This document shows, piece by piece, positions 1-64,000 of a stretch of 64,000 nt of DNA. A program made the position numbers and the translations under genes. Each line of letters begins with the position of its first letter. The first letter of the stretch is position 1. Under the pieces are notes generated by a model. The model searched no databases. It had not been told where the DNA came from and worked only from the letters and a program-made list of their open reading frames with translations. Source of the stretch: Actinosynnema sp. ALI-1.44 (GTDB lineage Bacteria; Actinomycetota; Actinomycetes; Mycobacteriales; Pseudonocardiaceae); NCBI RefSeq assembly GCF_001984155.1, contig NZ_MTQO01000040.1:62001-126000 (forward strand). Direction: 5' to 3'.

Positions 1-1781
1 TGGAGGTTCGACTGCGCCTCGCCGCGGTTGGCGACCACCGCCCGTGCGTCGAGCGCGATCTCCAGCCGGCTGGGCGACAGGCCGCTCGTGCCGAGCATCC
101 TGTTCAGCACCGCTGCCAGGTTGCCGTCGGACGACTGCATCTCGGTCAGCCGGAACCTCAGCACCAGGTCACCGATGCCGCGGTCGACCACCTCGTTGAC
201 TGCCCGCATCGCCGCCCACGGTCCGATCGTCAGGGACATGCCGGTGCTCTCGGCCATCTCGCGGCACCGGTCGTGGCCGATCACGCCCTCGGTGGGGTGG
301 TTCCAGCGCAGCAGCACCTCCAGCGCCGTCACGCGCTCGTCCGCCAGGTCGACCACCCGCTGGTACTCGCAGTCGAGCTCACCCATCTCCCACGCGCCGG
401 GCATGGCCGCGGTCAGGGCGAAGAGCTCCTTCTGCTCGTGGTCCTCGTGGACGTTGTGCGCCTCCCACTGGCGCTTGCCGACGGCCTTGGCGCGTCGCAT
501 CGTGGAGTTCGCCGCACGCAACAGGTCCAGCCTGCCGTGCGCCCGGCCGACGTGCTGGGCGACACCGATGCTCACGCACACCGCCACGCCCGTCTCGCCG
601 ATGAACGTCGGCTCGGCCAGCCGTTCGTTGATCTGGTCGATCAGCGTCTGGTAGTGCGGCACGTCCGGGGAGTTCTCCAGCAGGATCGCGAACTCGTCGC
701 CGCCGACCCGGCCGACCACCGCGTTGTAGTTCTCGACGATCCCGCGCAGCTCGTTGGCGACCACCTGCAGCATCCGGTCACCGGCGAGGTGGCCGAGGCC
801 GTTGTTGATCACCGAGAACGAGTCGATGCCGACGTGCAGCAGCGTGATCGACGTCCCGGGGCCCGCGCCCTCGAGCACGGCGTCCAGTTTGGACTGGAAG
901 TGCTGGCGGTTCGCGACGCCGGTGAGCATGTCGCGCACCGACTGGTGACCGAGCTGGTTCTGCAAGGCCTGCAGCTCACTGAGGTTCTCGACCATCGTGA
1001 CGTGGTACGCGGGCTCGCCGTTCACGTCACGCAACAACGAGATCACGAGGTAGACCCACGCGATGGTGCCGTCGTGGCGGACCATCCGGCGGCGTTCCCT
1101 GATCCGCGGCATGATGCCCTCGGTCACCTCGCGGTACGAGATCACCACGTCGTCGGCGTCCTCCGGCGGGAACAGCTCGCGCACGTTGCGGTTGGCCAGT
1201 TCCGGCTCCGGGCACTCCAGGATGTGCGCGAGGGCCGAGTTGGTCTGCACGAGGTTGCCCGCCATGTCGGTCAGCGCCATGCCGATCGCGGAGGCGTGGA
1301 AGACCTCCTCGAACCGGTCGTTCGCGGCCCGCTCGCGCCGTTCGGCCTCCCGCTTGGACTTCAGCAGCGCCTGCTTGATGTGCTCCTGCTGGTCCAGCGT
1401 GCGCAGCCGCATCGCGTTCGAGTAACCCGTGGCCAGGTTGGACACCAGTCCGACCACCTTCTCGGCCAGCTCGCGGTCGTTGTGGGCGTCCGTGTCGAAC
1501 AGCAGTGCGCTCGCCAGCTTCTCGACCGTGCACTGCAGGCTCTCGGGGCCGGTGAAGTCGTTGTGCACCAACGCACTGCCCACGGTGATCGCCACAGACG
1601 GATCGAACAGCTCGGCGGTCAGCGCGTTCGCCAGGGTGTTCACCTGATCCAACAGGAACTGTTCCATCTCGTCGGCCGTCATGGGGACGTAGGCGGTCCG
1701 GCCGATCACGTGCGCCCACGCCCTGGCGACCTCGGCACGCCTGCGGGCGCGCTCCGGGTCAAGGGGGACCGGCGCGGTCAC
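1..1781 (-). CDS. PAS-GGDEF-EAL cyclic di-GMP signalling protein, C-terminus cut by window edge
   Basis: Reading leftward from a GTG at 1781 (AGGAC ribosome site 8 nt upstream), 593 codons stay open to the window edge. An N-terminal helical region of about 150 residues is followed by a PAS domain (about 155-275) and a GGDEF domain with an intact GGDEF signature near residue 360, so diguanylate cyclase activity is expected. The EAL domain starts near residue 460, but its signature reads EVL instead of EAL (near 486, context EVLLRW), so phosphodiesterase activity may be weak or lost; the remaining catalytic residues lie outside the window. No membrane segment is visible, so it is probably a soluble sensor making or breaking c-di-GMP, a messenger that controls development in actinomycetes. 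The family is certain; the net direction of activity is not. Confidence 0.9.
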   Translation of the reverse strand, partial: MTAPVPLDPERARRRAEVARAWAHVIGRTAYVPMTADEMEQFLLDQVNTLANALTAELFDPSVAITVGSALVHNDFTGPESLQCTVEKLASALLFDTDAHNDRELAEKVVGLVSNLATGYSNAMRLRTLDQQEHIKQALLKSKREAERRERAANDRFEEVFHASAIGMALTDMAGNLVQTNSALAHILECPEPELANRNVRELFPPEDADDVVISYREVTEGIMPRIRERRRMVRHDGTIAWVYLVISLLRDVNGEPAYHVTMVENLSELQALQNQLGHQSVRDMLTGVANRQHFQSKLDAVLEGAGPGTSITLLHVGIDSFSVINNGLGHLAGDRMLQVVANELRGIVENYNAVVGRVGGDEFAILLENSPDVPHYQTLIDQINERLAEPTFIGETGVAVCVSIGVAQHVGRAHGRLDLLRAANSTMRRAKAVGKRQWEAHNVHEDHEQKELFALTAAMPGAWEMGELDCEYQRVVDLADERVTALEVLLRWNHPTEGVIGHDRCREMAESTGMSLTIGPWAAMRAVNEVVDRGIGDLVLRFRLTEMQSSDGNLAAVLNRMLGTSGLSPSRLEIALDARAVVANRGEAQSNL

Positions 1782-2178
1782 GGGGCGTTGTCCTGCGGGT
1801 GCGCAGGTGTTGAGCCCTGTGTCGGAATCACAACGCACCTCTTGCGGTCGGGGCAACGGGTATTCCTGGGATTTTCGGTGAGCTACTCGCAGATATCGGA
1901 CACGCTCGGCTGTGGGATTACCGCCGTATGGGCAATCGTCGGCGTCGACGAGACGGGCTACTCGATCGATCCACGGCTGCTGCACACCTCTCGGTCCGTT
2001 CTGGTGATGGTCAGGCTACTCAGCGGAGTGCTCGTCCGGTAGACGGGCGCACCCACCCGGCCCATTCGGGCGAGTAGATCCGCGCAGACAGTCGCTGAGG
2101 GTAGCGTCCGTTACTTCTATTGGGTGAGACGGCGTCCATAATGCGTCGCGTGTGGTGGGGAATTTGTTCGTTCCGGAG
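1782..2178. other. Non-coding region upstream of the c-di-GMP gene
   Basis: Nearly 400 bases separate the GTG of the c-di-GMP protein from the stop of the methyltransferase gene, both on the minus strand. No frame here has convincing coding character. It presumably holds the promoter of the c-di-GMP gene. The short word CTACTC occurs three times (near 1883, 1960 and 2013), but no operator symmetry is evident. I see no terminator hairpin with confidence. Confidence 0.5.
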
Positions 2179-2997
2179 TCATGACCGCCGATTCCTGATT
2201 CCGACACCCGCCCACAGCCCGTCCTCTTCGCCGCTGCCGCTCGTGTGCGAAATGTCCGGTCGCCACTTCGACGGGGGCACCAGGCCCGGCTCGACGAGCT
2301 CGAAGTCGCCGAACAGGTCCATGATCTCCGAGCGGGTGCGCAGGCACACCGGGTTGTGCGCGACGGCCTGCACTGTCTCGACCATCTGCTTCGCCTGGAC
2401 GCGCTCGAAGTCGTCGGTGAGGTGGCTGATCGCCAGCGCCCCGCCCGGTACGAGCGCCGCGCGGTACCGGGCGAAGGCGTCGTACACGTCGACCTCGGCC
2501 GGGACGTGGTGCGCGGAAGCCACCGCGAGCAGGCCGAGCGGCGCGTCGAAGTCGAGTAACCGCCTGGTCTCCGGGTGGTCGAGAACGTCACCCGGACGGG
2601 CGAAGTCCGCTTCGACGACTCCGGTGTTCGGCACGCCGTCCAGCAGCAGCCTGCTGTGCGCGATCGCCATCTCCTCGACGTCGACGTAGACCACGCGGCA
2701 CGCCGGATCGGCCTTGCCCGCGATCTCGTGCACGTTCCCGACCGTCGGGATGCCCGAACCCAGGTCGAGGAACTGCCGGATGCCCGACTCGACCATGAAG
2801 ATGACGGCCCTGCGCATGAACGCCCGGTTGTTCCACGCCATCTGCCGCGTGTTCGGCTGGATCTTCACCACCTGCTCGAACACGGCGCGATCGCTGGCCA
2901 GGTTGTGCCCGCCACCCAGCGCGTAGTCGTAGATCCGCGCAGGCGAAGGGCGCGTGGGATCGAGGTTCTCTGGAATCCAACGGGGCTCGCCGGTCAT
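2179..2997 (-). CDS. SAM-dependent methyltransferase, PF04672 (DUF574) family
   Basis: This 272-residue soluble protein has the layout of the actinomycete-specific methyltransferase family PF04672. A conserved N-terminal segment (PSPARIYDYALGGGHN, about 18-33) precedes a Rossmann SAM-binding core with FLDLGSGIPTVGN near residue 76 and an acidic strand end YVDVEE near 104. Length is normal for the family. The substrate is unknown; family members are abundant in streptomycete-like genomes and few are characterised. It lies 43 bp downstream of a TetR gene on the same strand, so the two are probably co-transcribed. Family assignment is firm, function is not. Confidence 0.88.
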   Translation of the reverse strand: MTGEPRWIPENLDPTRPSPARIYDYALGGGHNLASDRAVFEQVVKIQPNTRQMAWNNRAFMRRAVIFMVESGIRQFLDLGSGIPTVGNVHEIAGKADPACRVVYVDVEEMAIAHSRLLLDGVPNTGVVEADFARPGDVLDHPETRRLLDFDAPLGLLAVASAHHVPAEVDVYDAFARYRAALVPGGALAISHLTDDFERVQAKQMVETVQAVAHNPVCLRTRSEIMDLFGDFELVEPGLVPPSKWRPDISHTSGSGEEDGLWAGVGIRNRRS

Positions 2998-3040
2998 CGA
3001 GAAACCTGTTTCATCGCGTGTTGAGTAAAGCGGCGAAATA

Positions 3041-3646
3041 CTACTCCCGTTGCCCTAGGAGCGCCGCAACAGCCATCCGCCGCAGCAAGGCGGCCATCTC
3101 CGCCCGGTCGATGTGCCTGCTGTGCGGGGTGGAGTTGATCAGGCCGAACACCGCGTGCGCCGCCGCGCGGGCGGACGGTTCGTCGATCCCGCGCACCACG
3201 TCCTGAATGGCCTGCACCCACACCTCGACGTACCGGCGCTGCAGCCCCCGGACCCGGCGGCGGTCCGGATCGGTCAGGTTGCCGAGGTTGCGCTCCTGGA
3301 CGGTGATCAGCGCCGGGTTGTCCAGTGCGAAGTCCACTTGGAAGCCGACCAGTTCGCCGAGCAGGCCGCCCGCGTCGGAGAGCTCGCCGTGCCGCTGGGC
3401 GATGGCCTGCCCGCCGTCGAGCAGCATCTCGCTGATGGACGTCAGCATTTCCCCCAGCATCGCGTCCTTGCTGCGGAAATGCCGGTACAGGGCGGGGCCG
3501 GAGATGCCGACGGCCGCGCCGATGTCGTCGATGCCGACACCGTGGAACCCGTGTCGTGCGAACAGTTCCGCGGCCGCGGCGAGGATCTGGTCGCGGCGGC
3601 TCAGCGGTGCGGCGGGGGACACCGGTTGGGACGACACGATCATCAT
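3041..3646 (-). CDS. TetR-family repressor, probable regulator of the mcc-fadE operon
   Basis: The 201-residue protein has an N-terminal TetR helix-turn-helix (about residues 18-64; GVGIDDIGAAVGISGPALYRH around the recognition helix) and a ligand domain of acyl-CoA-responsive type. A palindrome GTTAG-N6-CTAAC lies 15 bp upstream of its start, and the same palindrome occurs twice ahead of the mccB-mccA-fadE operon 1 kb away. The inference is that it represses itself and that operon and releases DNA on binding a branched-chain or short acyl-CoA, as known for TetR regulators of acyl-CoA carboxylase clusters. The ligand is not deducible from sequence. Confidence 0.9.
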   Translation of the reverse strand: MMIVSSQPVSPAAPLSRRDQILAAAAELFARHGFHGVGIDDIGAAVGISGPALYRHFRSKDAMLGEMLTSISEMLLDGGQAIAQRHGELSDAGGLLGELVGFQVDFALDNPALITVQERNLGNLTDPDRRRVRGLQRRYVEVWVQAIQDVVRGIDEPSARAAAHAVFGLINSTPHSRHIDRAEMAALLRRMAVAALLGQRE

Positions 3647-3660
3647 GCTAACTCGGTGAC

Positions 3661-3676
3661 GTTAGCGAGTACTAAC
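3661..3676. promoter_or_regulatory. TetR operator GTTAG-N6-CTAAC upstream of the TetR gene
   Basis: The perfect 5-6-5 palindrome GTTAGCGAGTACTAAC sits just upstream of the minus-strand TetR start at 3646. A second, looser pairing CTAAC-N8-GTTAG overlaps it at 3651-3665. The same half-sites with the same spacing recur at 4657-4672 and 4685-4700, which supports an autoregulated regulon. Confidence 0.7.
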
Positions 3677-3794
3677 ACCCGACGGATACATACGGTCGGG
3701 TTAACAATTCACCGGATGCTTCCGTGGTCGGGTATGAGCGCTGATGATGAAACCCCATCCCTGCCATGAGGGACCTCTTCACGCGGAGGGCACT

Positions 3795-4583
3795 ATGAGG
3801 CGACCGTTCCGTGTTCTGTTATGCCTTGCGGCTACCGCCGTCGGCCTGACCACGCTGTCCGCACCCGCCAACGCGGCTGCCGAGAACTACGTGGCGCTCG
3901 GTGATTCCTATTCGTCCGGTGTCGGCACCGGCGGCCCGTACAGCGGCGGCGGCTGCAAACGCAGCACCGGCGCGTACCCACAGCTGTGGGCGAACTCCCA
4001 CAGGCCCGCGTCCTTCCAGTTCGCGGCGTGCTCCGGCGCCGTCACGGCGGACGTGCTCAACAGCCAGATCAACTCGTTGTCGGCGAGCACCTCGCTGGTG
4101 ACCATCTCGATCGGCGGCAACGACGCCGGCTTCGTCGACGTGATCACCACCTGCACGCTCAACGGCGACTCCACGTGCGTCAACCGCGTGGAGCAGGGCA
4201 AGACCTTCGCCCGCAACACGCTGCCGGGCCGGTTGGACAACGTCTACAAGGCGATCAAGCAGAAGTCGCCGTCCGCGCGTGTGGTCGTCCTCGGCTACCC
4301 GCGGTTCTACAAGGTGCCGGGTTCGTGCAGCGTGGGGCTGTCGGACACCAAGCGATCGGCCATCAACAGCGGTGCCGACGTGCTGGCCGAGGTGACCGCC
4401 CAGCGCGCCGCCGCCGCGGGCTTCCGGTTCGTCGACATCCGCTCCGCGTGGACCGGGCACGAGATCTGCTCGGGCGACCTGTGGCTCAACAGCCTCACGT
4501 GGCCGGTCGACGAGTCGTACCACCCGAACAAGAACGGTCAGTCCAGGGGCTACCTCCCCGCACTGAACGCCGTCACCGGCTGA
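3795..4583 (+). CDS. Secreted SGNH/GDSL hydrolase (esterase/lipase)
   Basis: The chosen ATG has a GGAGGG ribosome site 4 nt upstream; an upstream in-frame ATG at 3744 lacks one. The 262-residue product starts with a Sec signal peptide (about 1-24, ending SAPANA). SGNH blocks are in order: block I GDSYSSG with the nucleophile serine (about residue 36), block III GGNDAGF (about 97), and block V DESYHPN with the catalytic histidine near the C-terminus. Six cysteines suggest three disulfides, as in streptomycete extracellular lipases and the Streptomyces scabies esterase. It should hydrolyse ester bonds outside the cell; substrate unknown. A strong hairpin follows the stop codon. It stands alone between the TetR gene and the operon that TetR probably controls. 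Confidence 0.92.
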   Translation: MRRPFRVLLCLAATAVGLTTLSAPANAAAENYVALGDSYSSGVGTGGPYSGGGCKRSTGAYPQLWANSHRPASFQFAACSGAVTADVLNSQINSLSASTSLVTISIGGNDAGFVDVITTCTLNGDSTCVNRVEQGKTFARNTLPGRLDNVYKAIKQKSPSARVVVLGYPRFYKVPGSCSVGLSDTKRSAINSGADVLAEVTAQRAAAAGFRFVDIRSAWTGHEICSGDLWLNSLTWPVDESYHPNKNGQSRGYLPALNAVTG

Positions 4584-4591
4584 GTGCCTGT

Positions 4592-4633
4592 CGTGAGTGT
4601 TCTGGCCGGTGCCAACCGGCCAGAACACTCACG
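4592..4633. terminator. Perfect 19-bp hairpin terminator, GTGAGTG family
   Basis: Nineteen bases (4592-4610) pair perfectly with 4615-4633 around a 4-nt loop, 8 nt after the SGNH hydrolase stop. There is no U tract, as is usual in high-GC actinomycetes. The outer bases CGTGAGTGTT and AACACTCACG are shared with three other hairpins in this window (32535, 46009, 59643) while the inner bases differ. Confidence 0.85.
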
Positions 4634-4656
4634 AGGGCAGACAGGTGGACGGGGTG

Positions 4657-4700
4657 GTTAGTCAGCGCTAACATTGGGCCAGTGGTTAACGCTGACTAAC
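4657..4700. promoter_or_regulatory. Tandem TetR operators upstream of mccB
   Basis: Two 16-bp palindromes, GTTAGTCAGCGCTAAC (4657-4672) and GTTAACGCTGACTAAC (4685-4700), lie 12 bp apart and end 10 bp before the mccB start. They are also nearly perfect inverted copies of each other. Both match the palindrome at 3661-3676 in front of the TetR gene, in half-site and spacing. A promoter overlapping or just upstream would be blocked by bound repressor. Confidence 0.75.
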
Positions 4701-4710
4701 AGGGAGTCAG

Positions 4711-6324
4711 ATGGACGCGCCCGTGCTGCGCAGCCAGGCGGACCCGTCGGATCCGGCCTACCAGCGCTACGTCAAGGAGCACACCGAACTGGTCGACGAC
4801 CTGCGGGAACGTCTCGCCAAGGCGCGCGAGGGCGGCCCGGAGAAAGCCCGCAGGAGGCACGTCGAGCGCGGCAAGCTGCTGCCCCGTGACCGGGTGGACT
4901 CGCTGCTCGACCCCGGTTCGCCGTTCCTCGAGCTGTCCCCGCTGGCGGCGGACGGCATGTACTCCGGCGAAGCGCCTGCCGCGGGCATCATCACCGGCGT
5001 CGGGCGGGTGTCGGGCCGGGAATGCGTGATCGTCGCCAACGACGCCACGGTCAAGGGCGGCACGTACTACCCGATGACCGTGAAGAAGCACCTGCGCGCA
5101 CAGGAAGTCGCGCTGCACAACAACCTCCCGTGCGTCTACCTGGTCGACTCGGGCGGCGCGTTCCTGCCCAAGCAGGACGAGGTCTTCCCGGACCGCGAGC
5201 ACTTCGGCCGGATCTTCTTCAACCAGGCGACCATGTCCGCCCGGGGCATCCCGCAGATCGCCGCCGTGCTCGGCTCGTGCACCGCCGGTGGCGCGTACGT
5301 CCCGGCGATGAGCGACGAGGCCGTCATCGTGCGCGACCAGGGCACGATCTTCCTCGGTGGCCCGCCGCTGGTGAAGGCCGCGACCGGCGAGGTCGTCACG
5401 GCCGAGGAGCTCGGCGGTGGGGACGTGCACTCGCGCGTGTCCGGCGTGACCGACCACCTGGCCGAGGACGACCCGCACGCGCTGCGGATCGTGCGGTCGA
5501 TCGTGTCCACATTGGGGCCCCGCGGTCCCAAACCTTGGGACGTCGCGCCCGTCGAAGAGCCCGCCGTCGACCCGGAGCAGCTGACCGGTGTCGTGCCGAC
5601 CGACTCCCGGACGCCGTACGACGTCCGCGAAGTCATCGCCCGTGTGGTGGACGGCAGCCGGTTCCGCGAGTTCAAACGGGAGTACGGAACGACCCTGGTC
5701 ACCGGCTTCGCCCGGATCCACGGCCACCCGGTCGGCATCATCGCCAACAACGGTGTCCTGTTCGGAGAGTCCGCGCTCAAGGGCGCGCACTTCATCGAGC
5801 TGTGCGACAAGCGCCGGATCCCGTTGGTGTTCCTGCAGAACATCACCGGGTTCATGGTCGGCAAGGACTACGAGGCAGGCGGCATCGCCAAGCACGGTGC
5901 CAAGATGGTCACCGCGGTGGCGTGTGCGCGGGTGCCGAAGTTCACCGTGGTGATCGGCGGGTCCTTCGGCGCGGGCAACTACTCGATGTGCGGCCGGGCG
6001 TACTCGCCGCGGTTCCTGTGGATGTGGCCGAACGCCCGGATCTCGGTGATGGGTGGCGAGCAGGCCGCTTCCGTGCTCGCGACCGTCCGCCGTGACCAGA
6101 TCGAAGCGGGCGGCGGCGAGTGGTCGGCCGGCGACGAGGAGTCGTTCAAGGACCCGATCCGCCGGCAGTACGAGGACCAGGGCAACCCGTACTACTCGAC
6201 CGCGCGGTTGTGGGACGACGGCGTGATCGCCCCCGGCGACACCAGGACCGTGCTCGGCCTGGCGCTGTCGGTCGCCGCGAACGCGGAACTCGAAGAAGTC
6301 GGCTACGGCGTTTTTCGGATGTGA
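4711..6324 (+). CDS. mccB: Methylcrotonyl-CoA carboxylase carboxyltransferase (beta) subunit
   Basis: The 537-residue protein is a biotin-dependent carboxyltransferase that moves CO2 from carboxybiotin to an acyl-CoA. Sequence context favours 3-methylcrotonyl-CoA: [19 protein letters not shown] (about 112-130), [20 protein letters not shown] (about 150-169) and the C-terminal glycine-rich oxyanion region [16 protein letters not shown] (about 415-430) are typical of MccB/AccD1 rather than propionyl-CoA enzymes. Length matches the family. ATG is preceded by AGGGAG at 6 nt spacing. It leads an operon with the biotin subunit and an acyl-CoA dehydrogenase, so it belongs to leucine/isovalerate breakdown, with TetR control from the operators just upstream. 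Substrate is inferred from motif and context. Confidence 0.92.
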
Positions 6325-8282
6325 TGGGGATGTTCCAGCGAGTTCTGATCGCCAACCGAGGCGAGATCGCCGTCCGGATCACCCGGACCCTTGCCCGTAT
6401 GGGCGTGCGCTCGGTCGCCGTCTACAGCGACGCGGACGCCGACGCGCGGCACGTGCTCGAAGCCGACACGGCCGTCCGGATCGGACCGGCCGCCGCGCGG
6501 GACAGCTACCTGTCGATCCCCAGGATCATCGATGCGGCGGTGTCGACGGGCGCCGAGGCGATCCACCCCGGGTACGGCTTCCTGGCCGAGAACGTCGACT
6601 TCGCGCGGGCCTGCGAGGAAGCGGGCCTGGTGTTCGTCGGGCCGCCGGTCGGCGCGATCGAGGCGATGGGCGACAAGATCCGCGCCAAGCAGACCGTGAT
6701 GGCCGCGGGCGTGCCGGTGGTGCCTGGCCGCACCGAGCCGGGCATGACCGACGCCGACCTCGTCGCGGCGGCCGGGGAGATCGGCTTTCCCGTGCTGCTC
6801 AAGCCGTCCGCGGGTGGTGGTGGCAAGGGGATGCGCCTGGTCGGGGAGGCCGCCGAACTCCCCGCGGCGATCGAGTCGGCTCGCCGTGAGGCCCGTGGCT
6901 CCTTCGGCGACGACACACTGCTGATCGAACGGTTCGTCCAACGGCCGAGGCACATCGAGATCCAGGTTCTGGGCGACAAGCACGGCAACGTCATCCACCT
7001 CGGTGAGCGCGAGTGCAGCCTGCAACGGCGGCACCAGAAGATCATCGAAGAGGCGCCTTCGCCGCTGCTGTCCGAAGAGATGCGCGCCCGGATGGGCGCG
7101 TCGGCCGTCGACGCGGCGCGCGCGGTCGGGTACACGGGCGCGGGGACGGTGGAGTGCATCCTGTCCGCGGACCGGCCGGACGAGTTCTTCTTCATGGAGA
7201 TGAACACGCGGCTGCAGGTCGAACACCCCGTGACCGAGTTGGTGACCGGGCTTGACCTGGTCGAATGGCAGCTGCGGGTGGCTGCGGGCGAACCGCTCAC
7301 GATGACGTCGGTGCCGCTGAACGGGCACGCGGTGGAGGCCCGGGTCTACGCCGAGGACCCGTCGCGTGACTTCCTGCCGACCGGCGGGGTCGTGCTGGAC
7401 GTCGTGGAACCCGCTGATGTCCGGGTCGACTCGGGGGTTCGGGTCGGTACCGTCGTCGGCTCGGACTACGACCCGATGCTCGCGAAGGTCATCGCGTGGG
7501 CGCCGTCCCGCACGGAGGCGCTCGGGCGCCTTTCGTCGGCATTGGCCGACATGGCGTTGCTCGGCGTGGGGACGAACGTGGCCTACCTGCGTGAGCTGCT
7601 GGCCGATCCGGATGTCGTGGCCGGGCGGTTGGACACCCAGTTGGTGTCGCGACGGAAGCCCTTCGAGCAGTCCACTCCGGATCACGTGTTCGCGGCCGCC
7701 GCGTTGGACGAGCTGATCGCGTTGCACCCGCACGGGCCCGTGGTGGACCCGTGGGACGTTCCGTCTGGCTGGCGGATCGGCGGCCCGGCCGGGTTCACGG
7801 TCCGGTTCGACTCCGGCGACCGCCAGGTGACCGTTCGGGTGGTCGGTGATTCGGTGTCCGTCGACGGTGGTCCACCGGTCGCGGCCGCCGCGTCGCTGGA
7901 CGGTTCGGTGCTGCGGTTGACGTACGACGGACGGACGTACCGGTACCGGCTCGCGAAGCTGGACTCGGTGAGGTGGCTCGCCTCGGACGGCTTCACGTGG
8001 TCGGTCGCCGAACACTCGCTGCTGGAGGAGTCGACCGGGTCGAGCACGGACGGCGGGCCGATCACCAGCCCCATGCCGGGCACTGTGCTCGTGGTGAAGG
8101 CGTCCGTCGGCGACCGGGTGACGGCGGGAGCGCCGCTGCTGGTCGTCGAGGCGATGAAGATGGAACACACGATCGCCGCACCGGTGGACGGCGTGCTGAC
8201 CGAGCTGCATGTGCAAGCGGGCCAACAGGTCGCGCTGAACCAACCACTCGCCCTGGTGACCCCAGAGGAGACGCAGGCATGA
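6324..8282 (+). CDS. mccA: Methylcrotonyl/acyl-CoA carboxylase biotin-containing (alpha) subunit
   Basis: About 652 residues: a biotin carboxylase N-domain beginning [15 protein letters not shown], an ATP-grasp domain with the glycine loop [11 protein letters not shown] (about 158-168), a biotin carboxylase C-domain ([13 protein letters not shown] about 293-305), and a C-terminal biotinyl domain with the lysine in EAMKMEH (about 613-619). It carboxylates its own biotin with ATP and bicarbonate and passes CO2 to MccB. The start ATG at 6324 overlaps the mccB stop (TGATG); ATG 6330 is an alternative. The stop overlaps the next gene by 4 nt, so all three are translationally coupled. Length is normal. 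Confidence 0.93.
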
Positions 8283-9442
8283 TCGACTTCAGGCTCGAGG
8301 AAGAACACGAGGCGCTGCGCAAGACATTGCAGGAGTTCGCACGGGAAGAGGTCGCGCCGGTCATCGGTGACTACTACGAGCGTGGCGAGTTCCCGTACGA
8401 CATCGTGGCGAAGATGGGGCGGATGGGCCTGTTCGGGCTGCCGTTCCCCGAATCGGTCGGCGGGATGGGTGGGGACTACTTCACGCTGTGCCTGGCGTTG
8501 GAGGAGTTGGCGCGGGTCGACTCGTCGGTCGCCATCACCCTGGAAGCCGGTGTGTCCCTCGGGGCGATGCCGATCTACCGCTTCGGTTCGGAAGAGCAGA
8601 AGGAGAAGTGGCTGCCCGCCCTGGTGGCGGGCGAGGCGCTGGGCGCGTTCGGCCTGACCGAACCCGGTGGCGGCTCCGACGCGGGAGCGACCAGGACAAC
8701 GGCCCGCCGTGACGGCGACTCATGGGTGATCAACGGCACGAAGGCGTTCATCACCAACTCGGGCACAGACATCACACGCCTGGTGACCGTGACGGCGGTG
8801 ACAGGTGAGCGAGATGGCCGCAAGCAGATCTCCGCGATCATCGTGCCGTCGGGAACGCCGGGCTTCGCGGTGTCGAAGAAGTACTCCAAGGTCGGGTGGA
8901 GCGCATCCGACACGAGGGAGTTGTCGTTCGCGGATTGCGTTGTGCCGACATCGAACCTGCTCGGCCAGGAGGGACGCGGCTACGCGCAGTTCCTGTCTAC
9001 ATTGGACGAGGGCAGGGTAGCGATCGCCGCGCTGTCCGTCGGCCTCGCGCAGGGCTGCGTCGACGAATGCGTCCGGTACGCGGGTGAGCGAGAGGCATTC
9101 GGCCACAAGATCGGTGAATACCAGTCGATCCAGTTCAAGATCGCGGACATGGAAGCCCGGACGCACGTGGCCAGGCTGGCGTACTACGACGCGGCCGCGA
9201 GGATGCTGCGCAACCAGCCCTTCAAACGCCAGGCCGCGATCGCCAAACTCGTCTCGTCCGAAACCGCCATGGACAACGCACGGGACGCCACGCAGATCTT
9301 CGGCGGCTACGGGTTCATGAACGAATTCCCCGTCGGCCGCTTCTACCGAGACGCCAAGATCCTGGAAATCGGCGAAGGTACAAGCGAAGTCCAGCGCATG
9401 CTCATCGCCCGCGACCTCGGCCTCTCCCGCCCCTGGCAGTGA
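8279..9442 (+). CDS. Acyl-CoA dehydrogenase, isovaleryl/short-branched-chain type (FadE19-like)
   Basis: The 387-residue flavoenzyme has the full acyl-CoA dehydrogenase fold: N-terminal helical domain, [13 protein letters not shown] (about 129-141) for FAD/substrate contact, ADMEAR and [19 protein letters not shown] in the C-terminal domain, and a catalytic glutamate in [12 protein letters not shown] near 366. ATG overlaps the mccA stop (ATGA). With mccAB it resembles the mycobacterial accA1-accD1-fadE19 cluster, so it probably oxidises isovaleryl-CoA or a similar branched acyl-CoA to the unsaturated ester that MCC then carboxylates. The hydratase and HMG-CoA lyase needed to finish leucine breakdown are not in this window. 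Confidence 0.9.
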
Positions 9443-9580
9443 TCCACTCAAGCAGGTGACGGCTGTGCGGCGGCCCTGTGGGAGAAGCGCGATGCGCAGG
9501 ACAGGCGGCTTGCGTGCAAGCGCAGGGGGTTTGCGGCCGCGCAAGCGCAGAGCAACCCGCAACGGCTTGCGCGCAAGCGC

Positions 9581-9729
9581 AGAGTGGGGCTTCGGGGGTG
9601 TCTCCTGCCCGTCGGCCTGGGCGAAGCCAACCATGGACTGTCAAGAGGTCGGCCTGCACAGGAGCCACGGCGACAGCCATACCGATCCTCTTGATAGTCC
9701 GTGGTTCCCTGGGGCAGGTCGACGGGCAG
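9581..9729 (+). repeat. Left arm of the 150-bp inverted repeat
   Basis: This segment runs from AGAGTGGGGCTTCGG to GGTCGACGGGCAG. Its reverse complement is found at 10031-10180 with about ten differences. Its own ends pair with each other imperfectly: CTGCCCGTCG near 9605 with CGACGGGCAG ending at 9729, and CTTGATAGTCCGTGGTT with AACCATGGACTGTCAAG. Confidence 0.8.
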
Positions 9730-10030
9730 GAGGCGCCCTCGCCTCGGGTACACACAACAGGATCTCGGCTGTGGGCAGGGAGTACACCCATCCCATCTCC
9801 TGCTTTGAGGTCTGCCACCCGGCGAGGGGCTATCTTTTCCCCCGCCGCATCCGAGCCTTGACCAGGAGTAAGGCGTGGTCACCCGACCCGGAACTGGAGA
9901 TCCCGGGTCTGAAAAGACAAAAAGAAGGGGTCCCTCGCCGGGAGGCAGACCTCTGAGCAGGAGGTCTTCGCGCCGTGTTGCTCCCGGCGCATACTTTTCA
10001 TGTCCCGGGGTTTCAGGGCGCGGGCGTCCC

Positions 10031-10180
10031 CTGCCCGTCGACCTGCCCCAGGGAACCACGGACTATCAAGAGGATCGGTTTGGCTGTCGCTGGGGCTCTT
10101 CGGGTAGGCCGACCTCTTGACAGCCCGTGGTTGGCTTCGCCCAGGCCGACGGGCAGGAGACACCCCCGAAGCACCACTCT
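10031..10180 (-). repeat. Right arm of the 150-bp inverted repeat
   Basis: This is the inverted partner of 9581-9729. It contains the same internal imperfect hairpin, with CTGCCCGTCGACCTG at 10031 facing CAGGCCGACGGGCAG ending at 10156. The single-base differences between the arms lie mostly between the paired segments. Confidence 0.8.
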
Positions 10181-10411
10181 GCGCTGGCGCGCAGGGCCGT
10201 GAACCCCCTGCGCTTGCGCGCAAGCCTGCTGGGGGTTGCGTTTGCACGCGAGCTTATCGGGGGCCGGTCTTCGGTTGCTCTGTGCTTGCCCGCGAGCCGG
10301 TTCGGGCTGCGGTTGCCTTGTGCTTTGTACGCGGCTGCCTCGATCTGTGGTTGCGTGAGCCAGTTGGCTTCGGCCGGGCAGGTTCATGGGGTGTCTGGTG
10401 CTTGCAAGGCC

Positions 10412-10445
10412 AAGGGCGCTCATTCCGCGTGGAGTGAGCGCCCTT
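10412..10445. terminator. 15-bp hairpin terminator of tmsB
   Basis: AAGGGCGCTCATTCC (10412-10426) pairs with GGAGTGAGCGCCCTT (10431-10445), one G-U pair, loop GCGT. It lies 14 nt beyond the minus-strand tmsB stop and would also stop transcription arriving from the left. Confidence 0.85.
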
Positions 10446-10458
10446 GTCGCCAGCCGGT

Positions 10459-11694
10459 TCACCAGTCCGGGCGCAGTGGCATTCCCGAGTGGCCTCGGCT
10501 GTCGGTTTTCACGCCGAGTACCTGGTGCAGTTGGATCCAGTTGCGGTCGAAGCCAAGCCTCGACCCCGCCATGTACAGGCGCCAGACGCGGGCTGTGTGG
10601 GGGCCGACTTCGTTGACGGCTTCTTCCCAGTTGCGTTCCAAGTTGTCGCACCAGCCTGCCAGTGTTCGGGCGTAGTGCTCTCTGAGGTTTTCCTCGTGCC
10701 GGACCTCGAAGCCGGTGTCGTGCATCTGGGACAGGATTCTTCCTGGTCCGAGGAGTTCTCCGTCGGGGAAGACGTATCTGTTGATGAAGCTGCGGGTTTG
10801 GGCGTTTCGGAGGTTGTCCGGGCGGGTGATGCAGTGGTTCAGGATCCGCCCACCCGTCTTCAGTTTGCTGTAGAGCAGGTCGAAGTAGGATTCCAGGTTC
10901 GCTTCACCGATGTGCTCCGTCAGGCCTATGGAGCTGATCGCGTCGAAGCTCGTCTCCTTCACCGCCCGGTAGTCCAGGTGGCGTACTTCCGCCAGGTCGC
11001 CCAGGCCTTCCTGCGCTATCCGCTTCTGCGCCCATTCCGCCTGGTTCGCCGACAGGGTCACGCCCAGCGCCTGCACTCCGTAGTGCTTCGCCGCGTGGAT
11101 CACCATCCCGCCCCAGCCGCAGCCCACGTCGAGCAGGCGCATCCCCGGCCGGAGTGCCAGTTTTCGTGCCACCAGGTCGTGTTTGGCGTACTGGGCTTCT
11201 TCCAGTGTCGAGTTCTCGGTCTCGTACACCGCGCACGTGTACGCCATCGACGGGCCCAGTACCCATTCGTAGAACTTGTTCGACACGTCGTAGTGGTGGG
11301 AGATCGCTTCCGCGTCCCGCATTCTCGAGTGGCGTTCCCCGCCCAGCCTTCTTTCCTGTGCCGGGGGTTTCGTCGGCCACAGCAGTCTCGCCCCGGCGAG
11401 TTTCGCTGCCAGTTTCACCCGCAGCGAGGCCGGGATCTCCCGGAACCGCACCTCCGGGATGGAGGCCAGTGCCGTGTACATGTCGCCGACGATCTCCAGC
11501 GCGCCGGTCACGTAGGCCCGCACCAGGCCCAGGCTGTTGGGCGAACTGGCGATGTGCGACAGGGCCAGTGGTGACTTCACGTCCACACGCACTTGCGCAT
11601 CCTGGGCACCTGCCCGGCTGCCGTCGTAGGCGACGAACTCGACCGGCACGTCTGGGCCGGTCACCTCGTAGATGGCTTCCGCGATTCGCATCAT
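10459..11694 (-). CDS. tmsB: SAM-dependent fatty acyl methyltransferase (cyclopropane synthase family), 10-methylene forming
   Basis: The 411-residue protein is a cyclopropane-fatty-acid-synthase-type methyltransferase: N-terminal domain, then ISHHYDVSNKFYEWVLG (about 129-145), SAM motif LLDVGCGWGG (about 188-197) and GLTEHIGEAN (about 258). It follows directly after an FAD oxidoreductase gene (stop TAG then ATG with no gap). This pairing is known in mycobacteria and thermomonosporas as the BfaB/BfaA or TmsB/TmsA system: the methyltransferase methylates the double bond of oleoyl phospholipid to a 10-methylene chain and the flavoprotein reduces it to 10-methylstearate (tuberculostearate). Simple cyclopropanation is the alternative, but the partner gene argues for 10-methyl lipid. 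Confidence 0.9.
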   Translation of the reverse strand: MMRIAEAIYEVTGPDVPVEFVAYDGSRAGAQDAQVRVDVKSPLALSHIASSPNSLGLVRAYVTGALEIVGDMYTALASIPEVRFREIPASLRVKLAAKLAGARLLWPTKPPAQERRLGGERHSRMRDAEAISHHYDVSNKFYEWVLGPSMAYTCAVYETENSTLEEAQYAKHDLVARKLALRPGMRLLDVGCGWGGMVIHAAKHYGVQALGVTLSANQAEWAQKRIAQEGLGDLAEVRHLDYRAVKETSFDAISSIGLTEHIGEANLESYFDLLYSKLKTGGRILNHCITRPDNLRNAQTRSFINRYVFPDGELLGPGRILSQMHDTGFEVRHEENLREHYARTLAGWCDNLERNWEEAVNEVGPHTARVWRLYMAGSRLGFDRNWIQLHQVLGVKTDSRGHSGMPLRPDW

Positions 11695-13023
11695 CTAACT
11701 ACCCCGCACGCACTTGTCGTAGAGGTCGGGCAGCCGACCGTCCGGATCGAACTGGAGTTTCATCTCGCGATAGCGCTCACCGTTGTACAACCGCCAGAAG
11801 TCCTCCCGCGAGTAGAAGGACTCGGAGTACAACGACTTGTGGCCGCCGAGGTCGGTGACGACCTGCTCGATGAGGCGGTTGTGGTGTCCCGGGCGCTGCC
11901 CTGGTGCGAATGGCACCGTTGCCCAGAACCCGACGTTCACGTACAGCGTGTCCGGATCCATCGGGTACAGCGGCCACGTCGTCGCGTCGCGCAGCTTCAC
12001 CGGACAGAGCCAGACCGGGCTGATGCCGATGTCCCGGTGGAAGAACTCGAGGAACTCGCCCAACCTGGCCAGCGGGATCTCCACGTCCTGGATCACCGGC
12101 TCGCGGTCCGGGGCGCCTTTGAGCTGCCTGGCCCGCCTGCTCAGGCCGTACTTCCTGTCCAGCGCGACCATCTTGCGGTACACGTCCGAGCGCAGGTACT
12201 GCTTCGGCCACAGCCTGCGCACCCAGGGGATCTGGGCGCCGAACGCGCGGGAGCACCAGAACCAGTCGGTGTCCCAGCGCCAGAGGTAGTCCCGGATGGT
12301 CAGCAGGTCGGCCGAACGCTCCCGGATGGACTTGTAGAAGATCTCCGACCCGGTGTAGTCACTCGGACGGTGTGTCGGTTTGTCGACAAAACGACCTATG
12401 GTCAGATACTGCTCGCCCGGCCCGAAGACCGTGCCGTCCAGGAAATTCGCGTCGGTGTGCCCGGCGATCTCCGCCGGGTCGTCGAAGCGGACGTGCCGCA
12501 GCTCGACGTATGGCTTCACCGGTTCCAGTTCGATCTTCAGGCGCAGCGCGTAACCGAACGTGCCGTACGAGTTGGGGAACGCGCGGAACTGCTCGTCGCC
12601 TCGCTCGAGCCGGGTGATCCGGCCGTCGCCGGTGAGGATTTCCATCTCCAGCACGGATTCGTGTGGCAGGCCGTTGCGGAACGACGTCGACTCGATACCC
12701 AGCCCGGCCACGGCACCGCCGAGCGTGATCGTCTTCAGCTGCGGGACGACCAGCGGCATCAGACCGTACGGCAAGGTGGCGTCGACCAGGTCCTCGTACG
12801 TGGTCATCCCGCCGACGTCCGCGGTCCGCTGCTCGGCGTCGACGTTCAGCACACCGGCGAACCGGCTGACGTCCAGCGTTCGGGTGGCCGGGTCGCGGAA
12901 CCGGAACAGGTTCGACGTGGACTTCGCCAGCCGGACCGGAGTCCCCTGGGGCAGTGCCGCGTACTGAGCTCGTAACGTCGCCGCAGCCCGATCGTGGCCC
13001 ACCAGGGCCTGTTGGTTGCCCAT
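11695..13023 (-). CDS. tmsA: FAD-binding oxidoreductase reducing 10-methylene lipids
   Basis: The 442-residue protein has an FAD_binding_4 (vanillyl-alcohol oxidase/DIMINUTO-like) domain: VRLAKSTSNLFRFRD (about 31-45), TLGGAVAGLGIESTS (about 105-119) and GTFGYALRLKIELEP (about 155-169). It resembles plant DWARF1/seladin sterol reductases and mycobacterial Rv0449c. ATG 13023 matches the family N-terminus (about ten residues before the first helix); GTG 13050 is an alternative. It is co-transcribed with the methyltransferase, so it should use NADPH to reduce the exocyclic methylene of 10-methylene fatty acyl chains in the membrane. Confidence 0.88.
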   Translation of the reverse strand: MGNQQALVGHDRAAATLRAQYAALPQGTPVRLAKSTSNLFRFRDPATRTLDVSRFAGVLNVDAEQRTADVGGMTTYEDLVDATLPYGLMPLVVPQLKTITLGGAVAGLGIESTSFRNGLPHESVLEMEILTGDGRITRLERGDEQFRAFPNSYGTFGYALRLKIELEPVKPYVELRHVRFDDPAEIAGHTDANFLDGTVFGPGEQYLTIGRFVDKPTHRPSDYTGSEIFYKSIRERSADLLTIRDYLWRWDTDWFWCSRAFGAQIPWVRRLWPKQYLRSDVYRKMVALDRKYGLSRRARQLKGAPDREPVIQDVEIPLARLGEFLEFFHRDIGISPVWLCPVKLRDATTWPLYPMDPDTLYVNVGFWATVPFAPGQRPGHHNRLIEQVVTDLGGHKSLYSESFYSREDFWRLYNGERYREMKLQFDPDGRLPDLYDKCVRGS

Positions 13024-13098
13024 ACCAACCGATGCTAGGCCTGTGCGCACGACCCAGCATTGTGATTTTCGGACAACGTCGGGCCGTGAGGAGACAAA

Positions 13099-13114
13099 AC
13101 GCCCATCCGGGCGT
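13099..13114. terminator. Short hairpin after the hydrolase remnant
   Basis: ACGCCC (13099-13104) pairs with GGGCGT (13109-13114) around ATCC, 12 nt beyond the minus-strand hydrolase stop. Stem is only 6 bp. Confidence 0.45.
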
Positions 13115-13125
13115 CCACCTAGGAC

Positions 13126-13828
13126 TCAGTACTCACGCAGGTGGTCGAGCAGGAGCGCGGATGTGGCCCCGGCGAGAACCTCCGGCACGTTGTGGCCGGC
13201 GCCATGGAGCACCTCCAGGCGATACGGGCCTTTCACCCATCGGTGGGTCCGCTCTACGCCGTAAGGAGCCACGAACGGATCGTCGTCACTGGCGACGAAC
13301 AACACAGGCACCCGGACAATCTGTTCATACCCCGTGAAGTCGTTGGCCCGGTACCAGTTCAACGCCGCCGTCGCACGCGGTACTCGTAGCGCGCTGCCGC
13401 GACCCACGCCACACAAGCGCCCCAGTCGTGCCCGACAAGGTCGAACTTGTACCACCCCAACGCGTCCGCGATCGCGACGACGTCGTTCACGCCGTAATCC
13501 AGCCCGTAGTCCGCGATCTCCGACGGCCGCACACCCGGCGAGTAACCCCGCTGGTCCGGCGCGACCGCCCGGTAACCGGCGGCGGCCAGCGCGAGCAGCT
13601 GTTCCTCCCACTCGATCCCGAGCCCGGGAAAGCCGTGCAGGAGCAGGACCTTCCTGCCGTTTCGGGGCCCGGCGGCGACGGCGTCGAACGTGCCGACGTA
13701 CGTCCTGATCTCAGTGGACTGATCTTGGGCGGGCTGGTCCGTTCGGCGGCGTACGCCGGACCGGCGACACCGAGTGACGCGACCCCGGCCGTTGCCGACG
13801 CGAGGAAGTTCCGACGAGTGCTGGGCAT
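13126..13828 (-). pseudogene. Decayed Tat-exported alpha/beta hydrolase
   Basis: Three fragments in different frames add up to one gene. A start at 13828 gives a twin-arginine signal peptide (MPSTRRNFLASATAGVAS, ending near AYA). A second frame continues with TYVGTFDAVAAGP, the oxyanion strand LLLHGFPG, and the nucleophile elbow GHDWGACVAW. A third frame holds the C-terminal part, ALNWYRANDFTGYEQIVRV with the catalytic-acid strand and the histidine in HGAGHNVPEVL, ending at 13126. One frameshift lies near 13725-13745. At the second junction near 13365-13395 roughly 60-80 residues of the usual cap and following helices are missing. Intact relatives (epoxide-hydrolase-like) are near 300 residues; the remnant spans only 234 codons. 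The internal deletion argues for true decay rather than a sequencing error. Confidence 0.75.
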
Positions 13829-13848
13829 GCCCCAAGCCTGGAGTCAGA

Positions 13849-13896
13849 CTGGCCCCCGAACCATCATGTCCACCCTTGAAGCGGGGGTAGGGCCAG
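13849..13896. terminator. Interrupted hairpin downstream of a TetR gene
   Basis: CTGGCCC at 13849 pairs with GGGCCAG ending at 13896, and CCCCG with CGGGG inside. It lies just past the minus-strand TetR stop at 13906. A further perfect palindrome GCCCGCTAGCGGGC (13901-13914) contains that stop codon. Confidence 0.5.
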
Positions 13897-13905
13897 CCTA
13901 GCCCG

Positions 13906-14538
13906 CTAGCGGGCGGCGGCCAGCTCCGGCGGGGCGATCAGGCGCAGACAGGCCTTGGCGCGCTGCCACCGGGCGTCGAGCTGGGAGTCGTCGGGGTACG
14001 CCCACGAGCCGACCAGCAGGCCGCGGATGGTGTCCATCGCGGTGTACGCGTAGTGCCGGAACTGGGTGGTGTCGGCTTTCGGGCCGAAGAGGCGGTTGCC
14101 GAACGTCACGAGCACGTCGCTGATCTCCGGCTCGACCGAGGAGACCAGGGCGCGCAGCCGGGTGTCCGTCCGCGCGGCGAGCAGCAGCTCCGTGCTCGCG
14201 GCGAAGATCGGGCCCTGGTGGATCTCCCACAGCAGGTCGAGCGTGTCGCCGACCGGATCGGCCGAGGTCGCCAGCTCGTCCATTCTCGCGTCCGCCAGCA
14301 GGGCGCGGCGCTGGGCGATGTCCCGGACGGCCGCGGTCACCAGGTCGGCTTTGGTGGGGAAGTGGTGGACCTGCGCTCCCCGGGTCACGCCCGCTCGTTC
14401 GGCGACTCGAGTTGTCGTCGTTCCTGAGTAGCCGTATTCGACGAGGCAGTCGATGGTCGCGTCAAGCAGTCGCGAGCGCATCGCCGCGCTGCGTTCCTCC
14501 TGCGTACGGCCGGTTTTCGAGGTTCTGGTCGCCGGCAT
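13906..14538 (-). CDS. TetR-family repressor divergent from the SDR-gabD2 operon
   Basis: The 210-residue protein has a TetR DNA-binding domain (about 18-65; TTTTRVAERAGVTRGAQVHHF spans the recognition helix) and a TetR C-terminal domain with helices typical of the family. It is transcribed away from the SDR and aldehyde dehydrogenase genes with only 62 bp between, where an ATAC-N10-GTAT symmetric element lies. It therefore probably represses itself and that operon in response to an unknown aldehyde- or acid-type ligand. Confidence 0.9.
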   Translation of the reverse strand: MPATRTSKTGRTQEERSAAMRSRLLDATIDCLVEYGYSGTTTTRVAERAGVTRGAQVHHFPTKADLVTAAVRDIAQRRALLADARMDELATSADPVGDTLDLLWEIHQGPIFAASTELLLAARTDTRLRALVSSVEPEISDVLVTFGNRLFGPKADTTQFRHYAYTAMDTIRGLLVGSWAYPDDSQLDARWQRAKACLRLIAPPELAAAR

Positions 14539-14547
14539 GGGGCAACA

Positions 14548-14565
14548 ATACCTGCAAGTGTGTAT
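14548..14565. promoter_or_regulatory. Candidate TetR operator ATAC-N10-GTAT
   Basis: ATACCTGCAAGTGTGTAT lies midway between the divergent TetR and SDR starts. The outer halves are exact inverted repeats and the inner ACCTGCAAGT is nearly symmetric. Only one copy is present, so support is positional. Confidence 0.45.
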
Positions 14566-14600
14566 GTTAGTTGAGTTGTCCGGCGATCCGGAGGTGCGGC

Positions 14601-15461
14601 GTGGCGCGTTCGCTCTCAGGCAAGGTCGTGGTGGTCACGGGCGGTGCGCGCGGGATCGGCGCCGCCATGGTCGAGGCGCTGGTCAGAGCCGGAGCCAAGG
14701 TCGTGATCGGGGATCTCGACCTCACGACGGCCGAGGCGACAGCCGCCCGGCTCGGCGCGCTCGCCCTACAGCTCGACGTCACCGACCCGGCCGGGTTCAC
14801 CAAGTTCCTCGATGAGGTGGAGAGCCGCCGCGGCCCGATCGACGTCCTGATCAACAACGCCGGGATCATGCCGCTCGGCCGGTTCGAGGACGAGGACGAC
14901 GTCTCCACCATGCACCAGCTGGAGATCAACCTGCACGGTGTCATCCACGGCACCCGCGAGGCGATCAGGCGCATGCGCCCGCGCGCGACCGGTCACATCG
15001 TCAACGTCGCGTCCGTCGCGGGCAAGAGCGGTTTCCCGGGTGCGGCGACGTACTGCGCGACCAAGCACGGTGTCGTCGGGTTGACCGAGGCCGTGCGACT
15101 GGAGCTGCGGGGCTCGGGCGTGGAGACGACGCTGGTGATGCCGTCGATCGTGCGGACCGAGCTCACCGCAGGCATCAGCAACGACGGCCCGGTCAAGACC
15201 GTCACCCCGGAGCAGGTCGCCGCGGCCACAGTGGACGCGCTGCGCACCCCGAGGTTCGAGGTCTACGTGCCGAAGTCGGTCGGCACGCTCAACCGGATCG
15301 GCCGGTTGATGCCGCGTGCCTTCGGCGAGTGGATGGTCCGCACGCTCAAAGGCGACCGGGTCCTCGCCGACGCGGCGCACTCGGCGGAGCGGGCCGAATA
15401 CGAATCACGCGCCGCGGCGAGCGCGCCCGCGGCCGACGAGGCGCACGGGATGAAGAAATGA
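14601..15461 (+). CDS. Short-chain dehydrogenase/reductase (classical SDR)
   Basis: GTG at 14601 has GGAGGTG as ribosome site 5-6 nt upstream. The 286-residue product has the classical SDR set: cofactor motif TGGARGIG (about 13-20), NNAG (about 89-92), catalytic serine in NVASVAGKSG (about 138) and YxxxK as YCATK (about 150-154). An acidic residue after the second strand (GDLD) suggests NAD preference. The last 80 residues form a C-terminal extension seen in actinobacterial SDRs of lipid and sterol metabolism. It overlaps the aldehyde dehydrogenase by 4 nt (ATGA), so an alcohol-to-aldehyde-to-acid sequence is plausible. Substrate unknown. Confidence 0.88.
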   Translation: MARSLSGKVVVVTGGARGIGAAMVEALVRAGAKVVIGDLDLTTAEATAARLGALALQLDVTDPAGFTKFLDEVESRRGPIDVLINNAGIMPLGRFEDEDDVSTMHQLEINLHGVIHGTREAIRRMRPRATGHIVNVASVAGKSGFPGAATYCATKHGVVGLTEAVRLELRGSGVETTLVMPSIVRTELTAGISNDGPVKTVTPEQVAAATVDALRTPRFEVYVPKSVGTLNRIGRLMPRAFGEWMVRTLKGDRVLADAAHSAERAEYESRAAASAPAADEAHGMKK

Positions 15462-16996
15462 TCACCGACGCGTTGGTCGCCAGGCTGGGTGACCGGGTCT
15501 CAGCCACCTCGGCGGACACCGTGGGCACGGTGGACGTCTTCGGCGGCGGCACGCTGGCCAAGGTGCCGCTGTCCACGCCGCAGGACGTGGTCGACGCCGT
15601 CGAAGCCGCGCGGCAGGCGCAGCGGTTGTGGGCGGACGTCGCGGTCGCCGACCGGATCGCGATCTTCGAACGGTTCCACGCCCTGCTGCTCGCCCACACC
15701 GACGAGCTGCTCGACATCCTGCAGGCCGAGACGGGGAAATCGCGGCGGGACGCCTTTCTGGAGGTGTCCGCGCCGCTGGTCACCGTCGGTTACTACGCCC
15801 GCAAGGCGCCGAAACTGCTCACCCCGCAGCGCCGCGAAGGAATGGTCCCCGGACTGGTCAAGACCGTCGAACTGCGTGCGCCCAAGGGCGTCGTCGGGAT
15901 CATCACGCCGTGGAACTACCCGTTCGCGTTGGCGTTCACCGACCTGATCCCGGCGTTGATCGCCGGGAACGCGGTGGTGCTCAAGCCCGACACCCAGACC
16001 GCGCTGTGCACCCTGTACGGCGTCGAACTGCTGTACCAGGCCGGACTGCCGGAAGGACTGCTGCGCGTGGTGATCGGCGACGGTCCGGTCGTCGGGACCG
16101 CCGTCGTGGACACCGCCGACTACATCGGCTTCACCGGTTCGACACGCACGGGCAGGGAGATCGCGGCCCGCGCCGGGCGTCGCCTTGTCGGTTGTTCGCT
16201 TGAGCTCGGCGGCAAGAACCCCTTGCTGGTGCTGGCGGACGCCAGCGTCCCGAAAGCCGCGGCCGGGGCCGTGCAGACGTGTTTCTCCAACTCCGGCCAG
16301 CTCTGCATGTCGCCCGAGCGCTTGTTCGTGCACACCGACGTGTACGACGAGTTCACGCGGCGCTTCGTCGACGAGGTCGCCAAGATGAAGCTGGCGGCGG
16401 CGTTCGACTACAGCGCGGACATGGGTTCCCTGACCTCGCAACGGCAACTGGAGACAGTGACCCGGCACGTCGACGACGCGCGTGCCAAGGGTGCGACCGT
16501 GCTGGCGGGCGGCAGACCGCGGCCAGAGCTGGGCCCGTTCTTCTACGAGCCAACGGTGTTGACGGGCGTCACGCCGGAAATGCTCTGCTACGACAACGAA
16601 ACGTTCGGCCCGGTCGTGTCGGTCTACCGCGTGCTGGACGACCAGGAAGCGATCGATCGCGCGAACGCCACCTCCTACGGGCTGAACGCCAGCGTCTACA
16701 GCAAGTCCGTTCCGCACGCGGAACAGGTTGCCGCGCTGCTCAAGGCAGGCACGGTGAATGTCAACGACGGGCACGTGGTCGGGTTCGGCAGCGCGGACGC
16801 GCCGATGGGTGGCATGAAGGACTCCGGTGTCGGTCGGCGCAACGGGATCGAAGGGCTGCTGAAGTACACCGAGGCACAGAACGTTTCGGTGCAACGCGTT
16901 CCGTTGTCCACACCGCCGAAGTGGCTGCCGTTCGCGGTGTACGTCAAGGGAATGCGGGCGCTGCTCCGGGTCGTGCGGAAGACCGGCATCCGGTGA
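15458..16996 (+). CDS. gabD2: Aldehyde dehydrogenase, succinate-semialdehyde dehydrogenase GabD2-like
   Basis: The 512-residue protein is a full-length aldehyde dehydrogenase with the NAD(P) region IITPWNYPFALAF (about 148-160), FTGSTRTGREIA (about 225-236), the catalytic glutamate in LELGGKNP (about 249-256) and nucleophile cysteine in SNSGQLCMSPER (about 277-288). It resembles mycobacterial GabD2 in length and through the C-terminal tail after MGGMKDSGVGRRNG. Succinate semialdehyde is therefore a candidate substrate, but the coupled SDR and adjacent TetR suggest an operon-specific fatty or terpenoid aldehyde instead. Confidence 0.85.
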   Translation: MITDALVARLGDRVSATSADTVGTVDVFGGGTLAKVPLSTPQDVVDAVEAARQAQRLWADVAVADRIAIFERFHALLLAHTDELLDILQAETGKSRRDAFLEVSAPLVTVGYYARKAPKLLTPQRREGMVPGLVKTVELRAPKGVVGIITPWNYPFALAFTDLIPALIAGNAVVLKPDTQTALCTLYGVELLYQAGLPEGLLRVVIGDGPVVGTAVVDTADYIGFTGSTRTGREIAARAGRRLVGCSLELGGKNPLLVLADASVPKAAAGAVQTCFSNSGQLCMSPERLFVHTDVYDEFTRRFVDEVAKMKLAAAFDYSADMGSLTSQRQLETVTRHVDDARAKGATVLAGGRPRPELGPFFYEPTVLTGVTPEMLCYDNETFGPVVSVYRVLDDQEAIDRANATSYGLNASVYSKSVPHAEQVAALLKAGTVNVNDGHVVGFGSADAPMGGMKDSGVGRRNGIEGLLKYTEAQNVSVQRVPLSTPPKWLPFAVYVKGMRALLRVVRKTGIR

Positions 16997-17081
16997 CGCC
17001 GATCCCACCCGTCGGGATGGCCGAACAGGTCACACTGTCCATCGTGCGCGCCACATGGATCTGTCGGCCCATAATTGACAC

Positions 17082-18131
17082 ATGGTGAGTGTCTCGGCGG
17101 CAGCGTCGAACGTCCTGGACAAGGTCTTCAACGGCGGCGTCGCCGATCTGCGGCCGACGCCCCGAGTCCTGGTGGACCACGGCCCCAACCGCTGGGTCTA
17201 CCGGATGACCGGGGAGTCGTCCGGTGACCCGGTCCTGCTCGTGCCGCCGTTGGCCGCGCCCGCGCTGTGCTTCGACCTGCGCCGTGGCTGCAGCATGGCC
17301 GAACACCTGGTCGAACAGGGCAGGCCGACGTACCTGGTGGACTACGGCTCGGTCAGCTTCTCCGACCGCGGCCTCGGCATCGAGCACTGGATCGACGAGG
17401 TCCTGCCGCGAGCCATCCGCGCGGTCAGCAAGGACGCGGGCGGACGCCCGGTGCACGTCGTGGCGTGGTGCCTCGGCGGCATCCTGTCCCTGCTGACCAC
17501 GGCCGACCAGGCAGACCTGCCGATCGCGTCGCTGACCACGGTGGCGAGCCCGATCGACTTCACCGCGATCCCGCTGGTCGCGCCCGCACGGCCGTTGGTC
17601 GAGCTGACCGGTGGCTGGGTGCTGACCGCGCCCTACCGCCTGCTCGGCGGCGCGCCGAGGCAGTTGGTGAGGTGGGCGTTCCAGCTGAGCTCGGTGGACA
17701 AGTACGTGACCAAGCCGCTGGCGCTGCTCACCCACCTCGACGACAAGGAGTTCCTGGCGCAGATCGAGGCGGTCGACCGCTTCATGGACAACATGGTCGC
17801 CTACCCCGGCCGGACATTCGGCCAGATCTACCACCGCTTCTTCCGCGGCAACGACCTGCACGACGGCGTGGTGGACGTCGAGGGCAGGCTGATCTCGTTG
17901 GCGGACATCAAGGTGCCGGTACTGGTGATAGCCGGTGCGACGGACGGGATCGCACCGGAGCCCGCGGTCCGCAGGCTGACGCGGCTGCTGGACAAGGCGC
18001 CGGAGGTCCGGTTCGAGGTGTGCCCCGGTGGTCACCTCGGAGTCCTGACCGGTCGCGGCGCGAGGGACACGACGTGGAAGGTGATCGACTCCTTCCTCAC
18101 GGCCCATGTCGAGCGGTCAAACCCGGTATAA
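17082..18131 (+). CDS. PhaC-like alpha/beta hydrolase
   Basis: The 349-residue alpha/beta-hydrolase resembles class III poly(3-hydroxyalkanoate) synthase PhaC. The nucleophile elbow is AWCLGG (about 127-132), so cysteine replaces the serine of ordinary lipases as in PHA synthases. The acid is in GATDGIAPE (about 283-291) and the histidine in GGHLGVLTG (about 313-321), matching the PhaC C-D-H triad. It lies 86 bp after gabD2 on the same strand. No PhaE partner, phasin, PhaA or PhaB is nearby, so true polymer synthesis is unproven; a thioesterase or acyltransferase role is possible. Confidence 0.82.
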   Translation: MVSVSAAASNVLDKVFNGGVADLRPTPRVLVDHGPNRWVYRMTGESSGDPVLLVPPLAAPALCFDLRRGCSMAEHLVEQGRPTYLVDYGSVSFSDRGLGIEHWIDEVLPRAIRAVSKDAGGRPVHVVAWCLGGILSLLTTADQADLPIASLTTVASPIDFTAIPLVAPARPLVELTGGWVLTAPYRLLGGAPRQLVRWAFQLSSVDKYVTKPLALLTHLDDKEFLAQIEAVDRFMDNMVAYPGRTFGQIYHRFFRGNDLHDGVVDVEGRLISLADIKVPVLVIAGATDGIAPEPAVRRLTRLLDKAPEVRFEVCPGGHLGVLTGRGARDTTWKVIDSFLTAHVERSNPV

Positions 18132-18144
18132 AGAACAAGTTCCA
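18131..18144. promoter_or_regulatory. KstR-like operator, distal
   Basis: AAGAACAAGTTCCA fits the KstR consensus TnnAACnnGTTnnA except for its first base. It lies 66 bp before the kstD start and 42 bp from a second, perfect match. Confidence 0.55.
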
Positions 18145-18186
18145 CTGATGGAACACGCTGGGCCATCCGATGGATTGAACAAAGAC

Positions 18187-18200
18187 TGAAACGAGTTCTA
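18187..18200. promoter_or_regulatory. KstR-like operator, proximal, perfect consensus
   Basis: TGAAACGAGTTCTA matches TnnAACnnGTTnnA at every fixed position. It ends 10 bp before the kstD ATG, where bound repressor would block transcription. KstR is the TetR repressor of the cholesterol-degradation regulon in mycobacteria and rhodococci and is released by a steroid-CoA intermediate. The kstR gene itself is not in this window. Confidence 0.7.
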
Positions 18201-18210
18201 CATTCGTCGC

Positions 18211-19899
18211 ATGGCTGGAGTGACACGACGAAGTGTGCTCGCAGGCGCCGGACTGGCTGTCCTCGCCACACCCGAACGAGCATCAGCGGCGATCCGAGCC
18301 GACTACGACGTGGTCGTGGTCGGAGCAGGCGCGGCGGGAATGACAGCCGCGCTGACAGCGGCGAAACGAGGTCTGCGAACCGTCGTGATCGAGAAGGCCC
18401 CGACTTACGGCGGCTCGGCGGCCCGCTCTGGAGCGGGCATCTGGATCCCCAACAACAGCGTGATCCGCGCAGCCGGAGTTCCCGACACACCTGAGAAAGC
18501 CGCCGCGTACATGTCGGCGGTCGTCGGTGCCACCGTTCCGCTGGCGCGTCAGCAGGCGTTTCTCAAGCACGGCCCGGCGATGCTGGACTTCGTGATGGCC
18601 CACAGTCCCCTGCGGTTCCGCTGGATGGAGGGGTACAGCGACTACTACCCGGAACTGCCCGGCGGCATGCCGAACGGCCGCTCGATCGAGCCGGACATGC
18701 TGGACGGCAACCTCCTCGGTGCCGAACTGGCCAGGCTCAATCCGAGTTACCTCCCGACACCACCGGGCTTGGTGGTGTTCAGCGCCGACTACAAGTGGCT
18801 GAACCTGGCCGCTGTCAACGCCAAGGGGTTCGCGGTCGCCGCCGAGTGCGTCGCCCGCGGAACTGCCGCCGCGCTGGCCGGGAAGAAGCCGTTGACCATG
18901 GGCCAGGCGCTCGCAGGCGGCCTCCGGGCGGGCCTGCTGCAAGCGGGCGTCCCTGTCCTGCTGAACACCCCGCTGCTCGACCTCCACGTCGAGAACGGTG
19001 TGGTGAAAGGGGTCCTGACCCCGCAGGGCCTGCTCCGGGCTGCCCGTGGGGTGATCGTCGGCTCCGGTGGGTTCGAGCACAACGCGCCCATGCGTGTTCA
19101 GTACCAACGGCAGCCCACCGGGTGGTCGGTCGGCGCCAAGGAGAACACCGGCGACGGGATCCTGGCCGGACAACGGCTCGGTGCCGCGCTGGACCTGATG
19201 GACGACGCGTGGTGGGGCCCGGCGATCCCGTTGCCGGATCAGCCCTACTTCTGCCTCGCCGAGCGCACGCTGCCGGGCGGGTTGATGATCAACCAGACCG
19301 GGCAGCGGTTCGTCAACGAAGCGGCGCCGTACGGCGACGTCGTGCATGTCATGTACGACAAGGCGATGGTTCCCGCGTGGCTGATCGTCGACCAGAACTA
19401 CCGCAACCGCTACCTGTTCAAGGACGTCGCGCCGCTGCTGCCGTTCCCGCAGTCCTGGTACGACTCCGGGGCGGTGGTGAAGGCGCCGACGATCGACGCG
19501 CTGGCCGCCGCGATCGGTGTTCCGCCCGCGACGCTCCGGGCGACGATCACCCGGTTCAGCGGGTTCGCGCTGACCGGGCGGGATCGGGATTTCCGGCGCG
19601 GTGACAGCGTTTACGACCACTACTACACCGATCCCGCTGTGCTGCCGTCATCGAGTCTCGCGTCGCTCTGGCTGCCGCCGTACTATGCGTTCAAGATCGT
19701 TCCCGGCGATCTCGGCACCAAGGGCGGGATGCGGACCGACGCGAGCGCCCGCGTACTGCGCGCGGACGGATCGGTGATCGACGGCCTGTTCGCGGCGGGC
19801 AACGCGAGCGCCGCCGTGATGGGCACCAGTTACACCGGAGCCGGGGCGACGATCGGCCCGGCGATGACCTTCGGCTACGTCGCCGCCACCGCCGTCTGA
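18211..19899 (+). CDS. kstD: 3-ketosteroid delta1-dehydrogenase with twin-arginine signal
   Basis: The 562-residue FAD enzyme matches KstD along its length: dinucleotide fold DVVVVGAGAAGMTAALTAA (about 32-50), GGSAARSGAGIWIPNN (about 68-83), GYSDYYPELPGG (about 139-150), DLMDDAWWGP (about 329-338) and the C-terminal active-site segment PYYAFKIVPGDLGTKGG (about 490-506), which holds the conserved tyrosine and glycine. It introduces the C1-C2 double bond into ring A of 3-ketosteroids. Unlike characterised KstDs it begins with a Tat-type leader (TRRSVLAGAGLAVLA, predicted cleavage after ERASA near residue 26), so it may act outside the membrane. Two KstR-like boxes precede it. Confidence 0.92.
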   Translation: MAGVTRRSVLAGAGLAVLATPERASAAIRADYDVVVVGAGAAGMTAALTAAKRGLRTVVIEKAPTYGGSAARSGAGIWIPNNSVIRAAGVPDTPEKAAAYMSAVVGATVPLARQQAFLKHGPAMLDFVMAHSPLRFRWMEGYSDYYPELPGGMPNGRSIEPDMLDGNLLGAELARLNPSYLPTPPGLVVFSADYKWLNLAAVNAKGFAVAAECVARGTAAALAGKKPLTMGQALAGGLRAGLLQAGVPVLLNTPLLDLHVENGVVKGVLTPQGLLRAARGVIVGSGGFEHNAPMRVQYQRQPTGWSVGAKENTGDGILAGQRLGAALDLMDDAWWGPAIPLPDQPYFCLAERTLPGGLMINQTGQRFVNEAAPYGDVVHVMYDKAMVPAWLIVDQNYRNRYLFKDVAPLLPFPQSWYDSGAVVKAPTIDALAAAIGVPPATLRATITRFSGFALTGRDRDFRRGDSVYDHYYTDPAVLPSSSLASLWLPPYYAFKIVPGDLGTKGGMRTDASARVLRADGSVIDGLFAAGNASAAVMGTSYTGAGATIGPAMTFGYVAATAV

Positions 19900-19974
19900 C
19901 CATCTCCAGGCTTTGACCTGATCTTCTATGGTTCCATGTGGTCTGCGTGACCTTCTGCACCCTCGCGTCCGGGC

Positions 19975-19998
19975 CTTACCTACTCTACAGTAGCTAAG
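19975..19998. promoter_or_regulatory. 24-bp palindromic candidate operator before the fadE pair
   Basis: In this 24-base segment 10 of 12 base pairs are symmetric: CTTA at the left end faces TAAG at the right, with TACTCTACAGTA in the middle. It lies 25 bp upstream of the acyl-CoA dehydrogenase start. The size and symmetry suit a TetR or GntR-type regulator; which protein binds is unknown. Confidence 0.5.
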
Positions 19999-20022
19999 AC
20001 TCGGATGCGAGGAGTTGGTGAC

Positions 20023-21336
20023 ATGGTGGACCGGCACAAGCGAGATGCGATGGGGATCGCGCTCGCCGTGCTCAACCGGATCGCAGGCGCGCGGCTCGTG
20101 CGCCGGTTCGGCCTGGAGAAGCCCATCGAGCGCGGGATCTTCCACGCGACCAGAACGGGCTTCCGCACGCTCGGCGCCGCGACCAGGTCGTTCAAGGCCG
20201 TCAGCACCATCGGCAAGCCGGCCCGGTTGCCGTCCGCGCCCGAGCGCGGCCTGTTCGACCTGACGCCGGACGAAGACCAGCAGATGATCCGGGACACGGT
20301 CGCCGAGTTCGCCGCCGAGCAGCTGCGACCGGCCGCCGCCGAAGCCGACACGGCGTGCAAGGCGCCCGCCGAACTGCTCGGCACCGCCGCTGAGCTGGGG
20401 CTCACCGTGCTCGGTGTGCCGGAGGACCTCGGCGGGGCGGGCAGCGAGCGCTCCACTGTGTCCGGTGCGCTGATCGCGGAAGCACTGGCACACGGCGACA
20501 TGGGTCTGGCCGTCGCGTGCCTCGCGCCTTCGGCCGTGAGCAACGCCCTTGTGCTGTGGGGCGACGGCGACCAGCAGGGGACCTATCTGCCCGCGTTCGT
20601 CGGGGAGAACGTGCCCGCCGCAGCGCTCGCGATCCTGGAGCCGCGGCCGCTGTTCGACCCCTTCGAACTGAAGACGGTCGCGCGCCGGACACCGGAGGGC
20701 TATCGCCTCGAAGGCGTGAAATCCCTCGTTCCCAGAGCCGCCGAGGCCGAACTGTTCGTCGTCGCGGCCGCACTGGACGGTTCGCCCGCGCTGTTCATCG
20801 TCGAGTCCACCGACGTGCAGATCGAAGCCGAACCCGCGATGGGGTTACGTGCGGCCGCCATGGGACGTCTCGTGCTCGACAACGTCACGGTTGCGCGTAC
20901 GGCTCTGCTCGGCGGAGGTTCGAAGGACGTCTACGCCGACTGCGTGCGGCTGTCCCGGCTTGGCTGGTGCGCGCTGGCAGTCGGCACCGCGCAGGCCGTG
21001 CTCGACTACGTCATTCCGTACGTCAACGAGCGGGTCGCGTTCGGCGAGCCGGTCAGCCACCGGCAGAGCGTCGCGTTCAAGGTCGCCGACATCGGCATCG
21101 AGCTCGACGGCATGCGGCTGGTGACGTACCGCGCCGCCTCCCGTGCCGAACAGGGCCTGCCGTTCGCCCGCGAGGTCGGACTGGCGCGCAAACTCTGCGC
21201 GGACAAGGGAATGGTGATCGGCAGTGACGGCGTGCAACTGCTCGGCGGGCACGGATTCGTCAAGGAGCATCCGGTGGAGCGGTGGTATCGCGACTTGCGA
21301 GCCGTCGGCCTGATGGAAGGGGCGGTGCTGCTGTGA
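20023..21336 (+). CDS. Acyl-CoA dehydrogenase subunit, FadE24-like, degenerate FAD/substrate motif
   Basis: ATG 20023 has GGAG 8 nt upstream; an upstream ATG at 20005 has none. The 437-residue protein carries an extra N-terminal segment of about 75 residues (ending near SAPERGLFDLTPDE) before the dehydrogenase fold. The usual TEPxxGSD segment reads LEPRPLFDPFEL, so a main FAD/substrate contact is missing. The C-terminal domain keeps LLGGHGFVKEHPVERWYRD. It overlaps by 4 nt a second dehydrogenase that keeps those motifs. This complementary loss is characteristic of alpha2-beta2 FadE heterotetramers in mycobacterial sterol and lipid catabolism; the pair looks like FadE24/FadE23. Confidence 0.82.
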   Translation: MVDRHKRDAMGIALAVLNRIAGARLVRRFGLEKPIERGIFHATRTGFRTLGAATRSFKAVSTIGKPARLPSAPERGLFDLTPDEDQQMIRDTVAEFAAEQLRPAAAEADTACKAPAELLGTAAELGLTVLGVPEDLGGAGSERSTVSGALIAEALAHGDMGLAVACLAPSAVSNALVLWGDGDQQGTYLPAFVGENVPAAALAILEPRPLFDPFELKTVARRTPEGYRLEGVKSLVPRAAEAELFVVAAALDGSPALFIVESTDVQIEAEPAMGLRAAAMGRLVLDNVTVARTALLGGGSKDVYADCVRLSRLGWCALAVGTAQAVLDYVIPYVNERVAFGEPVSHRQSVAFKVADIGIELDGMRLVTYRAASRAEQGLPFAREVGLARKLCADKGMVIGSDGVQLLGGHGFVKEHPVERWYRDLRAVGLMEGAVLL

Positions 21337-22529
21337 TCAACCTCGAGATCCCGAAGAAGTTCGGTGCGTTGGTCAACCAGGCGCACCAGGCCGCTGCCGA
21401 GATCTTCCGGCCGAACTCGCGCAAGTACGACATCGCCGAGCACGAGTACCCCAAGGAACTCGACATCTTCGCGGCCCTGCTGGACGGCATGAACTCGTCC
21501 GGCGAGGGCGGCGCCGGTGCCGGATCGGTGCGGCGCACGGAGAAGTCCAACCAGGTCCGCAACGGCGCCAACATGTCCATTGTGCTCGGTGCGATCGAGC
21601 TGTGCTGGGGTGACGTGGGCTTCCTGCTGTCGATGCCGCGCCAGGGGCTGGGCAACGCGGCGATCGCGTCGGTGGCCAACGAGGAGCAGCTGGCCCGCTT
21701 CGGCAAGCTCTGGGCGTCGATGGCGATCACCGAACCGGACACCGGCTCGGACTCGGCCAACATCAAGACCACCGCCATCAAGGACGGCGACGACTACATC
21801 ATCAACGGCGAGAAGATCTTCGTCACCGCCGGTGAACGGTCCGACGCCGTGGTCGTGTGGGCCACCTTGGACAAGTCGCTCGGCCGCGCGGCGATCAAGT
21901 CGTTCGTCGTGGAGAAGGGCACGCCGGGCATGGAAGTGGTCCGGCTGGAGAACAAGCTCGGCATCCGCGCGTCGGACACGGCGGTCATCCAGTTCACCGA
22001 CTGCCGGGTGCCCGCGGCGAACCTGCTCGGCGACCCGGACATCAGCCAGGGCTTCGCGGGCGTCATGCAGACGTTCGACAACACCCGGCCCCTGGTCGCC
22101 GCCATGGCGATCGGCCTGGCACGGGCGGCGCTGGAGGAGACGGCCAAGCTCCTCGCCGAAGCCGGTGTCGAAGTAGACTACGACAAGCCCGCCAACCAGC
22201 AGCACGCGGCTGCGGCGACCTACCTCGGTCTCGAAGCGGACTGGGAAGCGGCCAACCTGTTGACGCTGAAGGCCGCGTGGATGGCGGACAACTCGAAGCC
22301 GAACTCGCTGGAAGCCTCCGAGGCCAAGGCGAAAGCGGGCCGGGTCGTCACCGAGCTGACCCTCAAGTGCGTCGAACTCTGCGGCTCCATCGGCTACTCC
22401 GAGCACACCCTGCTGGAGAAGTGGGCGCGGGACTCCAAGATCCTCGACATCTTCGAGGGCACCCAGCAGATCCAGCAGTTGATCGTCGCTCGCAGGTTGC
22501 TGGGCAAGAGTTCCGGCGAACTGAAGTAA
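21333..22529 (+). CDS. Acyl-CoA dehydrogenase catalytic subunit, FadE23-like
   Basis: GTG at 21333 overlaps the previous stop (GTGA). The 398-residue protein has MAITEPDTGSDSANI (about 130-144), FFT-type substrate region INGEKIFVTAGERSD (about 157-171) and the catalytic glutamate in KILDIFEGTQQIQQL (about 368-382). It would supply the active FAD site to a heteromer with the preceding subunit. The segment IEHEYPKELD-like near residue 30 and a long GGAGAG insertion near 60 distinguish it from simple short-chain dehydrogenases. Substrate unknown; context (kstD upstream, racemase downstream) suggests a sterol side chain or branched acyl-CoA. Confidence 0.85.
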   Translation: MINLEIPKKFGALVNQAHQAAAEIFRPNSRKYDIAEHEYPKELDIFAALLDGMNSSGEGGAGAGSVRRTEKSNQVRNGANMSIVLGAIELCWGDVGFLLSMPRQGLGNAAIASVANEEQLARFGKLWASMAITEPDTGSDSANIKTTAIKDGDDYIINGEKIFVTAGERSDAVVVWATLDKSLGRAAIKSFVVEKGTPGMEVVRLENKLGIRASDTAVIQFTDCRVPAANLLGDPDISQGFAGVMQTFDNTRPLVAAMAIGLARAALEETAKLLAEAGVEVDYDKPANQQHAAAATYLGLEADWEAANLLTLKAAWMADNSKPNSLEASEAKAKAGRVVTELTLKCVELCGSIGYSEHTLLEKWARDSKILDIFEGTQQIQQLIVARRLLGKSSGELK

Positions 22530-22530
22530 C

Positions 22531-22564
22531 AGGTGTGCGCGCGTTCGTGTCCGCGCGCACACCT
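22531..22564. terminator. Bidirectional 13-bp hairpin terminator
   Basis: AGGTGTGCGCGCG (22531-22543) pairs perfectly with CGCGCGCACACCT (22552-22564). It fills the gap between the convergent stops at 22529 and 22570 and serves both strands. Confidence 0.85.
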
Positions 22565-22569
22565 TCCAG

Positions 22570-25500
22570 TCACTTCACGCGGTAGGCCCGGACGACCGTC
22601 TGGGTCACCGTGTTGCCGTCACCGTCGGACGCGTTGGCGCGCAACGACACGAACCCGGACTTCGGGTTCTGAACCATCACCCACCACTTGTCGTTGACGC
22701 GTACCAGCGGCACGGCACGCCAGGTCTTCCCGTCGTCGAAGGACGCTTCGACCTTGCGTGGCTCGGCTTTGCCACCCTGGGCACCGGTCTGGCGGTCGAC
22801 CCGCACCGGAATCGCTGCCACCGCGCCCGCCGCGGCGTGGTTGGTCAGGTCCACCTTCGGGTCGAAGGCGACCGTCAGCAACGGCAGTGGCGTTTCGGCT
22901 GTGGTGTGCGCGGAGCGGAACGCCCACTCGGCACTGACCGATGTGGACAACGGCCACGCCGGGTGGTTGCGCTGGACCTGGGCGGTCAACCGGTAGTCCG
23001 CAGCCGCCGCCGGGACGGTGAAACGCCCCTCGCCGGGCTGGCCGCTGCGGCCGATCTCCTTGCCGCCGGAGTACAGCACGGTGTCACCCGTGTCCCCGAA
23101 GTCGGACCACGAGAACCCGGCGTGCCCCGCCGAGTCGGAGAACAACGGCAGCTTCGCTGTGATCGCGTCACCGGACCGCGCCACCAGCCGGGACGGCCGG
23201 AACCTGCTGTCCGCGCCGGTGATCCCCGGTCCCACCACTGATTTTCCCCAGTCCACGGTGGTCGTCTCGCCCGGCTTGAACGTGCGCGTGCCGAGGTACT
23301 CGATCGGCTCACCGCCCGGTGCGAACGTGACGAACCCGGTCAGCCACGACACCGGGGAGAAGTACTCCGTCCGCTCCAGCGGCAACGGGATCTCGGTCGT
23401 GTCGATCGAGCCGTCCAACAAGACCGAGCGGTCGATGGCCTGCATGTCGACGTACCCCTTCTGGCTGTCGCTGTTCGCCCGGTAGGTCGTTCGGACGGTC
23501 GCCAGATCGCGGGCACTGGCCCGGTAGTCCACAGTGGCGGGCATGCTGCCGTGACTCGGGTATGCCAGTTCGTAGTGGTACGGGCTTGGCGGGTTGCCAG
23601 TCAGCGTCACCGACGCCGTGCCCAGCTTGGCCAACCGCGCGCCTTCCGAGCGGATCGTCACCGCGACCGGGATCGGTGTCGGCCCCGTGATCCGGATCGT
23701 GGCACCGGAGAAGTGGAACAGCGCCGCGTTCGCGCCCGCGTCAGCGAGCGCCTGTACCCGTGCGTTGTACTCCACGCCTTCCACGTTGTTCAGCGTGAAC
23801 ACCGCCAGCTTGCCCTTGAGGTCACGGGCAGCGATCTCGGCGGGCGTGGCGTGCCCGACGTCTACGGCGATCAACGCACGCGTGTCCGTCGTCGTGGGTG
23901 AGGCCGTGATCCACTCGACCGGGACCTCGAACGACTCGGGTTTGCCGACCACCAGCCGGACCGCCGGTCGTTCCATCCTGATCCGGTCGAAGTACGTGAA
24001 ATGCGGGTGGTTTCCCGTTCCCGGCACGACGTAGTCGTCGTCGGTCTTCAGGCTGTAGTAGCCGACGCCGAATCCGCCGGGACCGGTGGTGACTGTCATC
24101 CCCGTTGTGCTGGGCGTCATCCGGGCGTCCTTCTCGTCGGTCCGCACCGTGACCTTCTCGCCCTTGCGGGCGTCCAACGTGACCGTCGTGTCCTTGGTCA
24201 GGTCGATCGTCGGCTCGGCGGCACTCGTGACCGACGGGACGACCTCGCCGGGGATCGGTGTCTGGATCGAGCCCGCCACGGCGTACCGGCCCTTGGGCAG
24301 GCGGGCGGTCTGGTTGTTCACCAGTGTGTCGAAGGCGTCGTCACCGGCGTCCAGGCGGATCCAGATGGCGTAGCTCATCAAGCGCTGCTGCGGGTCATTG
24401 CCGTCGCGGTCGATGAACTTCGCCGTGAGGTCGTAACTCTCGGGCTCCTTGTACGCGCTGACCGGCGTCTGGACGACGGCGTCACCGCCCGTGGCCGTCA
24501 GCCTCCCGCTGTGCACGCCGAGCGGCACGCTGGTGTGGTCGAACGAGACTGTCACAGTGGCTTCGCCGTTGGCGGGCACGGTGACCTCCGTCGCGCTCAC
24601 CTTGAACGCCGCGACATCGGTGCTCAGCCGCAACGTGATCGCCGTGGTGCCGCTGTTTCGGTACGTGATCGGCTTGCCTTCGAGCGGCTGCGTGTGCGGG
24701 AACCTGACCGTGCCGAGGCTCAGGCTGCCCACACTGGGGACAAGCGTTTGCTTCACCGCTCGGCCGACGTCAAGCCGTCCCGCACCCTGCTGGAACACCG
24801 TCGCGTCCACCGGCTTGGCACTGGCCATCAGGGCGGCCTTGATCTGCTGACCTGTCCAGTCCGGGTGCTGTGCGGCCAGGATCGCCGCCGCGCCCGCGAC
24901 GTGCGGTGTCGCCATGGACGTTCCGGTCAGCTTGGCGTAGTGCTCGTCGACGGCCTCGTTCGCCAGCGTGCCCTCGGCTCGCGCGGCGACGATCTCCTCA
25001 CCGGGCGCCGCGATGTCCGGTTTGAGGGCGTTGTCCTTGACCCGCGGGCCGGGCTGGCTGAACGCGCTGTACTTGTCCTGCTTGCTCACACTGGCCACGG
25101 CCAGTGCCGCATCCGCTGCCGCGGGTGTGCCGACGCGCGTGGATGGGCCGTAGTTGCCCGAAGCGACAACGAACAGCGTGCCCTTCTCGGCCGAGATCCG
25201 GTTGATGGCGGTGTCGAGCGGGCCGGTTCCGTCGCTCGCACCGGCCCCCAGGCTCATGTTCACGACTTTCGCGCCGCTGTCGGCGGCCCACTGCATGCCT
25301 TCCAGGATCGCGTCGAACGGGCACCCACTCGCCGCGCAGACCTTGCCGATCACCAGATCGGCTCCCTTGGCGACGCCTGTGTACCTGCCGCCACGGCCAG
25401 CGGCCGTCGATGCCACATGGGTGCCGTGACCGTTGGTGTCCTTGATGCCCTCGCCGGTGAAGTCCTTCTCACCCTTGACGATCCCGGCGAGATCGGGGTG

Positions 25501-26133
25501 GTTGGCGTCGTAGCCGGTGTCCAGGACGGCGATCTTCGCCCCGACGCCGGTCTGCCCGGCCTGCCACGCGACCGGTCCACCGACCTGTGGGACGCTCTGG
25601 TCCAGAGTGGGGAAGGCCTTGCCGTTGAGCCAGATCCTGCCTGAGGTGGTGGTGACCTGTTCGCGTGCCTGCTGCTTCGGCACGGCCACAGCGGACATCC
25701 TCGCTCGTGGTAGGTCTCGCGTGAGCTTGCCGAGCGTCTTCGCCGCCGGTGACTCCACCAGCAGCGGGATCTCGGACGTGTGGGCGTCGTCGTAGCCGAG
25801 GTCGATCAGCTTCGTCACGTCGAACAACGCGCGATCCAGCTTGCCCGACTGGATCTGCGGCAGGACAGTCGACGGGATGACCGTGACGCCCTTGGCAGTC
25901 ACGGACTTGATGAAGCTGACGCGTTCGCCTGCCCGTTCGGCCGGTTCGATTCTGGCATCCCAGGTGCCGTTCTGTCTGGTCACGGTGACCTTGTCGCCGG
26001 TGATCAGCGTGACGGTTTTGGACGGTTCCGCCTTCCCCGCTGGCGCGACTGGATCCGCGGCAGCGGGCAGAACCGACAAACCGCTGGCCAGCACGGCGAC
26101 GACCGCCGTATGGCCAACTAGTCGTCTGTGCAC
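22570..26133 (-). CDS. Secreted subtilisin-like serine peptidase (S8) with PA domain
   Basis: GTG 26133 is chosen because AAGGGG lies 6 nt upstream and a clean signal peptide follows (about 1-26, ending LPAAA). The 1187-residue product has a propeptide region, then an S8 catalytic domain: aspartate in VLDTGYD (about 205), histidine in DTNGHGTH (about 240) and serine in GTSMATPHVAG (about 418). A later segment with ARDLKGKLAVFTLNN and GANAALFHFSG resembles a protease-associated (PA) domain, followed by beta-rich C-terminal modules. It is probably an extracellular protease; such large S8 enzymes are common in Pseudonocardiaceae. It converges on the fadE pair with a shared terminator. Confidence 0.9.
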   Translation of the reverse strand: MHRRLVGHTAVVAVLASGLSVLPAAADPVAPAGKAEPSKTVTLITGDKVTVTRQNGTWDARIEPAERAGERVSFIKSVTAKGVTVIPSTVLPQIQSGKLDRALFDVTKLIDLGYDDAHTSEIPLLVESPAAKTLGKLTRDLPRARMSAVAVPKQQAREQVTTTSGRIWLNGKAFPTLDQSVPQVGGPVAWQAGQTGVGAKIAVLDTGYDANHPDLAGIVKGEKDFTGEGIKDTNGHGTHVASTAAGRGGRYTGVAKGADLVIGKVCAASGCPFDAILEGMQWAADSGAKVVNMSLGAGASDGTGPLDTAINRISAEKGTLFVVASGNYGPSTRVGTPAAADAALAVASVSKQDKYSAFSQPGPRVKDNALKPDIAAPGEEIVAARAEGTLANEAVDEHYAKLTGTSMATPHVAGAAAILAAQHPDWTGQQIKAALMASAKPVDATVFQQGAGRLDVGRAVKQTLVPSVGSLSLGTVRFPHTQPLEGKPITYRNSGTTAITLRLSTDVAAFKVSATEVTVPANGEATVTVSFDHTSVPLGVHSGRLTATGGDAVVQTPVSAYKEPESYDLTAKFIDRDGNDPQQRLMSYAIWIRLDAGDDAFDTLVNNQTARLPKGRYAVAGSIQTPIPGEVVPSVTSAAEPTIDLTKDTTVTLDARKGEKVTVRTDEKDARMTPSTTGMTVTTGPGGFGVGYYSLKTDDDYVVPGTGNHPHFTYFDRIRMERPAVRLVVGKPESFEVPVEWITASPTTTDTRALIAVDVGHATPAEIAARDLKGKLAVFTLNNVEGVEYNARVQALADAGANAALFHFSGATIRITGPTPIPVAVTIRSEGARLAKLGTASVTLTGNPPSPYHYELAYPSHGSMPATVDYRASARDLATVRTTYRANSDSQKGYVDMQAIDRSVLLDGSIDTTEIPLPLERTEYFSPVSWLTGFVTFAPGGEPIEYLGTRTFKPGETTTVDWGKSVVGPGITGADSRFRPSRLVARSGDAITAKLPLFSDSAGHAGFSWSDFGDTGDTVLYSGGKEIGRSGQPGEGRFTVPAAAADYRLTAQVQRNHPAWPLSTSVSAEWAFRSAHTTAETPLPLLTVAFDPKVDLTNHAAAGAVAAIPVRVDRQTGAQGGKAEPRKVEASFDDGKTWRAVPLVRVNDKWWVMVQNPKSGFVSLRANASDGDGNTVTQTVVRAYRVK

Positions 26134-26250
26134 GATTCGCCCCTTGTGCTGTGTCTGAGGGTGTTCCTCCGTCCACAGCACTCCTGAGAGCGCAGGTGGG
26201 TTGCCCCTGGTTCAGCCGTCCCGGATTAATCGGACTGCCTTCTTGTACTG

Positions 26251-27630
26251 CTAGAGAACGGCCTTCTCCAGTTCCGCCAGTGAATCATCGAGGTGGCCGA
26301 GCAGTCGCTGCAGGTGCGGCACGTTGCGGCGGCAGCCGGTGAGGCCGAACTGCAGTTGGTCCGCGTAGCTGGTGATGGTGATGTTCAGCGCCTGCCCGTC
26401 GTACGGGATCGACAACGGGTACATGCCGTCCAGTTTGGCGCCGTTCCAGTACAACGGTTTCGGGGAGCCCGGCACGTTGGAGATGATCAGGTTGAACGGC
26501 GGCGGGGTCATCCGCACGAACCCGGGCAGCGGCGCGAACGCCAGCGGTGCCATGGTCAGCCCGGACAGCGCCAGGATCTGCAGTGGGCTCAGTTCGGCGA
26601 GTGAGCGCTTGGCGATCTGCGCGGACTGCTGGATCTGGGTGAAGCGCTGGGCCGGGTCCTCCAGGTGCGTCCCGAGGTTGACCAGGATCGCGCCGACCGA
26701 GTTGCCGCTGGCCTCGCTGCGCTTCTGCTTGGCACGTAAAGAAACCGGGACCATGGAGATCAACGGGCGGTCTGGCAGCGCACCGAGTTCGAGCAGGTAG
26801 CGCCGCAGCGCGCCGGAGCACATCGCGAGTACGACGTCGTTGAGCGTCGCGCCGGTCGCCCGGCGGATCGCCTTCACGCGGTCGACCGGCCAGCGCTGCG
26901 CGGCGAACCGGCGAGCGCCCGTGATCTGCACGTTGAAGATCGACCTTGGTGCCTGGAACGGCAACACGCTGGCCTGCTCGCGTAACGCCGTGTTGGCGCT
27001 GCGTACCAGCGCGGGCAGTACGCCCGCGATGTCCGTTGCCGAGGCGCGGAGGTTTTCCAGCAGTTCCAACGGACCGCCGCCGGGTTTGTCCGGTCGCTGC
27101 ATCGGCGGCACGGCCCAGACCGGCGGCATGTCCCGGTCATCGGGATTCGTCGACAACGCGCGGCTGGCCAGGATCAGCGACGACACGCCGTCCATCAGCG
27201 CGTGGTGCACCTTGGAGTACGTGGCGAACCTGTTGCCTTCCAGGCCTTCGATCAGCGAGAACTCCCACAGTGGACGGTGCCGGTCCAGCAGCGACCCGTG
27301 CAGCCGTGAGGTCAGCTCCAGCAGCTCACGCACACGCCCCGGCCGCGGCAACGCCGTCAGCCGCACGTGGTACTCCATGTCCAGCAGGTAGTCCGACGCC
27401 CACGACCACTGGCCGAGGCTGCTGACCGGACGCCTTGGCCTGCGCCGGAACAGCGGCTGCACGCTCTGCTCGTCGGCGACCAGGGAGTGGTAGATCTGGC
27501 TGAGGTAGTCCGGGCCCGCGTCGTCGGGCAGCGAGTACAGCTGCAGACCGCCCACGTGCATCGGATGTTCGCGCGATTCGGCGAGCAGGAACATCGAGTC
27601 CTGGACGGGCATGAGCGGTATCCGGGCCAT
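26251..27630 (-). CDS. Wax ester synthase/diacylglycerol acyltransferase (WS/DGAT)
   Basis: ATG 27630 has AGGAGG 6 nt upstream. The 459-residue protein has the WS/DGAT signature HHALMDGVSS (about 135-144), the acyltransferase catalytic HHxxxDG, plus ATLNDVVLAMCSGALR (about 277-292) and the C-terminal FNLIISNVPGS (about 380-390), both conserved in mycobacterial Tgs proteins. It uses acyl-CoA to acylate diacylglycerol or fatty alcohols, making storage triacylglycerol or wax esters at the membrane. Length is normal. It sits downstream of an alcohol dehydrogenase gene on the same strand. Confidence 0.93.
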   Translation of the reverse strand: MARIPLMPVQDSMFLLAESREHPMHVGGLQLYSLPDDAGPDYLSQIYHSLVADEQSVQPLFRRRPRRPVSSLGQWSWASDYLLDMEYHVRLTALPRPGRVRELLELTSRLHGSLLDRHRPLWEFSLIEGLEGNRFATYSKVHHALMDGVSSLILASRALSTNPDDRDMPPVWAVPPMQRPDKPGGGPLELLENLRASATDIAGVLPALVRSANTALREQASVLPFQAPRSIFNVQITGARRFAAQRWPVDRVKAIRRATGATLNDVVLAMCSGALRRYLLELGALPDRPLISMVPVSLRAKQKRSEASGNSVGAILVNLGTHLEDPAQRFTQIQQSAQIAKRSLAELSPLQILALSGLTMAPLAFAPLPGFVRMTPPPFNLIISNVPGSPKPLYWNGAKLDGMYPLSIPYDGQALNITITSYADQLQFGLTGCRRNVPHLQRLLGHLDDSLAELEKAVL

Positions 27631-27772
27631 CGGCGCCTCCTGTTCCCGGTGGGACCTGCCGAGATTACCGCCACGGACGGTAGCCAGGAAGATCGGATAA
27701 CGGGAGATCCTCGGCCGTGGACTCGCGGAATGTTCCTCGCCGAACTGATCCACTCCACCCGTGCTCACGCCG

Positions 27773-27818
27773 GAAGGCCGCATCCCGACACGGGACGAGC
27801 GCGAGATGCGGGCCTTCG
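27773..27818. terminator. Hairpin terminator of the alcohol dehydrogenase gene
   Basis: GGAAGGCCGCATC (27773-27785) pairs with GATGCGGGCCTTC (27806-27818) apart from one bulge. It lies 22 nt beyond the minus-strand stop at 27840. Confidence 0.6.
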
Positions 27819-27839
27819 CGCATACTTGTCTGGCCTGGC

Positions 27840-28922
27840 TCAGGATTTGAACACGAGCAGTGACCGCGCGCCGGTGCCGGTCTTCATCCGCTCGAACGCG
27901 TCGGCCACGCCGTCCAGTCCGATCCGGTGTGACACAAGCGGTTCGAGGTCCAGCCTGCCGAGTTCGATCTGGGTGGCCAGTGCCGGGATGTCCCGGTCGG
28001 GATCGCCGGAGCCGTACACCGAGACACCGAGGGTCCTGGCGAAGTGGTAGAGCTCCAACGCGCTGAAACTGACCTGGTCGTCCTTGCGGCCCGCGCCGAC
28101 GATCGTCGCCCTGCCGCCGCGCCGCGTCGTCTGCCATGCGGTCCGGATCGTCTTCGAGTTGCCGACGCATTCGAGCGCGTGGTCGACACCCCGCCCGCCG
28201 GTCAGCCCCCGGATTTCCTTGGCCAGCTTGTCGTGCGCGAGGATGAAGTGCGTCGCGCCCGCGTCCCGGGCGAGTTTCTCCTTCTCCGGCGCGACATCCA
28301 CCGCGATGATCGGCGCGGCACCGGCCAGCCGTGCGCCGATGATCGCCGACAGGCCCACGCCACCCAGCCCGATGACCACAACGGATTCACCCGACCGCAC
28401 TCCGGCGGTGTTGCGGACCGCGCCTATGCCCGTCACGACCGCACAGCCCAGCAGTGCCGCAACGTCCAACGGCACACCGTCCGACAACGGCACGACACCG
28501 GCCTGATCGACCACGACCTCTTCGGCGAACCCACCCACACCCAGGGTGACGTGCAGCGGATCTCCGTCGATCGTGCCGCGAGGCAGGCTCGACATGCCTT
28601 CCACGGCCGTGCACAGCCACGGCTGCTGGTTGAGGCAGAACCAGCAGTGCCTGCACGCGGGCGCCCAGTTCACCACCACCCGGTCGCCGACCGCCACACG
28701 CGTGACCTCCGAACCGACCTCGGCGATCGTCCCGGCCGCCTCGTGCCCGAGCACGAGCGGGAACTGGGGCGCGAACGTGCCGTTGATCATGGAGAGGTCC
28801 GAGTGGCACACACCCGCGGCCGCGACCCGCACACGAACGTCGCGTGGGCCGGGGGCGGGCAGTTCGATCTCGCGGACCTGGATGTCCGCGTCGGGTCCTG
28901 CTGCTACAGCCGCGTTCACCAT
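27840..28922 (-). CDS. Zinc-dependent medium-chain alcohol dehydrogenase, class III-like
   Basis: ATG 28922 has GGAG 9 nt upstream; starts at 28937 and 28949 are possible. The 360-residue protein has catalytic zinc ligands in AGVCHSDL (about 37-44) and GHEAAG (about 60-65), a structural zinc cluster CRHCWFCLNQQPWLC (about 91-105), and the NAD fold VIGLGGVGLSAI (about 185-196). It resembles the actinobacterial Rxyl_3153/MSMEG-type NDMA-linked or mycothiol-associated alcohol dehydrogenases. It oxidises an alcohol or hydroxyacyl compound to the aldehyde or ketone; substrate not resolved. It is divergent from the racemase gene. Confidence 0.87.
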   Translation of the reverse strand: MVNAAVAAGPDADIQVREIELPAPGPRDVRVRVAAAGVCHSDLSMINGTFAPQFPLVLGHEAAGTIAEVGSEVTRVAVGDRVVVNWAPACRHCWFCLNQQPWLCTAVEGMSSLPRGTIDGDPLHVTLGVGGFAEEVVVDQAGVVPLSDGVPLDVAALLGCAVVTGIGAVRNTAGVRSGESVVVIGLGGVGLSAIIGARLAGAAPIIAVDVAPEKEKLARDAGATHFILAHDKLAKEIRGLTGGRGVDHALECVGNSKTIRTAWQTTRRGGRATIVGAGRKDDQVSFSALELYHFARTLGVSVYGSGDPDRDIPALATQIELGRLDLEPLVSHRIGLDGVADAFERMKTGTGARSLLVFKS

Positions 28923-29005
28923 GCGGCCATTCTCCATGGCGTGGTTCACAATTTTCCGTACGGTGTTAGGTATGCGATAAATTACTGGCGAGTAGGAGGT
29001 GGTCG

Positions 29006-30163
29006 ATGGTGAGCACGGGACCGCTCGCGGGTGTCCGCGTGGTCGAGCTCGCCGGGATCGGCCCGGCCCCGTTCTGCGCGATGCACCTGGCCGACCTGGG
29101 TGCCGACGTGGTCAGGATCGACCGGCCCGGCTCGATTCCGGTCGCGGGTCCGCCCGACCGCGACCTGCTCAACCGCAACAAACGCTCGGTCATGGTCGAT
29201 CTGAAGAACGACCGCGGTGCCGAGGTCGTGCTGCGGCTGGCCGAGCAGGCGCACGTGCTGATCGAGGGCTTCCGGCCCGGCGTCGCCGAACGCCTCGGCA
29301 TCGGCCCTGAGCAGTGCTGGGAGCGCAATCCCCGGCTCGTCTACGGCCGGATGACCGGGTGGGGCCAGGAAGGGCCGCTCGCGCACTCCGCGGGCCACGA
29401 CATCGCCTACATCGGCATCACCGGCGTCCTGCACGCCATCGGCCGGGCCGACGGCCCGCCGCAGGTGCCCCTCAACCTCGTCGGTGACTTCGGCGGCGGC
29501 TCGCTGTACCTGGCCGTCGGCGTCCTCTCGGCGTTGCGGCACGCCGAGCAGACCGGCAAGGGCCAGGTGGTGGACGCCGCGATCGTCGACGGCGCGGCGC
29601 ATCTCGCGACCATGATCTACGGCCTCGCGTCGGCTGGCGTCTGGCAGCCGCAGCGTGGCGTGAACCTGCTGGACACGGGCGCACCGTTCTATGACGTGTA
29701 CGAGACGTCGGACGGCGAGTACATGGCCGTCGGCCCGTTGGAGCCGCAGTTCTACAAGGAGTTCGTGCGGCTGCTCGGCATCGACGGCGAGGACGGCCTG
29801 CCCACCCAGTTCGAGATCCCGCGCTGGCCGGAGCTGCGCAAGCGGTTCGCCGAGGTGTTCGCCACCCGGACTCGTGCCGAGTGGGCAGCGGTGTTCGAGG
29901 GGACGGACGCCTGCGTCGCGCCGATCCTGTCGCTCACCGAGGCAGCCGACCACCCGCACATCGCCGCACGCGGCACGCTCGTCGAGCGCGGTGGGCTGGT
30001 CCAGCCCGCGCCCGCGCCGAGGTTCACCGAAACACCGGCCGAGCTGCGCACCCCACCCGCTCTGCCCGGTCAGCACACCAGGAACGCGCTGGCCGACTGG
30101 GGATTCCAGGACATCGACGAGCTGCTGGCACACGGCGCCGTACAGGAACGGGACAACTCATGA
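29006..30163 (+). CDS. mcr: Alpha-methylacyl-CoA racemase (family III CoA-transferase fold)
   Basis: AGGAGG lies 7 nt before the ATG. The 385-residue protein belongs to the CaiB/BaiF family. It has the racemase-type residues: histidine in SAGHDIAYIGITG (about 128-140) and aspartate in NLVGDFGGGSLYLAVG (about 152-167), matching the His-Asp proton shuttle of Mycobacterium tuberculosis MCR. It interconverts 2R- and 2S-methylacyl-CoA, needed before beta-oxidation of sterol side chains and methyl-branched fatty acids. It overlaps the next gene by 4 nt. A CoA-transferase function is the alternative but the racemase residues favour MCR. Confidence 0.87.
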   Translation: MVSTGPLAGVRVVELAGIGPAPFCAMHLADLGADVVRIDRPGSIPVAGPPDRDLLNRNKRSVMVDLKNDRGAEVVLRLAEQAHVLIEGFRPGVAERLGIGPEQCWERNPRLVYGRMTGWGQEGPLAHSAGHDIAYIGITGVLHAIGRADGPPQVPLNLVGDFGGGSLYLAVGVLSALRHAEQTGKGQVVDAAIVDGAAHLATMIYGLASAGVWQPQRGVNLLDTGAPFYDVYETSDGEYMAVGPLEPQFYKEFVRLLGIDGEDGLPTQFEIPRWPELRKRFAEVFATRTRAEWAAVFEGTDACVAPILSLTEAADHPHIAARGTLVERGGLVQPAPAPRFTETPAELRTPPALPGQHTRNALADWGFQDIDELLAHGAVQERDNS

Positions 30164-31188
30164 AGATCAGCACGCAGGTGATGTACGCGGGCAACCCCAA
30201 GGAGCTGATCGACCAGGTCGTCAGCCTGGAGAACGCCGGGCTGGACCAGGTCTGGTTCGCCGAGGCGTACGGCTTCGACTCGCCGACGCTGATGGGTTAC
30301 GTCGCCGCGAAGACCGAGCGGGTCCAGATCGGCTCGGCGATCCTGCCGATCTACACGCGTACGCCCGCGTTGATCGCCCAGACCGCGGCCGGTCTCGACG
30401 CGGTGTCCGAGGGCCGTGCGATTCTCGGGCTCGGCGCGTCCGGCCCGCAGGTCATCGAGGGCTGGCACGGCGTGCCGTACGACAAGCCGCTCGGCCGCAC
30501 CCGTGAGGTCATCGACATCTGCCGCCGGATCTGGCGCCGCGAGATCATCACCAACGAGGGCAACTACCCGATCCCGCTGCCCGAGGGCCAGGGCACCGGC
30601 CTGGGCAAGCCGCTGAAGATCCTGACGCACCCGGTCCGCCCGGAGATCCCGATCTACGTCGCGTCCCTCGGCGACAAGAACGTCCAGCTGACCGCCGAGG
30701 TCGCCGACGGCTGGCTGCCGACGCTGTTCATCCCGGAGAAGGCCGATGACGTCTGGGGCGACGCGCTGGCCAAGGGCAAGGCCAAGCGCGACCCGGCGCT
30801 GGGCGAGTTGGAGATCGTCGCGGGCGGCATGCTGTCGATCGGCGAGGGGCTCGAGGACCTGCGGGACGCCTCGCGCCCGTACATCGCGCTGTACGTCGGC
30901 GGGATGGGCGCGAAGGGCCGCAACTTCTACAACGACCTGGCCAAGCGGTACGGCTACGAGGCCGAGGCGGAGAAGATCCAGGAGCTCTACCTGTCGGGCA
31001 AGAAGGAAGAGGCCGCCGCGGCCGTTCCGGCCGAGTTCGTCGAGCTGATGAACCTGGTCGGGCCGGAGAGCTACGTCAAGGAGCGCATCCAGGCGTTCAA
31101 GGAGGCCGGGGTGACCACGTTGAACGTGACCCCGATCGGCGAGAACCCGGCCAAACTCGTCGAGCAGGTCAAGGAGTGGGTGTCCTAG
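30160..31188 (+). CDS. LLM-class F420-dependent oxidoreductase
   Basis: The ATG overlaps the racemase stop (ATGA). The 342-residue protein is a luciferase-like monooxygenase-fold enzyme of the F420-dependent branch: MKISTQVMYAG start, GLDQVWFAEAYGFDS (about 28-42), GRAILGLGASGPQVIEGW (about 85-102) and IYVASLGDKNVQLTAEVADGW (split around 165-186). The GLGASGPQVIEGW segment is shared with mycobacterial Rv3520c, found in a sterol-catabolism region. It presumably reduces or oxidises a CoA thioester or related compound; coupling to the racemase suggests a role in branched acyl or sterol side-chain metabolism. Confidence 0.88.
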   Translation: MKISTQVMYAGNPKELIDQVVSLENAGLDQVWFAEAYGFDSPTLMGYVAAKTERVQIGSAILPIYTRTPALIAQTAAGLDAVSEGRAILGLGASGPQVIEGWHGVPYDKPLGRTREVIDICRRIWRREIITNEGNYPIPLPEGQGTGLGKPLKILTHPVRPEIPIYVASLGDKNVQLTAEVADGWLPTLFIPEKADDVWGDALAKGKAKRDPALGELEIVAGGMLSIGEGLEDLRDASRPYIALYVGGMGAKGRNFYNDLAKRYGYEAEAEKIQELYLSGKKEEAAAAVPAEFVELMNLVGPESYVKERIQAFKEAGVTTLNVTPIGENPAKLVEQVKEWVS

Positions 31189-31198
31189 CCTGGACTCC

Positions 31199-32548
31199 GT
31201 GAATACTGTCATCACGGGCGCTTACATCGCGACAGTCGACGGGCACGACACGGAACACGCCGACGGTTATCTGGCCATTGTGGACGGGCGGATCGCCGCG
31301 GTCGGGTCCGGTGCCGTGCCCGCCGAGTACGCGGACCTCAATCGGGTCGACGCGTCCGGATGCCTGGTCACACCGGGTTTGGTGAACACGCACCACCACC
31401 TCTACCAATGGGCCACGCGGGGTTACGCCCAACAAGAGGACCTGTTCGGCTGGTTGACCGCGCTCTACCCGGTGTGGGCCGGGATCGACGCGGACATCGT
31501 GGCGGCGACCTCCGCCGCCGGGCTGGGCATGCTGGCGTTGTCCGGCTGCACGACCGCGGCCGACCACCACTACGTCTTCCCCCGTGACGGCGGGGACGTC
31601 TTCGGGGCGTTGGTCGACGCCGGGCGGCGGATCGGGATCCGGCTGCACGCCGTGCGCGGCTCGATGGACCGCGGCGAGTCCGACGGCGGTCTGCCGCCGG
31701 ACTCCATCGTGGAGACGACATCCGCCGCGCTCGAGCACACCGAGCAGGCGATCGGCGAGTACCACGACCCCGCGCCGGACGCGAGGATCCAGGTCGCCGT
31801 CGGCCCGTGTTCGCCCTTCTCGGCCAGCCTCGACCTGATGCGCGGAGCCGCCGAGATCGCGCGCCGGCACGGTGTCCGGCTGCACACGCACCTCGCCGAG
31901 ACCAAGGACGAGCAGGAGCAGTGCCAGCGGGAATTCGGCAAGACCCCGGTCGAGTACGCCGAAAGCCTAGGCTGGCTGGGCGACGACGTGTGGCTGGCGC
32001 ACGGCGTGCACCTCGACGGCGACGAGATCCCGTTGATGGCGAGGACAGGCACCGGAATCGCGCACTGCCCGAGCTCGAACGCCCGGGTGGCCGCCGGAAT
32101 GGCACCGGTCAGGGCGCTGCTGGACGCCGGTGCGCCCGTCGGGCTGGGAGTCGACGGGGTGGCGTCCAACGAGTCCGGGGGACTGGCCGAAGAACTGCGT
32201 CAAGCGTTGCTGACCGCACGGCAGCGTGGCGGGGCGGACTCGTTGACCGCGCGGCAGGCCTTGCGGATCGGCACCATCGGCGGCGCCCGCTGCCTGGGAC
32301 GTCAGGACCACATCGGCTCGATCGAACCGGGCAAGCAGGCCGACCTCGCGGTGTGGCGGCTGGACACGCTCGCCCACGCGGGAATCGTGGACCCGGTCGC
32401 CGCGCTGGTGTTCGGGCGTGTGCCGCCGCTGGAACTGTTGCTCGTCGGCGGTGAGCAGGTGGTCGAGAACAACCGCCTGCTCACCGCCGACGAACCAACC
32501 CTCACCCAGGCCCTACAAACCGCCTGCTCAAGACTTGTGAGTGGTTAG
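31199..32548 (+). CDS. 8-oxoguanine deaminase (amidohydrolase superfamily)
   Basis: The 449-residue protein has metal ligands in TPGLVNTHHHLYQWATRG (about 58-75), the histidine of HTHLAETKDEQEQC (about 225-238), a later histidine in WLAHGVHLD, and the aspartate in GLGVDGVASNESG (about 317-329). The HHHLYQ sequence and length fit the 8-oxoguanine deaminase branch of the ATZ/TRZ amidohydrolases, which convert 8-oxoguanine to urate and ammonia. GTG 31199 starts 11 nt after the LLM gene with a weak ribosome site. A chlorohydrolase-like alternative substrate cannot be excluded. Its stop codon lies inside a terminator hairpin. Confidence 0.85.
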   Translation: MNTVITGAYIATVDGHDTEHADGYLAIVDGRIAAVGSGAVPAEYADLNRVDASGCLVTPGLVNTHHHLYQWATRGYAQQEDLFGWLTALYPVWAGIDADIVAATSAAGLGMLALSGCTTAADHHYVFPRDGGDVFGALVDAGRRIGIRLHAVRGSMDRGESDGGLPPDSIVETTSAALEHTEQAIGEYHDPAPDARIQVAVGPCSPFSASLDLMRGAAEIARRHGVRLHTHLAETKDEQEQCQREFGKTPVEYAESLGWLGDDVWLAHGVHLDGDEIPLMARTGTGIAHCPSSNARVAAGMAPVRALLDAGAPVGLGVDGVASNESGGLAEELRQALLTARQRGGADSLTARQALRIGTIGGARCLGRQDHIGSIEPGKQADLAVWRLDTLAHAGIVDPVAALVFGRVPPLELLLVGGEQVVENNRLLTADEPTLTQALQTACSRLVSG

Positions 32549-32584
32549 AACCCAAGCGGTTCTAACCGGACTGAACACTCACGA
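32535..32584. terminator. Bidirectional GTGAGTG-family hairpin between convergent genes
   Basis: Inner arms GGTTAGAACC (32543-32552) and GGTTCTAACC (32558-32567) pair perfectly. Outer TTGTGAGTG pairs with CACTCACGA (32576-32584) after an 8-nt bulge. The deaminase TAG stop (32546-32548) is within the stem, and the rsr stop is 4 nt beyond. Confidence 0.75.
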
Positions 32585-32587
32585 GGT

Positions 32588-34156
32588 TCAGAAGGGCCAA
32601 TCGGCGTTTCTCGCGGCTTCGAGCAACGGGATCATGCGGAACGTCGCGTCCGTCAGTCCACCGAACTCGTGCCGGTTGTCCGCTCCCGTCGCGTACGCCG
32701 CTGGGGCGTACCCGCCGAGGTTGAACCCGTAGATCGGGACGTTCCTCTTGACGGCCTCGGAGACGTCACCCTGGATCGTCTGCATGTCCGAGATGATGAA
32801 CACTCGATCATGCCTGCGGTAGGAACTCCGCAACGCTCCAGCGATGTCTGTGCCGTGTCCGACCTCGCCGATGCGACGCAGGAACCGCTCGACCTCCCGC
32901 AGGATCGATCCGCCCTTGCGGATCTTGTGGTGGAACGTGCCGCTGGCGAAGCCGACGACGTCGACATCCTCGCCCTTGGCGCCGAGCGCGACACCGAACA
33001 CCGCCGCCGCCTTCGCCGGGGTGACGCTGGACCGCTTGGAGTAGCCCACGCTGGTCATCGACGCCGAAGTGTCGATGAGGATCAGCGAACGCCCAGGCAA
33101 CGACGGCAGGTTGCGGAGCGAAGCGCGCAATGCGTCGTCCAATGCCTTGCCCCACCGGAGGTTGGGCGCGGACTCGTACGCCGACAGGAACCGGAACGGG
33201 AACTGCCTGGACTTCGCCACCTGCTCGGGGTCGGCCAACCGCGCCGCCACCTTCGCGGCGACCTCGTCCGACACGCCCGCCTCGTCGAAGTTCCGCAGGT
33301 TACGCAGCAAAGCCATGTAACCCATCGACGGGATGTTCGCCTCCCACAGCCGCGCCTTGTCCACCTTGGACCCTAACTGGGACAGGGTGTCCTCCCACGT
33401 CATGCCCGCGTCACGCAGCGCGTCCGCCTCGACGAACGTCACCGGGGTATCGGCCTGTGACATCCCGGCCCGCAGCGCGGCATTGGCGTTGAGCACACGC
33501 AGCGATTCCGGGATCGGGTTGTCACGCTTGTGCCGACGGTCGAGCGCGTGCGTGAACAGCGCGCCCTGCCATTCCTGCTTCGTCTTGGGGTGCACGAGGT
33601 CGATGACGTCCGCGAACCGGAATCCCTTGGAGTCGGTGTCGTACTTCACCAGCGAGCGCTCGTTGTACAGGCGCAGCACGGCATCCGCCACGCCACGCTT
33701 GACCGGCTTCGGGATCGTCCTGCTGTACTTCGACGTCCAGTACGCGAGCATCTCGCCCGGCTCGTCCGCGCGTCGCAGTACCGAACCGACGACCTGTCGT
33801 GACATGCCGTCGAGGTTCGCATCGAGTCGCGCCTTGGTGAACTCCGCGGCGCCGACGAGGGAAGCGGACCGCATGTTCGCCTCCGAACGCAGCCACGCCA
33901 GCAGTCGCGCCGTCCACTCTGGATCCGCGATCGTCGCGCGCCTGACCAGGGTCGCGTAACGGTCGTCGCGGTCGTCCGCCGACTCGTAGAACGTCTTCTC
34001 GCCGACCATGTTGGAGACAGCGAGAAGGAACAGCGCGGACTTCACGTCGCGCTCGTAGCCCGAGCCGCCCTCGAACGTGCGCGTCGACGGCTTCTTCTTC
34101 GTGGTGACAGGGGAATGGGCCTGGGGCTTCGTCGCGGACGTGTTGAACTTGGACAC
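32588..34156 (-). CDS. rsr: Ro60 orthologue Rsr, TROVE and von Willebrand A domain RNA-binding protein
   Basis: The 522-residue protein has an N-terminal TROVE (HEAT-repeat ring) domain, about residues 25-340, including FYESADDRDDRYATLVR and QEWQGALFTHALDRRHKR, and a C-terminal von Willebrand A domain with a complete MIDAS start IDTSASM (DxSxS, about 365) and later GTD and SD residues. Ro60 proteins are rings that bind misfolded RNA ends and Y RNAs; bacterial Rsr couples to PNPase for structured RNA decay, mostly under stress. GTG 34156 is preceded by GAGG. A tRNA-like RNA is encoded on the same strand directly upstream, as expected for rsr loci. Confidence 0.93.
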   Translation of the reverse strand: MSKFNTSATKPQAHSPVTTKKKPSTRTFEGGSGYERDVKSALFLLAVSNMVGEKTFYESADDRDDRYATLVRRATIADPEWTARLLAWLRSEANMRSASLVGAAEFTKARLDANLDGMSRQVVGSVLRRADEPGEMLAYWTSKYSRTIPKPVKRGVADAVLRLYNERSLVKYDTDSKGFRFADVIDLVHPKTKQEWQGALFTHALDRRHKRDNPIPESLRVLNANAALRAGMSQADTPVTFVEADALRDAGMTWEDTLSQLGSKVDKARLWEANIPSMGYMALLRNLRNFDEAGVSDEVAAKVAARLADPEQVAKSRQFPFRFLSAYESAPNLRWGKALDDALRASLRNLPSLPGRSLILIDTSASMTSVGYSKRSSVTPAKAAAVFGVALGAKGEDVDVVGFASGTFHHKIRKGGSILREVERFLRRIGEVGHGTDIAGALRSSYRRHDRVFIISDMQTIQGDVSEAVKRNVPIYGFNLGGYAPAAYATGADNRHEFGGLTDATFRMIPLLEAARNADWPF

Positions 34157-34205
34157 GATGGACCTCGGTGTTCACGAGGGAGTGCACACGAAAACCGGAT
34201 GTGGG

Positions 34206-34325
34206 CCCGAGATCGAACTCGGGGACAGTACAAGCTGCTCTGTCCATCTGAGCTACGACGGCACGAGAGCCGTCGGCGGGACTCGAACCCGCGACCCGCC
34301 CATTATCAGTGGAAGTAACCGTTCC
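34206..34325 (-). ncRNA. Candidate Y RNA (YrlA type) with permuted tRNA-like module
   Basis: Read on the minus strand, this segment carries tRNA parts in circularly permuted order. An anticodon-arm-like stem-loop (34314-34298, loop CTGATAA) leads through GGGTC into a canonical T arm, GCGGGTTCGAGTCCCGC (34292-34276). Then come an acceptor strand CGACGGC (34275-34269), a 6-nt loop, the complementary acceptor strand GCCGTCG (34262-34256), TA, and a D arm GCTCAGATGGACAGAGC (34253-34237). A final hairpin at 34223-34206 contains GTTCGAT. The acceptor stem is closed by a loop, so this cannot be an ordinary tRNA gene. A tRNA mimic near rsr is what is known for bacterial YrlA RNAs. Exact ends and the Rsr-binding stem are not resolved. 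Confidence 0.65.
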
Positions 34326-34417
34326 CTTCGCACCGGGCACCACATCTGGAGTTGTGACTCCCGAGATCAGATCGCCCGCGGTTGTGGATTCGTTTCGAGC
34401 GAAGGAACTGCGGGCTT
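34326..34417 (-). other. Second structured non-coding segment upstream of the Y RNA candidate
   Basis: No gene fits here. GCCCGCGGTT near 34374 pairs with AACTGCGGGC ending at 34415 with one mismatch. A smaller stem GGAGT-CACA-ACTCC lies at 34348-34361 (minus strand). The 12-mer CTTCGCACCGGG occurs at 34326-34337 and again at 34415-34426, suggesting a duplicated unit. It may be a leader of the Y RNA transcript or a second, diverged Y RNA. Confidence 0.4.
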
Positions 34418-34460
34418 CGCACCGGGAGATGCTGGCGTGAGCCTAACAACTCCCGGTGCG
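34418..34460. terminator. 11-bp hairpin terminator of the acyl-CoA ligase gene
   Basis: CGCACCGGGAG (34418-34428) pairs perfectly with CTCCCGGTGCG (34450-34460) around a 21-nt loop, 15 nt beyond the minus-strand ligase stop at 34475. Confidence 0.65.
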
Positions 34461-34474
34461 CGTGATCCACCGAT

Positions 34475-36301
34475 TTACTGGTACAGCGACTCGATCGCGG
34501 CGGAGTACCGGTCGGTGATCACCCGGCGCTTGAGCTTCAGCGTCGGCGTCACCTCGCCGGATTCCGGCGTCCACGTCTGCGGCAGGACCGTGTATTTCTT
34601 GATCTGTTCGACGTTGGCCAGCACCGAGTTGGCCTCCTGCACGAGCTTCTCGATCTCCTGGAGCACAGCGGGCTGCTCGGCCAGGTTCTCGGTGGGAATT
34701 CCCCTTGCCTGCGCCCAGAGCGGCGCGGCTTCGTCGTCCAGCACGATCAACGCGGTGACGAACGGCCGCCTGTCACCGATCGCGACCGCCTGGCTGATCA
34801 GGGGATGCGCCCGCAGCAGTCCCTCGACCTTGGCAGGCGCGATGTTCTTGCCGCCGGAGGTGATGATGAGTTCCTTCTTGCGGTCGGTGATGTAGACGTA
34901 CCCGTCCTCGTCGATCCGGCCGACGTCACCGGTGGCGTACCAGCCGTCCTCGTCCACGTCCGGCTTGATCGAGCCGTCCGGCTGCAAGTACCCCATGAAC
35001 ACCATCGGCCCGCGGACAAGCAGCTCGTTGTCCTCGCCGAGCTTGACCTCGATACCCGGCAACGGCGCGCCGACCGAGCCGACCCGGTAGCGGTCCGGGA
35101 GGTTCTCGGTCACCGCGCCGGTGGTCTCGCTCAGGCCCCACAGCTCGTACACGCGGATGCCGAGGCTGGCGAGGAAGTCCAACACCGATGTCGGAATGGG
35201 CGCGGCGCCGCTGTTGCCGCCCCGGTGCATCTGGTCGAGGCCCAGCATCGTCCTGATGGGCAGCAAGGCTTTCTCGTCAAGCGCCTTGGCTCGTGCGGCA
35301 AGGTCCTCCGGCACGGGTTTGCCCTCGCTGCCCAGCCGCCACACCTCCGACGCGGCGTCCCTCGCCATCTGCACGCCGGCGCGTTGTTCCTCAGGCAAGG
35401 CGCCAAGACCGCCCTGCATCGCGGCGGTCATCTTCTCCCAGACCCGCGGCACACCGAACAAGCCGAACGGCCGGACACCGTGCAAGGCCGAAACGAGCTG
35501 GGTGTGGTCAGGCACCGCGGTCACGTGCGCGGCCGCGTACACCGGCATGTAGATCCCGAGCACGCGTTCGGCGATGTGCGCCAACGGCAAGTACGCGACA
35601 GACCTGCCGAACATCGGCAGCGGGTGCACGAGGTCCACCGAAGCCATCTCGGACAACACGTTGCGGTGGCTGATCACGACGCCCTTGGGGTCACCGGTGG
35701 TCCCGGACGTGTAGATCATGCACACCGGCTGGTCCTGCGTGATCGCGTCGGTGAGCCGTTCGAAGGCCTCGGGGTCCGCGGCGTGCTTCGCCGTGCCCTT
35801 CTCGAAGACCTCCCGGTACGACACGTAGCGGTCGTCGCCGTCGGGGATCGCGGATTCGTCGATCACCACGACCTTGCGCAGATCCGGCAGGCTGTCCAGA
35901 ACAGGAGCCCAGCGAGAGATCTCGCCCGCGCCCTCGACGACCACGACCGGCGCGGCGCTGTGCTTGGCGACGAAAGCGATCTGTTCACTGGACAACGTGT
36001 CGTACGCCGTGCACGAGACCGCACTGAGGTGCATCGCGCCGAGGTCGACGATCCAGTGTTCCGGTCGGCGTGACGCCATGATCAGCATCCGGTCCCCGGA
36101 ACCGAGCCCGAGCTCCGCAAGTCCGTGCGCCAGCGCGGCGACCTGTTCGCGGAACTGGGCCCACGTCAGCGTGGTGACCTCGCCGGGACTCCACCCCTTG
36201 CTCAACGCCGGTTTGTCTCCGAACTCGGTCGCGTTCCGCCGCATGATGGTCGCGATCGTCTGGCCATGGATAGCGCGCTCTACCTCGTCGGCTCTGCCCA
36301 C
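34475..36301 (-). CDS. Long-chain fatty acid-CoA ligase, FadD15-like
   Basis: GTG 36301 has GGAG 6 nt upstream. The 608-residue adenylating enzyme has the P-loop MIYTSGTTGDPKGVV (about 193-207), the A5 region YELWGLSETTG (about 383-393), the ATP-ribose aspartate in YATGDVGRIDEDGYV (about 452-466) and the C-terminal lysine region near PTLKLKRR (about 587-594). It activates fatty acids to acyl-AMP and then acyl-CoA in the cytosol. Length and the AHIAERVLG segment fit the AMP-forming FadD15 group. It supplies acyl-CoA for the surrounding lipid genes such as the wax ester synthase, but no operon partner is fused to it. Confidence 0.92.
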   Translation of the reverse strand: MGRADEVERAIHGQTIATIMRRNATEFGDKPALSKGWSPGEVTTLTWAQFREQVAALAHGLAELGLGSGDRMLIMASRRPEHWIVDLGAMHLSAVSCTAYDTLSSEQIAFVAKHSAAPVVVVEGAGEISRWAPVLDSLPDLRKVVVIDESAIPDGDDRYVSYREVFEKGTAKHAADPEAFERLTDAITQDQPVCMIYTSGTTGDPKGVVISHRNVLSEMASVDLVHPLPMFGRSVAYLPLAHIAERVLGIYMPVYAAAHVTAVPDHTQLVSALHGVRPFGLFGVPRVWEKMTAAMQGGLGALPEEQRAGVQMARDAASEVWRLGSEGKPVPEDLAARAKALDEKALLPIRTMLGLDQMHRGGNSGAAPIPTSVLDFLASLGIRVYELWGLSETTGAVTENLPDRYRVGSVGAPLPGIEVKLGEDNELLVRGPMVFMGYLQPDGSIKPDVDEDGWYATGDVGRIDEDGYVYITDRKKELIITSGGKNIAPAKVEGLLRAHPLISQAVAIGDRRPFVTALIVLDDEAAPLWAQARGIPTENLAEQPAVLQEIEKLVQEANSVLANVEQIKKYTVLPQTWTPESGEVTPTLKLKRRVITDRYSAAIESLYQ

Positions 36302-36366
36302 CGTCGCTCCTTTGCGTCCGCCCGGACCTGCAAACTAGAACAAAGCGGCCGCCAACTCCATACTTG

Positions 36367-37647
36367 TCAGTAACTCCAGCGGCTCCGGGTAACGATCTCC
36401 TCCGGGGTGAGGCCGTCGAGCATCCGGATCTCACTCTGCCGGACACTGGTGATCGCGTCGACGAGTTCGGTGCCGAACGTGGCGAGCAACGCCGGATCGG
36501 CCTCGAACGCCTCGACAGCCGCGCCAAGGTGGTTCGGCAACGGAATCGAATCAGCCAGCGTCGCCGGGTCGACGTCGACCGGCTCGGGCAGGCTCGCGCC
36601 CTCGGTGATCCCGGCGCCGCCCGCGACCAGCAACCCGGCCAACGCCAGGTACGGGTTGGCCGAACCGTCGAAGCACTTGATCTCGACGTTCGGCGACCCC
36701 GCCTTGATGAACCGCAACGCCGCCTCCCGGTTCTCCAAGCCCCACGCCGCGAACGCGCCTGCCCAATGCGACGGGATCAGCCGCAGGTAGCTGGCCACCG
36801 AAGGAGCGCCGAGCGCCAGCAACGCGGGCAACCGGTCCAGGATCCCGCCGATGAACGACGCGCCGTCCGCTGTGAGCCCGAACGCGCCGTCCCCGCCGCA
36901 CAACAGGTTGCGGCCGTCACGCCATGCGCTCAGGTGCACGTGACAGCCGTTGCCGACACCACCGGCCAGCACCTTCGGCGCGAACGTCGCGCGCAGGCCG
37001 TGGTTGAGGGCGACCGCGCGGATCGTCTCGCGGACGAGCACGAGGTTGTCGGCGGCCGTCACAGGATCCTGGTGCGCGACCGAGAGTTCGTACTGGCCCG
37101 CCGCGTACTCCGGGTGGATCTGCTCGACGTGGATTCCCTGTGTTGCCAACGCGTCCAACACGTCGTGCAGGTAGCCGCCGAGTTCGGTCAGCCTGATCAT
37201 GCCGTACGCCGGGCCGGAGCAGGCGGGGACGAACTCGTCGCCGTCGCCCTTGGACACGCACCACTCGACCTCGAACGCGGCCCGTGTCGTGACACCTTGT
37301 TCGGCGAGTTCGTCGGCCACGCGGATCAGCAGGCCACGCGAATCACCCGGATGGACGTTGCCATCCTGGTCGTAGCGGACCGCGGGTGCCCACGCCCAGC
37401 CCGGCTGTGCGGCGAGCACGGTCAGCTTGCTGACGTCTGGTTTGAGCCGCAGGTCGCCGACCGGGCCGCCGGTGCTCGAGTCGTCGAACACGAACCGGTC
37501 GAACGACGGGGACGCGCCGATCCCGTTGGCCACCGCGTTCGCCAGCATGCTGACCGGGGCTCCCTTCACCCTGGTCACACCGCTGTTGTCGACCCAGGTG
37601 ACCGCCACCGCGAGCACACCACGCGCGGTCAGGTTCGCGGAATCCAT
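36367..37647 (-). CDS. Glutamine synthetase-like ligase (GlnT/FluG C-domain type)
   Basis: ATG 37647 has AGGGGA 5 nt upstream. The 426-residue protein has a glutamine synthetase catalytic fold with metal-binding residues in FEVEWCV (about 127-133), HPEYAAGQYELSV (about 180-192) and NGCHVHLSAW (about 233-242), and the ATP/substrate arginine region WGLENREAALRF (about 303-314). It lacks features of primary nitrogen-assimilation GlnA (length near 470, adenylylation loop). The divergent neighbour is an amidohydrolase, the same two domains that are fused in fungal FluG. It more likely gamma-glutamylates an amine than makes glutamine. Confidence 0.85.
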   Translation of the reverse strand: MDSANLTARGVLAVAVTWVDNSGVTRVKGAPVSMLANAVANGIGASPSFDRFVFDDSSTGGPVGDLRLKPDVSKLTVLAAQPGWAWAPAVRYDQDGNVHPGDSRGLLIRVADELAEQGVTTRAAFEVEWCVSKGDGDEFVPACSGPAYGMIRLTELGGYLHDVLDALATQGIHVEQIHPEYAAGQYELSVAHQDPVTAADNLVLVRETIRAVALNHGLRATFAPKVLAGGVGNGCHVHLSAWRDGRNLLCGGDGAFGLTADGASFIGGILDRLPALLALGAPSVASYLRLIPSHWAGAFAAWGLENREAALRFIKAGSPNVEIKCFDGSANPYLALAGLLVAGGAGITEGASLPEPVDVDPATLADSIPLPNHLGAAVEAFEADPALLATFGTELVDAITSVRQSEIRMLDGLTPEEIVTRSRWSY

Positions 37648-37707
37648 GCCATCCCCTAACGTGTCCAGAAGTACCGTCCATGATCTCGTCGCTGAGCGGA
37701 GTGCGCG

Positions 37708-38826
37708 ATGGCAGATGGGGCAAACCTGCGGCTGATCGACCACCACTGCCACGGTCTCGTCCAGCGCGACCTGGCCGAGGACGAGTTCCAGGCACTGCTG
37801 ACCGAAGCATCGGGCCCGTCGGTCAGCGCCTTCGACTCGCGCATCGGACTGGCCGTGCGGCGCTGGTGTGCGCCCGTGCTGGACCTGCCCGCGCACGCTC
37901 CGGTGGACGAGTATCTCGCCCGCCGCGCCTCCTTGGGGTACGCGGAGGTGGACGCCAGGTTCATGGCTGCGGCCGGGTTGTCCGCGTTGTGCGTCGACAC
38001 CGGGTATGTGCCGGAACCGATCTCGACGCCCGAATCCCTCGCGGCCTCGATCGACGGGTCGACATACGAGATCGTGCGCCTGGAGCAGGTCGCCGAGGAC
38101 CTGTACGGCCAGGTCGACGCGACCGGGTTCGCCGACGCCTTCCAGGCAGCGTTGCGGCAGCGGACCGAGCGGGCGGTCGGGGTGAAGTCGATCGCCGCGT
38201 ACCGGGTGGGCCTGGACCTCGATCCGGTCCGTCCGTCCACAAGCGACGTCGTCAGCGCCGCTTGGCGCTGGTTGTCCGGCGGCAGGCGGATGGCGGACCC
38301 CGTGCTGCAACGGTTCCTGATCTGGTGCGCGGTCGACCGCGGCCTGCCGATCCAGTTCCACGTCGGCCTCGGCGACTCGGACGTGGACATGAAGTCCGGC
38401 GATCCGTTGCTGCTGATGCCGTTGCTCCGGGCGGTCGAACCCACCGGCGTACCGGTCATGCTGCTGCACAACTACCCGTTCCACCGGCATGCCGGGTATC
38501 TGGCTCAGGTGTTCGGCAACGTCTACGTGGACGTCGGGCTCGCCACGCACAACCTGGGCGACCGCTCCCGTGTCCTGATCGAGGAGACCCTGGAGTTGGC
38601 GCCGTTCGGGAAGTTCCTGTTCTCGTCGGACGCGTTCGGCCTTTCCGAGCTCTACTACCTGTCCGCGACGTTGTTCCGCAGGGGAGTGTCGGCGGTGCTG
38701 GAGGCCGGGGTGTCGGCGGGTTCGTGGACCGCGGCGGACGCGGACCGGCTGGCCGACATGGTCGGCTCCGGGAACGCCACCCGCGTCTACGGGCTGGGCG
38801 ACGGCGGTTTCCGCCAGACCGCGTAG
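37708..38826 (+). CDS. Amidohydrolase (PF04909), FluG N-domain type
   Basis: The 372-residue protein has a metal-dependent TIM-barrel hydrolase pattern: HHCHG (about 11-15) as the first ligand pair, IQFHVGLGDSDVD (about 211-223), the strand MLLHNYPFHRHAGYLA (about 251-266) and a C-terminal aspartate in LFSSDAFGLSE (about 306-316). It is divergent from the glutamine synthetase-like gene with 60 bp between, implying co-regulation. In FluG and nodulin/GS fusions the same domains act on one substrate, so it may hydrolyse or decarboxylate the partner of the glutamylated product. Exact reaction unknown. GGAG lies 8 nt before the ATG. Confidence 0.83.
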   Translation: MADGANLRLIDHHCHGLVQRDLAEDEFQALLTEASGPSVSAFDSRIGLAVRRWCAPVLDLPAHAPVDEYLARRASLGYAEVDARFMAAAGLSALCVDTGYVPEPISTPESLAASIDGSTYEIVRLEQVAEDLYGQVDATGFADAFQAALRQRTERAVGVKSIAAYRVGLDLDPVRPSTSDVVSAAWRWLSGGRRMADPVLQRFLIWCAVDRGLPIQFHVGLGDSDVDMKSGDPLLLMPLLRAVEPTGVPVMLLHNYPFHRHAGYLAQVFGNVYVDVGLATHNLGDRSRVLIEETLELAPFGKFLFSSDAFGLSELYYLSATLFRRGVSAVLEAGVSAGSWTAADADRLADMVGSGNATRVYGLGDGGFRQTA

Positions 38827-38842
38827 ATGACCCCCGTCCACG

Positions 38843-39820
38843 TCAGGTGACGGAGATGGCGTCGAGCTTCTCCTTGAGGTACTCCGCCGCGATCACCTCC
38901 GGGTAGTCGGCTTTGCCGATCGGCGGGCCGAGCGGGGAGATGCGCGCGTCGTGGTCCGTCTCGTAGAAGAAGATCAACGACACCAGGTCCTCGTCGGGTG
39001 CGCTCGCGTGCGGCGGGAGCACCCGGTGCCGCGTGGAACGCCACCGGTGCCGCGTGGAACGCCACCGGTCGCCGGTCCACCGCGCCATCAGGTCGCCGAT
39101 GTTCACGGTGAAGGCATCCGGGTGGTAGGGCGCGTTCTCCCACCGGCCGTCCTTGGTGAACACCTGGAGCCCGCCGACACCGGCCTCCCTGTCCAGCACG
39201 GTGACCGTGCCGAAGTCGGTGTGCGGGCCGATCCGGAACTGGCCGTCCTCGGGGTGGCCGACGACGGTCAGCGGCGGATACCAGTTGATGTTGAAGGTGT
39301 AGGTGGGGTTGCCGGTGTGCCTGGTGAAGTGGCTCTCCGGCAGCCGCAACGCGACCGCGAAGACCGTCAGCAGCTCATCGGACAACGCCCGCATCCTGGC
39401 CATGTACTCCACGGAGGTGGATTCGAGGAACGGGACCTCGTCCGGCCACACGTTGGGGGCGAACCAGAAGTTGTCGACCGCGGGATCCCCGACCGGGGTG
39501 TCGGAGCCCACCGAATAGGACTCCTTGAGGTCCGGCGGAGACTCCACACCCTCGGCGTACGAGTTCGCCTCGACACCAGGCGGCAACCACCCGCGCCCAC
39601 CGACAGAGACGGCGTACCGCTGCTTGGCCTCCCCGGACAACCTGAAGAACCGCCGCGCCTGCTTACGGGTGTCGTCACGCAGCGACCGCGGCACACCGTG
39701 CCCGGTGATCAGCAGGAAGCCGGAATCCTGCAACGCGCGGTCGATCTGGTCGGCGACGTGGACGCGGTCCTTGAGCGAACCGTGGAACCACGGCTCAAGA
39801 TCGATGAGTGGGACGGTCAT
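38843..39820 (-). CDS. 2-oxoglutarate/Fe(II) oxygenase, isopenicillin N synthase-like
   Basis: ATG 39820 has GGAGG 6 nt upstream and overlaps the cytosine deaminase stop by 4 nt. The 325-residue protein has the DIOX_N part (VPLIDLEPWF, GFLLITGHGVP, DLKESYSVG) and the jelly-roll with the HxD pair in IGPHTDFGTVT (about 202-212). The distal iron histidine would be in STRHRVLPP, but the preceding seven residues RWRSTRH are duplicated in tandem, so there are two candidate histidines. The sequence resembles fungal thymine-7-hydroxylase more than plant enzymes, which fits its coupling to a cytosine deaminase. Substrate inferred, not proven. Confidence 0.85.
   Translation of the reverse strand: MTVPLIDLEPWFHGSLKDRVHVADQIDRALQDSGFLLITGHGVPRSLRDDTRKQARRFFRLSGEAKQRYAVSVGGRGWLPPGVEANSYAEGVESPPDLKESYSVGSDTPVGDPAVDNFWFAPNVWPDEVPFLESTSVEYMARMRALSDELLTVFAVALRLPESHFTRHTGNPTYTFNINWYPPLTVVGHPEDGQFRIGPHTDFGTVTVLDREAGVGGLQVFTKDGRWENAPYHPDAFTVNIGDLMARWTGDRWRSTRHRWRSTRHRVLPPHASAPDEDLVSLIFFYETDHDARISPLGPPIGKADYPEVIAAEYLKEKLDAISVT
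39024..39065. repeat. Perfect 21-bp tandem duplication inside the oxygenase gene
   Basis: The 21 bases at 39024-39044 are repeated exactly at 39045-39065. The duplication is in frame and repeats RWRSTRH next to the metal-binding histidine of the oxygenase. Perfect identity implies a recent event. Confidence 0.95.
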
Positions 39821-40293
39821 GAGCGCTCCTCCCCGATATCCTCGAACCACAAGTCGGGATGCTCCGCGATGAACTCGGTCATCATCTCGACGCAGTCCCG
39901 GTCGTCCACAATGGTCACCTGAACACCGTGCGCGGCAAGCCAGTCATGCCCACCGGAGAACGTGGTGGCCTCCCCGATGACCACCCGGTCGATGTTGAAC
40001 TGACGAACGAGCCCACTGCAGTACCAGCAAGGCGAAAGCGTGGTCACCATGACCGTGTCGCGGTAGTGCGGCCTGCGGCCTGCGTTGCGAAAAGCGGCGG
40101 TCTCCGCGTGCATCGACGGGTCACTATCCTGCACCCGCCGGTTGTGCCCACTGCCGAGTAACTCCCCATCAGGGCCATACAGAGCGGCGCCAATGGGAAC
40201 CCCGCCACCAGCCTTGCCGCGCAGCGCCTCCTGCCGCGCCACAGCCAGCATCTGTTTCGCCTCGATCAACTCGCGGCTCGCGTGCATGGTCAC
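39817..40293 (-). CDS. Cytosine deaminase, yeast FCY1 type
   Basis: The 158-residue zinc deaminase has the ligand histidine and catalytic glutamate in SMHAETAAF (about 60-68) and the cysteine pair in LSPCWYCSG (about 86-94). Its C-terminus WFEDIGE and the stretch GGHDWLAAHGVQVTIVDD correspond closely to yeast cytosine deaminase, not to the unrelated bacterial CodA. It should convert cytosine to uracil in the cytosol for salvage. GTG 40293 is preceded by GAGG at 9 nt; ATG 40287 is possible. It leads a two-gene unit with the oxygenase. Confidence 0.87.
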   Translation of the reverse strand: MTMHASRELIEAKQMLAVARQEALRGKAGGGVPIGAALYGPDGELLGSGHNRRVQDSDPSMHAETAAFRNAGRRPHYRDTVMVTTLSPCWYCSGLVRQFNIDRVVIGEATTFSGGHDWLAAHGVQVTIVDDRDCVEMMTEFIAEHPDLWFEDIGEERS

Positions 40294-40410
40294 ACTGTCG
40301 TGCCTCGACAGCGGCCTGGCAAGAGCTTGACCACCCAGCCGAACAACAGTAACGAGCTGCGCGTCGGTAACGCTCAGTCACCGGTCGTGGAGCCGCGTCA
40401 AAACCAAACC

Positions 40411-40923
40411 CTAAGCGTCCAACACAGCGTTCTCGGCCTGGGTCTGAGCCGCCCCGGCGACGGGAGGCAACGTGGACCAGGGAAAGTTGATCCACCGATC
40501 GGTGTACCGCCAGACGTAATCGCTCTTGACCGTCGAATGCGGCTTCTCGTAAACCACCGCACACCGCACCTCGGCCACGTGATCGGAACAAAAATCCCGG
40601 ACCAGCTTCAAGGTCGCACCCGTGTCGGCCACATCGTCGGCCACCAGGACGCGAGCGCCCGTCAGGTCGACCACGTTCGGCACCGGGGGAAGCATCACCG
40701 GCATGTCCAGGCGCTCGTTCACCCCGGTGTAGAACTCCACGTTCATCACGTGCAGGTTCTTGACGTTCAACGCGTACCCCAACGCCCCGGCTGCGAACAG
40801 GCCGCCGCGTGCGATGGAGAGGATCAGGTCGGGCTGGTAGCCGTCCGCGGCGATCCGCTCGGCCAGTTCGCGGCTGGCGGTGCCGAAAAGCTCCCAGGTG
40901 AGTACTTCGCGCTGCTCCGTCAT
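40411..40923 (-). CDS. Purine-type phosphoribosyltransferase
   Basis: The 170-residue protein has the PRPP-binding motif VLVADDVADTGATL (about 92-105) and an N-terminal ILSIARGGLFAAGALGYAL (about 34-52) that forms the PPi loop, as in xanthine/guanine (Gpt-like) transferases. It should join a nucleobase to PRPP. With cytosine deaminase and 8-oxoguanine deaminase nearby it supports a nucleobase-salvage theme. ATG 40923 has no good ribosome site; TACGCT about 11 nt upstream could be a -10 box for a leaderless message. It is divergent from the SARP gene. Confidence 0.85.
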   Translation of the reverse strand: MTEQREVLTWELFGTASRELAERIAADGYQPDLILSIARGGLFAAGALGYALNVKNLHVMNVEFYTGVNERLDMPVMLPPVPNVVDLTGARVLVADDVADTGATLKLVRDFCSDHVAEVRCAVVYEKPHSTVKSDYVWRYTDRWINFPWSTLPPVAGAAQTQAENAVLDA

Positions 40924-40981
40924 GGTTGCCGAGCGTAGCCTGCCGATGGATCCTGCCTGGTCAGCGGGTCGATCCGCCGAG

Positions 40982-41030
40982 AAAATACCGACCGGTCTTT
41001 TTCTTCTTGCATACCGGTCGGTTGGTTTTA
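40982..41030. promoter_or_regulatory. Paired ARE-like gamma-butyrolactone receptor sites upstream of the SARP gene
   Basis: Two AT/CCGGT elements lie between the divergent phosphoribosyltransferase and SARP genes. Site A (40982-41002) is AAAATACCGACCGGTC followed by Ts. Site B (41007-41030) read on the minus strand begins TAAAACCAACCGACCGGTAT and fits most fixed positions of the ARE consensus. Such sites bind ScbR/ArpA-type receptors, two of which are encoded downstream. Confidence 0.65.
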
Positions 41031-41068
41031 TATGGTGACACCGCCACCCCGACGGACGGAGGAAGCTG

Positions 41069-41857
41069 ATGGAGATCGGCGTTTTGGGGCCGCTGGAGGC
41101 CCGCTCGGGCGCGGCCCGGGTCATGCCGACGGCCGCGAAGACCCGCAAACTGCTCGCGATGCTCGCCGTCCACGCCGACGAGGTCGTGCCGATCGGCGAG
41201 CTCAACGAGGAACTCTGGGGCAGCAAGGTCCCCCGCAGCGCCAGCACCACGCTGCAGACGTACGTCCTCAACCTGCGAACCATGATCGCCGCCGCCACCG
41301 GTGGCACCAACGCCGACGCCAAGCGGATCCTCGCCACCCGGCCCGGCGGTTACGTCCTCAACGTCTCCTCGGTCGACGTCCGCGAGTTCGAACGGCTCAC
41401 CGCCGCGGGCCACCGGGCCCACCAGGCCAGGGAGTACGAGGCCGCCGCGGACACCTTCCGCGCGGCGCTCGGTCTGTGGCGCGGGCCGGCGCTCGTGGAC
41501 GTCCAGCTTGGACCGTTGCTCCGGGGCGAGGTGCAGCGGCTCAACGAGGCCCGGCTGTCCGCGCTGGACCGGCGGATCGACGCGGACCTCCGGCTGGGCA
41601 GGCACCACGAACTCGCCGGCGAGCTGACCGGGCTGGTCGCCAGGCACCGCACCCACGAGGGCCTGCACGCGCACCTCATGGTCGCGCTGTACCGCAGTGG
41701 CAGGCGGGCTCAGGCGATGAGCGTCTACCGCACGGTGCGCAAGGCGTTGATCGAGGAACTCGGCCTGGAACCGTCGCTCGGGCTGCGGCGGCTGCAGCAG
41801 GCGATCCTCAACTCCGATGCCGCGCTGGGGGAGCCGCGGCTCGAACGCGTCGGGTGA
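41069..41857 (+). CDS. SARP-family transcriptional activator
   Basis: GGAGGAAG precedes the ATG at good spacing. The 262-residue protein has an OmpR-type winged helix (about 1-92; VVPIGELNEELWG, then RSASTTLQTYVLNLR and TRPGGYVLNV) and a bacterial transcriptional activation domain (BTAD, about 98-245; VDVREFERLTAAG to RALIEELGLEPS). This is the minimal SARP layout of ActII-4 and RedD, which switch on antibiotic clusters. Its promoter carries ARE-like elements, so it is probably repressed by the gamma-butyrolactone receptors next door. No biosynthetic cluster is visible in the window. Confidence 0.92.
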   Translation: MEIGVLGPLEARSGAARVMPTAAKTRKLLAMLAVHADEVVPIGELNEELWGSKVPRSASTTLQTYVLNLRTMIAAATGGTNADAKRILATRPGGYVLNVSSVDVREFERLTAAGHRAHQAREYEAAADTFRAALGLWRGPALVDVQLGPLLRGEVQRLNEARLSALDRRIDADLRLGRHHELAGELTGLVARHRTHEGLHAHLMVALYRSGRRAQAMSVYRTVRKALIEELGLEPSLGLRRLQQAILNSDAALGEPRLERVG

Positions 41858-41861
41858 GGGC

Positions 41862-42458
41862 GTGGTCAGGCAGCAGCGCTCCGAGCAGACCAGGCGGCAG
41901 CTGATCGCGGCCGCGGCGGAGCTGTTCGACCGGGTCGGTTTCGTGCGCGCGACCATGGCGGACATCAGCTCGGCCGCAGGCGTGACCAAAGGGGCGTTGT
42001 ACTTCCACTTCCCCTCGAAGGACACGCTCTCGGACGCGGTGCAGTGCGAAGCCGTCGAAATGCTGGACATCCTGGTGGCAGGCCTGTCGGCCGGGCCGTC
42101 GCCGATCCAGTCCGTCATCGACCTGCACCACCAGGTCGTGCGCTGGCTGCGCGAGGACACGATCGTCCGAGCCAGCCTGCGGATCAGTCACGACACCGGT
42201 GGCACGGCCGACTTCTGCACGTCGTGGCTGGCCGCGACCGAATGGCTGCTCGGCAAGGAGTCACCCGAGCGGGCCGGGATGGCCGCGACCGTGCTCGTCG
42301 GGCTGTGCCTGGGGGTGGAGACGTTGCGGTGGAACGGAATCCGCCGGGACGACCTCGCCGCGCCGTGGGAGCTGGTGCTGCCGAGCCTGGTCGGTCACGA
42401 CCCTTCCGGTGTGAACCGGCTCAGCCGACGCGGCGGGACCAGCGACGGCAGGACGTAG
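41862..42458 (+). CDS. Gamma-butyrolactone receptor-like TetR regulator (ScbR family), first copy
   Basis: GTG at 41862 lies 4 nt after the SARP stop, so the two form an operon. The 198-residue protein has the receptor-type DNA-binding domain (about 6-52; VRQQRSEQTRRQLIAAAAEL, ISSAAGVTKGALYFHFPSKD) characteristic of ArpA/ScbR/BarA, and a receptor C-domain with DTGGTADFCTSWL and a late tryptophan in LRWNGIRRDDL. It would bind ARE sites and release them on binding an autoregulator or act as a pseudo-receptor for antibiotics. Its 3-prime end overlaps that of the next gene by 64 bp in opposite orientation. Confidence 0.86.
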   Translation: MVRQQRSEQTRRQLIAAAAELFDRVGFVRATMADISSAAGVTKGALYFHFPSKDTLSDAVQCEAVEMLDILVAGLSAGPSPIQSVIDLHHQVVRWLREDTIVRASLRISHDTGGTADFCTSWLAATEWLLGKESPERAGMAATVLVGLCLGVETLRWNGIRRDDLAAPWELVLPSLVGHDPSGVNRLSRRGGTSDGRT

Positions 42459-43003
42459 CGCCACATGGTCGCGACCCGCTCGGGCAGGTCCGCCCGGTCG
42501 GTCAGCACCTGCGCCGCGGTCTGCAGCCCGGTGAACGCGCCGACCACGAAGTTGGCGATCTCCGACGTGTTCAGCTCCTTGCGCACGTCACCGCGTTCCT
42601 GCGCGTGGTCGAGCTGGTCACGGATCAAGTCGATCCACCTCAGGTAGGACTGCGGGGCGGGGTTGCTGAACGTGCCCTGCTCGATCACCAGCCGGACGCT
42701 CGCCCGCACCCGGACGTTCTCCCTGAGGTTGCGCGCCATCGTCTGGGTCAGGTCGATCACGGTCTGCAGGCCGGGTTTGCCCGCATCGCCAGCCAACGGC
42801 CAGATGGTGAACTGCTCGTCGACCAACGCGTGCGCGAGCTCCTCCTTCGAGGTGAAGTGGAAGTACAGCGCGCCCTTGGTGACACCGGCCTCGGCCAGGA
42901 TGTCGGACAGGCTCGCGCCGACGAAGCCATGGCGGTCGAACACCGCGGCGGCCGCGTCGAGGATCGCGGTCCGCGTCCGCTCCGCCCGTTCCTGTTTCGG
43001 CAC
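42395..43003 (-). CDS. Gamma-butyrolactone receptor-like TetR regulator (ScbR family), second copy
   Basis: GTG 43003 gives the family-typical start PKQERAERTRTAILDAAAAV. The 202-residue protein has DNA-binding helices SLSDILAEAGVTKGALYFHF and a C-domain with LNTSEIANFVVGAFTGLQTAAQV and MWRYVLPSLVPP, matching true ScbR-type receptors better than the first copy. An ARE with full consensus lies 31 bp upstream, indicating autoregulation. It converges on the other receptor, with 64 bp of shared coding ends. The usual partner, a butenolide synthase of the AfsA type, is not in the window. Confidence 0.9.
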   Translation of the reverse strand: MPKQERAERTRTAILDAAAAVFDRHGFVGASLSDILAEAGVTKGALYFHFTSKEELAHALVDEQFTIWPLAGDAGKPGLQTVIDLTQTMARNLRENVRVRASVRLVIEQGTFSNPAPQSYLRWIDLIRDQLDHAQERGDVRKELNTSEIANFVVGAFTGLQTAAQVLTDRADLPERVATMWRYVLPSLVPPRRLSRFTPEGS

Positions 43004-43033
43004 CCGACCGAGTCTACGGCCGGGTGCCCGGCG

Positions 43034-43057
43034 AAACAAACCGGTAGGTAGGTATTT
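43034..43057. promoter_or_regulatory. Autoregulatory element (ARE) with full consensus
   Basis: On the minus strand the 24-mer starts AAATACC, continues TACCTACC and ends GGTTTGTTT. Every fixed position of the published streptomycete ARE consensus is satisfied. It lies between the second receptor gene (start 43003) and the GH81 stop (43069), in the receptor promoter. Confidence 0.8.
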
Positions 43058-43068
43058 TCCTGCCGGGG

Positions 43069-45903
43069 TCAGGCCGGGGTGAACGGGATGACGAGCTTCG
43101 ACTGCCCGTCGTTGACACGCAGCGACGTCGCCGCGTTGCCGATCGCGTTCCACACCTCAAGCCGGACGCAGCCGTTGCTCATCGACTGGAGCGTTCCCGT
43201 GGTGGCCCGTTGACCGGCGGCCTGGGTGTAGATCTCCCAGCCGTTCACCGGGTCGGTCGCGAAATAGCTGTACGTCTCCGTGCGGGTGTAGGCGGACCCT
43301 GTTGGAGCGTAGGAGATCCGTGCCTGCACACCGGCGCCGACCGCTGAGCCCGCGTCGACGCCCAAGGTGAACTGGGTCGGCTTGGACGAGTCGTAAGTGC
43401 CGGTGAATCCGCAGACGGTGTACGTCACCGGATTGTGCGGGGTGCCGTCCCAGTTCGCGCCACCGGCGGACGAGATCGTGGCGCTCGACCCGCTTGTGCC
43501 CGCAGTGGTCGACAGGGCGTTCGTGTTGACGAAGAACGTGCTGCTCCCACCGCCCCCGGGTGGCGTGCCAGGTCCGCTACCGCCCTGCCACGTGATCACC
43601 CCGGTGGTCGCCGTACGTCCAGGTTGGACAGTGAGGGTCGTTCCGGTGGAGAACGTCACCGTGAGCGGCGTCGTGCCGCGGTTGGCCGCGACGTACGTCC
43701 GCGCGCCGTTCTTCGTGAACACAGCATAGAGGGGGGTGTTGGCGGTGACGCCGATGTCCACTTGGCCCAGTGCGGACAGGTTGCGCAGCCAGTGGAACGT
43801 GTGCGCCCTGCTTTCACCTTCCTCGGGTGTGTAGCTCGTGGTCCGCCACGCCTGGAGCGCGGCGTCCGGTTGCGACAGCGCCTGGAACTCCCAGATGATG
43901 TCGCGCCACACAGCGGGCGCGGACGGTTTGACGGTCCGCATCTCCCGCAGGTTCGAGTTGATGTAGCCGGGGTTGTACCCGAGGTACAGCGAAGCGCCGG
44001 TGATCGGCAGCATGTTGATGCCGTGGATCATCTCCGGCTCGCCGGAGAACCACGTCGCGTACGCTCCGCCGTTGCCCCACACCATGCCGACGGTGTTGTG
44101 CGGGAACGCTGCGGGGAAGTTTGCGCCGGTGTTGTCGTGCCAGTACTCCGCGATCGCCGCGGCCTGGGTGACGTACTGGTAGATGCCCGCGTCCCTGACG
44201 GTCCTGTTTCCCGTGGCCTGCCCGAACTGGATGAGCGCCGAGTCGAAGTTCATCCCCTCGGACGAGGACTCCTGGTTGTTGCCCGCGAAGAAGTTCGCGT
44301 GCCCGGACGCCCAGTCGTGCCCGGCGTAGATGTCGAAGTCCCGCAGGAACGGGAACCGGGTGTCGTTGCGGTCGTAGTTGTTGGCGTCCCGGATGAGCAC
44401 GTCGACCATCCCGCCGTACTGGCCGGGTGACGCCCACGTGGGGTCGTACTTCGCGAGCGTGGCCGCGGCGGCGATGAAGTAGCCGTAGTGGAAGTGGTGG
44501 TCGTTGAGCTCCTGGTCGGACCCGAACGACGCGGGGTAGCCGATCAGCGTGCCCCAACTGGAGTTGTAGCCGAAGACCCGCGCGGTCTTGCCCGGCGTGG
44601 CCGTGAACCAGTCGGTCAGCCGAGTCCGGATCGACGACAGCATCCGGTCGCGAACGGCCGTGTTGCCGACCAGGTCGGCGATCTCGGCCAGCCGCGCCGC
44701 CCGGCCGAGACCTTTGCCTGTCCAGTAGGTGTCATCGCCGAACCCCGCCAACGGGTCGCCCGAACCAGCCGCGTTCAGCTCGTTGTTCAGCGTGGTCAGG
44801 TCGGCACCGGTCATCCCGACAGCCGGCAGCTCCGGCAGGACACCTCGGTAGACCATGTTCGTCTGGAAGGACGTCACGTTGGTGAGCACGCGCATCTGAC
44901 CGCGTGGCGAGATGTACGTGTTCCCGATCGGAGTGCCGCCCGCGAGGTACTTCCACTGGTGGGGGTACAGGGCGGTGACGGTGCCTGTGGCTGCGCCTTC
45001 TCGTGGCTGGGTGGTGAAGGTGTACGTCGTGGTGAGCCTGCTGGTGGCTTCGTTGAACGCCCACGAGACATTGGTTCCGGTGATGAACGAATACGCGTAG
45101 GGCGCGAAGGCGTTCAGCAGGTTGGTTCGGTCGGTGTTGCTCGACTGCGGGGTCGTGGGGAGCACCGCGGCCGAGAAGTAGCCGCGCCCGGCGAGCGTCG
45201 AGCTGATCGTGGCGCCGGAGACCGTCCACGTCGCGCCGGTCGGGGCGAACAGCGCGTAGTCGTGGCCGTTGATCGTGACACCGAGGGTTTTTCCGGTGTT
45301 GGACCAGATCGTGGGCGCGGATGGGAAGCTCAACACGGCGTTCCCGCCGGTCGCCTGTGCGTGGACGAACGGAAGTCCGTGGCCGATGGTTGTTTTCAGC
45401 GACCGGCCCGCGTTGATCCACGCCGCCGTGACTGTCCAGTCGCTCCAGCCGTCGACCATGGCTGTGGAGGTCAGACCTTCCACGCCGATGGTGAAGTCGG
45501 TGGAGTGCTCGAAGTGGTACTCGCCCGTGGTCGTCGCGGATCCGGTGATCGTCGGCGTGGTCGGGTAGTCGACTCCCAGACCGGACGTGGTTGCCTTGAG
45601 GGACAACGGATGCGCTGCGAGATTGTCCGATCCGGCGCAGTCGTTGCGTTTCCAGAGCAGAGACGACCACCAGTCGTTGGTGGGGACACCGCCTGGCGGG
45701 GCGTTCGAGGTGACGAATGTTCTGGCGTTGTTGCCGATGGAGCCGCAGCCGGTCGGGCCTGGACCGGGCAGGGTGTCCAGGTAGCCGCCCGCGCCCACCG
45801 TGGTCGCGTTGGCGGTGTTGTTGCCGGTGAACAGAACGAGGCCGACAGCGAGCGTGAGCACCGCGAAGGCGGCGGTCAGGATCTGCTTCTTTGCAGGGAG
45901 CAT
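43069..45903 (-). CDS. Secreted GH81 endo-beta-1,3-glucanase with C-terminal CBM56
   Basis: GAGGAGAG precedes the ATG. The 944-residue product has a signal peptide (about 1-33, ending NTANA), an N-terminal beta-sandwich, and the GH81 catalytic region with ELNDHHFHYGYF (about 462-473), IYAGHDWASGHANF (about 523-536) and ESSSEGMN (about 543-550), which contains the proposed catalytic glutamates. A Gly/Pro/Ser linker follows (near 800-815) and then about 130 residues beginning STFFVNTNALST that resemble the CBM56 beta-1,3-glucan binding module known from Bacillus GH81 enzymes. It should degrade laminarin and fungal cell-wall glucan. A LacI-type palindrome lies 37 bp upstream. Confidence 0.92.
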   Translation of the reverse strand: MLPAKKQILTAAFAVLTLAVGLVLFTGNNTANATTVGAGGYLDTLPGPGPTGCGSIGNNARTFVTSNAPPGGVPTNDWWSSLLWKRNDCAGSDNLAAHPLSLKATTSGLGVDYPTTPTITGSATTTGEYHFEHSTDFTIGVEGLTSTAMVDGWSDWTVTAAWINAGRSLKTTIGHGLPFVHAQATGGNAVLSFPSAPTIWSNTGKTLGVTINGHDYALFAPTGATWTVSGATISSTLAGRGYFSAAVLPTTPQSSNTDRTNLLNAFAPYAYSFITGTNVSWAFNEATSRLTTTYTFTTQPREGAATGTVTALYPHQWKYLAGGTPIGNTYISPRGQMRVLTNVTSFQTNMVYRGVLPELPAVGMTGADLTTLNNELNAAGSGDPLAGFGDDTYWTGKGLGRAARLAEIADLVGNTAVRDRMLSSIRTRLTDWFTATPGKTARVFGYNSSWGTLIGYPASFGSDQELNDHHFHYGYFIAAAATLAKYDPTWASPGQYGGMVDVLIRDANNYDRNDTRFPFLRDFDIYAGHDWASGHANFFAGNNQESSSEGMNFDSALIQFGQATGNRTVRDAGIYQYVTQAAAIAEYWHDNTGANFPAAFPHNTVGMVWGNGGAYATWFSGEPEMIHGINMLPITGASLYLGYNPGYINSNLREMRTVKPSAPAVWRDIIWEFQALSQPDAALQAWRTTSYTPEEGESRAHTFHWLRNLSALGQVDIGVTANTPLYAVFTKNGARTYVAANRGTTPLTVTFSTGTTLTVQPGRTATTGVITWQGGSGPGTPPGGGGSSTFFVNTNALSTTAGTSGSSATISSAGGANWDGTPHNPVTYTVCGFTGTYDSSKPTQFTLGVDAGSAVGAGVQARISYAPTGSAYTRTETYSYFATDPVNGWEIYTQAAGQRATTGTLQSMSNGCVRLEVWNAIGNAATSLRVNDGQSKLVIPFTPA

Positions 45904-45939
45904 TGACTCTCCTCGTGGCGGAAGAGTGCAGGGGGCCGG

Positions 45940-45951
45940 GAGAGCGCTCTC
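45940..45951. promoter_or_regulatory. LacI-type operator upstream of the GH81 gene
   Basis: The perfect 12-bp palindrome GAGAGCGCTCTC lies 37 bp upstream of the GH81 start. Actinomycete LacI repressors of sugar polymer genes (CebR type) use GGGAGCGCTCCC-like sites. The likely inducer would be a glucan oligosaccharide. No lacI gene is in the window. Confidence 0.65.
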
Positions 45952-46008
45952 ACCCGAGCTTCAATGGGACCTTGCGGACATGTCCCGTGTCAAGAGAGCG
46001 CAGTGCTG

Positions 46009-46051
46009 TCGTGAGTGGTTACCGGGGTTGGAACCCGGTAACCGCTCACGA
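46009..46051. terminator. GTGAGTG-family hairpin terminator of mtnD
   Basis: CGTGAGTGGTTACCGGG (46010-46026) pairs with CCCGGTAACCGCTCACG (46034-46050), one G-U pair. It sits 9 nt past the minus-strand mtnD stop (46059), ending the methionine-salvage operon. Confidence 0.85.
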
Positions 46052-46058
46052 GGAGATG

Positions 46059-46634
46059 TCAGCGGTCTGCTGTGAGTTCGTCGAAGCTGGGGAAGTCGTT
46101 CGCGAGGGTGTTCCCGGTGAAGTTTCCGATCCAGCCTTCGTCGTCGTGGAAGAAGCGGATCGCCACGTAGTCCGGTCGGGTGCCCATGTCGAACCAGTGT
46201 GTGGTGTTCGCGGGGACGCTCAGCAAGTCGCCTGCCTCGCAGAGGATTCCGTACACCTTGCCGTTCACGTGCAGGTAGAACACGCCCGCACCACGGGCGA
46301 AGAACCTGTCCTCGTCGTCATCGTGGGTGTGCTCTGCCAGGAACTTCGTGCGTGCCTCCGCTGCTTTCGCTGTCCACTCCGGAGTGTCGATGGGCGTCAT
46401 GTGCAGGGCGTCCACATATGTGTAGCCCTCCGACGAGTTCACCCTCTCGACGTAGGTGCTGTACGCGGCCAACACCTCTTCCGAGGTGGGCTCGGCCGGG
46501 AGGCCCGTCACGACCGGCCAGCGGTCGAAGCGGACACCGAGCTGCTTGAGCTCGCCCTGGATCTCCTCCGCGTCCTCGGTGCGGACCAGCACCGTCGATG
46601 CGTCCGTGTCGGGCCATACGGTCAGCAGCGTCAT
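46059..46634 (-). CDS. mtnD: Acireductone dioxygenase
   Basis: ATG 46634 overlaps the mtnB stop by 4 nt. The 191-residue cupin has the metal-binding pattern EHTHDDDEDRFF (about 89-100, His-x-His-x4-Glu) and the distal histidine in THWFDMG (about 136). It oxidises acireductone with O2 to 4-methylthio-2-oxobutanoate and formate (Fe form), the last step before transamination to methionine. Length is normal for the family. It is the last gene of the operon. Confidence 0.92.
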   Translation of the reverse strand: MTLLTVWPDTDASTVLVRTEDAEEIQGELKQLGVRFDRWPVVTGLPAEPTSEEVLAAYSTYVERVNSSEGYTYVDALHMTPIDTPEWTAKAAEARTKFLAEHTHDDDEDRFFARGAGVFYLHVNGKVYGILCEAGDLLSVPANTTHWFDMGTRPDYVAIRFFHDDEGWIGNFTGNTLANDFPSFDELTADR

Positions 46635-47221
46635 GACTCGATTATGAACCTCGTCAGCCATTCCAGGCACTCTGTCCGGTGTCTGGCATGGTGCAGGTCA
46701 TCGCCCCACACGTAGAGGCCGTGCCTCGCCACGATGAGGGCTGGGGTGTCCGCGCGGTAACCCGCTTCGAACGCGTCGCCGAGGGCCACCATGTCCTGGC
46801 TGTTGGGCACTACCGGGATTGTCACGAGGTCGTCGTGCGCCGCACGTCCGAAGCCCTTCAGCATTTCCAGGTCCCGCAGTTGCACGCCGCCCGGCCAGCG
46901 TTCGGCCGCCAGGACCGGCGCCAGGACGTGCACGTGCACCACCGCACCCGCACCGGACACCGCCGCGATCCTGCCGTGCAGGCCCGCCTCGGCTGACGGG
47001 GTCGGTGAGTCGGGGTGGACCGGGGCGCCCCTCTCGTCGATCTCCACGACGTCCGACGCCGTCAGTTCGCCCTTGTCCAGGCCACTGGCCGTCACCGCGA
47101 GGCGCAGCGGGTCGTCGCCCAGCCGTACCGAGAGGTTCCCCGAGGTTCCGCGCATCCAGCCGAGCGCCGTGTACCTGGCGCACTCCGCCGCCAGCAGCGC
47201 CCCGGCTTCTCCCAGGTTCAC
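46631..47221 (-). CDS. mtnB: Methylthioribulose-1-phosphate dehydratase
   Basis: GTG 47221 overlaps the mtnC stop (GTGA). The 196-residue class II aldolase-fold protein has MRGTSGNLSVRLGDD (about 23-37), the zinc histidines in VVHVHVLAPV (about 93-102) and a third in IVARHGLYVWGDDL (about 163-176). It removes water from 5-methylthioribulose-1-phosphate to give the diketone used by MtnC. Position between mtnC and mtnD settles the assignment over fuculose-type aldolases. Confidence 0.92.
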   Translation of the reverse strand: MNLGEAGALLAAECARYTALGWMRGTSGNLSVRLGDDPLRLAVTASGLDKGELTASDVVEIDERGAPVHPDSPTPSAEAGLHGRIAAVSGAGAVVHVHVLAPVLAAERWPGGVQLRDLEMLKGFGRAAHDDLVTIPVVPNSQDMVALGDAFEAGYRADTPALIVARHGLYVWGDDLHHARHRTECLEWLTRFIIES

Positions 47222-47931
47222 GCCAGGTCCACCGTGATCTCCGCGAACGACTTGACCGCCAGGTGGCTGCCGAAGTCCGCGTCGCCGAACGGCTCGCCCG
47301 GCCTGGCCAGCCCCACCGTCTGCCAGCCGTCCTCCGCCGCCGCGTCCAACTCCGCCGGGACGTCGGAGAGGAACACGATCCGCTCCGGTGACGCGTCCAG
47401 CGCGGACGCGATCGCGCGGTAGGACGGGGCCTCCCGCTTCGGGCCCGCGTTCACGGTGTCGAAGTGCTGCGAGAACAGGGTGGTGATGTCGCCGTCCGAC
47501 GTCCGGGAGAACGCCGCCACCTGGCCCGCGACCGAGCCGGACGAGAACACCGCCAGGTCGAGGCCCTTGTCGTGCCACGCGCGCAGAGCCGGGGTGACGT
47601 CCGGGAACAGCTCGGTGACCAGGTCGCCCTCGGCGTACCCGCGCTGCCAGATCAGGCCCTGCAGGGTCTTGAGCGGCGCGATCTTCTGGTCCGCGTCCAT
47701 CCAGCCGTGCAGGACCTCGACGATGTCCGGCGTTCCCGCCGAGTCGGGCAGTTCGCCGAGCAGACGGATCTGGGCGACGGCCTCGACGACAACGGGATCG
47801 TCGCCGTTCGCGTCGATCCACGGGCCGAGGCGGGGACGCGCGTAGTCGTACAGCACGACGTGCACCTGGCTGGTCGGGGTGAGGGTGCCTTCGATGTCGA
47901 CGACGACCCACCGTGCGGTCAGCGCGGTCAC
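47218..47931 (-). CDS. mtnC: Enolase-phosphatase (acireductone synthase)
   Basis: GTG 47931 overlaps the mtnA stop (GTGA). The 237-residue HAD protein begins with the MtnC variant of motif I, VVVDIEGTLTP (about 9-19), has the motif II serine in LAVFSSGSVAGQ (about 125-136) and the motif III region in GPKREAPSYRAIA and VFLSDVPAELDAA (about 163-201). It enolises and dephosphorylates the diketo intermediate to acireductone. Cytosolic; length typical. Confidence 0.93.
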   Translation of the reverse strand: MTALTARWVVVDIEGTLTPTSQVHVVLYDYARPRLGPWIDANGDDPVVVEAVAQIRLLGELPDSAGTPDIVEVLHGWMDADQKIAPLKTLQGLIWQRGYAEGDLVTELFPDVTPALRAWHDKGLDLAVFSSGSVAGQVAAFSRTSDGDITTLFSQHFDTVNAGPKREAPSYRAIASALDASPERIVFLSDVPAELDAAAEDGWQTVGLARPGEPFGDADFGSHLAVKSFAEITVDLA

Positions 47932-48944
47932 TGGTTCTGCTCTCCTTCGTGGTAGTACTCGGCGATCCGGTGCGGCTCGAACGGACCCCGGTCGGTCACG
48001 ATCGTGGTGACGAACCGCGGTGGTGTCACGTCGAACGCGGGGTAGAGGCCGCGCACCTTCTCACTCGCTGTGCGGATGCCCAGGGTGTGCAGGACGTCCT
48101 CACCCGGCCGGTACTCGATCGGGACGTCGTCGGCGGTCCGCGCCTCCTGGTCGGGGGCCTGCACCATGGCGTGGAACGGCACGTTGAACGCCGCCGCGGC
48201 CACCGCCAGCCCCAGGGTGCCGACCTTGTTGACCACGTCACCCGCCATCGTGACCCGGTCGGCCGCGGTCACCAGCGCGTCCACTTCGCCGGACTGCAGC
48301 ACCGCCGCGCCCATCCCGTCGGAGATCAACGTGGTGTCCACGCCCATCTCCGCCAGTGTCTCCGCCGTCAGCCGGGCGCCTTGCAGGTACGGACGGGTCT
48401 CGGTGCAGAAGAAGCGCAGGCGTTTGCCGTCTCGCTGAGCCGCGGACACCAGGTCCACCAGGTACAGGTCGGCCCAGCAGTGCGTCATCACGCCGCCGTC
48501 GTCGGGCAGCAGCGCAGCGGCGGCCGTGCCCAGTGCGCGGCTGCGGCCGCGGTAGAGGTCGTCTCCGGCCTGTGCACCCGCCATGGCCGAGGAAACCAGC
48601 GATTCGCCGGAACCGGACACCGTGGACAAGACGGCGTGCACGGCCTTGCGTAAGTGGTTGTTCGTGCGGCGGGCGTTGGTCAGGCGTACGCCCGCTTGTT
48701 CCATGTACGCGAAGGCGGCGTGCGGGCGTAACCCGGCGGCTTCGCGGGCGGCGAGGACCATGCCGTACAGCGCGGCGAAGTAGGGGCCGGAGGACTGGGT
48801 GACCATGTCCTCGATGGCCTTGGCCACTTCGGTGGAGGTGCGGCACAGCACCCACTCCCGCGCGAACGGGAAGCTGCGGCGGTCCAGGATCTGCACACCG
48901 TCGACGGTGAGCTTGACGCTGTCCGCGAGTACCGGGGTCGTCAT
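47928..48944 (-). CDS. mtnA: S-methyl-5-thioribose-1-phosphate isomerase
   Basis: ATG 48944 overlaps the upstream stop by one base (TGATG). The 338-residue eIF2B-alpha/beta/delta-like protein carries the MtnA segments TNNHLRKAVHA, the cysteine in MTHCWADLYLV (about 155), TETRPYLQGARLTAETL (about 179-195) and the catalytic aspartate region AADRVTMAGDVVNKVGTLG (about 230-248). It isomerises the aldose phosphate to methylthioribulose-1-phosphate. mtnB, mtnC and mtnD follow, confirming the salvage role over ribose-1,5-bisphosphate isomerase. Confidence 0.9.
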   Translation of the reverse strand: MTTPVLADSVKLTVDGVQILDRRSFPFAREWVLCRTSTEVAKAIEDMVTQSSGPYFAALYGMVLAAREAAGLRPHAAFAYMEQAGVRLTNARRTNNHLRKAVHAVLSTVSGSGESLVSSAMAGAQAGDDLYRGRSRALGTAAAALLPDDGGVMTHCWADLYLVDLVSAAQRDGKRLRFFCTETRPYLQGARLTAETLAEMGVDTTLISDGMGAAVLQSGEVDALVTAADRVTMAGDVVNKVGTLGLAVAAAAFNVPFHAMVQAPDQEARTADDVPIEYRPGEDVLHTLGIRTASEKVRGLYPAFDVTPPRFVTTIVTDRGPFEPHRIAEYYHEGEQNQ

Positions 48945-50059
48945 CAGCTGTATCCCGTGAACGGCGGGTGCTCGCCCGTGAGGAAGTACGCGCCGATCTC
49001 GCGTGCCTTGTAGACCACGGGGTCGTGCAGCGTGAGCGTCCTCGCGTTGCGCCAGAACCGGTCGTAGCCGTACTTGGTCGCGGTCGCGCGTGCGCCCATG
49101 AACTCGAAGATCTTGGTTGTGGTCTCGTTGGCGACGCGGGTGGAGAACACCTTGGCCGACGAGATGGTCACCGCTGTACTGGCCCGTTGCTCGGCGGTCA
49201 GCTCCGCGCCCGCCGCCACCGACTGGCGCAACGAGTCCGACGCCCGGTCGGCCAGGGTCGCGGCCGCTTCGAGTGACGCGACGAGTTCCCCGTATCCGGC
49301 GAGGATGTACGGGTCGGTCGACGCCGATTCCACACCGGACAGGATCCACGGCCTCGCCTGGCCACGGGTGTACTCGGCGGCCTCGGCGAGCGCCCCGGCC
49401 GCGATACCCACGTGGATCTGCGTCAGAGCGAGTTGAAAGCCAAGCGCTGCAAGGGAAAGTCTGATGGAATCGGCGGGCTGGGCGCCGAGCACGTCCTGGC
49501 CGTCGACCTCGACGTCGTCGAACACGATGCCACCGCTCGCGGTCAGCCGCTGGCCGGTGTTGTCCCAGTCGGACGGGTACGAGATGCCGGGCGCCTTGGC
49601 GTCGACGGTGAACGTCAGCTTGTCGCCGTTGTCCACCCTGGTCGCCGAGACCACCAGCCGGTCGGCGACGCTGGCGCCGGTGGCGAACGTCTTGCGGCCG
49701 TTGACGGTGTAGCCGTCGCCGTTCGGGGTCAGCTGGAGTGCGGCGTCCAGCGGGTTGCTCACACCCGACCAGAACCAGTTCGCGTCCGCGCGCATCCGCT
49801 GGGCGGCGGCGGGGTTGTCGAACAGCTGCGCGCGCCACAGGTGGAGGTAGTGGTAGCCGATCAGGTGGCCGATCGACGCGTCCGCCGCCGAGATGATCCT
49901 GGTCACCGCGTCGGTCGCGGTGTCGTCGGCGGCCAGCAGGCCGGACGAGCGCAGCAGCTCCACCTCGGCGGCAGGCGGCCGGTTCGCCCGGTCCCGCTCG
50001 ACCGCGTCCGCCTTCAGCCGCGCGGCGACTTCCTCGGCCAAGCCGATCCAGTCCGTCAT
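48944..50059 (-). CDS. Acyl-CoA dehydrogenase-fold flavin monooxygenase, SfnB/DszC-like
   Basis: ATG 50059 is the family-consistent start of a 371-residue protein. It has the acyl-CoA dehydrogenase fold with IGHLIGYHYLHLWRAQLF (about 60-77) and the SfnB/DszC features FWSGVSNPLDAAL (about 95-107) and YTVNGRKTFATGASVADRL. The catalytic glutamate region of dehydrogenases is replaced by GYDRFWRNARTLTLHDP (about 325-341). Such proteins are FMNH2-dependent sulfur-compound or acyl monooxygenases (SfnB, DszC). It is the first gene of the operon with mtnABCD, so an organosulfur substrate is likely; the reaction is not known. No flavin reductase is adjacent. Confidence 0.82.
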   Translation of the reverse strand: MTDWIGLAEEVAARLKADAVERDRANRPPAAEVELLRSSGLLAADDTATDAVTRIISAADASIGHLIGYHYLHLWRAQLFDNPAAAQRMRADANWFWSGVSNPLDAALQLTPNGDGYTVNGRKTFATGASVADRLVVSATRVDNGDKLTFTVDAKAPGISYPSDWDNTGQRLTASGGIVFDDVEVDGQDVLGAQPADSIRLSLAALGFQLALTQIHVGIAAGALAEAAEYTRGQARPWILSGVESASTDPYILAGYGELVASLEAAATLADRASDSLRQSVAAGAELTAEQRASTAVTISSAKVFSTRVANETTTKIFEFMGARATATKYGYDRFWRNARTLTLHDPVVYKAREIGAYFLTGEHPPFTGYS

Positions 50060-50099
50060 GGCCGAAACGGTACTGGGCCTGGGCACGCGCGTGTCCCGC

Positions 50100-50139
50100 C
50101 TGTCCACCTGACAGAACTTGCGTGACGCGAAAACTTGCG
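50100..50139. promoter_or_regulatory. Candidate operators between the divergent sfnB-like and TetR genes
   Basis: CTGTCCACCTGACAG (50100-50114) is a 5-5-5 palindrome. It is followed by a direct repeat of AACTTGCG at 50115-50122 and 50132-50139. These sit in the 110 bp shared by the methionine-salvage operon promoter and the TetR-monooxygenase promoter. Which side they control is unknown. Confidence 0.45.
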
Positions 50140-50169
50140 GACTGCGCACCTTTCTGGCAGGCTCGGGTG

Positions 50170-50766
50170 GTGTCAGGGTTGAGAGAGCGCAAGAAACGGG
50201 CCACGCGGGAGGCGCTCAGCTGGGAAGCCGTGCGGCTCGCTGCCGAACGCGGCCTGGAAAACGTGCTGGTGGAGGACATCGCGGCGGCAGCGGGTGTGTC
50301 GCCGCGAACGTTCAACAACTACTTCGCCAGCAAGTACGAGGCGATCGTCTGGCGTGAGGTCGACCGGATCGTGCAGATCGGGGACATCCTGCGGGGACGC
50401 CCGCCGGACGAGCCGTTCTGGGAGTCGATCGAGCACGCGGTGCTCGCCATCTACAACGTCGAAGGCACGGAAACACCTCCCAGCGCGGAGTGGACCGAGG
50501 GCGTCCGGAGGTTCGTCAGTTCGCCGTCGTTGGCGGCCGAGTTCCTCAAGGCCGACGCGGTGATGACGCGTGCGCTCGCCGAGGCGATCGCCGACCGCCT
50601 CGGCATGGACGTCGACCGCGACATGTATCCGAGCGTGGTCGCCGGTTCGGTCGCCGCGGCGCGTGCCGTCGCACAGACCCAGTGGATAAACGCCGATCCG
50701 CCGGTTGCGCTGGGGCCGTTGATCCGTGAAGCGCTCGGATATCTGGTCCGAGGAGGAGAACCATGA
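50170..50766 (+). CDS. TetR-family repressor co-transcribed with a flavin monooxygenase
   Basis: The 198-residue protein has a TetR DNA-binding domain (about 5-52; KKRATREALSWEAVRLAAER, IAAAAGVSPRTFNNYFASKYEA) and a MftR-like C-terminal domain. GTG 50170 (or 50167) has no clear ribosome site and may be leaderless. Its stop overlaps the next ATG by 4 nt, so it probably represses the operon in which it lies and is relieved by the substrate of the monooxygenase. Confidence 0.88.
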   Translation: MSGLRERKKRATREALSWEAVRLAAERGLENVLVEDIAAAAGVSPRTFNNYFASKYEAIVWREVDRIVQIGDILRGRPPDEPFWESIEHAVLAIYNVEGTETPPSAEWTEGVRRFVSSPSLAAEFLKADAVMTRALAEAIADRLGMDVDRDMYPSVVAGSVAAARAVAQTQWINADPPVALGPLIREALGYLVRGGEP

Positions 50767-52250
50767 TCGTGATCGCAGGAGCGGGGCCGAACGGCCTGAT
50801 GCTCGCGTGCGAGCTGGCACTGTCCGGGGTACGTCCGGTCGTGCTGGAGAGACTGACTGAACGAAGCGGTGAACTCAGGGCCAACGGCATGGTCGGCCAG
50901 GTGGTGCGGCTGCTGCACCACCGCGGTCTGCACAAGCGGCTCGGCGGCGGTGACACTCCCTTTAGGACACCCCATTTCCTGTTCAGCATGCTGCCGTTGG
51001 ACCTCAGTGCGGTCCCTGATCACCCGCTGACCATTCTTCCCGTCCCGCAACACCGGATCGAGCAGGTGCTCGAGGAGCGGGCGCTGGAACTCGGTGTGGA
51101 GATCAGGCGTGGCCACGAGGTCACCGGGTTCGCACAGGACGAATCCGGTGTCGATGTGCGAGTGCTTGGGCCGCAAGGCGAGTACTCACTCGGTGCCGAG
51201 TTCCTCGTCGGCGCCGACGGCGGCCGCAGCACGGTCCGCAAGCTCGCCGGGATCGACTTTCCCGGTGTCCACACCGACAAGGGGGTGACCCGAGTCGCGC
51301 ACGTGTCGTTGCCCGGCCTCGTCGACGGGGCCCTGGAGGTACCGGGACACGGCCGGATCCCGCCGTGGGAGTTCGTCCGGACCGAACGCGGTGGTTTCGT
51401 CCACATCGAACTGGAACCCGGCAAGCCGATGGTGACGACCCTCGAGTGGGAACCCGCTGACGACGTTCCGATGACACTGGCCGAGATGCGCGAGAGCGTC
51501 CGCAGGGTGCTCGGTGCCGACGTGCTCGTCGAGCCGCCGGACTCGGCGGGCCCGCACCAGCTGCGCCGGACCTCCGGTGGCAACACCAGGATCGCCGAGC
51601 GCTACCGGGACGGCCGCGTCTTCCTGATCGGTGACGCGGCGCACGTGCACTCCGCGATCGGCGGCCCCGGGCTGAACCTGGGATTGCAGGATGCGGCAAA
51701 TCTCGGCTGGAAACTTGCCGGACACGTGCACGGCTGGGCACCGGACGGCCTGCTCGACACCTACGAGACCGAACGCCGCCCAGCCGCCGAACGAGTCGTC
51801 CTGCACACGCAGGCCCAGGCGGCGATGACCAGGCCGGGGCCGGAAGTGACCGCACTGCGGACGTTCTTCACCGAGCTGATGGCCAGTGCGGACGTCGCGA
51901 CGCACATCGCGGAAACCATGGCCGGGGCGGACATCCGCTACCCAACGGGCACGAACCACCCACTGGTGGGCCGGTTCCTGCCGGACCACGGCGCCGCGGC
52001 CCTGCTGTCCCCAGCGCGCCCGCTGTTGCTGGATCTCGCCCGGAACCCCGCACTCGAGGGCATCGCGGCCCAATGGGCCGATCGGGTGGACGTGGTCGAG
52101 CTCGAATCCACGTATGCGCATGCGGATGTGCTTCTTGTCCGTCCTGACGGGTATGTCGCGTGGGCGGGTGACGGTGTCCTGAGTGGACTTCGTGAGGAAT
52201 TGGCCGCGTGGTTCGGCAGTCCGCGAATCCTGGAGACCGCTACGAAATAG
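50763..52250 (+). CDS. Class A FAD-dependent monooxygenase, Rox/PgaE-like
   Basis: The 495-residue protein has the PHBH-type fold: FAD motif VIAGAGPNGLMLACELA (about 3-19), the DG motif LVGADGGRSTVRK (about 147-159) and the GD motif FLIGDAAHVHSAIGGPGLNLGLQDA (around 286-310). The C-terminal 100 residues form the thioredoxin-like extension seen in aromatic polyketide hydroxylases and rifampicin monooxygenase. It uses NADPH and O2 to hydroxylate an aromatic substrate. Pairing with a TetR gene and no biosynthetic genes suggests xenobiotic or antibiotic modification; substrate unknown. No strong terminator is visible before the peptidase gene. Confidence 0.88.
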   Translation: MIVIAGAGPNGLMLACELALSGVRPVVLERLTERSGELRANGMVGQVVRLLHHRGLHKRLGGGDTPFRTPHFLFSMLPLDLSAVPDHPLTILPVPQHRIEQVLEERALELGVEIRRGHEVTGFAQDESGVDVRVLGPQGEYSLGAEFLVGADGGRSTVRKLAGIDFPGVHTDKGVTRVAHVSLPGLVDGALEVPGHGRIPPWEFVRTERGGFVHIELEPGKPMVTTLEWEPADDVPMTLAEMRESVRRVLGADVLVEPPDSAGPHQLRRTSGGNTRIAERYRDGRVFLIGDAAHVHSAIGGPGLNLGLQDAANLGWKLAGHVHGWAPDGLLDTYETERRPAAERVVLHTQAQAAMTRPGPEVTALRTFFTELMASADVATHIAETMAGADIRYPTGTNHPLVGRFLPDHGAAALLSPARPLLLDLARNPALEGIAAQWADRVDVVELESTYAHADVLLVRPDGYVAWAGDGVLSGLREELAAWFGSPRILETATK

Positions 52251-52452
52251 CACTCAGTCGGTCACCGTGCGTGCCCGGGTGGAGCGGCTGTTGCCAGATT
52301 GAGATCCCCGGCGCGTCACGATCCCGGTCGCTACGCCGAACAGACCAATGTGGACTGAGCGGAATAGGCCAGTTGTGTGATTGTCATCGCAGCCCCGCCC
52401 GGATGTGCTTCGTGGGCAGTTTCTCGCCACGATCCCCATGAAGGGTTTGGCT

Positions 52453-55400
52453 GTGACACCACGATCTCCACAGCGCAGACGCGCCGGGTGGGCGGTGCTC
52501 GCGATGAGCACCGCCGTGCTCGGCCTCGCGACGCCGGCGACGGCGTTCGCCGAACAACCAGCACCGCCTCCGGAGCAGCCGGTTCCCTCCGGCACCAAGC
52601 AGCTCGACTCCCGCGACCGCGCGCTCGTCGCCGAGGCGGAGAAGGCGGGCAAGCCGTCGGTCACCGTCCTCGTCGCCGCTGAGCACGGCCGTGCCGACGC
52701 GGCCGCCAACGAGCTGCGTGCCATCGGCGCGAACGTCAAGTCCGTCGAGAAGGACCTCGACTACCTGAAGGTGACGCTGCCGCCGGGCAAGGCGCGCCAG
52801 GCGGTCAAGCTCGACTCGATCCGCGCCATCGACGTCGACGGCCTGATCGCCAGGGACGAGCCGCGCCCCGACGGCATGGGCAACCCGCTGCCGCAGCCCG
52901 CGCCGGGCCCCAACACCCCTCGCGACAACCCGTACCTGCCGACCGGTGACACGCACGCCGCCCAGTTCGGCAAGGCGTTCCCGTTCTGGGACGGCAAGAA
53001 CGTCACCGTGGCCGTTTTGGACAGTGGTGTCGACCTCGACCACCCCGCGCTGGCCAAGACCTCCGGCGGCGAGCGCAAGATCGTCGACTGGTACAACGCC
53101 AACTCCCCGGACTCCGGTGACAGCACCTGGGTCACGATGTCCCAGCAGACCTACACCGGCCAGTTCACCGCCGCCGGACGCACGTGGACCGCGCCCGCGG
53201 CCGGTGGCCCGTACAGCGTCGGCGTGTTCGTCGAGAACTCCGGTGCCAACGACTTCGCCGCGGGCAACAGCGAGATCGGCGGCGACGTCAACCGCGACGG
53301 CGACAAGGCCGACCGCTTCGGCGTGCTGCAGGACGTCACCACCAAAGAGGTCCGCGTCGACCTGAACGGCAACGGCAACTTCACCGACGACGCCGCGATG
53401 ATCGACTACAAGGTCAAGCAGGACGTCGGCCACTTCGGCACCGACAACCCGGCGACGCCCGCGGTCAAGGAGACCGTGGCGTTCGTCGTGCAGACCGACA
53501 AGTCGGTCTACGGCACCGCCGACACCCCGTTCGTCGGCCTCGGCATCGCCGCCGCCGCCCACGGTTCGCACGTCGCCGGTATCTCCGCAGGCAACGCGAT
53601 CCTGGACGGCAAGATGGCCGGTGCCGCCCCCGGCGCCAAGGTTCTCGCCATCAAGGCGTGCCTGTCGACGCCGTCGTGCACCGAGAGCGGCCTGGTCGAC
53701 GGTGTCGTCTACGCGGCACGCAACGGCGCCGACGTCGTCAACATCTCCATCGGTGGCCTGCCGCCGCTCAACGACGGCAACAACGCCCGCGCGGTGCTCT
53801 ACAACCGCATCATCAAGGAATTCAACGTCCAGCTGTTCATCTCGGCCGGTAACAGCGGCTCCGGTGCCAACACCGTCGGCGACCCGTCGGTGGCCACCGA
53901 CGCGGTGAGCGTCGGCTCGTACGTCACCAAGGAGACCTGGCTGTCGAACTACGGTTCGCAGACGGCCAAGAAGGAAGGCCTGCACCCGTACTCGTCGCGT
54001 GGTCCGGCTGAGGACGGCGGTTTCAAGCCGAACATCATCGCACCGGGCTCGGCGATCTCGTCGATCCCGCAGTGGCAGCCCGCGCAGCCGCTGCCCGGCA
54101 CCTACACGCTGCCGGTCGGCTACGCGCACTTCAACGGCACCTCGATGGCCGCCCCACAGGCGGCCGGTGCCGCCGCGCTGCTCGTGAGCGCCTACAAGGC
54201 GACCCACGGCGGCAAGCGGCCGAACATGGCCGCACTGCGCAACGCGATCTACTCGTCCGCGCGGTTCGTCGACGGGCTCGGCGCGTACGAGCAGGGCAAC
54301 GGCCTGTTCGACGTGTTCGGCGCGGCTCTCTACCTGGCCGCCAACCCGAACCCGGACACCGTGACCAGCTCGGTCGAGGTGAACACGGTGCTGGACGGCT
54401 TCCTGGCCAAGCCGGGCTTCGGCGTCGGCATCCACGACCGTGAGGGCGTGGTGCAGGGCAAGCAGTACACCCGCACCTACACGTTCACCCGGACCACCGG
54501 TGGCGACCGCCCGGCGCCGTACCGTCTCAAGTGGATCGGCAACGACGGCACGTTCTCCTCGGCCGGTTCGGTTGTCCTGCCGTTGAACAAGCCCGTCACG
54601 GTCGACGTCCGCGTCAACCCGCGTCAGGGTGGCGTGCACTCGGCGGTGCTCGAGCTGGACAACCCGTTCACCTCCGGCACCGACTCGCAGCTGCTGAACA
54701 CCGTGTTCGTGCCGCAGCAGGTCAACGCGGGCAACAAGTTCAGCGTCACCAACAGCGGCAGGATCGACCGCAACCAGACCCAGAACTTCTTCGTCAACGT
54801 GCCGCAGGGCACGACCGGCCTGAAGTTCGACCTGACCGGTGGCGGCGCCGCGGCCGGTGCGGGGCAGGTCCGGTTCATCCGGGTCGACCCGCGCGGTATC
54901 CCGATCGACGTGACGTCCACGACGAACTGCTACAACCCGGACGCCGGTGCGGGCTGCAGCACGGGATCGCCGACGACCCGCACGGTCAACAACCCGATCC
55001 CGGGTGTCTGGGAGGTCTACGTCGAGGCCCGGCGCACGTCGGACGTCGCGTCGGCACCGTTCTCCCTGACCACCACGGCCATCACGACGAAGATCAGCCC
55101 GAACCCGGACACGATCGACTCGTTGCAGGCCGGTGTGCCGTCCACCCGGAACTACTCGGTCACCAACTCGGCCGGTGCGTTCAACGGCAAGCTGGTCGGC
55201 GGCCCGCTCAGCAGCTCGCTGGCGCTGCGGCCGAGCATCAAGACCGAAGACCAGCAGCAGCGTCAGATCAACGTGCTGCCGGGCTCGACCTCGCTGCGGG
55301 TGGCGATCGGGAACCCCAGTGACATCAAGGCCGACCTCGACCTGGCGCTGTTCAACTGCACCAGCGGGTCGTGCGTGCTGGCGGCGCAGAGTGCTGACGC

Positions 55401-55719
55401 CGACTCCGAGGAAGCGGTCAGCGTCACCAACCCGGCGCCTGGTGTCTGGATCTCGCTGGTCGTCGGTTACGCGGTGCCCGCGGGCACCACGGACTTCGAC
55501 TACAACGATCTGTTCTCCTCGCCGCAGCTGGGCACGGTGACTGTCAACGACAGTGACGCGCAGCGTGGCCTCGGGGCGACTTGGACCGTGCCCGGCACGG
55601 TGACCGCCGCGTCGGTCCCGCCCGCCGGTCGCAAGCTCCAGGGTGACCTGACGGTCCGGACCAGCGACGGCGGAATCGTCGGAAACGGTTCGATTCTGAT
55701 CAACACCGTCACGCCGTAA
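52453..55719 (+). CDS. Secreted S8 peptidase, tripeptidyl-peptidase II-like
   Basis: GTG 52453 has AAGGG 7 nt upstream and opens a signal peptide (about 1-33, ending TATAFA after RRR); ATG 52438 is an alternative. The 1088-residue protein has catalytic aspartate in VAVLDSGVDLDHP (about 188-200), histidine in AAHGSHVAGISAG (about 368-380) and serine in NGTSMAAPQAAG (about 560-571). The roughly 170-residue insertion between Asp and His, with DVNRDGDKADRFGV, is typical of tripeptidyl-peptidase II-like S8 enzymes. The C-terminal 450 residues are beta-rich (two repeats around PNPDTVTSS and PNPDTIDS), probably for stability or binding. Extracellular proteolysis of peptides is expected. Confidence 0.9.
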   Translation: MTPRSPQRRRAGWAVLAMSTAVLGLATPATAFAEQPAPPPEQPVPSGTKQLDSRDRALVAEAEKAGKPSVTVLVAAEHGRADAAANELRAIGANVKSVEKDLDYLKVTLPPGKARQAVKLDSIRAIDVDGLIARDEPRPDGMGNPLPQPAPGPNTPRDNPYLPTGDTHAAQFGKAFPFWDGKNVTVAVLDSGVDLDHPALAKTSGGERKIVDWYNANSPDSGDSTWVTMSQQTYTGQFTAAGRTWTAPAAGGPYSVGVFVENSGANDFAAGNSEIGGDVNRDGDKADRFGVLQDVTTKEVRVDLNGNGNFTDDAAMIDYKVKQDVGHFGTDNPATPAVKETVAFVVQTDKSVYGTADTPFVGLGIAAAAHGSHVAGISAGNAILDGKMAGAAPGAKVLAIKACLSTPSCTESGLVDGVVYAARNGADVVNISIGGLPPLNDGNNARAVLYNRIIKEFNVQLFISAGNSGSGANTVGDPSVATDAVSVGSYVTKETWLSNYGSQTAKKEGLHPYSSRGPAEDGGFKPNIIAPGSAISSIPQWQPAQPLPGTYTLPVGYAHFNGTSMAAPQAAGAAALLVSAYKATHGGKRPNMAALRNAIYSSARFVDGLGAYEQGNGLFDVFGAALYLAANPNPDTVTSSVEVNTVLDGFLAKPGFGVGIHDREGVVQGKQYTRTYTFTRTTGGDRPAPYRLKWIGNDGTFSSAGSVVLPLNKPVTVDVRVNPRQGGVHSAVLELDNPFTSGTDSQLLNTVFVPQQVNAGNKFSVTNSGRIDRNQTQNFFVNVPQGTTGLKFDLTGGGAAAGAGQVRFIRVDPRGIPIDVTSTTNCYNPDAGAGCSTGSPTTRTVNNPIPGVWEVYVEARRTSDVASAPFSLTTTAITTKISPNPDTIDSLQAGVPSTRNYSVTNSAGAFNGKLVGGPLSSSLALRPSIKTEDQQQRQINVLPGSTSLRVAIGNPSDIKADLDLALFNCTSGSCVLAAQSADADSEEAVSVTNPAPGVWISLVVGYAVPAGTTDFDYNDLFSSPQLGTVTVNDSDAQRGLGATWTVPGTVTAASVPPAGRKLQGDLTVRTSDGGIVGNGSILINTVTP

Positions 55720-55731
55720 CGGCGGAACAAT

Positions 55732-55767
55732 TCAGGGGCGGGCCGGTTTCGACCGGTCCGCCCCTGA
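55732..55767. terminator. 16-bp bidirectional terminator with UUCG tetraloop
   Basis: TCAGGGGCGGGCCGGT (55732-55747) pairs with ACCGGTCCGCCCCTGA (55752-55767), one G-U pair, closed by TTCG. It separates convergent peptidase and LPMO genes. Confidence 0.9.
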
Positions 55768-55778
55768 TTGCGTGAAGG

Positions 55779-56420
55779 CTAGAAAATGACGTCGTTACAC
55801 AGGTAGAAAGCCTCGCCGCTGTCCGGCATCTGGCGCTGCCAGATGGTGAAGACGACGTGTCTGCCGGTCTTGCCCGACGGCAGCTTGGTGGCGATCTGGT
55901 ACACGCCGTTGACCGGAACCGGGTTGGTCACCTGGTTGAACTGGACCATGTCGGACCAGCGCAGCGTCTGCAGCGGGTTGTAGCCGTCGCGGGTGATGTA
56001 GCTGGTCCACACACCCTGGTGGGCCGCGGTGGCCTTGACGCCGAACGTGAAGTTGGCGCCCGCGGTGAGTTTCGTGGCCGGCCAGTCGTCGCGGGCCAGG
56101 TTCAGGCCCGCGTACTTGGCCCGGCCCGCGCCGCAGAGCTGGCCGTCCGGGATCATCGAGCGGTGGTTGCCCGCGACGTTGGGCAGGTTGACCTCGTGCC
56201 AGTCGTAGAAGGCCTGCGTGCCCCCGGCGGCGACGGCCGCCCTGCACGCGGCTGACGCCGGGTTCTCCGGGTTCTCGACGAACCGGCACTGCCAGGTGCG
56301 GCTCGGTGGGTTCATGGTCGAGCCGTGCGCGTTCGCCACGGACACCGGCAGGACGGCGGACAGCACGAGGGGGATCGCTCCGAGCAGGGCGACCAGTGCG
56401 GATCTACGGCGCTTGGACAT
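55779..56420 (-). CDS. Lytic polysaccharide monooxygenase, AA10 (chitin/cellulose)
   Basis: The 213-residue product has a signal peptide (about 1-31) ending ANA, so the mature N-terminus is His32, the first ligand of the copper histidine brace. The second brace histidine is in ATAAHQGVWTSY (about 130-141). Other AA10 features are GSTMNPPSRTWQC (about 33-45), YDWHEVNLPNVAG, and FTIWQRQMPDSGEAFYLCNDV near the end (with an axial phenylalanine). It cleaves crystalline chitin or cellulose oxidatively outside the cell. It is divergent from the repeat protein and 1.4 kb from a GH9 cellulase. Confidence 0.93.
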   Translation of the reverse strand: MSKRRRSALVALLGAIPLVLSAVLPVSVANAHGSTMNPPSRTWQCRFVENPENPASAACRAAVAAGGTQAFYDWHEVNLPNVAGNHRSMIPDGQLCGAGRAKYAGLNLARDDWPATKLTAGANFTFGVKATAAHQGVWTSYITRDGYNPLQTLRWSDMVQFNQVTNPVPVNGVYQIATKLPSGKTGRHVVFTIWQRQMPDSGEAFYLCNDVIF

Positions 56421-56632
56421 CAGGCGTCTCCTTGCGACAGGGTGCCATGAAGTCGTCGCGCCCGACTCATGAGGAAGAAACTCCGTTATTCGAGTGTGAA
56501 TTGACCCAGTTGACTGCCGCTAGGTCCGTTCGGGCTAAAAGATTGCGAACTTTACCCCCTAACGGTCGGGAATGAACGTTCGATCTAAAAGGAACGAGGG
56601 GAAATTACGGCCCGATGATGAGGAGTAGCGTC

Positions 56633-57703
56633 ATGCGGCTGAGATCCGTCCTGATATCGATCATGGCGATATTGGGAATCACTGTTTCCGTCCCACAGGC
56701 GAATGCGGCACTCAGTGACGACTGGGCATTCGCATTCAACAACCACCTCGCGCCGATCGGCGGATTCACGCTGATGGACCCGACACACCAGTGGAGCAAG
56801 TTCGGCGGTGCGAGCGGCCAAGTCCGGTCGCCGGGCACCGGTCGCTACGAGGTGCTGTTCCCCAAGACCACGGGCAAGCGCGGCATCGTGCACGTGACGT
56901 CGGCCGGGCTGCAACCAGGCTGGTGCCAGATCGCGAGCAACTGGAAGATGGGCAACGACGGCCTGCACGTGTTCGTCAACTGCTACAAACACGGCGGCGC
57001 GCTGGCCAACAGCCAGTTCAGCGTGTTGTTCACCGAGAGCAGCGGTCCGATCGCGGCGCCACCCGGCGCCCATGACTACGTGTTCGCCAACTTCCAGGGC
57101 ACCGTCCTCAACGAGTTCAACTCCTCCGGCGGGGCGAACTTCGTCGGCTGGGGCGGCGCCGGTTCCGGGCTGTACAAGGTCTTCCTGCCGGGAGCGGGGC
57201 CGAACGACCCGAGCGGCAACCTGCAGGTGACCGCGGCCGGGGCGAAGCCCGCTCGGTGCAAGGTCGCCGAGTGGTATCCGTCCTCGACCGGGCAGACCGT
57301 GGTCGTGGCTTGCTTCGACGCGGCCAGCAAACCGTATGACACCGGGTGGACGCTCAGCTACAACCGTGAGCGGCCCGTGATCGGGGAATACGGTCCGCCC
57401 AAGCGGTTCGGGCACATCTGGGTGACGCCCGCACTGCCGCCGTTGACCAACTTCAACTCGGCAGGCGCGACCAACACGGTGTCGTTCGGGCCGGGGCAGT
57501 ACCTGGTGACGTTCCCGAAGATCGGCCTGAAGGAGGACCACGTCCAGGTCACCGCCTACGGGCCGGGCCCGAACTATTGCGGTTTGAGCAACCTGTGGTT
57601 CACCTCGGCCACGGACGGGCTGGTGCGCAACGTCGAGTGCTACGACGCGGCGGGCAATCTGGCCAAGAACGACTCGTTCGTCGCCTACACGTCACGTCAG
57701 TAG
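56633..57703 (+). CDS. Secreted protein of three internal repeats, unknown function
   Basis: ATG 56633 has GAGGAG 7 nt upstream; ATG 56615 is weaker. The 356-residue product begins with a signal peptide (about 1-26, ending PQANA). The mature chain is three repeats of about 105 residues. Each has F(N/S)S or GGF, a phrase like GxGxYxVxFPK, VxVTAxGxxPxxC, a tryptophan/tyrosine block and a second cysteine (NCY, ACFD, ECYD). Two cysteines per repeat suggest one disulfide each. No catalytic motif is apparent. Neighbours (LPMO, GH9) suggest surface or polysaccharide binding. I do not recognise the family by name. Confidence 0.8.
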   Translation: MRLRSVLISIMAILGITVSVPQANAALSDDWAFAFNNHLAPIGGFTLMDPTHQWSKFGGASGQVRSPGTGRYEVLFPKTTGKRGIVHVTSAGLQPGWCQIASNWKMGNDGLHVFVNCYKHGGALANSQFSVLFTESSGPIAAPPGAHDYVFANFQGTVLNEFNSSGGANFVGWGGAGSGLYKVFLPGAGPNDPSGNLQVTAAGAKPARCKVAEWYPSSTGQTVVVACFDAASKPYDTGWTLSYNRERPVIGEYGPPKRFGHIWVTPALPPLTNFNSAGATNTVSFGPGQYLVTFPKIGLKEDHVQVTAYGPGPNYCGLSNLWFTSATDGLVRNVECYDAAGNLAKNDSFVAYTSRQ

Positions 57704-57710
57704 CTCTTGA

Positions 57711-57773
57711 CCATCCTGGCGGCTGAGTCTTTACTGTTCGGAAAGTTCCCTATTTAACTCGCCGCCAGGATGG
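57711..57773. promoter_or_regulatory. 13-bp inverted repeat enclosing the GH9 leader and covering its ribosome site
   Basis: CCATCCTGGCGGC (57711-57723) and GCCGCCAGGATGG (57761-57773) are perfect inverted copies 37 nt apart. The right copy runs into the GGATGGAG ribosome site of the GH9 gene. In RNA the arms would hide the ribosome site. TTGACC (57707-57712) and TTACTG 18 nt later could be a promoter whose -35 box overlaps the left arm. It may also terminate the preceding gene. Confidence 0.6.
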
Positions 57774-57781
57774 AGCCAGCC

Positions 57782-59638
57782 ATGCTCAGACGCGGGTCGG
57801 TTGCCGTGATCACACTGTGTTGTCTCGCAGCGACCGCGACTCCGGCGTCGGCCGCTGCCGCCGGATTCGTCCGTGTGGACCAGGTCGGATACGCGACGGG
57901 TGAAGCCAAGGTCGGGTACCTGCTCGGCACGCAGGCCGTGTCGGGCGCCCCGTTCACCGTGGTCGACTCCGGCGGGAAAACGGTGTACTCGGGCAAGGTC
58001 GGTGCCAGCCTCGGCGGCTGGAACACCAAGTACAAGGCCGTGCACCAGGTCGACTTCTCCAAGGTGGACAAGCCGGGCGCGTACCAGGTCAAGTTCTCCG
58101 GCAAGATCACCGCACAGTCGCCGCGCTTCACAGTGGACCGGGCGGACGCGCTGTTCCAGCCGCTCGTCCAGGCCACGACCGAGTTCTTCCAGGCGCAGCG
58201 CGACGGCAGGAACGTCATCCCCGGGCGGCTGGACCGCAAGCAGGCGCACCTGACCGACGCCAAGGCCACTGTCTACGCCGAACCGAAGTTCAAGGGCGAC
58301 GGCGGCGACGTGCCCGCCGCGCCGCTCAAGGCGGTCGGCGGTCCGGTGGACGTCGAAGGCGGCTGGTTCGACGCGGGCGACTTCGTGAAGTTCACGTCCA
58401 ACACCGCCTATTCACTGGCCGAACTGGGTTACGCGCAACGCCGAGGCGGAAACCCGCAGCTGTACGCGGAGTTCAAGCACGGCCTCGACTGGCTCGACAA
58501 GGCGTGGGACGCGCAGAGCAAGACGCTCTACGCCCAGGTCGGAATCGGTACGGGCAGCGAAGAGTTCGGTTTCGTCGGCGACCACGACGTGTGGCGGCTG
58601 CCGGAAGCGGACGACAAGCTCAGCGTCAAACCGGGCGACCAGCAGTACTTCATCAAGTACCGCCCGGTGTTCACCGCGGGCCCGGCCGGATCACCGGTCA
58701 GCCCGAACCTCGCGGGCCGGGTCGCCGCCGCGTTCGCGCTGGGTGCCCAGTTGGAGCAGGATCCGGCGAAGGCCAAGCGTTACCTGGACGAGGCGGCGTC
58801 GATCTTCGGTGCCGCCAAGACGACGGGCGTCGGCGAGCTCGTGACGGCCTTCCCGCACGCCTACTACCCCGAGGCATCCTGGTTGGACGACATGGAACTC
58901 GGTGCGGCCCAGCTGGCGCTCGCCGCGCGCAAGCTCGGCGACAACCGGGCCGACGCGTGGTCGAAGCAGGCGACGCAGTGGGCCAAGCAGTACATCGGCA
59001 GCACCTCGAAGGACACGCTGAACCTGTACGACACCAGCGCCTTGGCGCATGCCGAGCTGATCGGCCTGCTGCGGCAGGGAGTCCCTGGGGCGCAGGTGAC
59101 CGAGAAGCAGTTGGTCGACGACCTCAAGCGGCAGCTGAACTCCGGTGTCCAGCGCGCGGCGTCCAGCCCGTTCCGCACCGGCGTGGAGATCACCAGCTTC
59201 GACGCGGCGAGCAAGAGCTTCGGCCTGGCCGCCACCGCCCGGCTCTACCGTGCGGCGACCGGTGACACCTCGTTCGACGCTTTCGGTGTGCAGCAACGCA
59301 ACTTCGCACTCGGCGCGAACGCTTGGGGTATCTCGCTGGTCATCGGTGTCGGTTCGACGTATCCGAAGTGCCCGCAACACCAGGCCGCGAACCTGGCAGG
59401 CGACCTCAACGGTGGCAAGCGCGTGCTGTACGGCGCGGTGATCAACGGCCCGAACGGCGCCGAGAACTTCGATGGCCTCGGCGACATGCCGGACGGCGCG
59501 AAGTCGTGCGGCAACTCGTTCACGGCGTTCGACGGCAAGGGATCCAAGTTCTTCGACGACGTGCGGTCGTGGCCGAGCTCGGAACCGGCGATCGACTTCA
59601 CATCGACCGCCCTGCTGGCCTTCGGCCTGTCCAGCTGA
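57782..59638 (+). CDS. Secreted GH9 endoglucanase (cellulase) with N-terminal Ig-like domain
   Basis: ATG 57782 is preceded by GGAG at 6 nt. The 618-residue product has a signal peptide (about 1-25, ending TPASAAA), a CelD_N-type Ig domain (about 28-120, FVRVDQVGYATGEAKVGYL) and a GH9 (alpha/alpha)6 catalytic domain. Catalytic aspartates are in GGWFDAGDFVKF (about 193-204), the conserved histidine region is GVGSTYPKCPQHQAAN (about 522-537), and the acid glutamate is in WPSSEPAIDFTST near the C-terminus. No carbohydrate-binding module follows. It hydrolyses beta-1,4-glucan and would act with the LPMO. Confidence 0.93.
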   Translation: MLRRGSVAVITLCCLAATATPASAAAAGFVRVDQVGYATGEAKVGYLLGTQAVSGAPFTVVDSGGKTVYSGKVGASLGGWNTKYKAVHQVDFSKVDKPGAYQVKFSGKITAQSPRFTVDRADALFQPLVQATTEFFQAQRDGRNVIPGRLDRKQAHLTDAKATVYAEPKFKGDGGDVPAAPLKAVGGPVDVEGGWFDAGDFVKFTSNTAYSLAELGYAQRRGGNPQLYAEFKHGLDWLDKAWDAQSKTLYAQVGIGTGSEEFGFVGDHDVWRLPEADDKLSVKPGDQQYFIKYRPVFTAGPAGSPVSPNLAGRVAAAFALGAQLEQDPAKAKRYLDEAASIFGAAKTTGVGELVTAFPHAYYPEASWLDDMELGAAQLALAARKLGDNRADAWSKQATQWAKQYIGSTSKDTLNLYDTSALAHAELIGLLRQGVPGAQVTEKQLVDDLKRQLNSGVQRAASSPFRTGVEITSFDAASKSFGLAATARLYRAATGDTSFDAFGVQQRNFALGANAWGISLVIGVGSTYPKCPQHQAANLAGDLNGGKRVLYGAVINGPNGAENFDGLGDMPDGAKSCGNSFTAFDGKGSKFFDDVRSWPSSEPAIDFTSTALLAFGLSS

Positions 59639-59642
59639 AAAC

Positions 59643-59690
59643 CCTCGTGAGTGTTTGCCGGGGTTCTGACCCGGGCAAACACTCACGAGG
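59643..59690. terminator. GTGAGTG-family terminator shared by convergent genes
   Basis: CCTCGTGAGTGTTTGCC pairs perfectly with GGCAAACACTCACGAGG (59674-59690); inside, GGG pairs CCC with one bulge. It follows the GH9 stop by 4 nt and contains the minus-strand kinase stop codon (59683-59685). Confidence 0.9.
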
Positions 59691-60933
59691 TGTTCTTGGG
59701 GGTTCTGGTCTTGGCTTTGCTGGGTCTGGGCTTGGTTGGCCTGTCCGGTTCGGCCTGGCCGCCCGGCCCTGGTTCCTCCGGGTCTGCCGCCTGGGGCGGT
59801 GCGAGTCCTGGGCCGGGGGTCTTGGCGACGGTTTCGCCTGATCCCTGTTTCGGCTGCGGTGGCTGATGGTCGGGAGTCTGCTGGTGTTGCTGGTGCCTGG
59901 GCTGGGGATTGGCGACCTGCTGCTGCGGTGTGGGCGTGTCGTTGGTGATGGTCGAGTCGATCACCTCGCCCCGGTTGGGCTTGGCCGGAACGGGATCCGG
60001 GCCAGCGGGCGGCGTCGTCGGCGCGGCGACGAACAGGGCGATCACACCGGCCGTCAGGCCCGCGCCGATCATCGCCGCGACCTTCGGCACGACCAACTTG
60101 CGTTGCCGCCGGGGCATCGGCACGGTCGGCCGGTCGACGCGCAGCAGGTCCACGCATTCGGTCGCGTTCGGACGTTCACCCGGCGCGGACCGGGTCATCT
60201 GCTCCAGCGCATCGGCGAGCGGCGCCGGAATGTTCTCGGGGACCCGTGGCCGCCGGTTCAGCCTGGCCAGCACGGTCTCCGCGTCCAGGCCCGGGTACTC
60301 GACCTCGCCGGTCAGGCACTCCAGCAGGATCAGGCCGAGACCGTAGACGTCCGCGGGCGGGCCGACCTCGGTACCCAGCACCTGCTCGGGCGACAGGTAC
60401 GCCGCGGTGCCGACCAGCCGGTCGGATGCGGTCATCCCGCTGCGGGCCATCAGCTTGGCCAGCCCGAAGTCGGCCAGGTGCGGTACGCCGTCGGCGTCGA
60501 GCAGGATGTTGCCTGGCTTGATATCCCGGTGGACCACACCCTTGCCGTGCACGTAGGCCAGCGCGCCCGCGATCTCGATGCCGATCCGGCTGACCTCCTC
60601 CGGCGTCATCGCACCGCGGTCGATCCGGTTGCCCAGGTGCGGGCCCTTGATCAGCTCGAGCACCAGGAACGGCTCGCCGTTGGCGTCGCCCGAGTCGTAC
60701 ACCTTGACCAGGCGCGGGTGGTCGAACCCGGCGAGCAGCTTGGCCTCGTCCTCGAATCTGAGACGGCCGACGGGATCCGCGTGCGGCTGGAAGATCTTGA
60801 TCGCCACCTCGCGATCCAGCCGCTCATCCCACGCCTTCAGCACGCGCGCGGTGCCGCCGCGGCCGAGTTGTGTGATCAGTCTGTACCTGTCGGCCAGCAC
60901 GGGTGCGGCGCGTCCGCCGGATTCCTCGTACAT
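59683..60933 (-). CDS. Transmembrane Ser/Thr protein kinase (Hanks type)
   Basis: The 416-residue protein has a kinase domain (about 14-270) with the glycine loop LGRGGTARV (about 24-32), lysine in VAIKIF, catalytic loop HRDIKPGNILL (about 127-137), DFGLAK and a SPEQ variant of APE. One membrane helix follows (VAAMIGAGLTAGVIALFVA, about 285-303), then a Pro/Gln-rich extracellular tail of about 110 residues without PASTA repeats. Starts at 60933 and 60954 are both possible; a TAGTGT box 7 nt before 60933 would suit a leaderless message. Substrates unknown. Confidence 0.9.
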   Translation of the reverse strand: MYEESGGRAAPVLADRYRLITQLGRGGTARVLKAWDERLDREVAIKIFQPHADPVGRLRFEDEAKLLAGFDHPRLVKVYDSGDANGEPFLVLELIKGPHLGNRIDRGAMTPEEVSRIGIEIAGALAYVHGKGVVHRDIKPGNILLDADGVPHLADFGLAKLMARSGMTASDRLVGTAAYLSPEQVLGTEVGPPADVYGLGLILLECLTGEVEYPGLDAETVLARLNRRPRVPENIPAPLADALEQMTRSAPGERPNATECVDLLRVDRPTVPMPRRQRKLVVPKVAAMIGAGLTAGVIALFVAAPTTPPAGPDPVPAKPNRGEVIDSTITNDTPTPQQQVANPQPRHQQHQQTPDHQPPQPKQGSGETVAKTPGPGLAPPQAADPEEPGPGGQAEPDRPTKPRPSKAKTRTPKNTS

Positions 60934-60952
60934 TTCGGCCACACTAGTGGCC

Positions 60953-61750
60953 ATGGATCTCAAATCCATAGCGGACCGGCTCTACGCCTTGCGCCCGGGT
61001 GATTTCATGGCCGCGAGGAGTGAGTTCGTGCGTGCCGCCAAAGAAGAGGGCGACAAGGAGGCCGCCGCGGCGATCGGCAAGTTCCGCAAGCCGTCGCTCG
61101 CCGCGTGGGCGCTGAACCTGCTTGCCCGCAAGGCACGCCCTGACCTGCAGCGTTTGGAGAACCTGGGCGTCGCGCTGCGTGACGCACACGGTCGGTTCGA
61201 CGGCGAAACCCTGCGTGACCTGTCCAAGCAGCGCCACCAGGTGATCCGCGCGCTCGTGGCCGAAGTGAGGTCGTTGGCCTCTGGCGAAGGCCAGAAACTC
61301 AGCGAGTCCGTGCTGCGCGACGTCGAAACGGTCTTCGCCGCGGCGCTGGCCGATCCGGCGGTGACCGAGGTGTTGCTGGCCGGAACCCTTTCGGCCACGA
61401 ACGACTTGACGCTCCCGCAGGCATGGCCGGAATCACCCGAACCGGTGGTCGACGAAGTGGGCCTGCGCCGTGAGCAGCGCGCGGAGCGCCTCCGCCAGGA
61501 ACTCGGCCGTGCCCGCGCGGACGCGCAGCACACGGCCGAAGTCCGCGACCGCGCCCAGTCCGCCCTGTCGCACGCGGAGCAGAAAGCCGAACGTGCCGCG
61601 CAGCAGGTCGCCGACCTGACCGCGGAGCTGGAACGCCTCCGCGCCACCGAACAGGAAGCCGCCACCGAGGTCAGGGAAGCGAGAGCGGTGTTCCGCACGG
61701 CGGAGAAGGCGGCCGAACGGGCCCGCCGCCACCTCGAAACCCTGGAGTGA
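60953..61750 (+). CDS. Coiled-coil protein of unknown function, conserved actinobacterial type
   Basis: ATG 60953-60955 lies in a CCATGG that also holds a possible start of the divergent kinase. The 265-residue product has an N-terminal helical region (FMAARSEFVRAAKEEGDKEA, FRKPSLAAWALNLLAR about 44-59) and a long C-terminal coiled coil (about 165-265) rich in Glu, Ala and Arg. There is no signal peptide, membrane segment or catalytic motif. A structural or kinase-substrate role is possible because of the shared promoter; I do not recognise a named family. Confidence 0.8.
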   Translation: MDLKSIADRLYALRPGDFMAARSEFVRAAKEEGDKEAAAAIGKFRKPSLAAWALNLLARKARPDLQRLENLGVALRDAHGRFDGETLRDLSKQRHQVIRALVAEVRSLASGEGQKLSESVLRDVETVFAAALADPAVTEVLLAGTLSATNDLTLPQAWPESPEPVVDEVGLRREQRAERLRQELGRARADAQHTAEVRDRAQSALSHAEQKAERAAQQVADLTAELERLRATEQEAATEVREARAVFRTAEKAAERARRHLETLE

Positions 61751-61756
61751 CCAGCC

Positions 61757-62407
61757 TTATTGGACGATCGTGCGCAGTGCGGCGACCGCGCCTTCCCTGT
61801 GCTCGTTCCACAACCGGACGACCGCGTCCGCGTCACCGGCCCGGATGGCCGCGATGATCGCCTCGTGTTCGGCATGGACGCGGGCGCGGTTGTCCGAGGA
61901 GCTGTAGTACAGGGCGCGGTAGGCGTCCGTGGCGTCCCACATCACCCGGACAAGTCTGGCCAAACGCGGCATACCGGACGCTTCCAGGACCGTGAAGTGG
62001 AAGACCCGGTTCGCGGCGGCCATACCGACGATGTCGTCGGCTTCCGCGGCTCGCATGATGTCCTCCTCGGCCTGTTCCATGCGTTCGATGTCCTCGGCCG
62101 ACATCAACGGCACCGCGCGCACGGTCGCCTCGGTCTCCAGCAGCTCGCGGATCCGGTACACCTCAAGCAGGTCTTCGAGCGACAGGTCCGCGACCTGGTA
62201 CCCGCGGTGCGGGCGGTAGATGACCTGCCCCTCGCCTTCCAGCGTCCGCAACGCCTCCCGCAACGGCACACGGCTCACGCCGAGCCGTTCGGCCAGCGCG
62301 TCCTGGCGCACGGGCGAACCGGGCGGCATCTCGCCGGTCAGGATCGCCCTGCGCAGTTCGGCGAGGACGAACTCCTGCGCGGTCGGCGGGCGTTTCGGCG
62401 TGGTCAC
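61757..62407 (-). CDS. GntR-family regulator, FCD (FadR) subfamily
   Basis: GTG 62407 overlaps the CoA-transferase stop (GTGA). The 216-residue protein has a winged helix (about 8-72; AILTGEMPPGSPVRQDALAE, LGVSRVPLREALRTLEGEG) and an FCD effector domain (about 80-210) with metal-type histidines in FHFTVLEASG (about 141) and AEHEAIIAAI. It is co-transcribed with the family III CoA-transferase and divergent from an acyl-CoA dehydrogenase, so it probably regulates both units in response to glutarate or a related dicarboxylate. Confidence 0.88.
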   Translation of the reverse strand: MTTPKRPPTAQEFVLAELRRAILTGEMPPGSPVRQDALAERLGVSRVPLREALRTLEGEGQVIYRPHRGYQVADLSLEDLLEVYRIRELLETEATVRAVPLMSAEDIERMEQAEEDIMRAAEADDIVGMAAANRVFHFTVLEASGMPRLARLVRVMWDATDAYRALYYSSSDNRARVHAEHEAIIAAIRAGDADAVVRLWNEHREGAVAALRTIVQ

Positions 62408-63453
62408 GTGGGGTTGCTCCGATACACGGCCGGTGTGCGGCTCATCCGGATGGGATTGGCGACGTGCGGCAGCCCGTCGATCGAGACCACCGGCGCGAGG
62501 CCGACTTCGGTCGCCAGGCCGACGGCCTCGGCGAGGGTGTTGATCGGTCCACAGGGGACACCCGCGTCGGTCAGCGCCGCACACCAGTGCGCGGCGTCCC
62601 GCGTGGCCAGCCGGGTGTTGATCACCGCTGTCAGTGCGGTCTGGTGCTCGACGCGCAGCGCGTTGGTGGCGAATCTGGGGTCTTCCGGAATCCCGAGCAC
62701 GGAACACAGCGCGGCGAACTGCTTGTCGTTGCCCACCGCGAGTACGAGTGGCCGATCTGCGGCCTGGAACACGGCGTACGGTACGACGCTGGGATGCGCG
62801 TTGCCCATCGCCTGGGGCACGACGTCGGCCATCACGTACGCCGCGGACTGGTTGACCAGGCCCGACAGCAGTGACGACAACAGGGAGACCTCGACGAGCT
62901 GGCCCTCGCCGGTCGCCTCGGCGTGCCGGAGCGCCGCGAGGATGCCCGCCATCGCGTGCAGCCCGGTGATCACGTCCACCACCGCGACCCCGGCCTTGGT
63001 CGGCGACTCGGGCGTGCCGGTCACGCTCATCAGCCCGCCGACTGCCTGGACCAGCAAGTCGTAACCGGGCAACGGCGACGACGGGCCGAACCCGGTGATC
63101 GAGCAGTACACGAGCTTGGGGTTCACCGCGGACAGGGATTCGTAGTCCAGGCCGTGGCGGGCCATCGTTCCCGGCCGGAAGTTCTCGACGACGACGTCGG
63201 CCGACTCGGCCAGTTCGCGTGCGGCGGGATCGGCCAGGTCGTGCGAAACGATGTGCTTGTTGCGGTTGAGACCGAGGAAGTACGTGGAGTCTTCGCCGAC
63301 GTACGGCGGTCCCCACGCTCGCGTGTCGTCGCCGCTGCCCGGTCGTTCCACCTTGACGACGGTGGCGCCCAGGTCGGCGAGCAGCATCGTCGCGTAGGGC
63401 CCGGCCAGCACGCGGCTGAAGTCGGCGATCGTCACGCCTGCCAGAGCTTGCAC
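62404..63453 (-). CDS. Family III CoA-transferase, probable glutarate CoA-transferase
   Basis: The 349-residue CaiB/BaiF protein starts MQALAGVTIADFSRVLAGPY and has the catalytic aspartate in GVAVVDVITGLHAMAG (about 155-170), followed by GGLMSVTGTP-like substrate loop. It transfers CoA from a donor ester to a carboxylate. Its divergent neighbour is a glutaryl-CoA dehydrogenase, so succinyl-CoA:glutarate transfer (as in human SUGCT) is the best guess. It is distinct from the racemase at 29006 by lacking the catalytic histidine context. Length normal, start GTG. Confidence 0.84.
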   Translation of the reverse strand: MQALAGVTIADFSRVLAGPYATMLLADLGATVVKVERPGSGDDTRAWGPPYVGEDSTYFLGLNRNKHIVSHDLADPAARELAESADVVVENFRPGTMARHGLDYESLSAVNPKLVYCSITGFGPSSPLPGYDLLVQAVGGLMSVTGTPESPTKAGVAVVDVITGLHAMAGILAALRHAEATGEGQLVEVSLLSSLLSGLVNQSAAYVMADVVPQAMGNAHPSVVPYAVFQAADRPLVLAVGNDKQFAALCSVLGIPEDPRFATNALRVEHQTALTAVINTRLATRDAAHWCAALTDAGVPCGPINTLAEAVGLATEVGLAPVVSIDGLPHVANPIRMSRTPAVYRSNPT

Positions 63454-63481
63454 GTGATCAGGCTATCATTGGAGAATTGAT

Positions 63482-63493
63482 ATTGGATCCAAT
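63482..63493. promoter_or_regulatory. Palindromic GntR operator candidate ATTGGATCCAAT
   Basis: The perfect 12-bp palindrome lies in the 60 bp between the divergent CoA-transferase and acyl-CoA dehydrogenase starts. AATTG-type half-sites recur at 63474 and 63489. AT-rich symmetry at a divergent GntR locus is characteristic of FCD-type operators. Confidence 0.6.
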
Positions 63494-63513
63494 TCTGGGC
63501 TAGCCTGCTCGGC

Positions 63514-64000
63514 ATGACCCGTACTGCCCCGCTGGACCTGGTCGCGATCGACGACTTGCTCTCCGACGAGGAGCGCGCGATCCGTGACACCGTCCGCAAG
63601 TTCTGCGCCGACCGGATCCGCCCGCACCTGGCCGAGTGGTTCGAGCAGGGCGACCTGCCCGCCCGTGACCTGGCCAAGGAGATGGGCGAGCTCGGCCTGC
63701 TGGGCATGCACCTGCGGGGCTACGGCGCGGCAGGCACCAACGCGGTGTCCTACGGCCTGGCCTGTCACGAGCTCGAAGCGGCTGACTCCGGCGTCCGCAG
63801 CCTCGTCTCGGTGCAGGGTTCGCTGGCGATGTACGCGATCTACGCGTACGGCAGCGACGAGCAGAAGAACGAGTGGCTGCCCAGGATGGTCAAGGGCGAG
63901 GCGATCGGCTGCTTCGGCCTGACCGAGGCGGACTTCGGCTCCAACCCGGGCGGGATGCGCACCAACGCCCGCAAGGACGGCGACGACTGGGTGCTCAACG
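63514..64000 (+). CDS. gcdH: Glutaryl-CoA dehydrogenase-like acyl-CoA dehydrogenase, cut by window edge
   Basis: The first 162 residues are visible. They include LLSDEERAIRDTVRKFC (about 15-31), the glutaryl-CoA dehydrogenase-like ACHELEAADSGVRSLVSVQGSL (split about 83-104), MYAIYAYGSDEQKNEWLPRM and FGLTEADFGSNPGGM (about 137-151), the FAD/substrate region. This matches GcdH, which oxidises and decarboxylates glutaryl-CoA to crotonyl-CoA. The arginine and glutamate of the active site lie outside the window. It is divergent from a CoA-transferase and GntR gene, forming a glutarate module. Confidence 0.85.
   Translation, partial: MTRTAPLDLVAIDDLLSDEERAIRDTVRKFCADRIRPHLAEWFEQGDLPARDLAKEMGELGLLGMHLRGYGAAGTNAVSYGLACHELEAADSGVRSLVSVQGSLAMYAIYAYGSDEQKNEWLPRMVKGEAIGCFGLTEADFGSNPGGMRTNARKDGDDWVLN

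Follow-up and report, generated by a model that had tools for sequence, protein, structure and literature searches.

The DNA analysed here (the window) is a stretch of 64,000 nucleotides from Actinosynnema sp. ALI-1.44, and the locus under study lies on its minus strand. It consists of rsr, which encodes an orthologue of Ro60, and of two Y RNA genes that precede it in the same direction (Table 1). The first is a minimal Y RNA (A); the second, directly downstream and having the basal motif and core in common with it, is a YrlA-type Y RNA (B) that carries a permuted tRNA-like module, and the end of its model (34195) is separated from the rsr start codon (34156) by 38 nt. The Rsr protein matched TROVE chains in the PDB with E 1.7e-23 and the Ro sixty-related protein Rsr (2nvo) with E 3.9e-5, and its VWA_2 match (E 1.5e-5, 26 bits) lay just under the Pfam cut-off of 27. 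An earlier sequence-only reading had placed a putative Y RNA beside a Ro60 orthologue and in the same direction, and the TROVE match bears out this location.

A promoter-like -10 element may stand just upstream of Y RNA A. TANNNT occurred 34 times at -14 to -5 from the start of the first Y RNA model in 45 loci, against a background of 0.05 per position; these are 45 of 56 sources, the other 11 being omitted as repeats or because their first units were distant or unclear. Around the element lies a perfect 11-bp inverted repeat, CGCACCGGGAG (34450-34460) and CTCCCGGTGCG (34418-34428), which differs by one base in one arm in genome G002 and is possibly an operator or a competing hairpin.

Table 1. 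Coordinates of the features of the rsr locus in the window
Feature	Position	Strand	Basis
rsr, Ro60 orthologue, 522 aa, TROVE + VWA-like	32588-34156	-	Pfam TROVE E 2e-20
Hairpin over rsr Shine-Dalgarno (SD) sequence	34163-34179	-	SD mean pairing probability 0.98
YrlA-type Y RNA (B), whole	34195-34347	-	RF02553 38.9 bits, E 6.4e-7; R1 142.9 bits; fold z -3.67
Basal (predicted Rsr-binding) stem, 3' strand CGGGCCCACATC	34198-34209	-	fold and A1 alignment
Inner stem, 3' strand CTGTCCCC	34221-34228	-	A1 alignment
D arm	34237-34253	-	sequence
Positions 8-9 (TA)	34254-34255	-	sequence
Acceptor 5' strand GCCGTCG, 7/7 pairs with 3' strand	34256-34262	-	sequence
6-nt loop TCTCGT joining acceptor strands	34263-34268	-	sequence
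Acceptor 3' strand CGACGGC	34269-34275	-	sequence
T arm, 5/5 pairs	34276-34292	-	sequence
Variable loop GGGTC	34293-34297	-	sequence
Anticodon arm, loop CTGATAA, anticodon GAT	34298-34314	-	spacing, loop letters, covariation
Inner stem, 5' strand GGGAACGG	34319-34326	-	A1 alignment columns 23-30
Basal (predicted Rsr-binding) stem, 5' strand GATGTGGTGCCCG	34334-34346	-	fold and A1 alignment
Minimal Y RNA (A), without tRNA module: basal stem, conserved internal loop, inner stem, loop	34349-34436	-	A2; R2 74.7 bits
-10 promoter-like element TAGGCT	34440-34445	-	TANNNT enrichment

Identity of the RNAs upstream of rsr

Twenty-five relatives of the Rsr protein were fetched, and the regions upstream of their rsr genes were compared for conserved units. 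Units were listed by regular expression, with the pairings in three loci (L011, L016 and L027) set by hand before alignment. The resulting alignment A1, comprising 27 B-type units upstream of rsr and including that of the window, yielded 33 consensus pairs, of which 21 showed compensatory changes; the basal stem (5 of 8 pairs) and the inner stem, whose consensus pairing is interrupted by a single mismatch, are both among them. The fold of Y RNA B also beat all of 200 dinucleotide shuffles. The minus-strand order given by the sequence-only reading, of anticodon-like arm, T arm, acceptor 3' strand, 6-nt loop, fully paired acceptor 5' strand, TA and D arm is present in every element. The interval it had given, 34206-34325, cut off both ends of the RNA as delimited by the A1 structure and the R1 span, and what it had read at 34206-34223 as a TTCGAT "hairpin" forms the basal stem's 3' strand in the consensus structure. 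For Y RNA A, an alignment of 24 minimal units (A2) gave 19 pairs with compensatory change in 11; its support is comparative, since the fold of the window copy itself is unconvincing (z -1.40, equalled by 17 of 200 shuffles). Alignments A1 and A2 served to build the covariance models R1 and R2, with the window sequences among the training rows, so that the window scores of 142.9 and 74.7 bits are not independent; the second-best place for R1 in the whole genome scored 35.1 bits.

With the Rfam YrlA model RF02553, the search suggested by the sequence-only reading gave a match at 34234-34299 of the minus strand (38.9 bits, E 6.4e-7 with 801 bases searched), and genome-wide this site ranked first of 10 places (E 2.2e-6), though under the gathering score of 69. 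None of the loci of 19 relatives (L009-L027) had an Rfam match at the gathering score either. YrlA of Salmonella Typhimurium (RF02553; PDB 6CU1) resembles the window RNA in its basal stem of paired ends and in the permuted arrangement of T arm, acceptor and D arm. The Rfam consensus passes from the inner stem through 4 unpaired nucleotides to the T arm, whereas the window RNA has a 17-nt anticodon arm and a 5-nt variable loop there. Weak YrlA matches (E up to 10) were obtained in 13 of 14 control genomes, none above the cut-off, and such matches alone therefore carry little meaning. The seven places ranked next (L002-L008) included six with tRNA genes by ARAGORN, five of them with at least two, while L007 had none, which marks tRNA clusters as the main source of false positives for the model.

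This last observation bears on the notion that the module is a relic of tandem tRNAs, formed where the T half of a tRNA adjoins the D half of its neighbour and without Y RNA function. Such clusters are the commonest other matches of the YrlA model in the genome, and the module may well have originated in this way. As an account of the present RNA, the relic is very improbable: the module sits between covarying basal and inner stems beside rsr, a corresponding RNA occurs in 50 of 54 genomes with TROVE, and ARAGORN found no tRNA gene in the window. RF00005, the tRNA model, scored 15.8 bits at the RNA, under its threshold of 29, in line with the earlier statement that the element cannot make a normal tRNA. 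There was likewise no tmRNA model match in the window at the gathering score, nor at E 10 in 33800-34600, that would indicate a permuted tmRNA. Weak Rfam matches near the site, including mir-217, CRISPR-DR28 and GlsR4, were taken as chance.

Salmonella YrlB is not known to carry a tRNA module and in this resembles RNA A. The Salmonella operon rsr-yrlBA-rtcBA has tandem Y RNA genes next to rsr, according to the available text of PMC7790460, and the window similarly has two tandem Y RNA genes adjoining rsr; unlike in Salmonella, they stand before it. RtcA and RtcB were absent among the five neighbouring window proteins scanned. The Ro60/Rsr neighbour, the basal stem pairing the ends, the permuted T, acceptor and D arms, the RF02553 match, the covarying stems and the co-occurrence with TROVE described below (50/53 and 50/54) together support the assignment of 34195-34347 as a bacterial Y RNA of YrlA type in the wide sense, as the sequence-only reading had surmised, with binding to Rsr and polynucleotide phosphorylase (PNPase) putative.

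Y RNA arrays, the rsr leader and probable mobility of the cassette

Counting R1 or R2 matches upstream of rsr at E up to 0.1, Y RNAs were found in 25 of 25 genome loci and at least two in 23, the numbers per locus being one in two loci, two in eleven, three in ten and four in two; 24 of these loci, all except L009, had also fed the models. Among viral-contig loci, which lie outside model training except for L034, L042 and L048 (repeats of genome loci), 29 of 30 had at least one Y RNA upstream and 28 had two or more, the maximum being seven in L035; the one exception, L039, has only 2 upstream bases. A full-length R1 match was present upstream of a Ro-like gene in 10 of 11 phage loci (GiJojo, BRock, Alone3, Quantum, Kela, VanLee, Neville, Frankenweenie, pSt2308 and Dandelion), and in phage Atuin it lay downstream. 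Y RNAs had been found bioinformatically in diverse bacteria and mycobacteriophages, as the available text of PMC12282133 states, citing Chen 2014.

Several annotated phage tRNA genes overlap Y RNA matches: in GiJojo (L149 2269-2343), Alone3 (L151 2274-2347), VanLee (L155 2204-2275), Frankenweenie (L157 2245-2335), Kikimora (L165 2314-2388) and CcrColossus (L160 1655-1722), the Y RNA match of the last being weak (E 0.009). The accessible part of the VanLee genome announcement counts one tRNA, and the sole tRNA in the stretch fetched is the one overlapping the Y RNA. Brevundimonas phage Kikimora also has a permuted tmRNA match (RF04321, L165 5905-6110, 50.1 bits against a gathering score of 47) about 2 kb from its TROVE gene.

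Between Y RNA B and rsr, a predicted hairpin may mask the SD sequence. An SD was recognised in 43 of 54 rsr leaders, and its pairing exceeded 0.8 in 22 of these 43, compared with 17 of 120 control ORFs (Mann-Whitney P 5e-6); three loci in the test repeat others. This hairpin after the array, together with the terminator-like T run that follows it in L012, L028, L040, L041 and L055, would fit a leader or attenuator, in which the structured region controls translation or termination of rsr and no free small RNAs are made. We consider this improbable as a full explanation: the tRNA-like conservation and the arrays of up to seven units exceed what a leader needs, and in L009 some 1.6 kb separate rsr from the end of the array upstream of it. 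Leader and Y RNA roles can coexist.

Among 394 genomes of the class, R1 (E up to 1e-8) was found in 53 and TROVE in 54, with both in 50. The three genomes with R1 alone (G199, G255 and G299) have partial matches (model positions 36/39-119) that are probably tandem tRNAs, and four have TROVE without an R1 match (G068, G227, G395 and G410). In 60 relatives, R1 and TROVE were each found in seven genomes and together in six; G041 has a partial R1 match (model 56-114) and no TROVE, and in G033 TROVE is found in a frame of 342 aa, with no R1. Stricter filters were used for these genome sets, by which weak matches are lost.

The window cassette lies between an AMP-binding gene (34475-36301) and an amidohydrolase gene (31199-32548). 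In G001, of the same genus, this site is empty and holds just a terminator-like hairpin; G002 has the window cassette at the same site, and G005 has its cassette elsewhere, with an Rsr identical to that of Actinocrispum wychmicini DSM 45934. In G003, G004, G006 and G007 (L115-L118), genomes with no TROVE match, the site is 6-9 kb wide. By these sequence comparisons, the interval 32548-34475 is a variable insertion site. In a tree of 59 Rsr proteins, from which rows under 480 aa, truncated proteins and duplicate loci were omitted, the well-supported branches need at least five changes of phage label and at least six of genome label; the bootstrap was not settled, and the tree is used just to show the interleaving of phage and chromosomal proteins. 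From these label changes we infer that cassettes have passed repeatedly between phages and chromosomes.

The anticodon arm of the permuted tRNA module

In the window, the arm TTCCA-CTGATAA-TGGGC forms four of five pairs with one mismatch. Because it stands five bases before the T arm, the tRNA-like module seems to amount to an entire tRNA in circularly permuted form, with its opening between the D and anticodon arms. The sequence-only reading had let the Rsr stem leave from the anticodon position; the basal/inner stem does exist, but it leaves between the D arm and the retained anticodon arm and does not replace the arm. RF00005, far under its threshold, puts the same anticodon at this arm. 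Unlike a tRNA, the module as encoded cannot form the normal structure; when un-permuted, it is called tRNA-Ile(gat) by ARAGORN, which supports the tRNA body only, since modules with shuffled arms also pass (19 of 20). Applied to 77 unmodified units outside the model, ARAGORN reported a tRNA in 12, with an anticodon matching the arm in 9.

A canonical arm was defined as a 5-bp stem with at least four pairs and a loop [CT]T-NNN-[AG]-N, and its distance to the T arm was scanned. In a first set of 62 R1 matches with a T arm, which includes the model-building sequences, 27 had a canonical arm at exactly five bases and no other offset (-5 to 44) had more than five. This set derives from 64 of 69 R1 rows of at least 65.4 bits, from which two L051 rows without a T arm were dropped; the rows left out of the 64 are repeats of L009, L016 and L020 (L034, two rows, L042 and L048) and L030 2730-2855. 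In sets outside the model, the arm stood at spacing 5 in 12 of 46 units from genomes and phages (next best 6, at spacing 4) and in 10 of 31 from viral contigs (next best 3). The 46 units come from 63 of 64 rows of at least 67.3 bits (L110, identical to L010, being dropped) after a 90% filter, and the 31 from 37 rows outside R1 training, where L051 (two rows) and L035 2487 lack a usable T arm; as the filter was run per set, L156 and L057, one sequence, are counted twice. Under a common 90% filter, 77 units outside the model, including L030 2730, which is without the arm, gave 22 at spacing 5, 8 at spacing 4 and at most 4 at any other spacing (-5 to 30). Spacings of 4 and 5 are both normal variable-loop lengths of class I tRNAs.

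Whether the arm is selected can be weighed from these counts. It could be a hairpin to which the conserved core motif TACTTC gives rise, or a decaying remnant of an ancestral tRNA: at spacing 5 the stem has at most three pairs in 41 of 77 units, the TTC of the stem is part of the core motif present also in minimal Y RNAs, the Rfam consensus has only its 4 nt at this position, ARAGORN accepts shuffled arms as noted above, and an 80% identity filter lowers the peak, leaving 10 of 58 units at spacing 5 and 7 at spacing 4, with at most 3 elsewhere. We judge an unselected arm somewhat unlikely, because the matches concentrate at 5 and 4 nt, the short variable-loop lengths that are commonest, and the loop letters are tRNA-like even in units chosen without regard to the loop. 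Among the 36 of 77 units picked on at least four stem pairs alone, U33 was found in 32, A or G at position 37 in 33, A38 in 34 and C or T at position 32 in 26; the 80% filter keeps these letters in 18, 19, 20 and 14 of 22, respectively. The covariation score of the arm stem, computed on 78 rows (77 distinct, window included), was 0.407, compared with 0.236 +/- 0.024 for shuffled alignments (0 of 500 as high) and 0.20-0.29 (at most 0.289) when the stem was slid. Of the canonical loops, 17 of 22 had U36 followed by AA (7 of 10 under the 80% filter); the binomial P of 8e-7 against 16/61 is too small, as it treats related sequences as independent. The retained anticodon arm is thus supported as a structure by spacing, loop letters and covariation.

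Seven non-actinobacterial phage loci served as an outgroup that was expected to be without the anticodon arm. Three (L163, L164 and L166) had no YrlA match at E 0.01, and the remaining four gave 8 matches, of which two had a canonical arm at spacing 5 (L161 Usaquen and L165 Kikimora), a third had five of five pairs with a non-canonical loop, and a fourth had four of five pairs with a canonical loop at spacing 4. Since these phage Y RNAs carry arms, the anticodon arm is not an actinobacterial invention. Partial tRNA modules, with a T arm and a degenerate or unrecognised D arm, were seen in the middle units of L023, L026, L029 and L030 and in L126, L140, L141 and L145, some of them with a 4-nt variable loop.

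Proposed function and meaning

Taken together, the locus is very probably a mobile cassette of two Y RNA genes and rsr, in which the tRNA-mimic Y RNA acts with Rsr, as judged from sequence and by analogy with known Y RNAs. Some points weigh against this explanation: the RF02553 gathering score is missed by the window RNA and by L009-L027, the fold of the minimal RNA by itself is not clearly superior to those of its shuffles, the training rows of R1 and R2 include the window, 4 of 54 TROVE genomes lack an RNA match, and 3 of 53 RNA genomes, with partial matches, lack TROVE. The promoter would lie just before the first Y RNA, and both Y RNAs and rsr would be transcribed from it in one direction. 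The basal stem of either RNA would bind the Rsr ring, as its conservation and the characterised bacterial Y RNAs suggest. The tRNA-mimic RNA would present the permuted tRNA, opened between the D and anticodon arms and with a short loop closing its acceptor end, as an effector module that may be modified by tRNA enzymes and dock Rsr onto PNPase, thereby steering the decay of structured RNA. The available text of PMC8394870 describes YrlA in such terms: a basal stem that tethers Rsr, and a tRNA-like domain with D, T and acceptor arms that is modified by DusA and TruB and binds PNPase. The circular permutation of YrlA relative to tRNA has also been published, as the accessible text of PMC11472068 indicates.

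A further-reaching possibility, which we advance tentatively and consider unlikely, is that actinobacterial and phage Y RNAs form a class with a complete permuted tRNA whose anticodon arm is a working mimic. With Rsr, such RNAs could serve as decoys or sensors for anticodon-loop enzymes, e.g., host anticodon nucleases; they would be mostly of the NNU (ANN-codon) type with U33 and A37-A38, and arrays with different loops could cover several targets. The available text of PMC7790460 contains the proposal that the YrlA domain is a competitive inhibitor of an anticodon nuclease, together with the result that this nuclease does not use Salmonella YrlA as a substrate, and that of PMC10264068 discusses anticodon nucleases in anti-phage defence.

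In the available descriptions, the tRNA mimicry of Y RNAs is known and is given as D, T and acceptor arms; in the open-access texts searched, as far as these extend, a Y RNA with an anticodon arm is not reported, and an earlier description is possible. Searched at the gathering score, RF02553 overlooks those actinobacterial members that were examined, and some tRNA genes annotated in phages coincide with Y RNAs. If an anticodon arm is retained with canonical loop letters, the tRNA mimicry of the Y RNA would be complete. For the relatives of Ro60, a human autoimmune protein whose bacterial relative is Rsr, Y RNAs engaging anticodon-loop enzymes would link Ro60 biology with tRNA repair and phage-host conflict.
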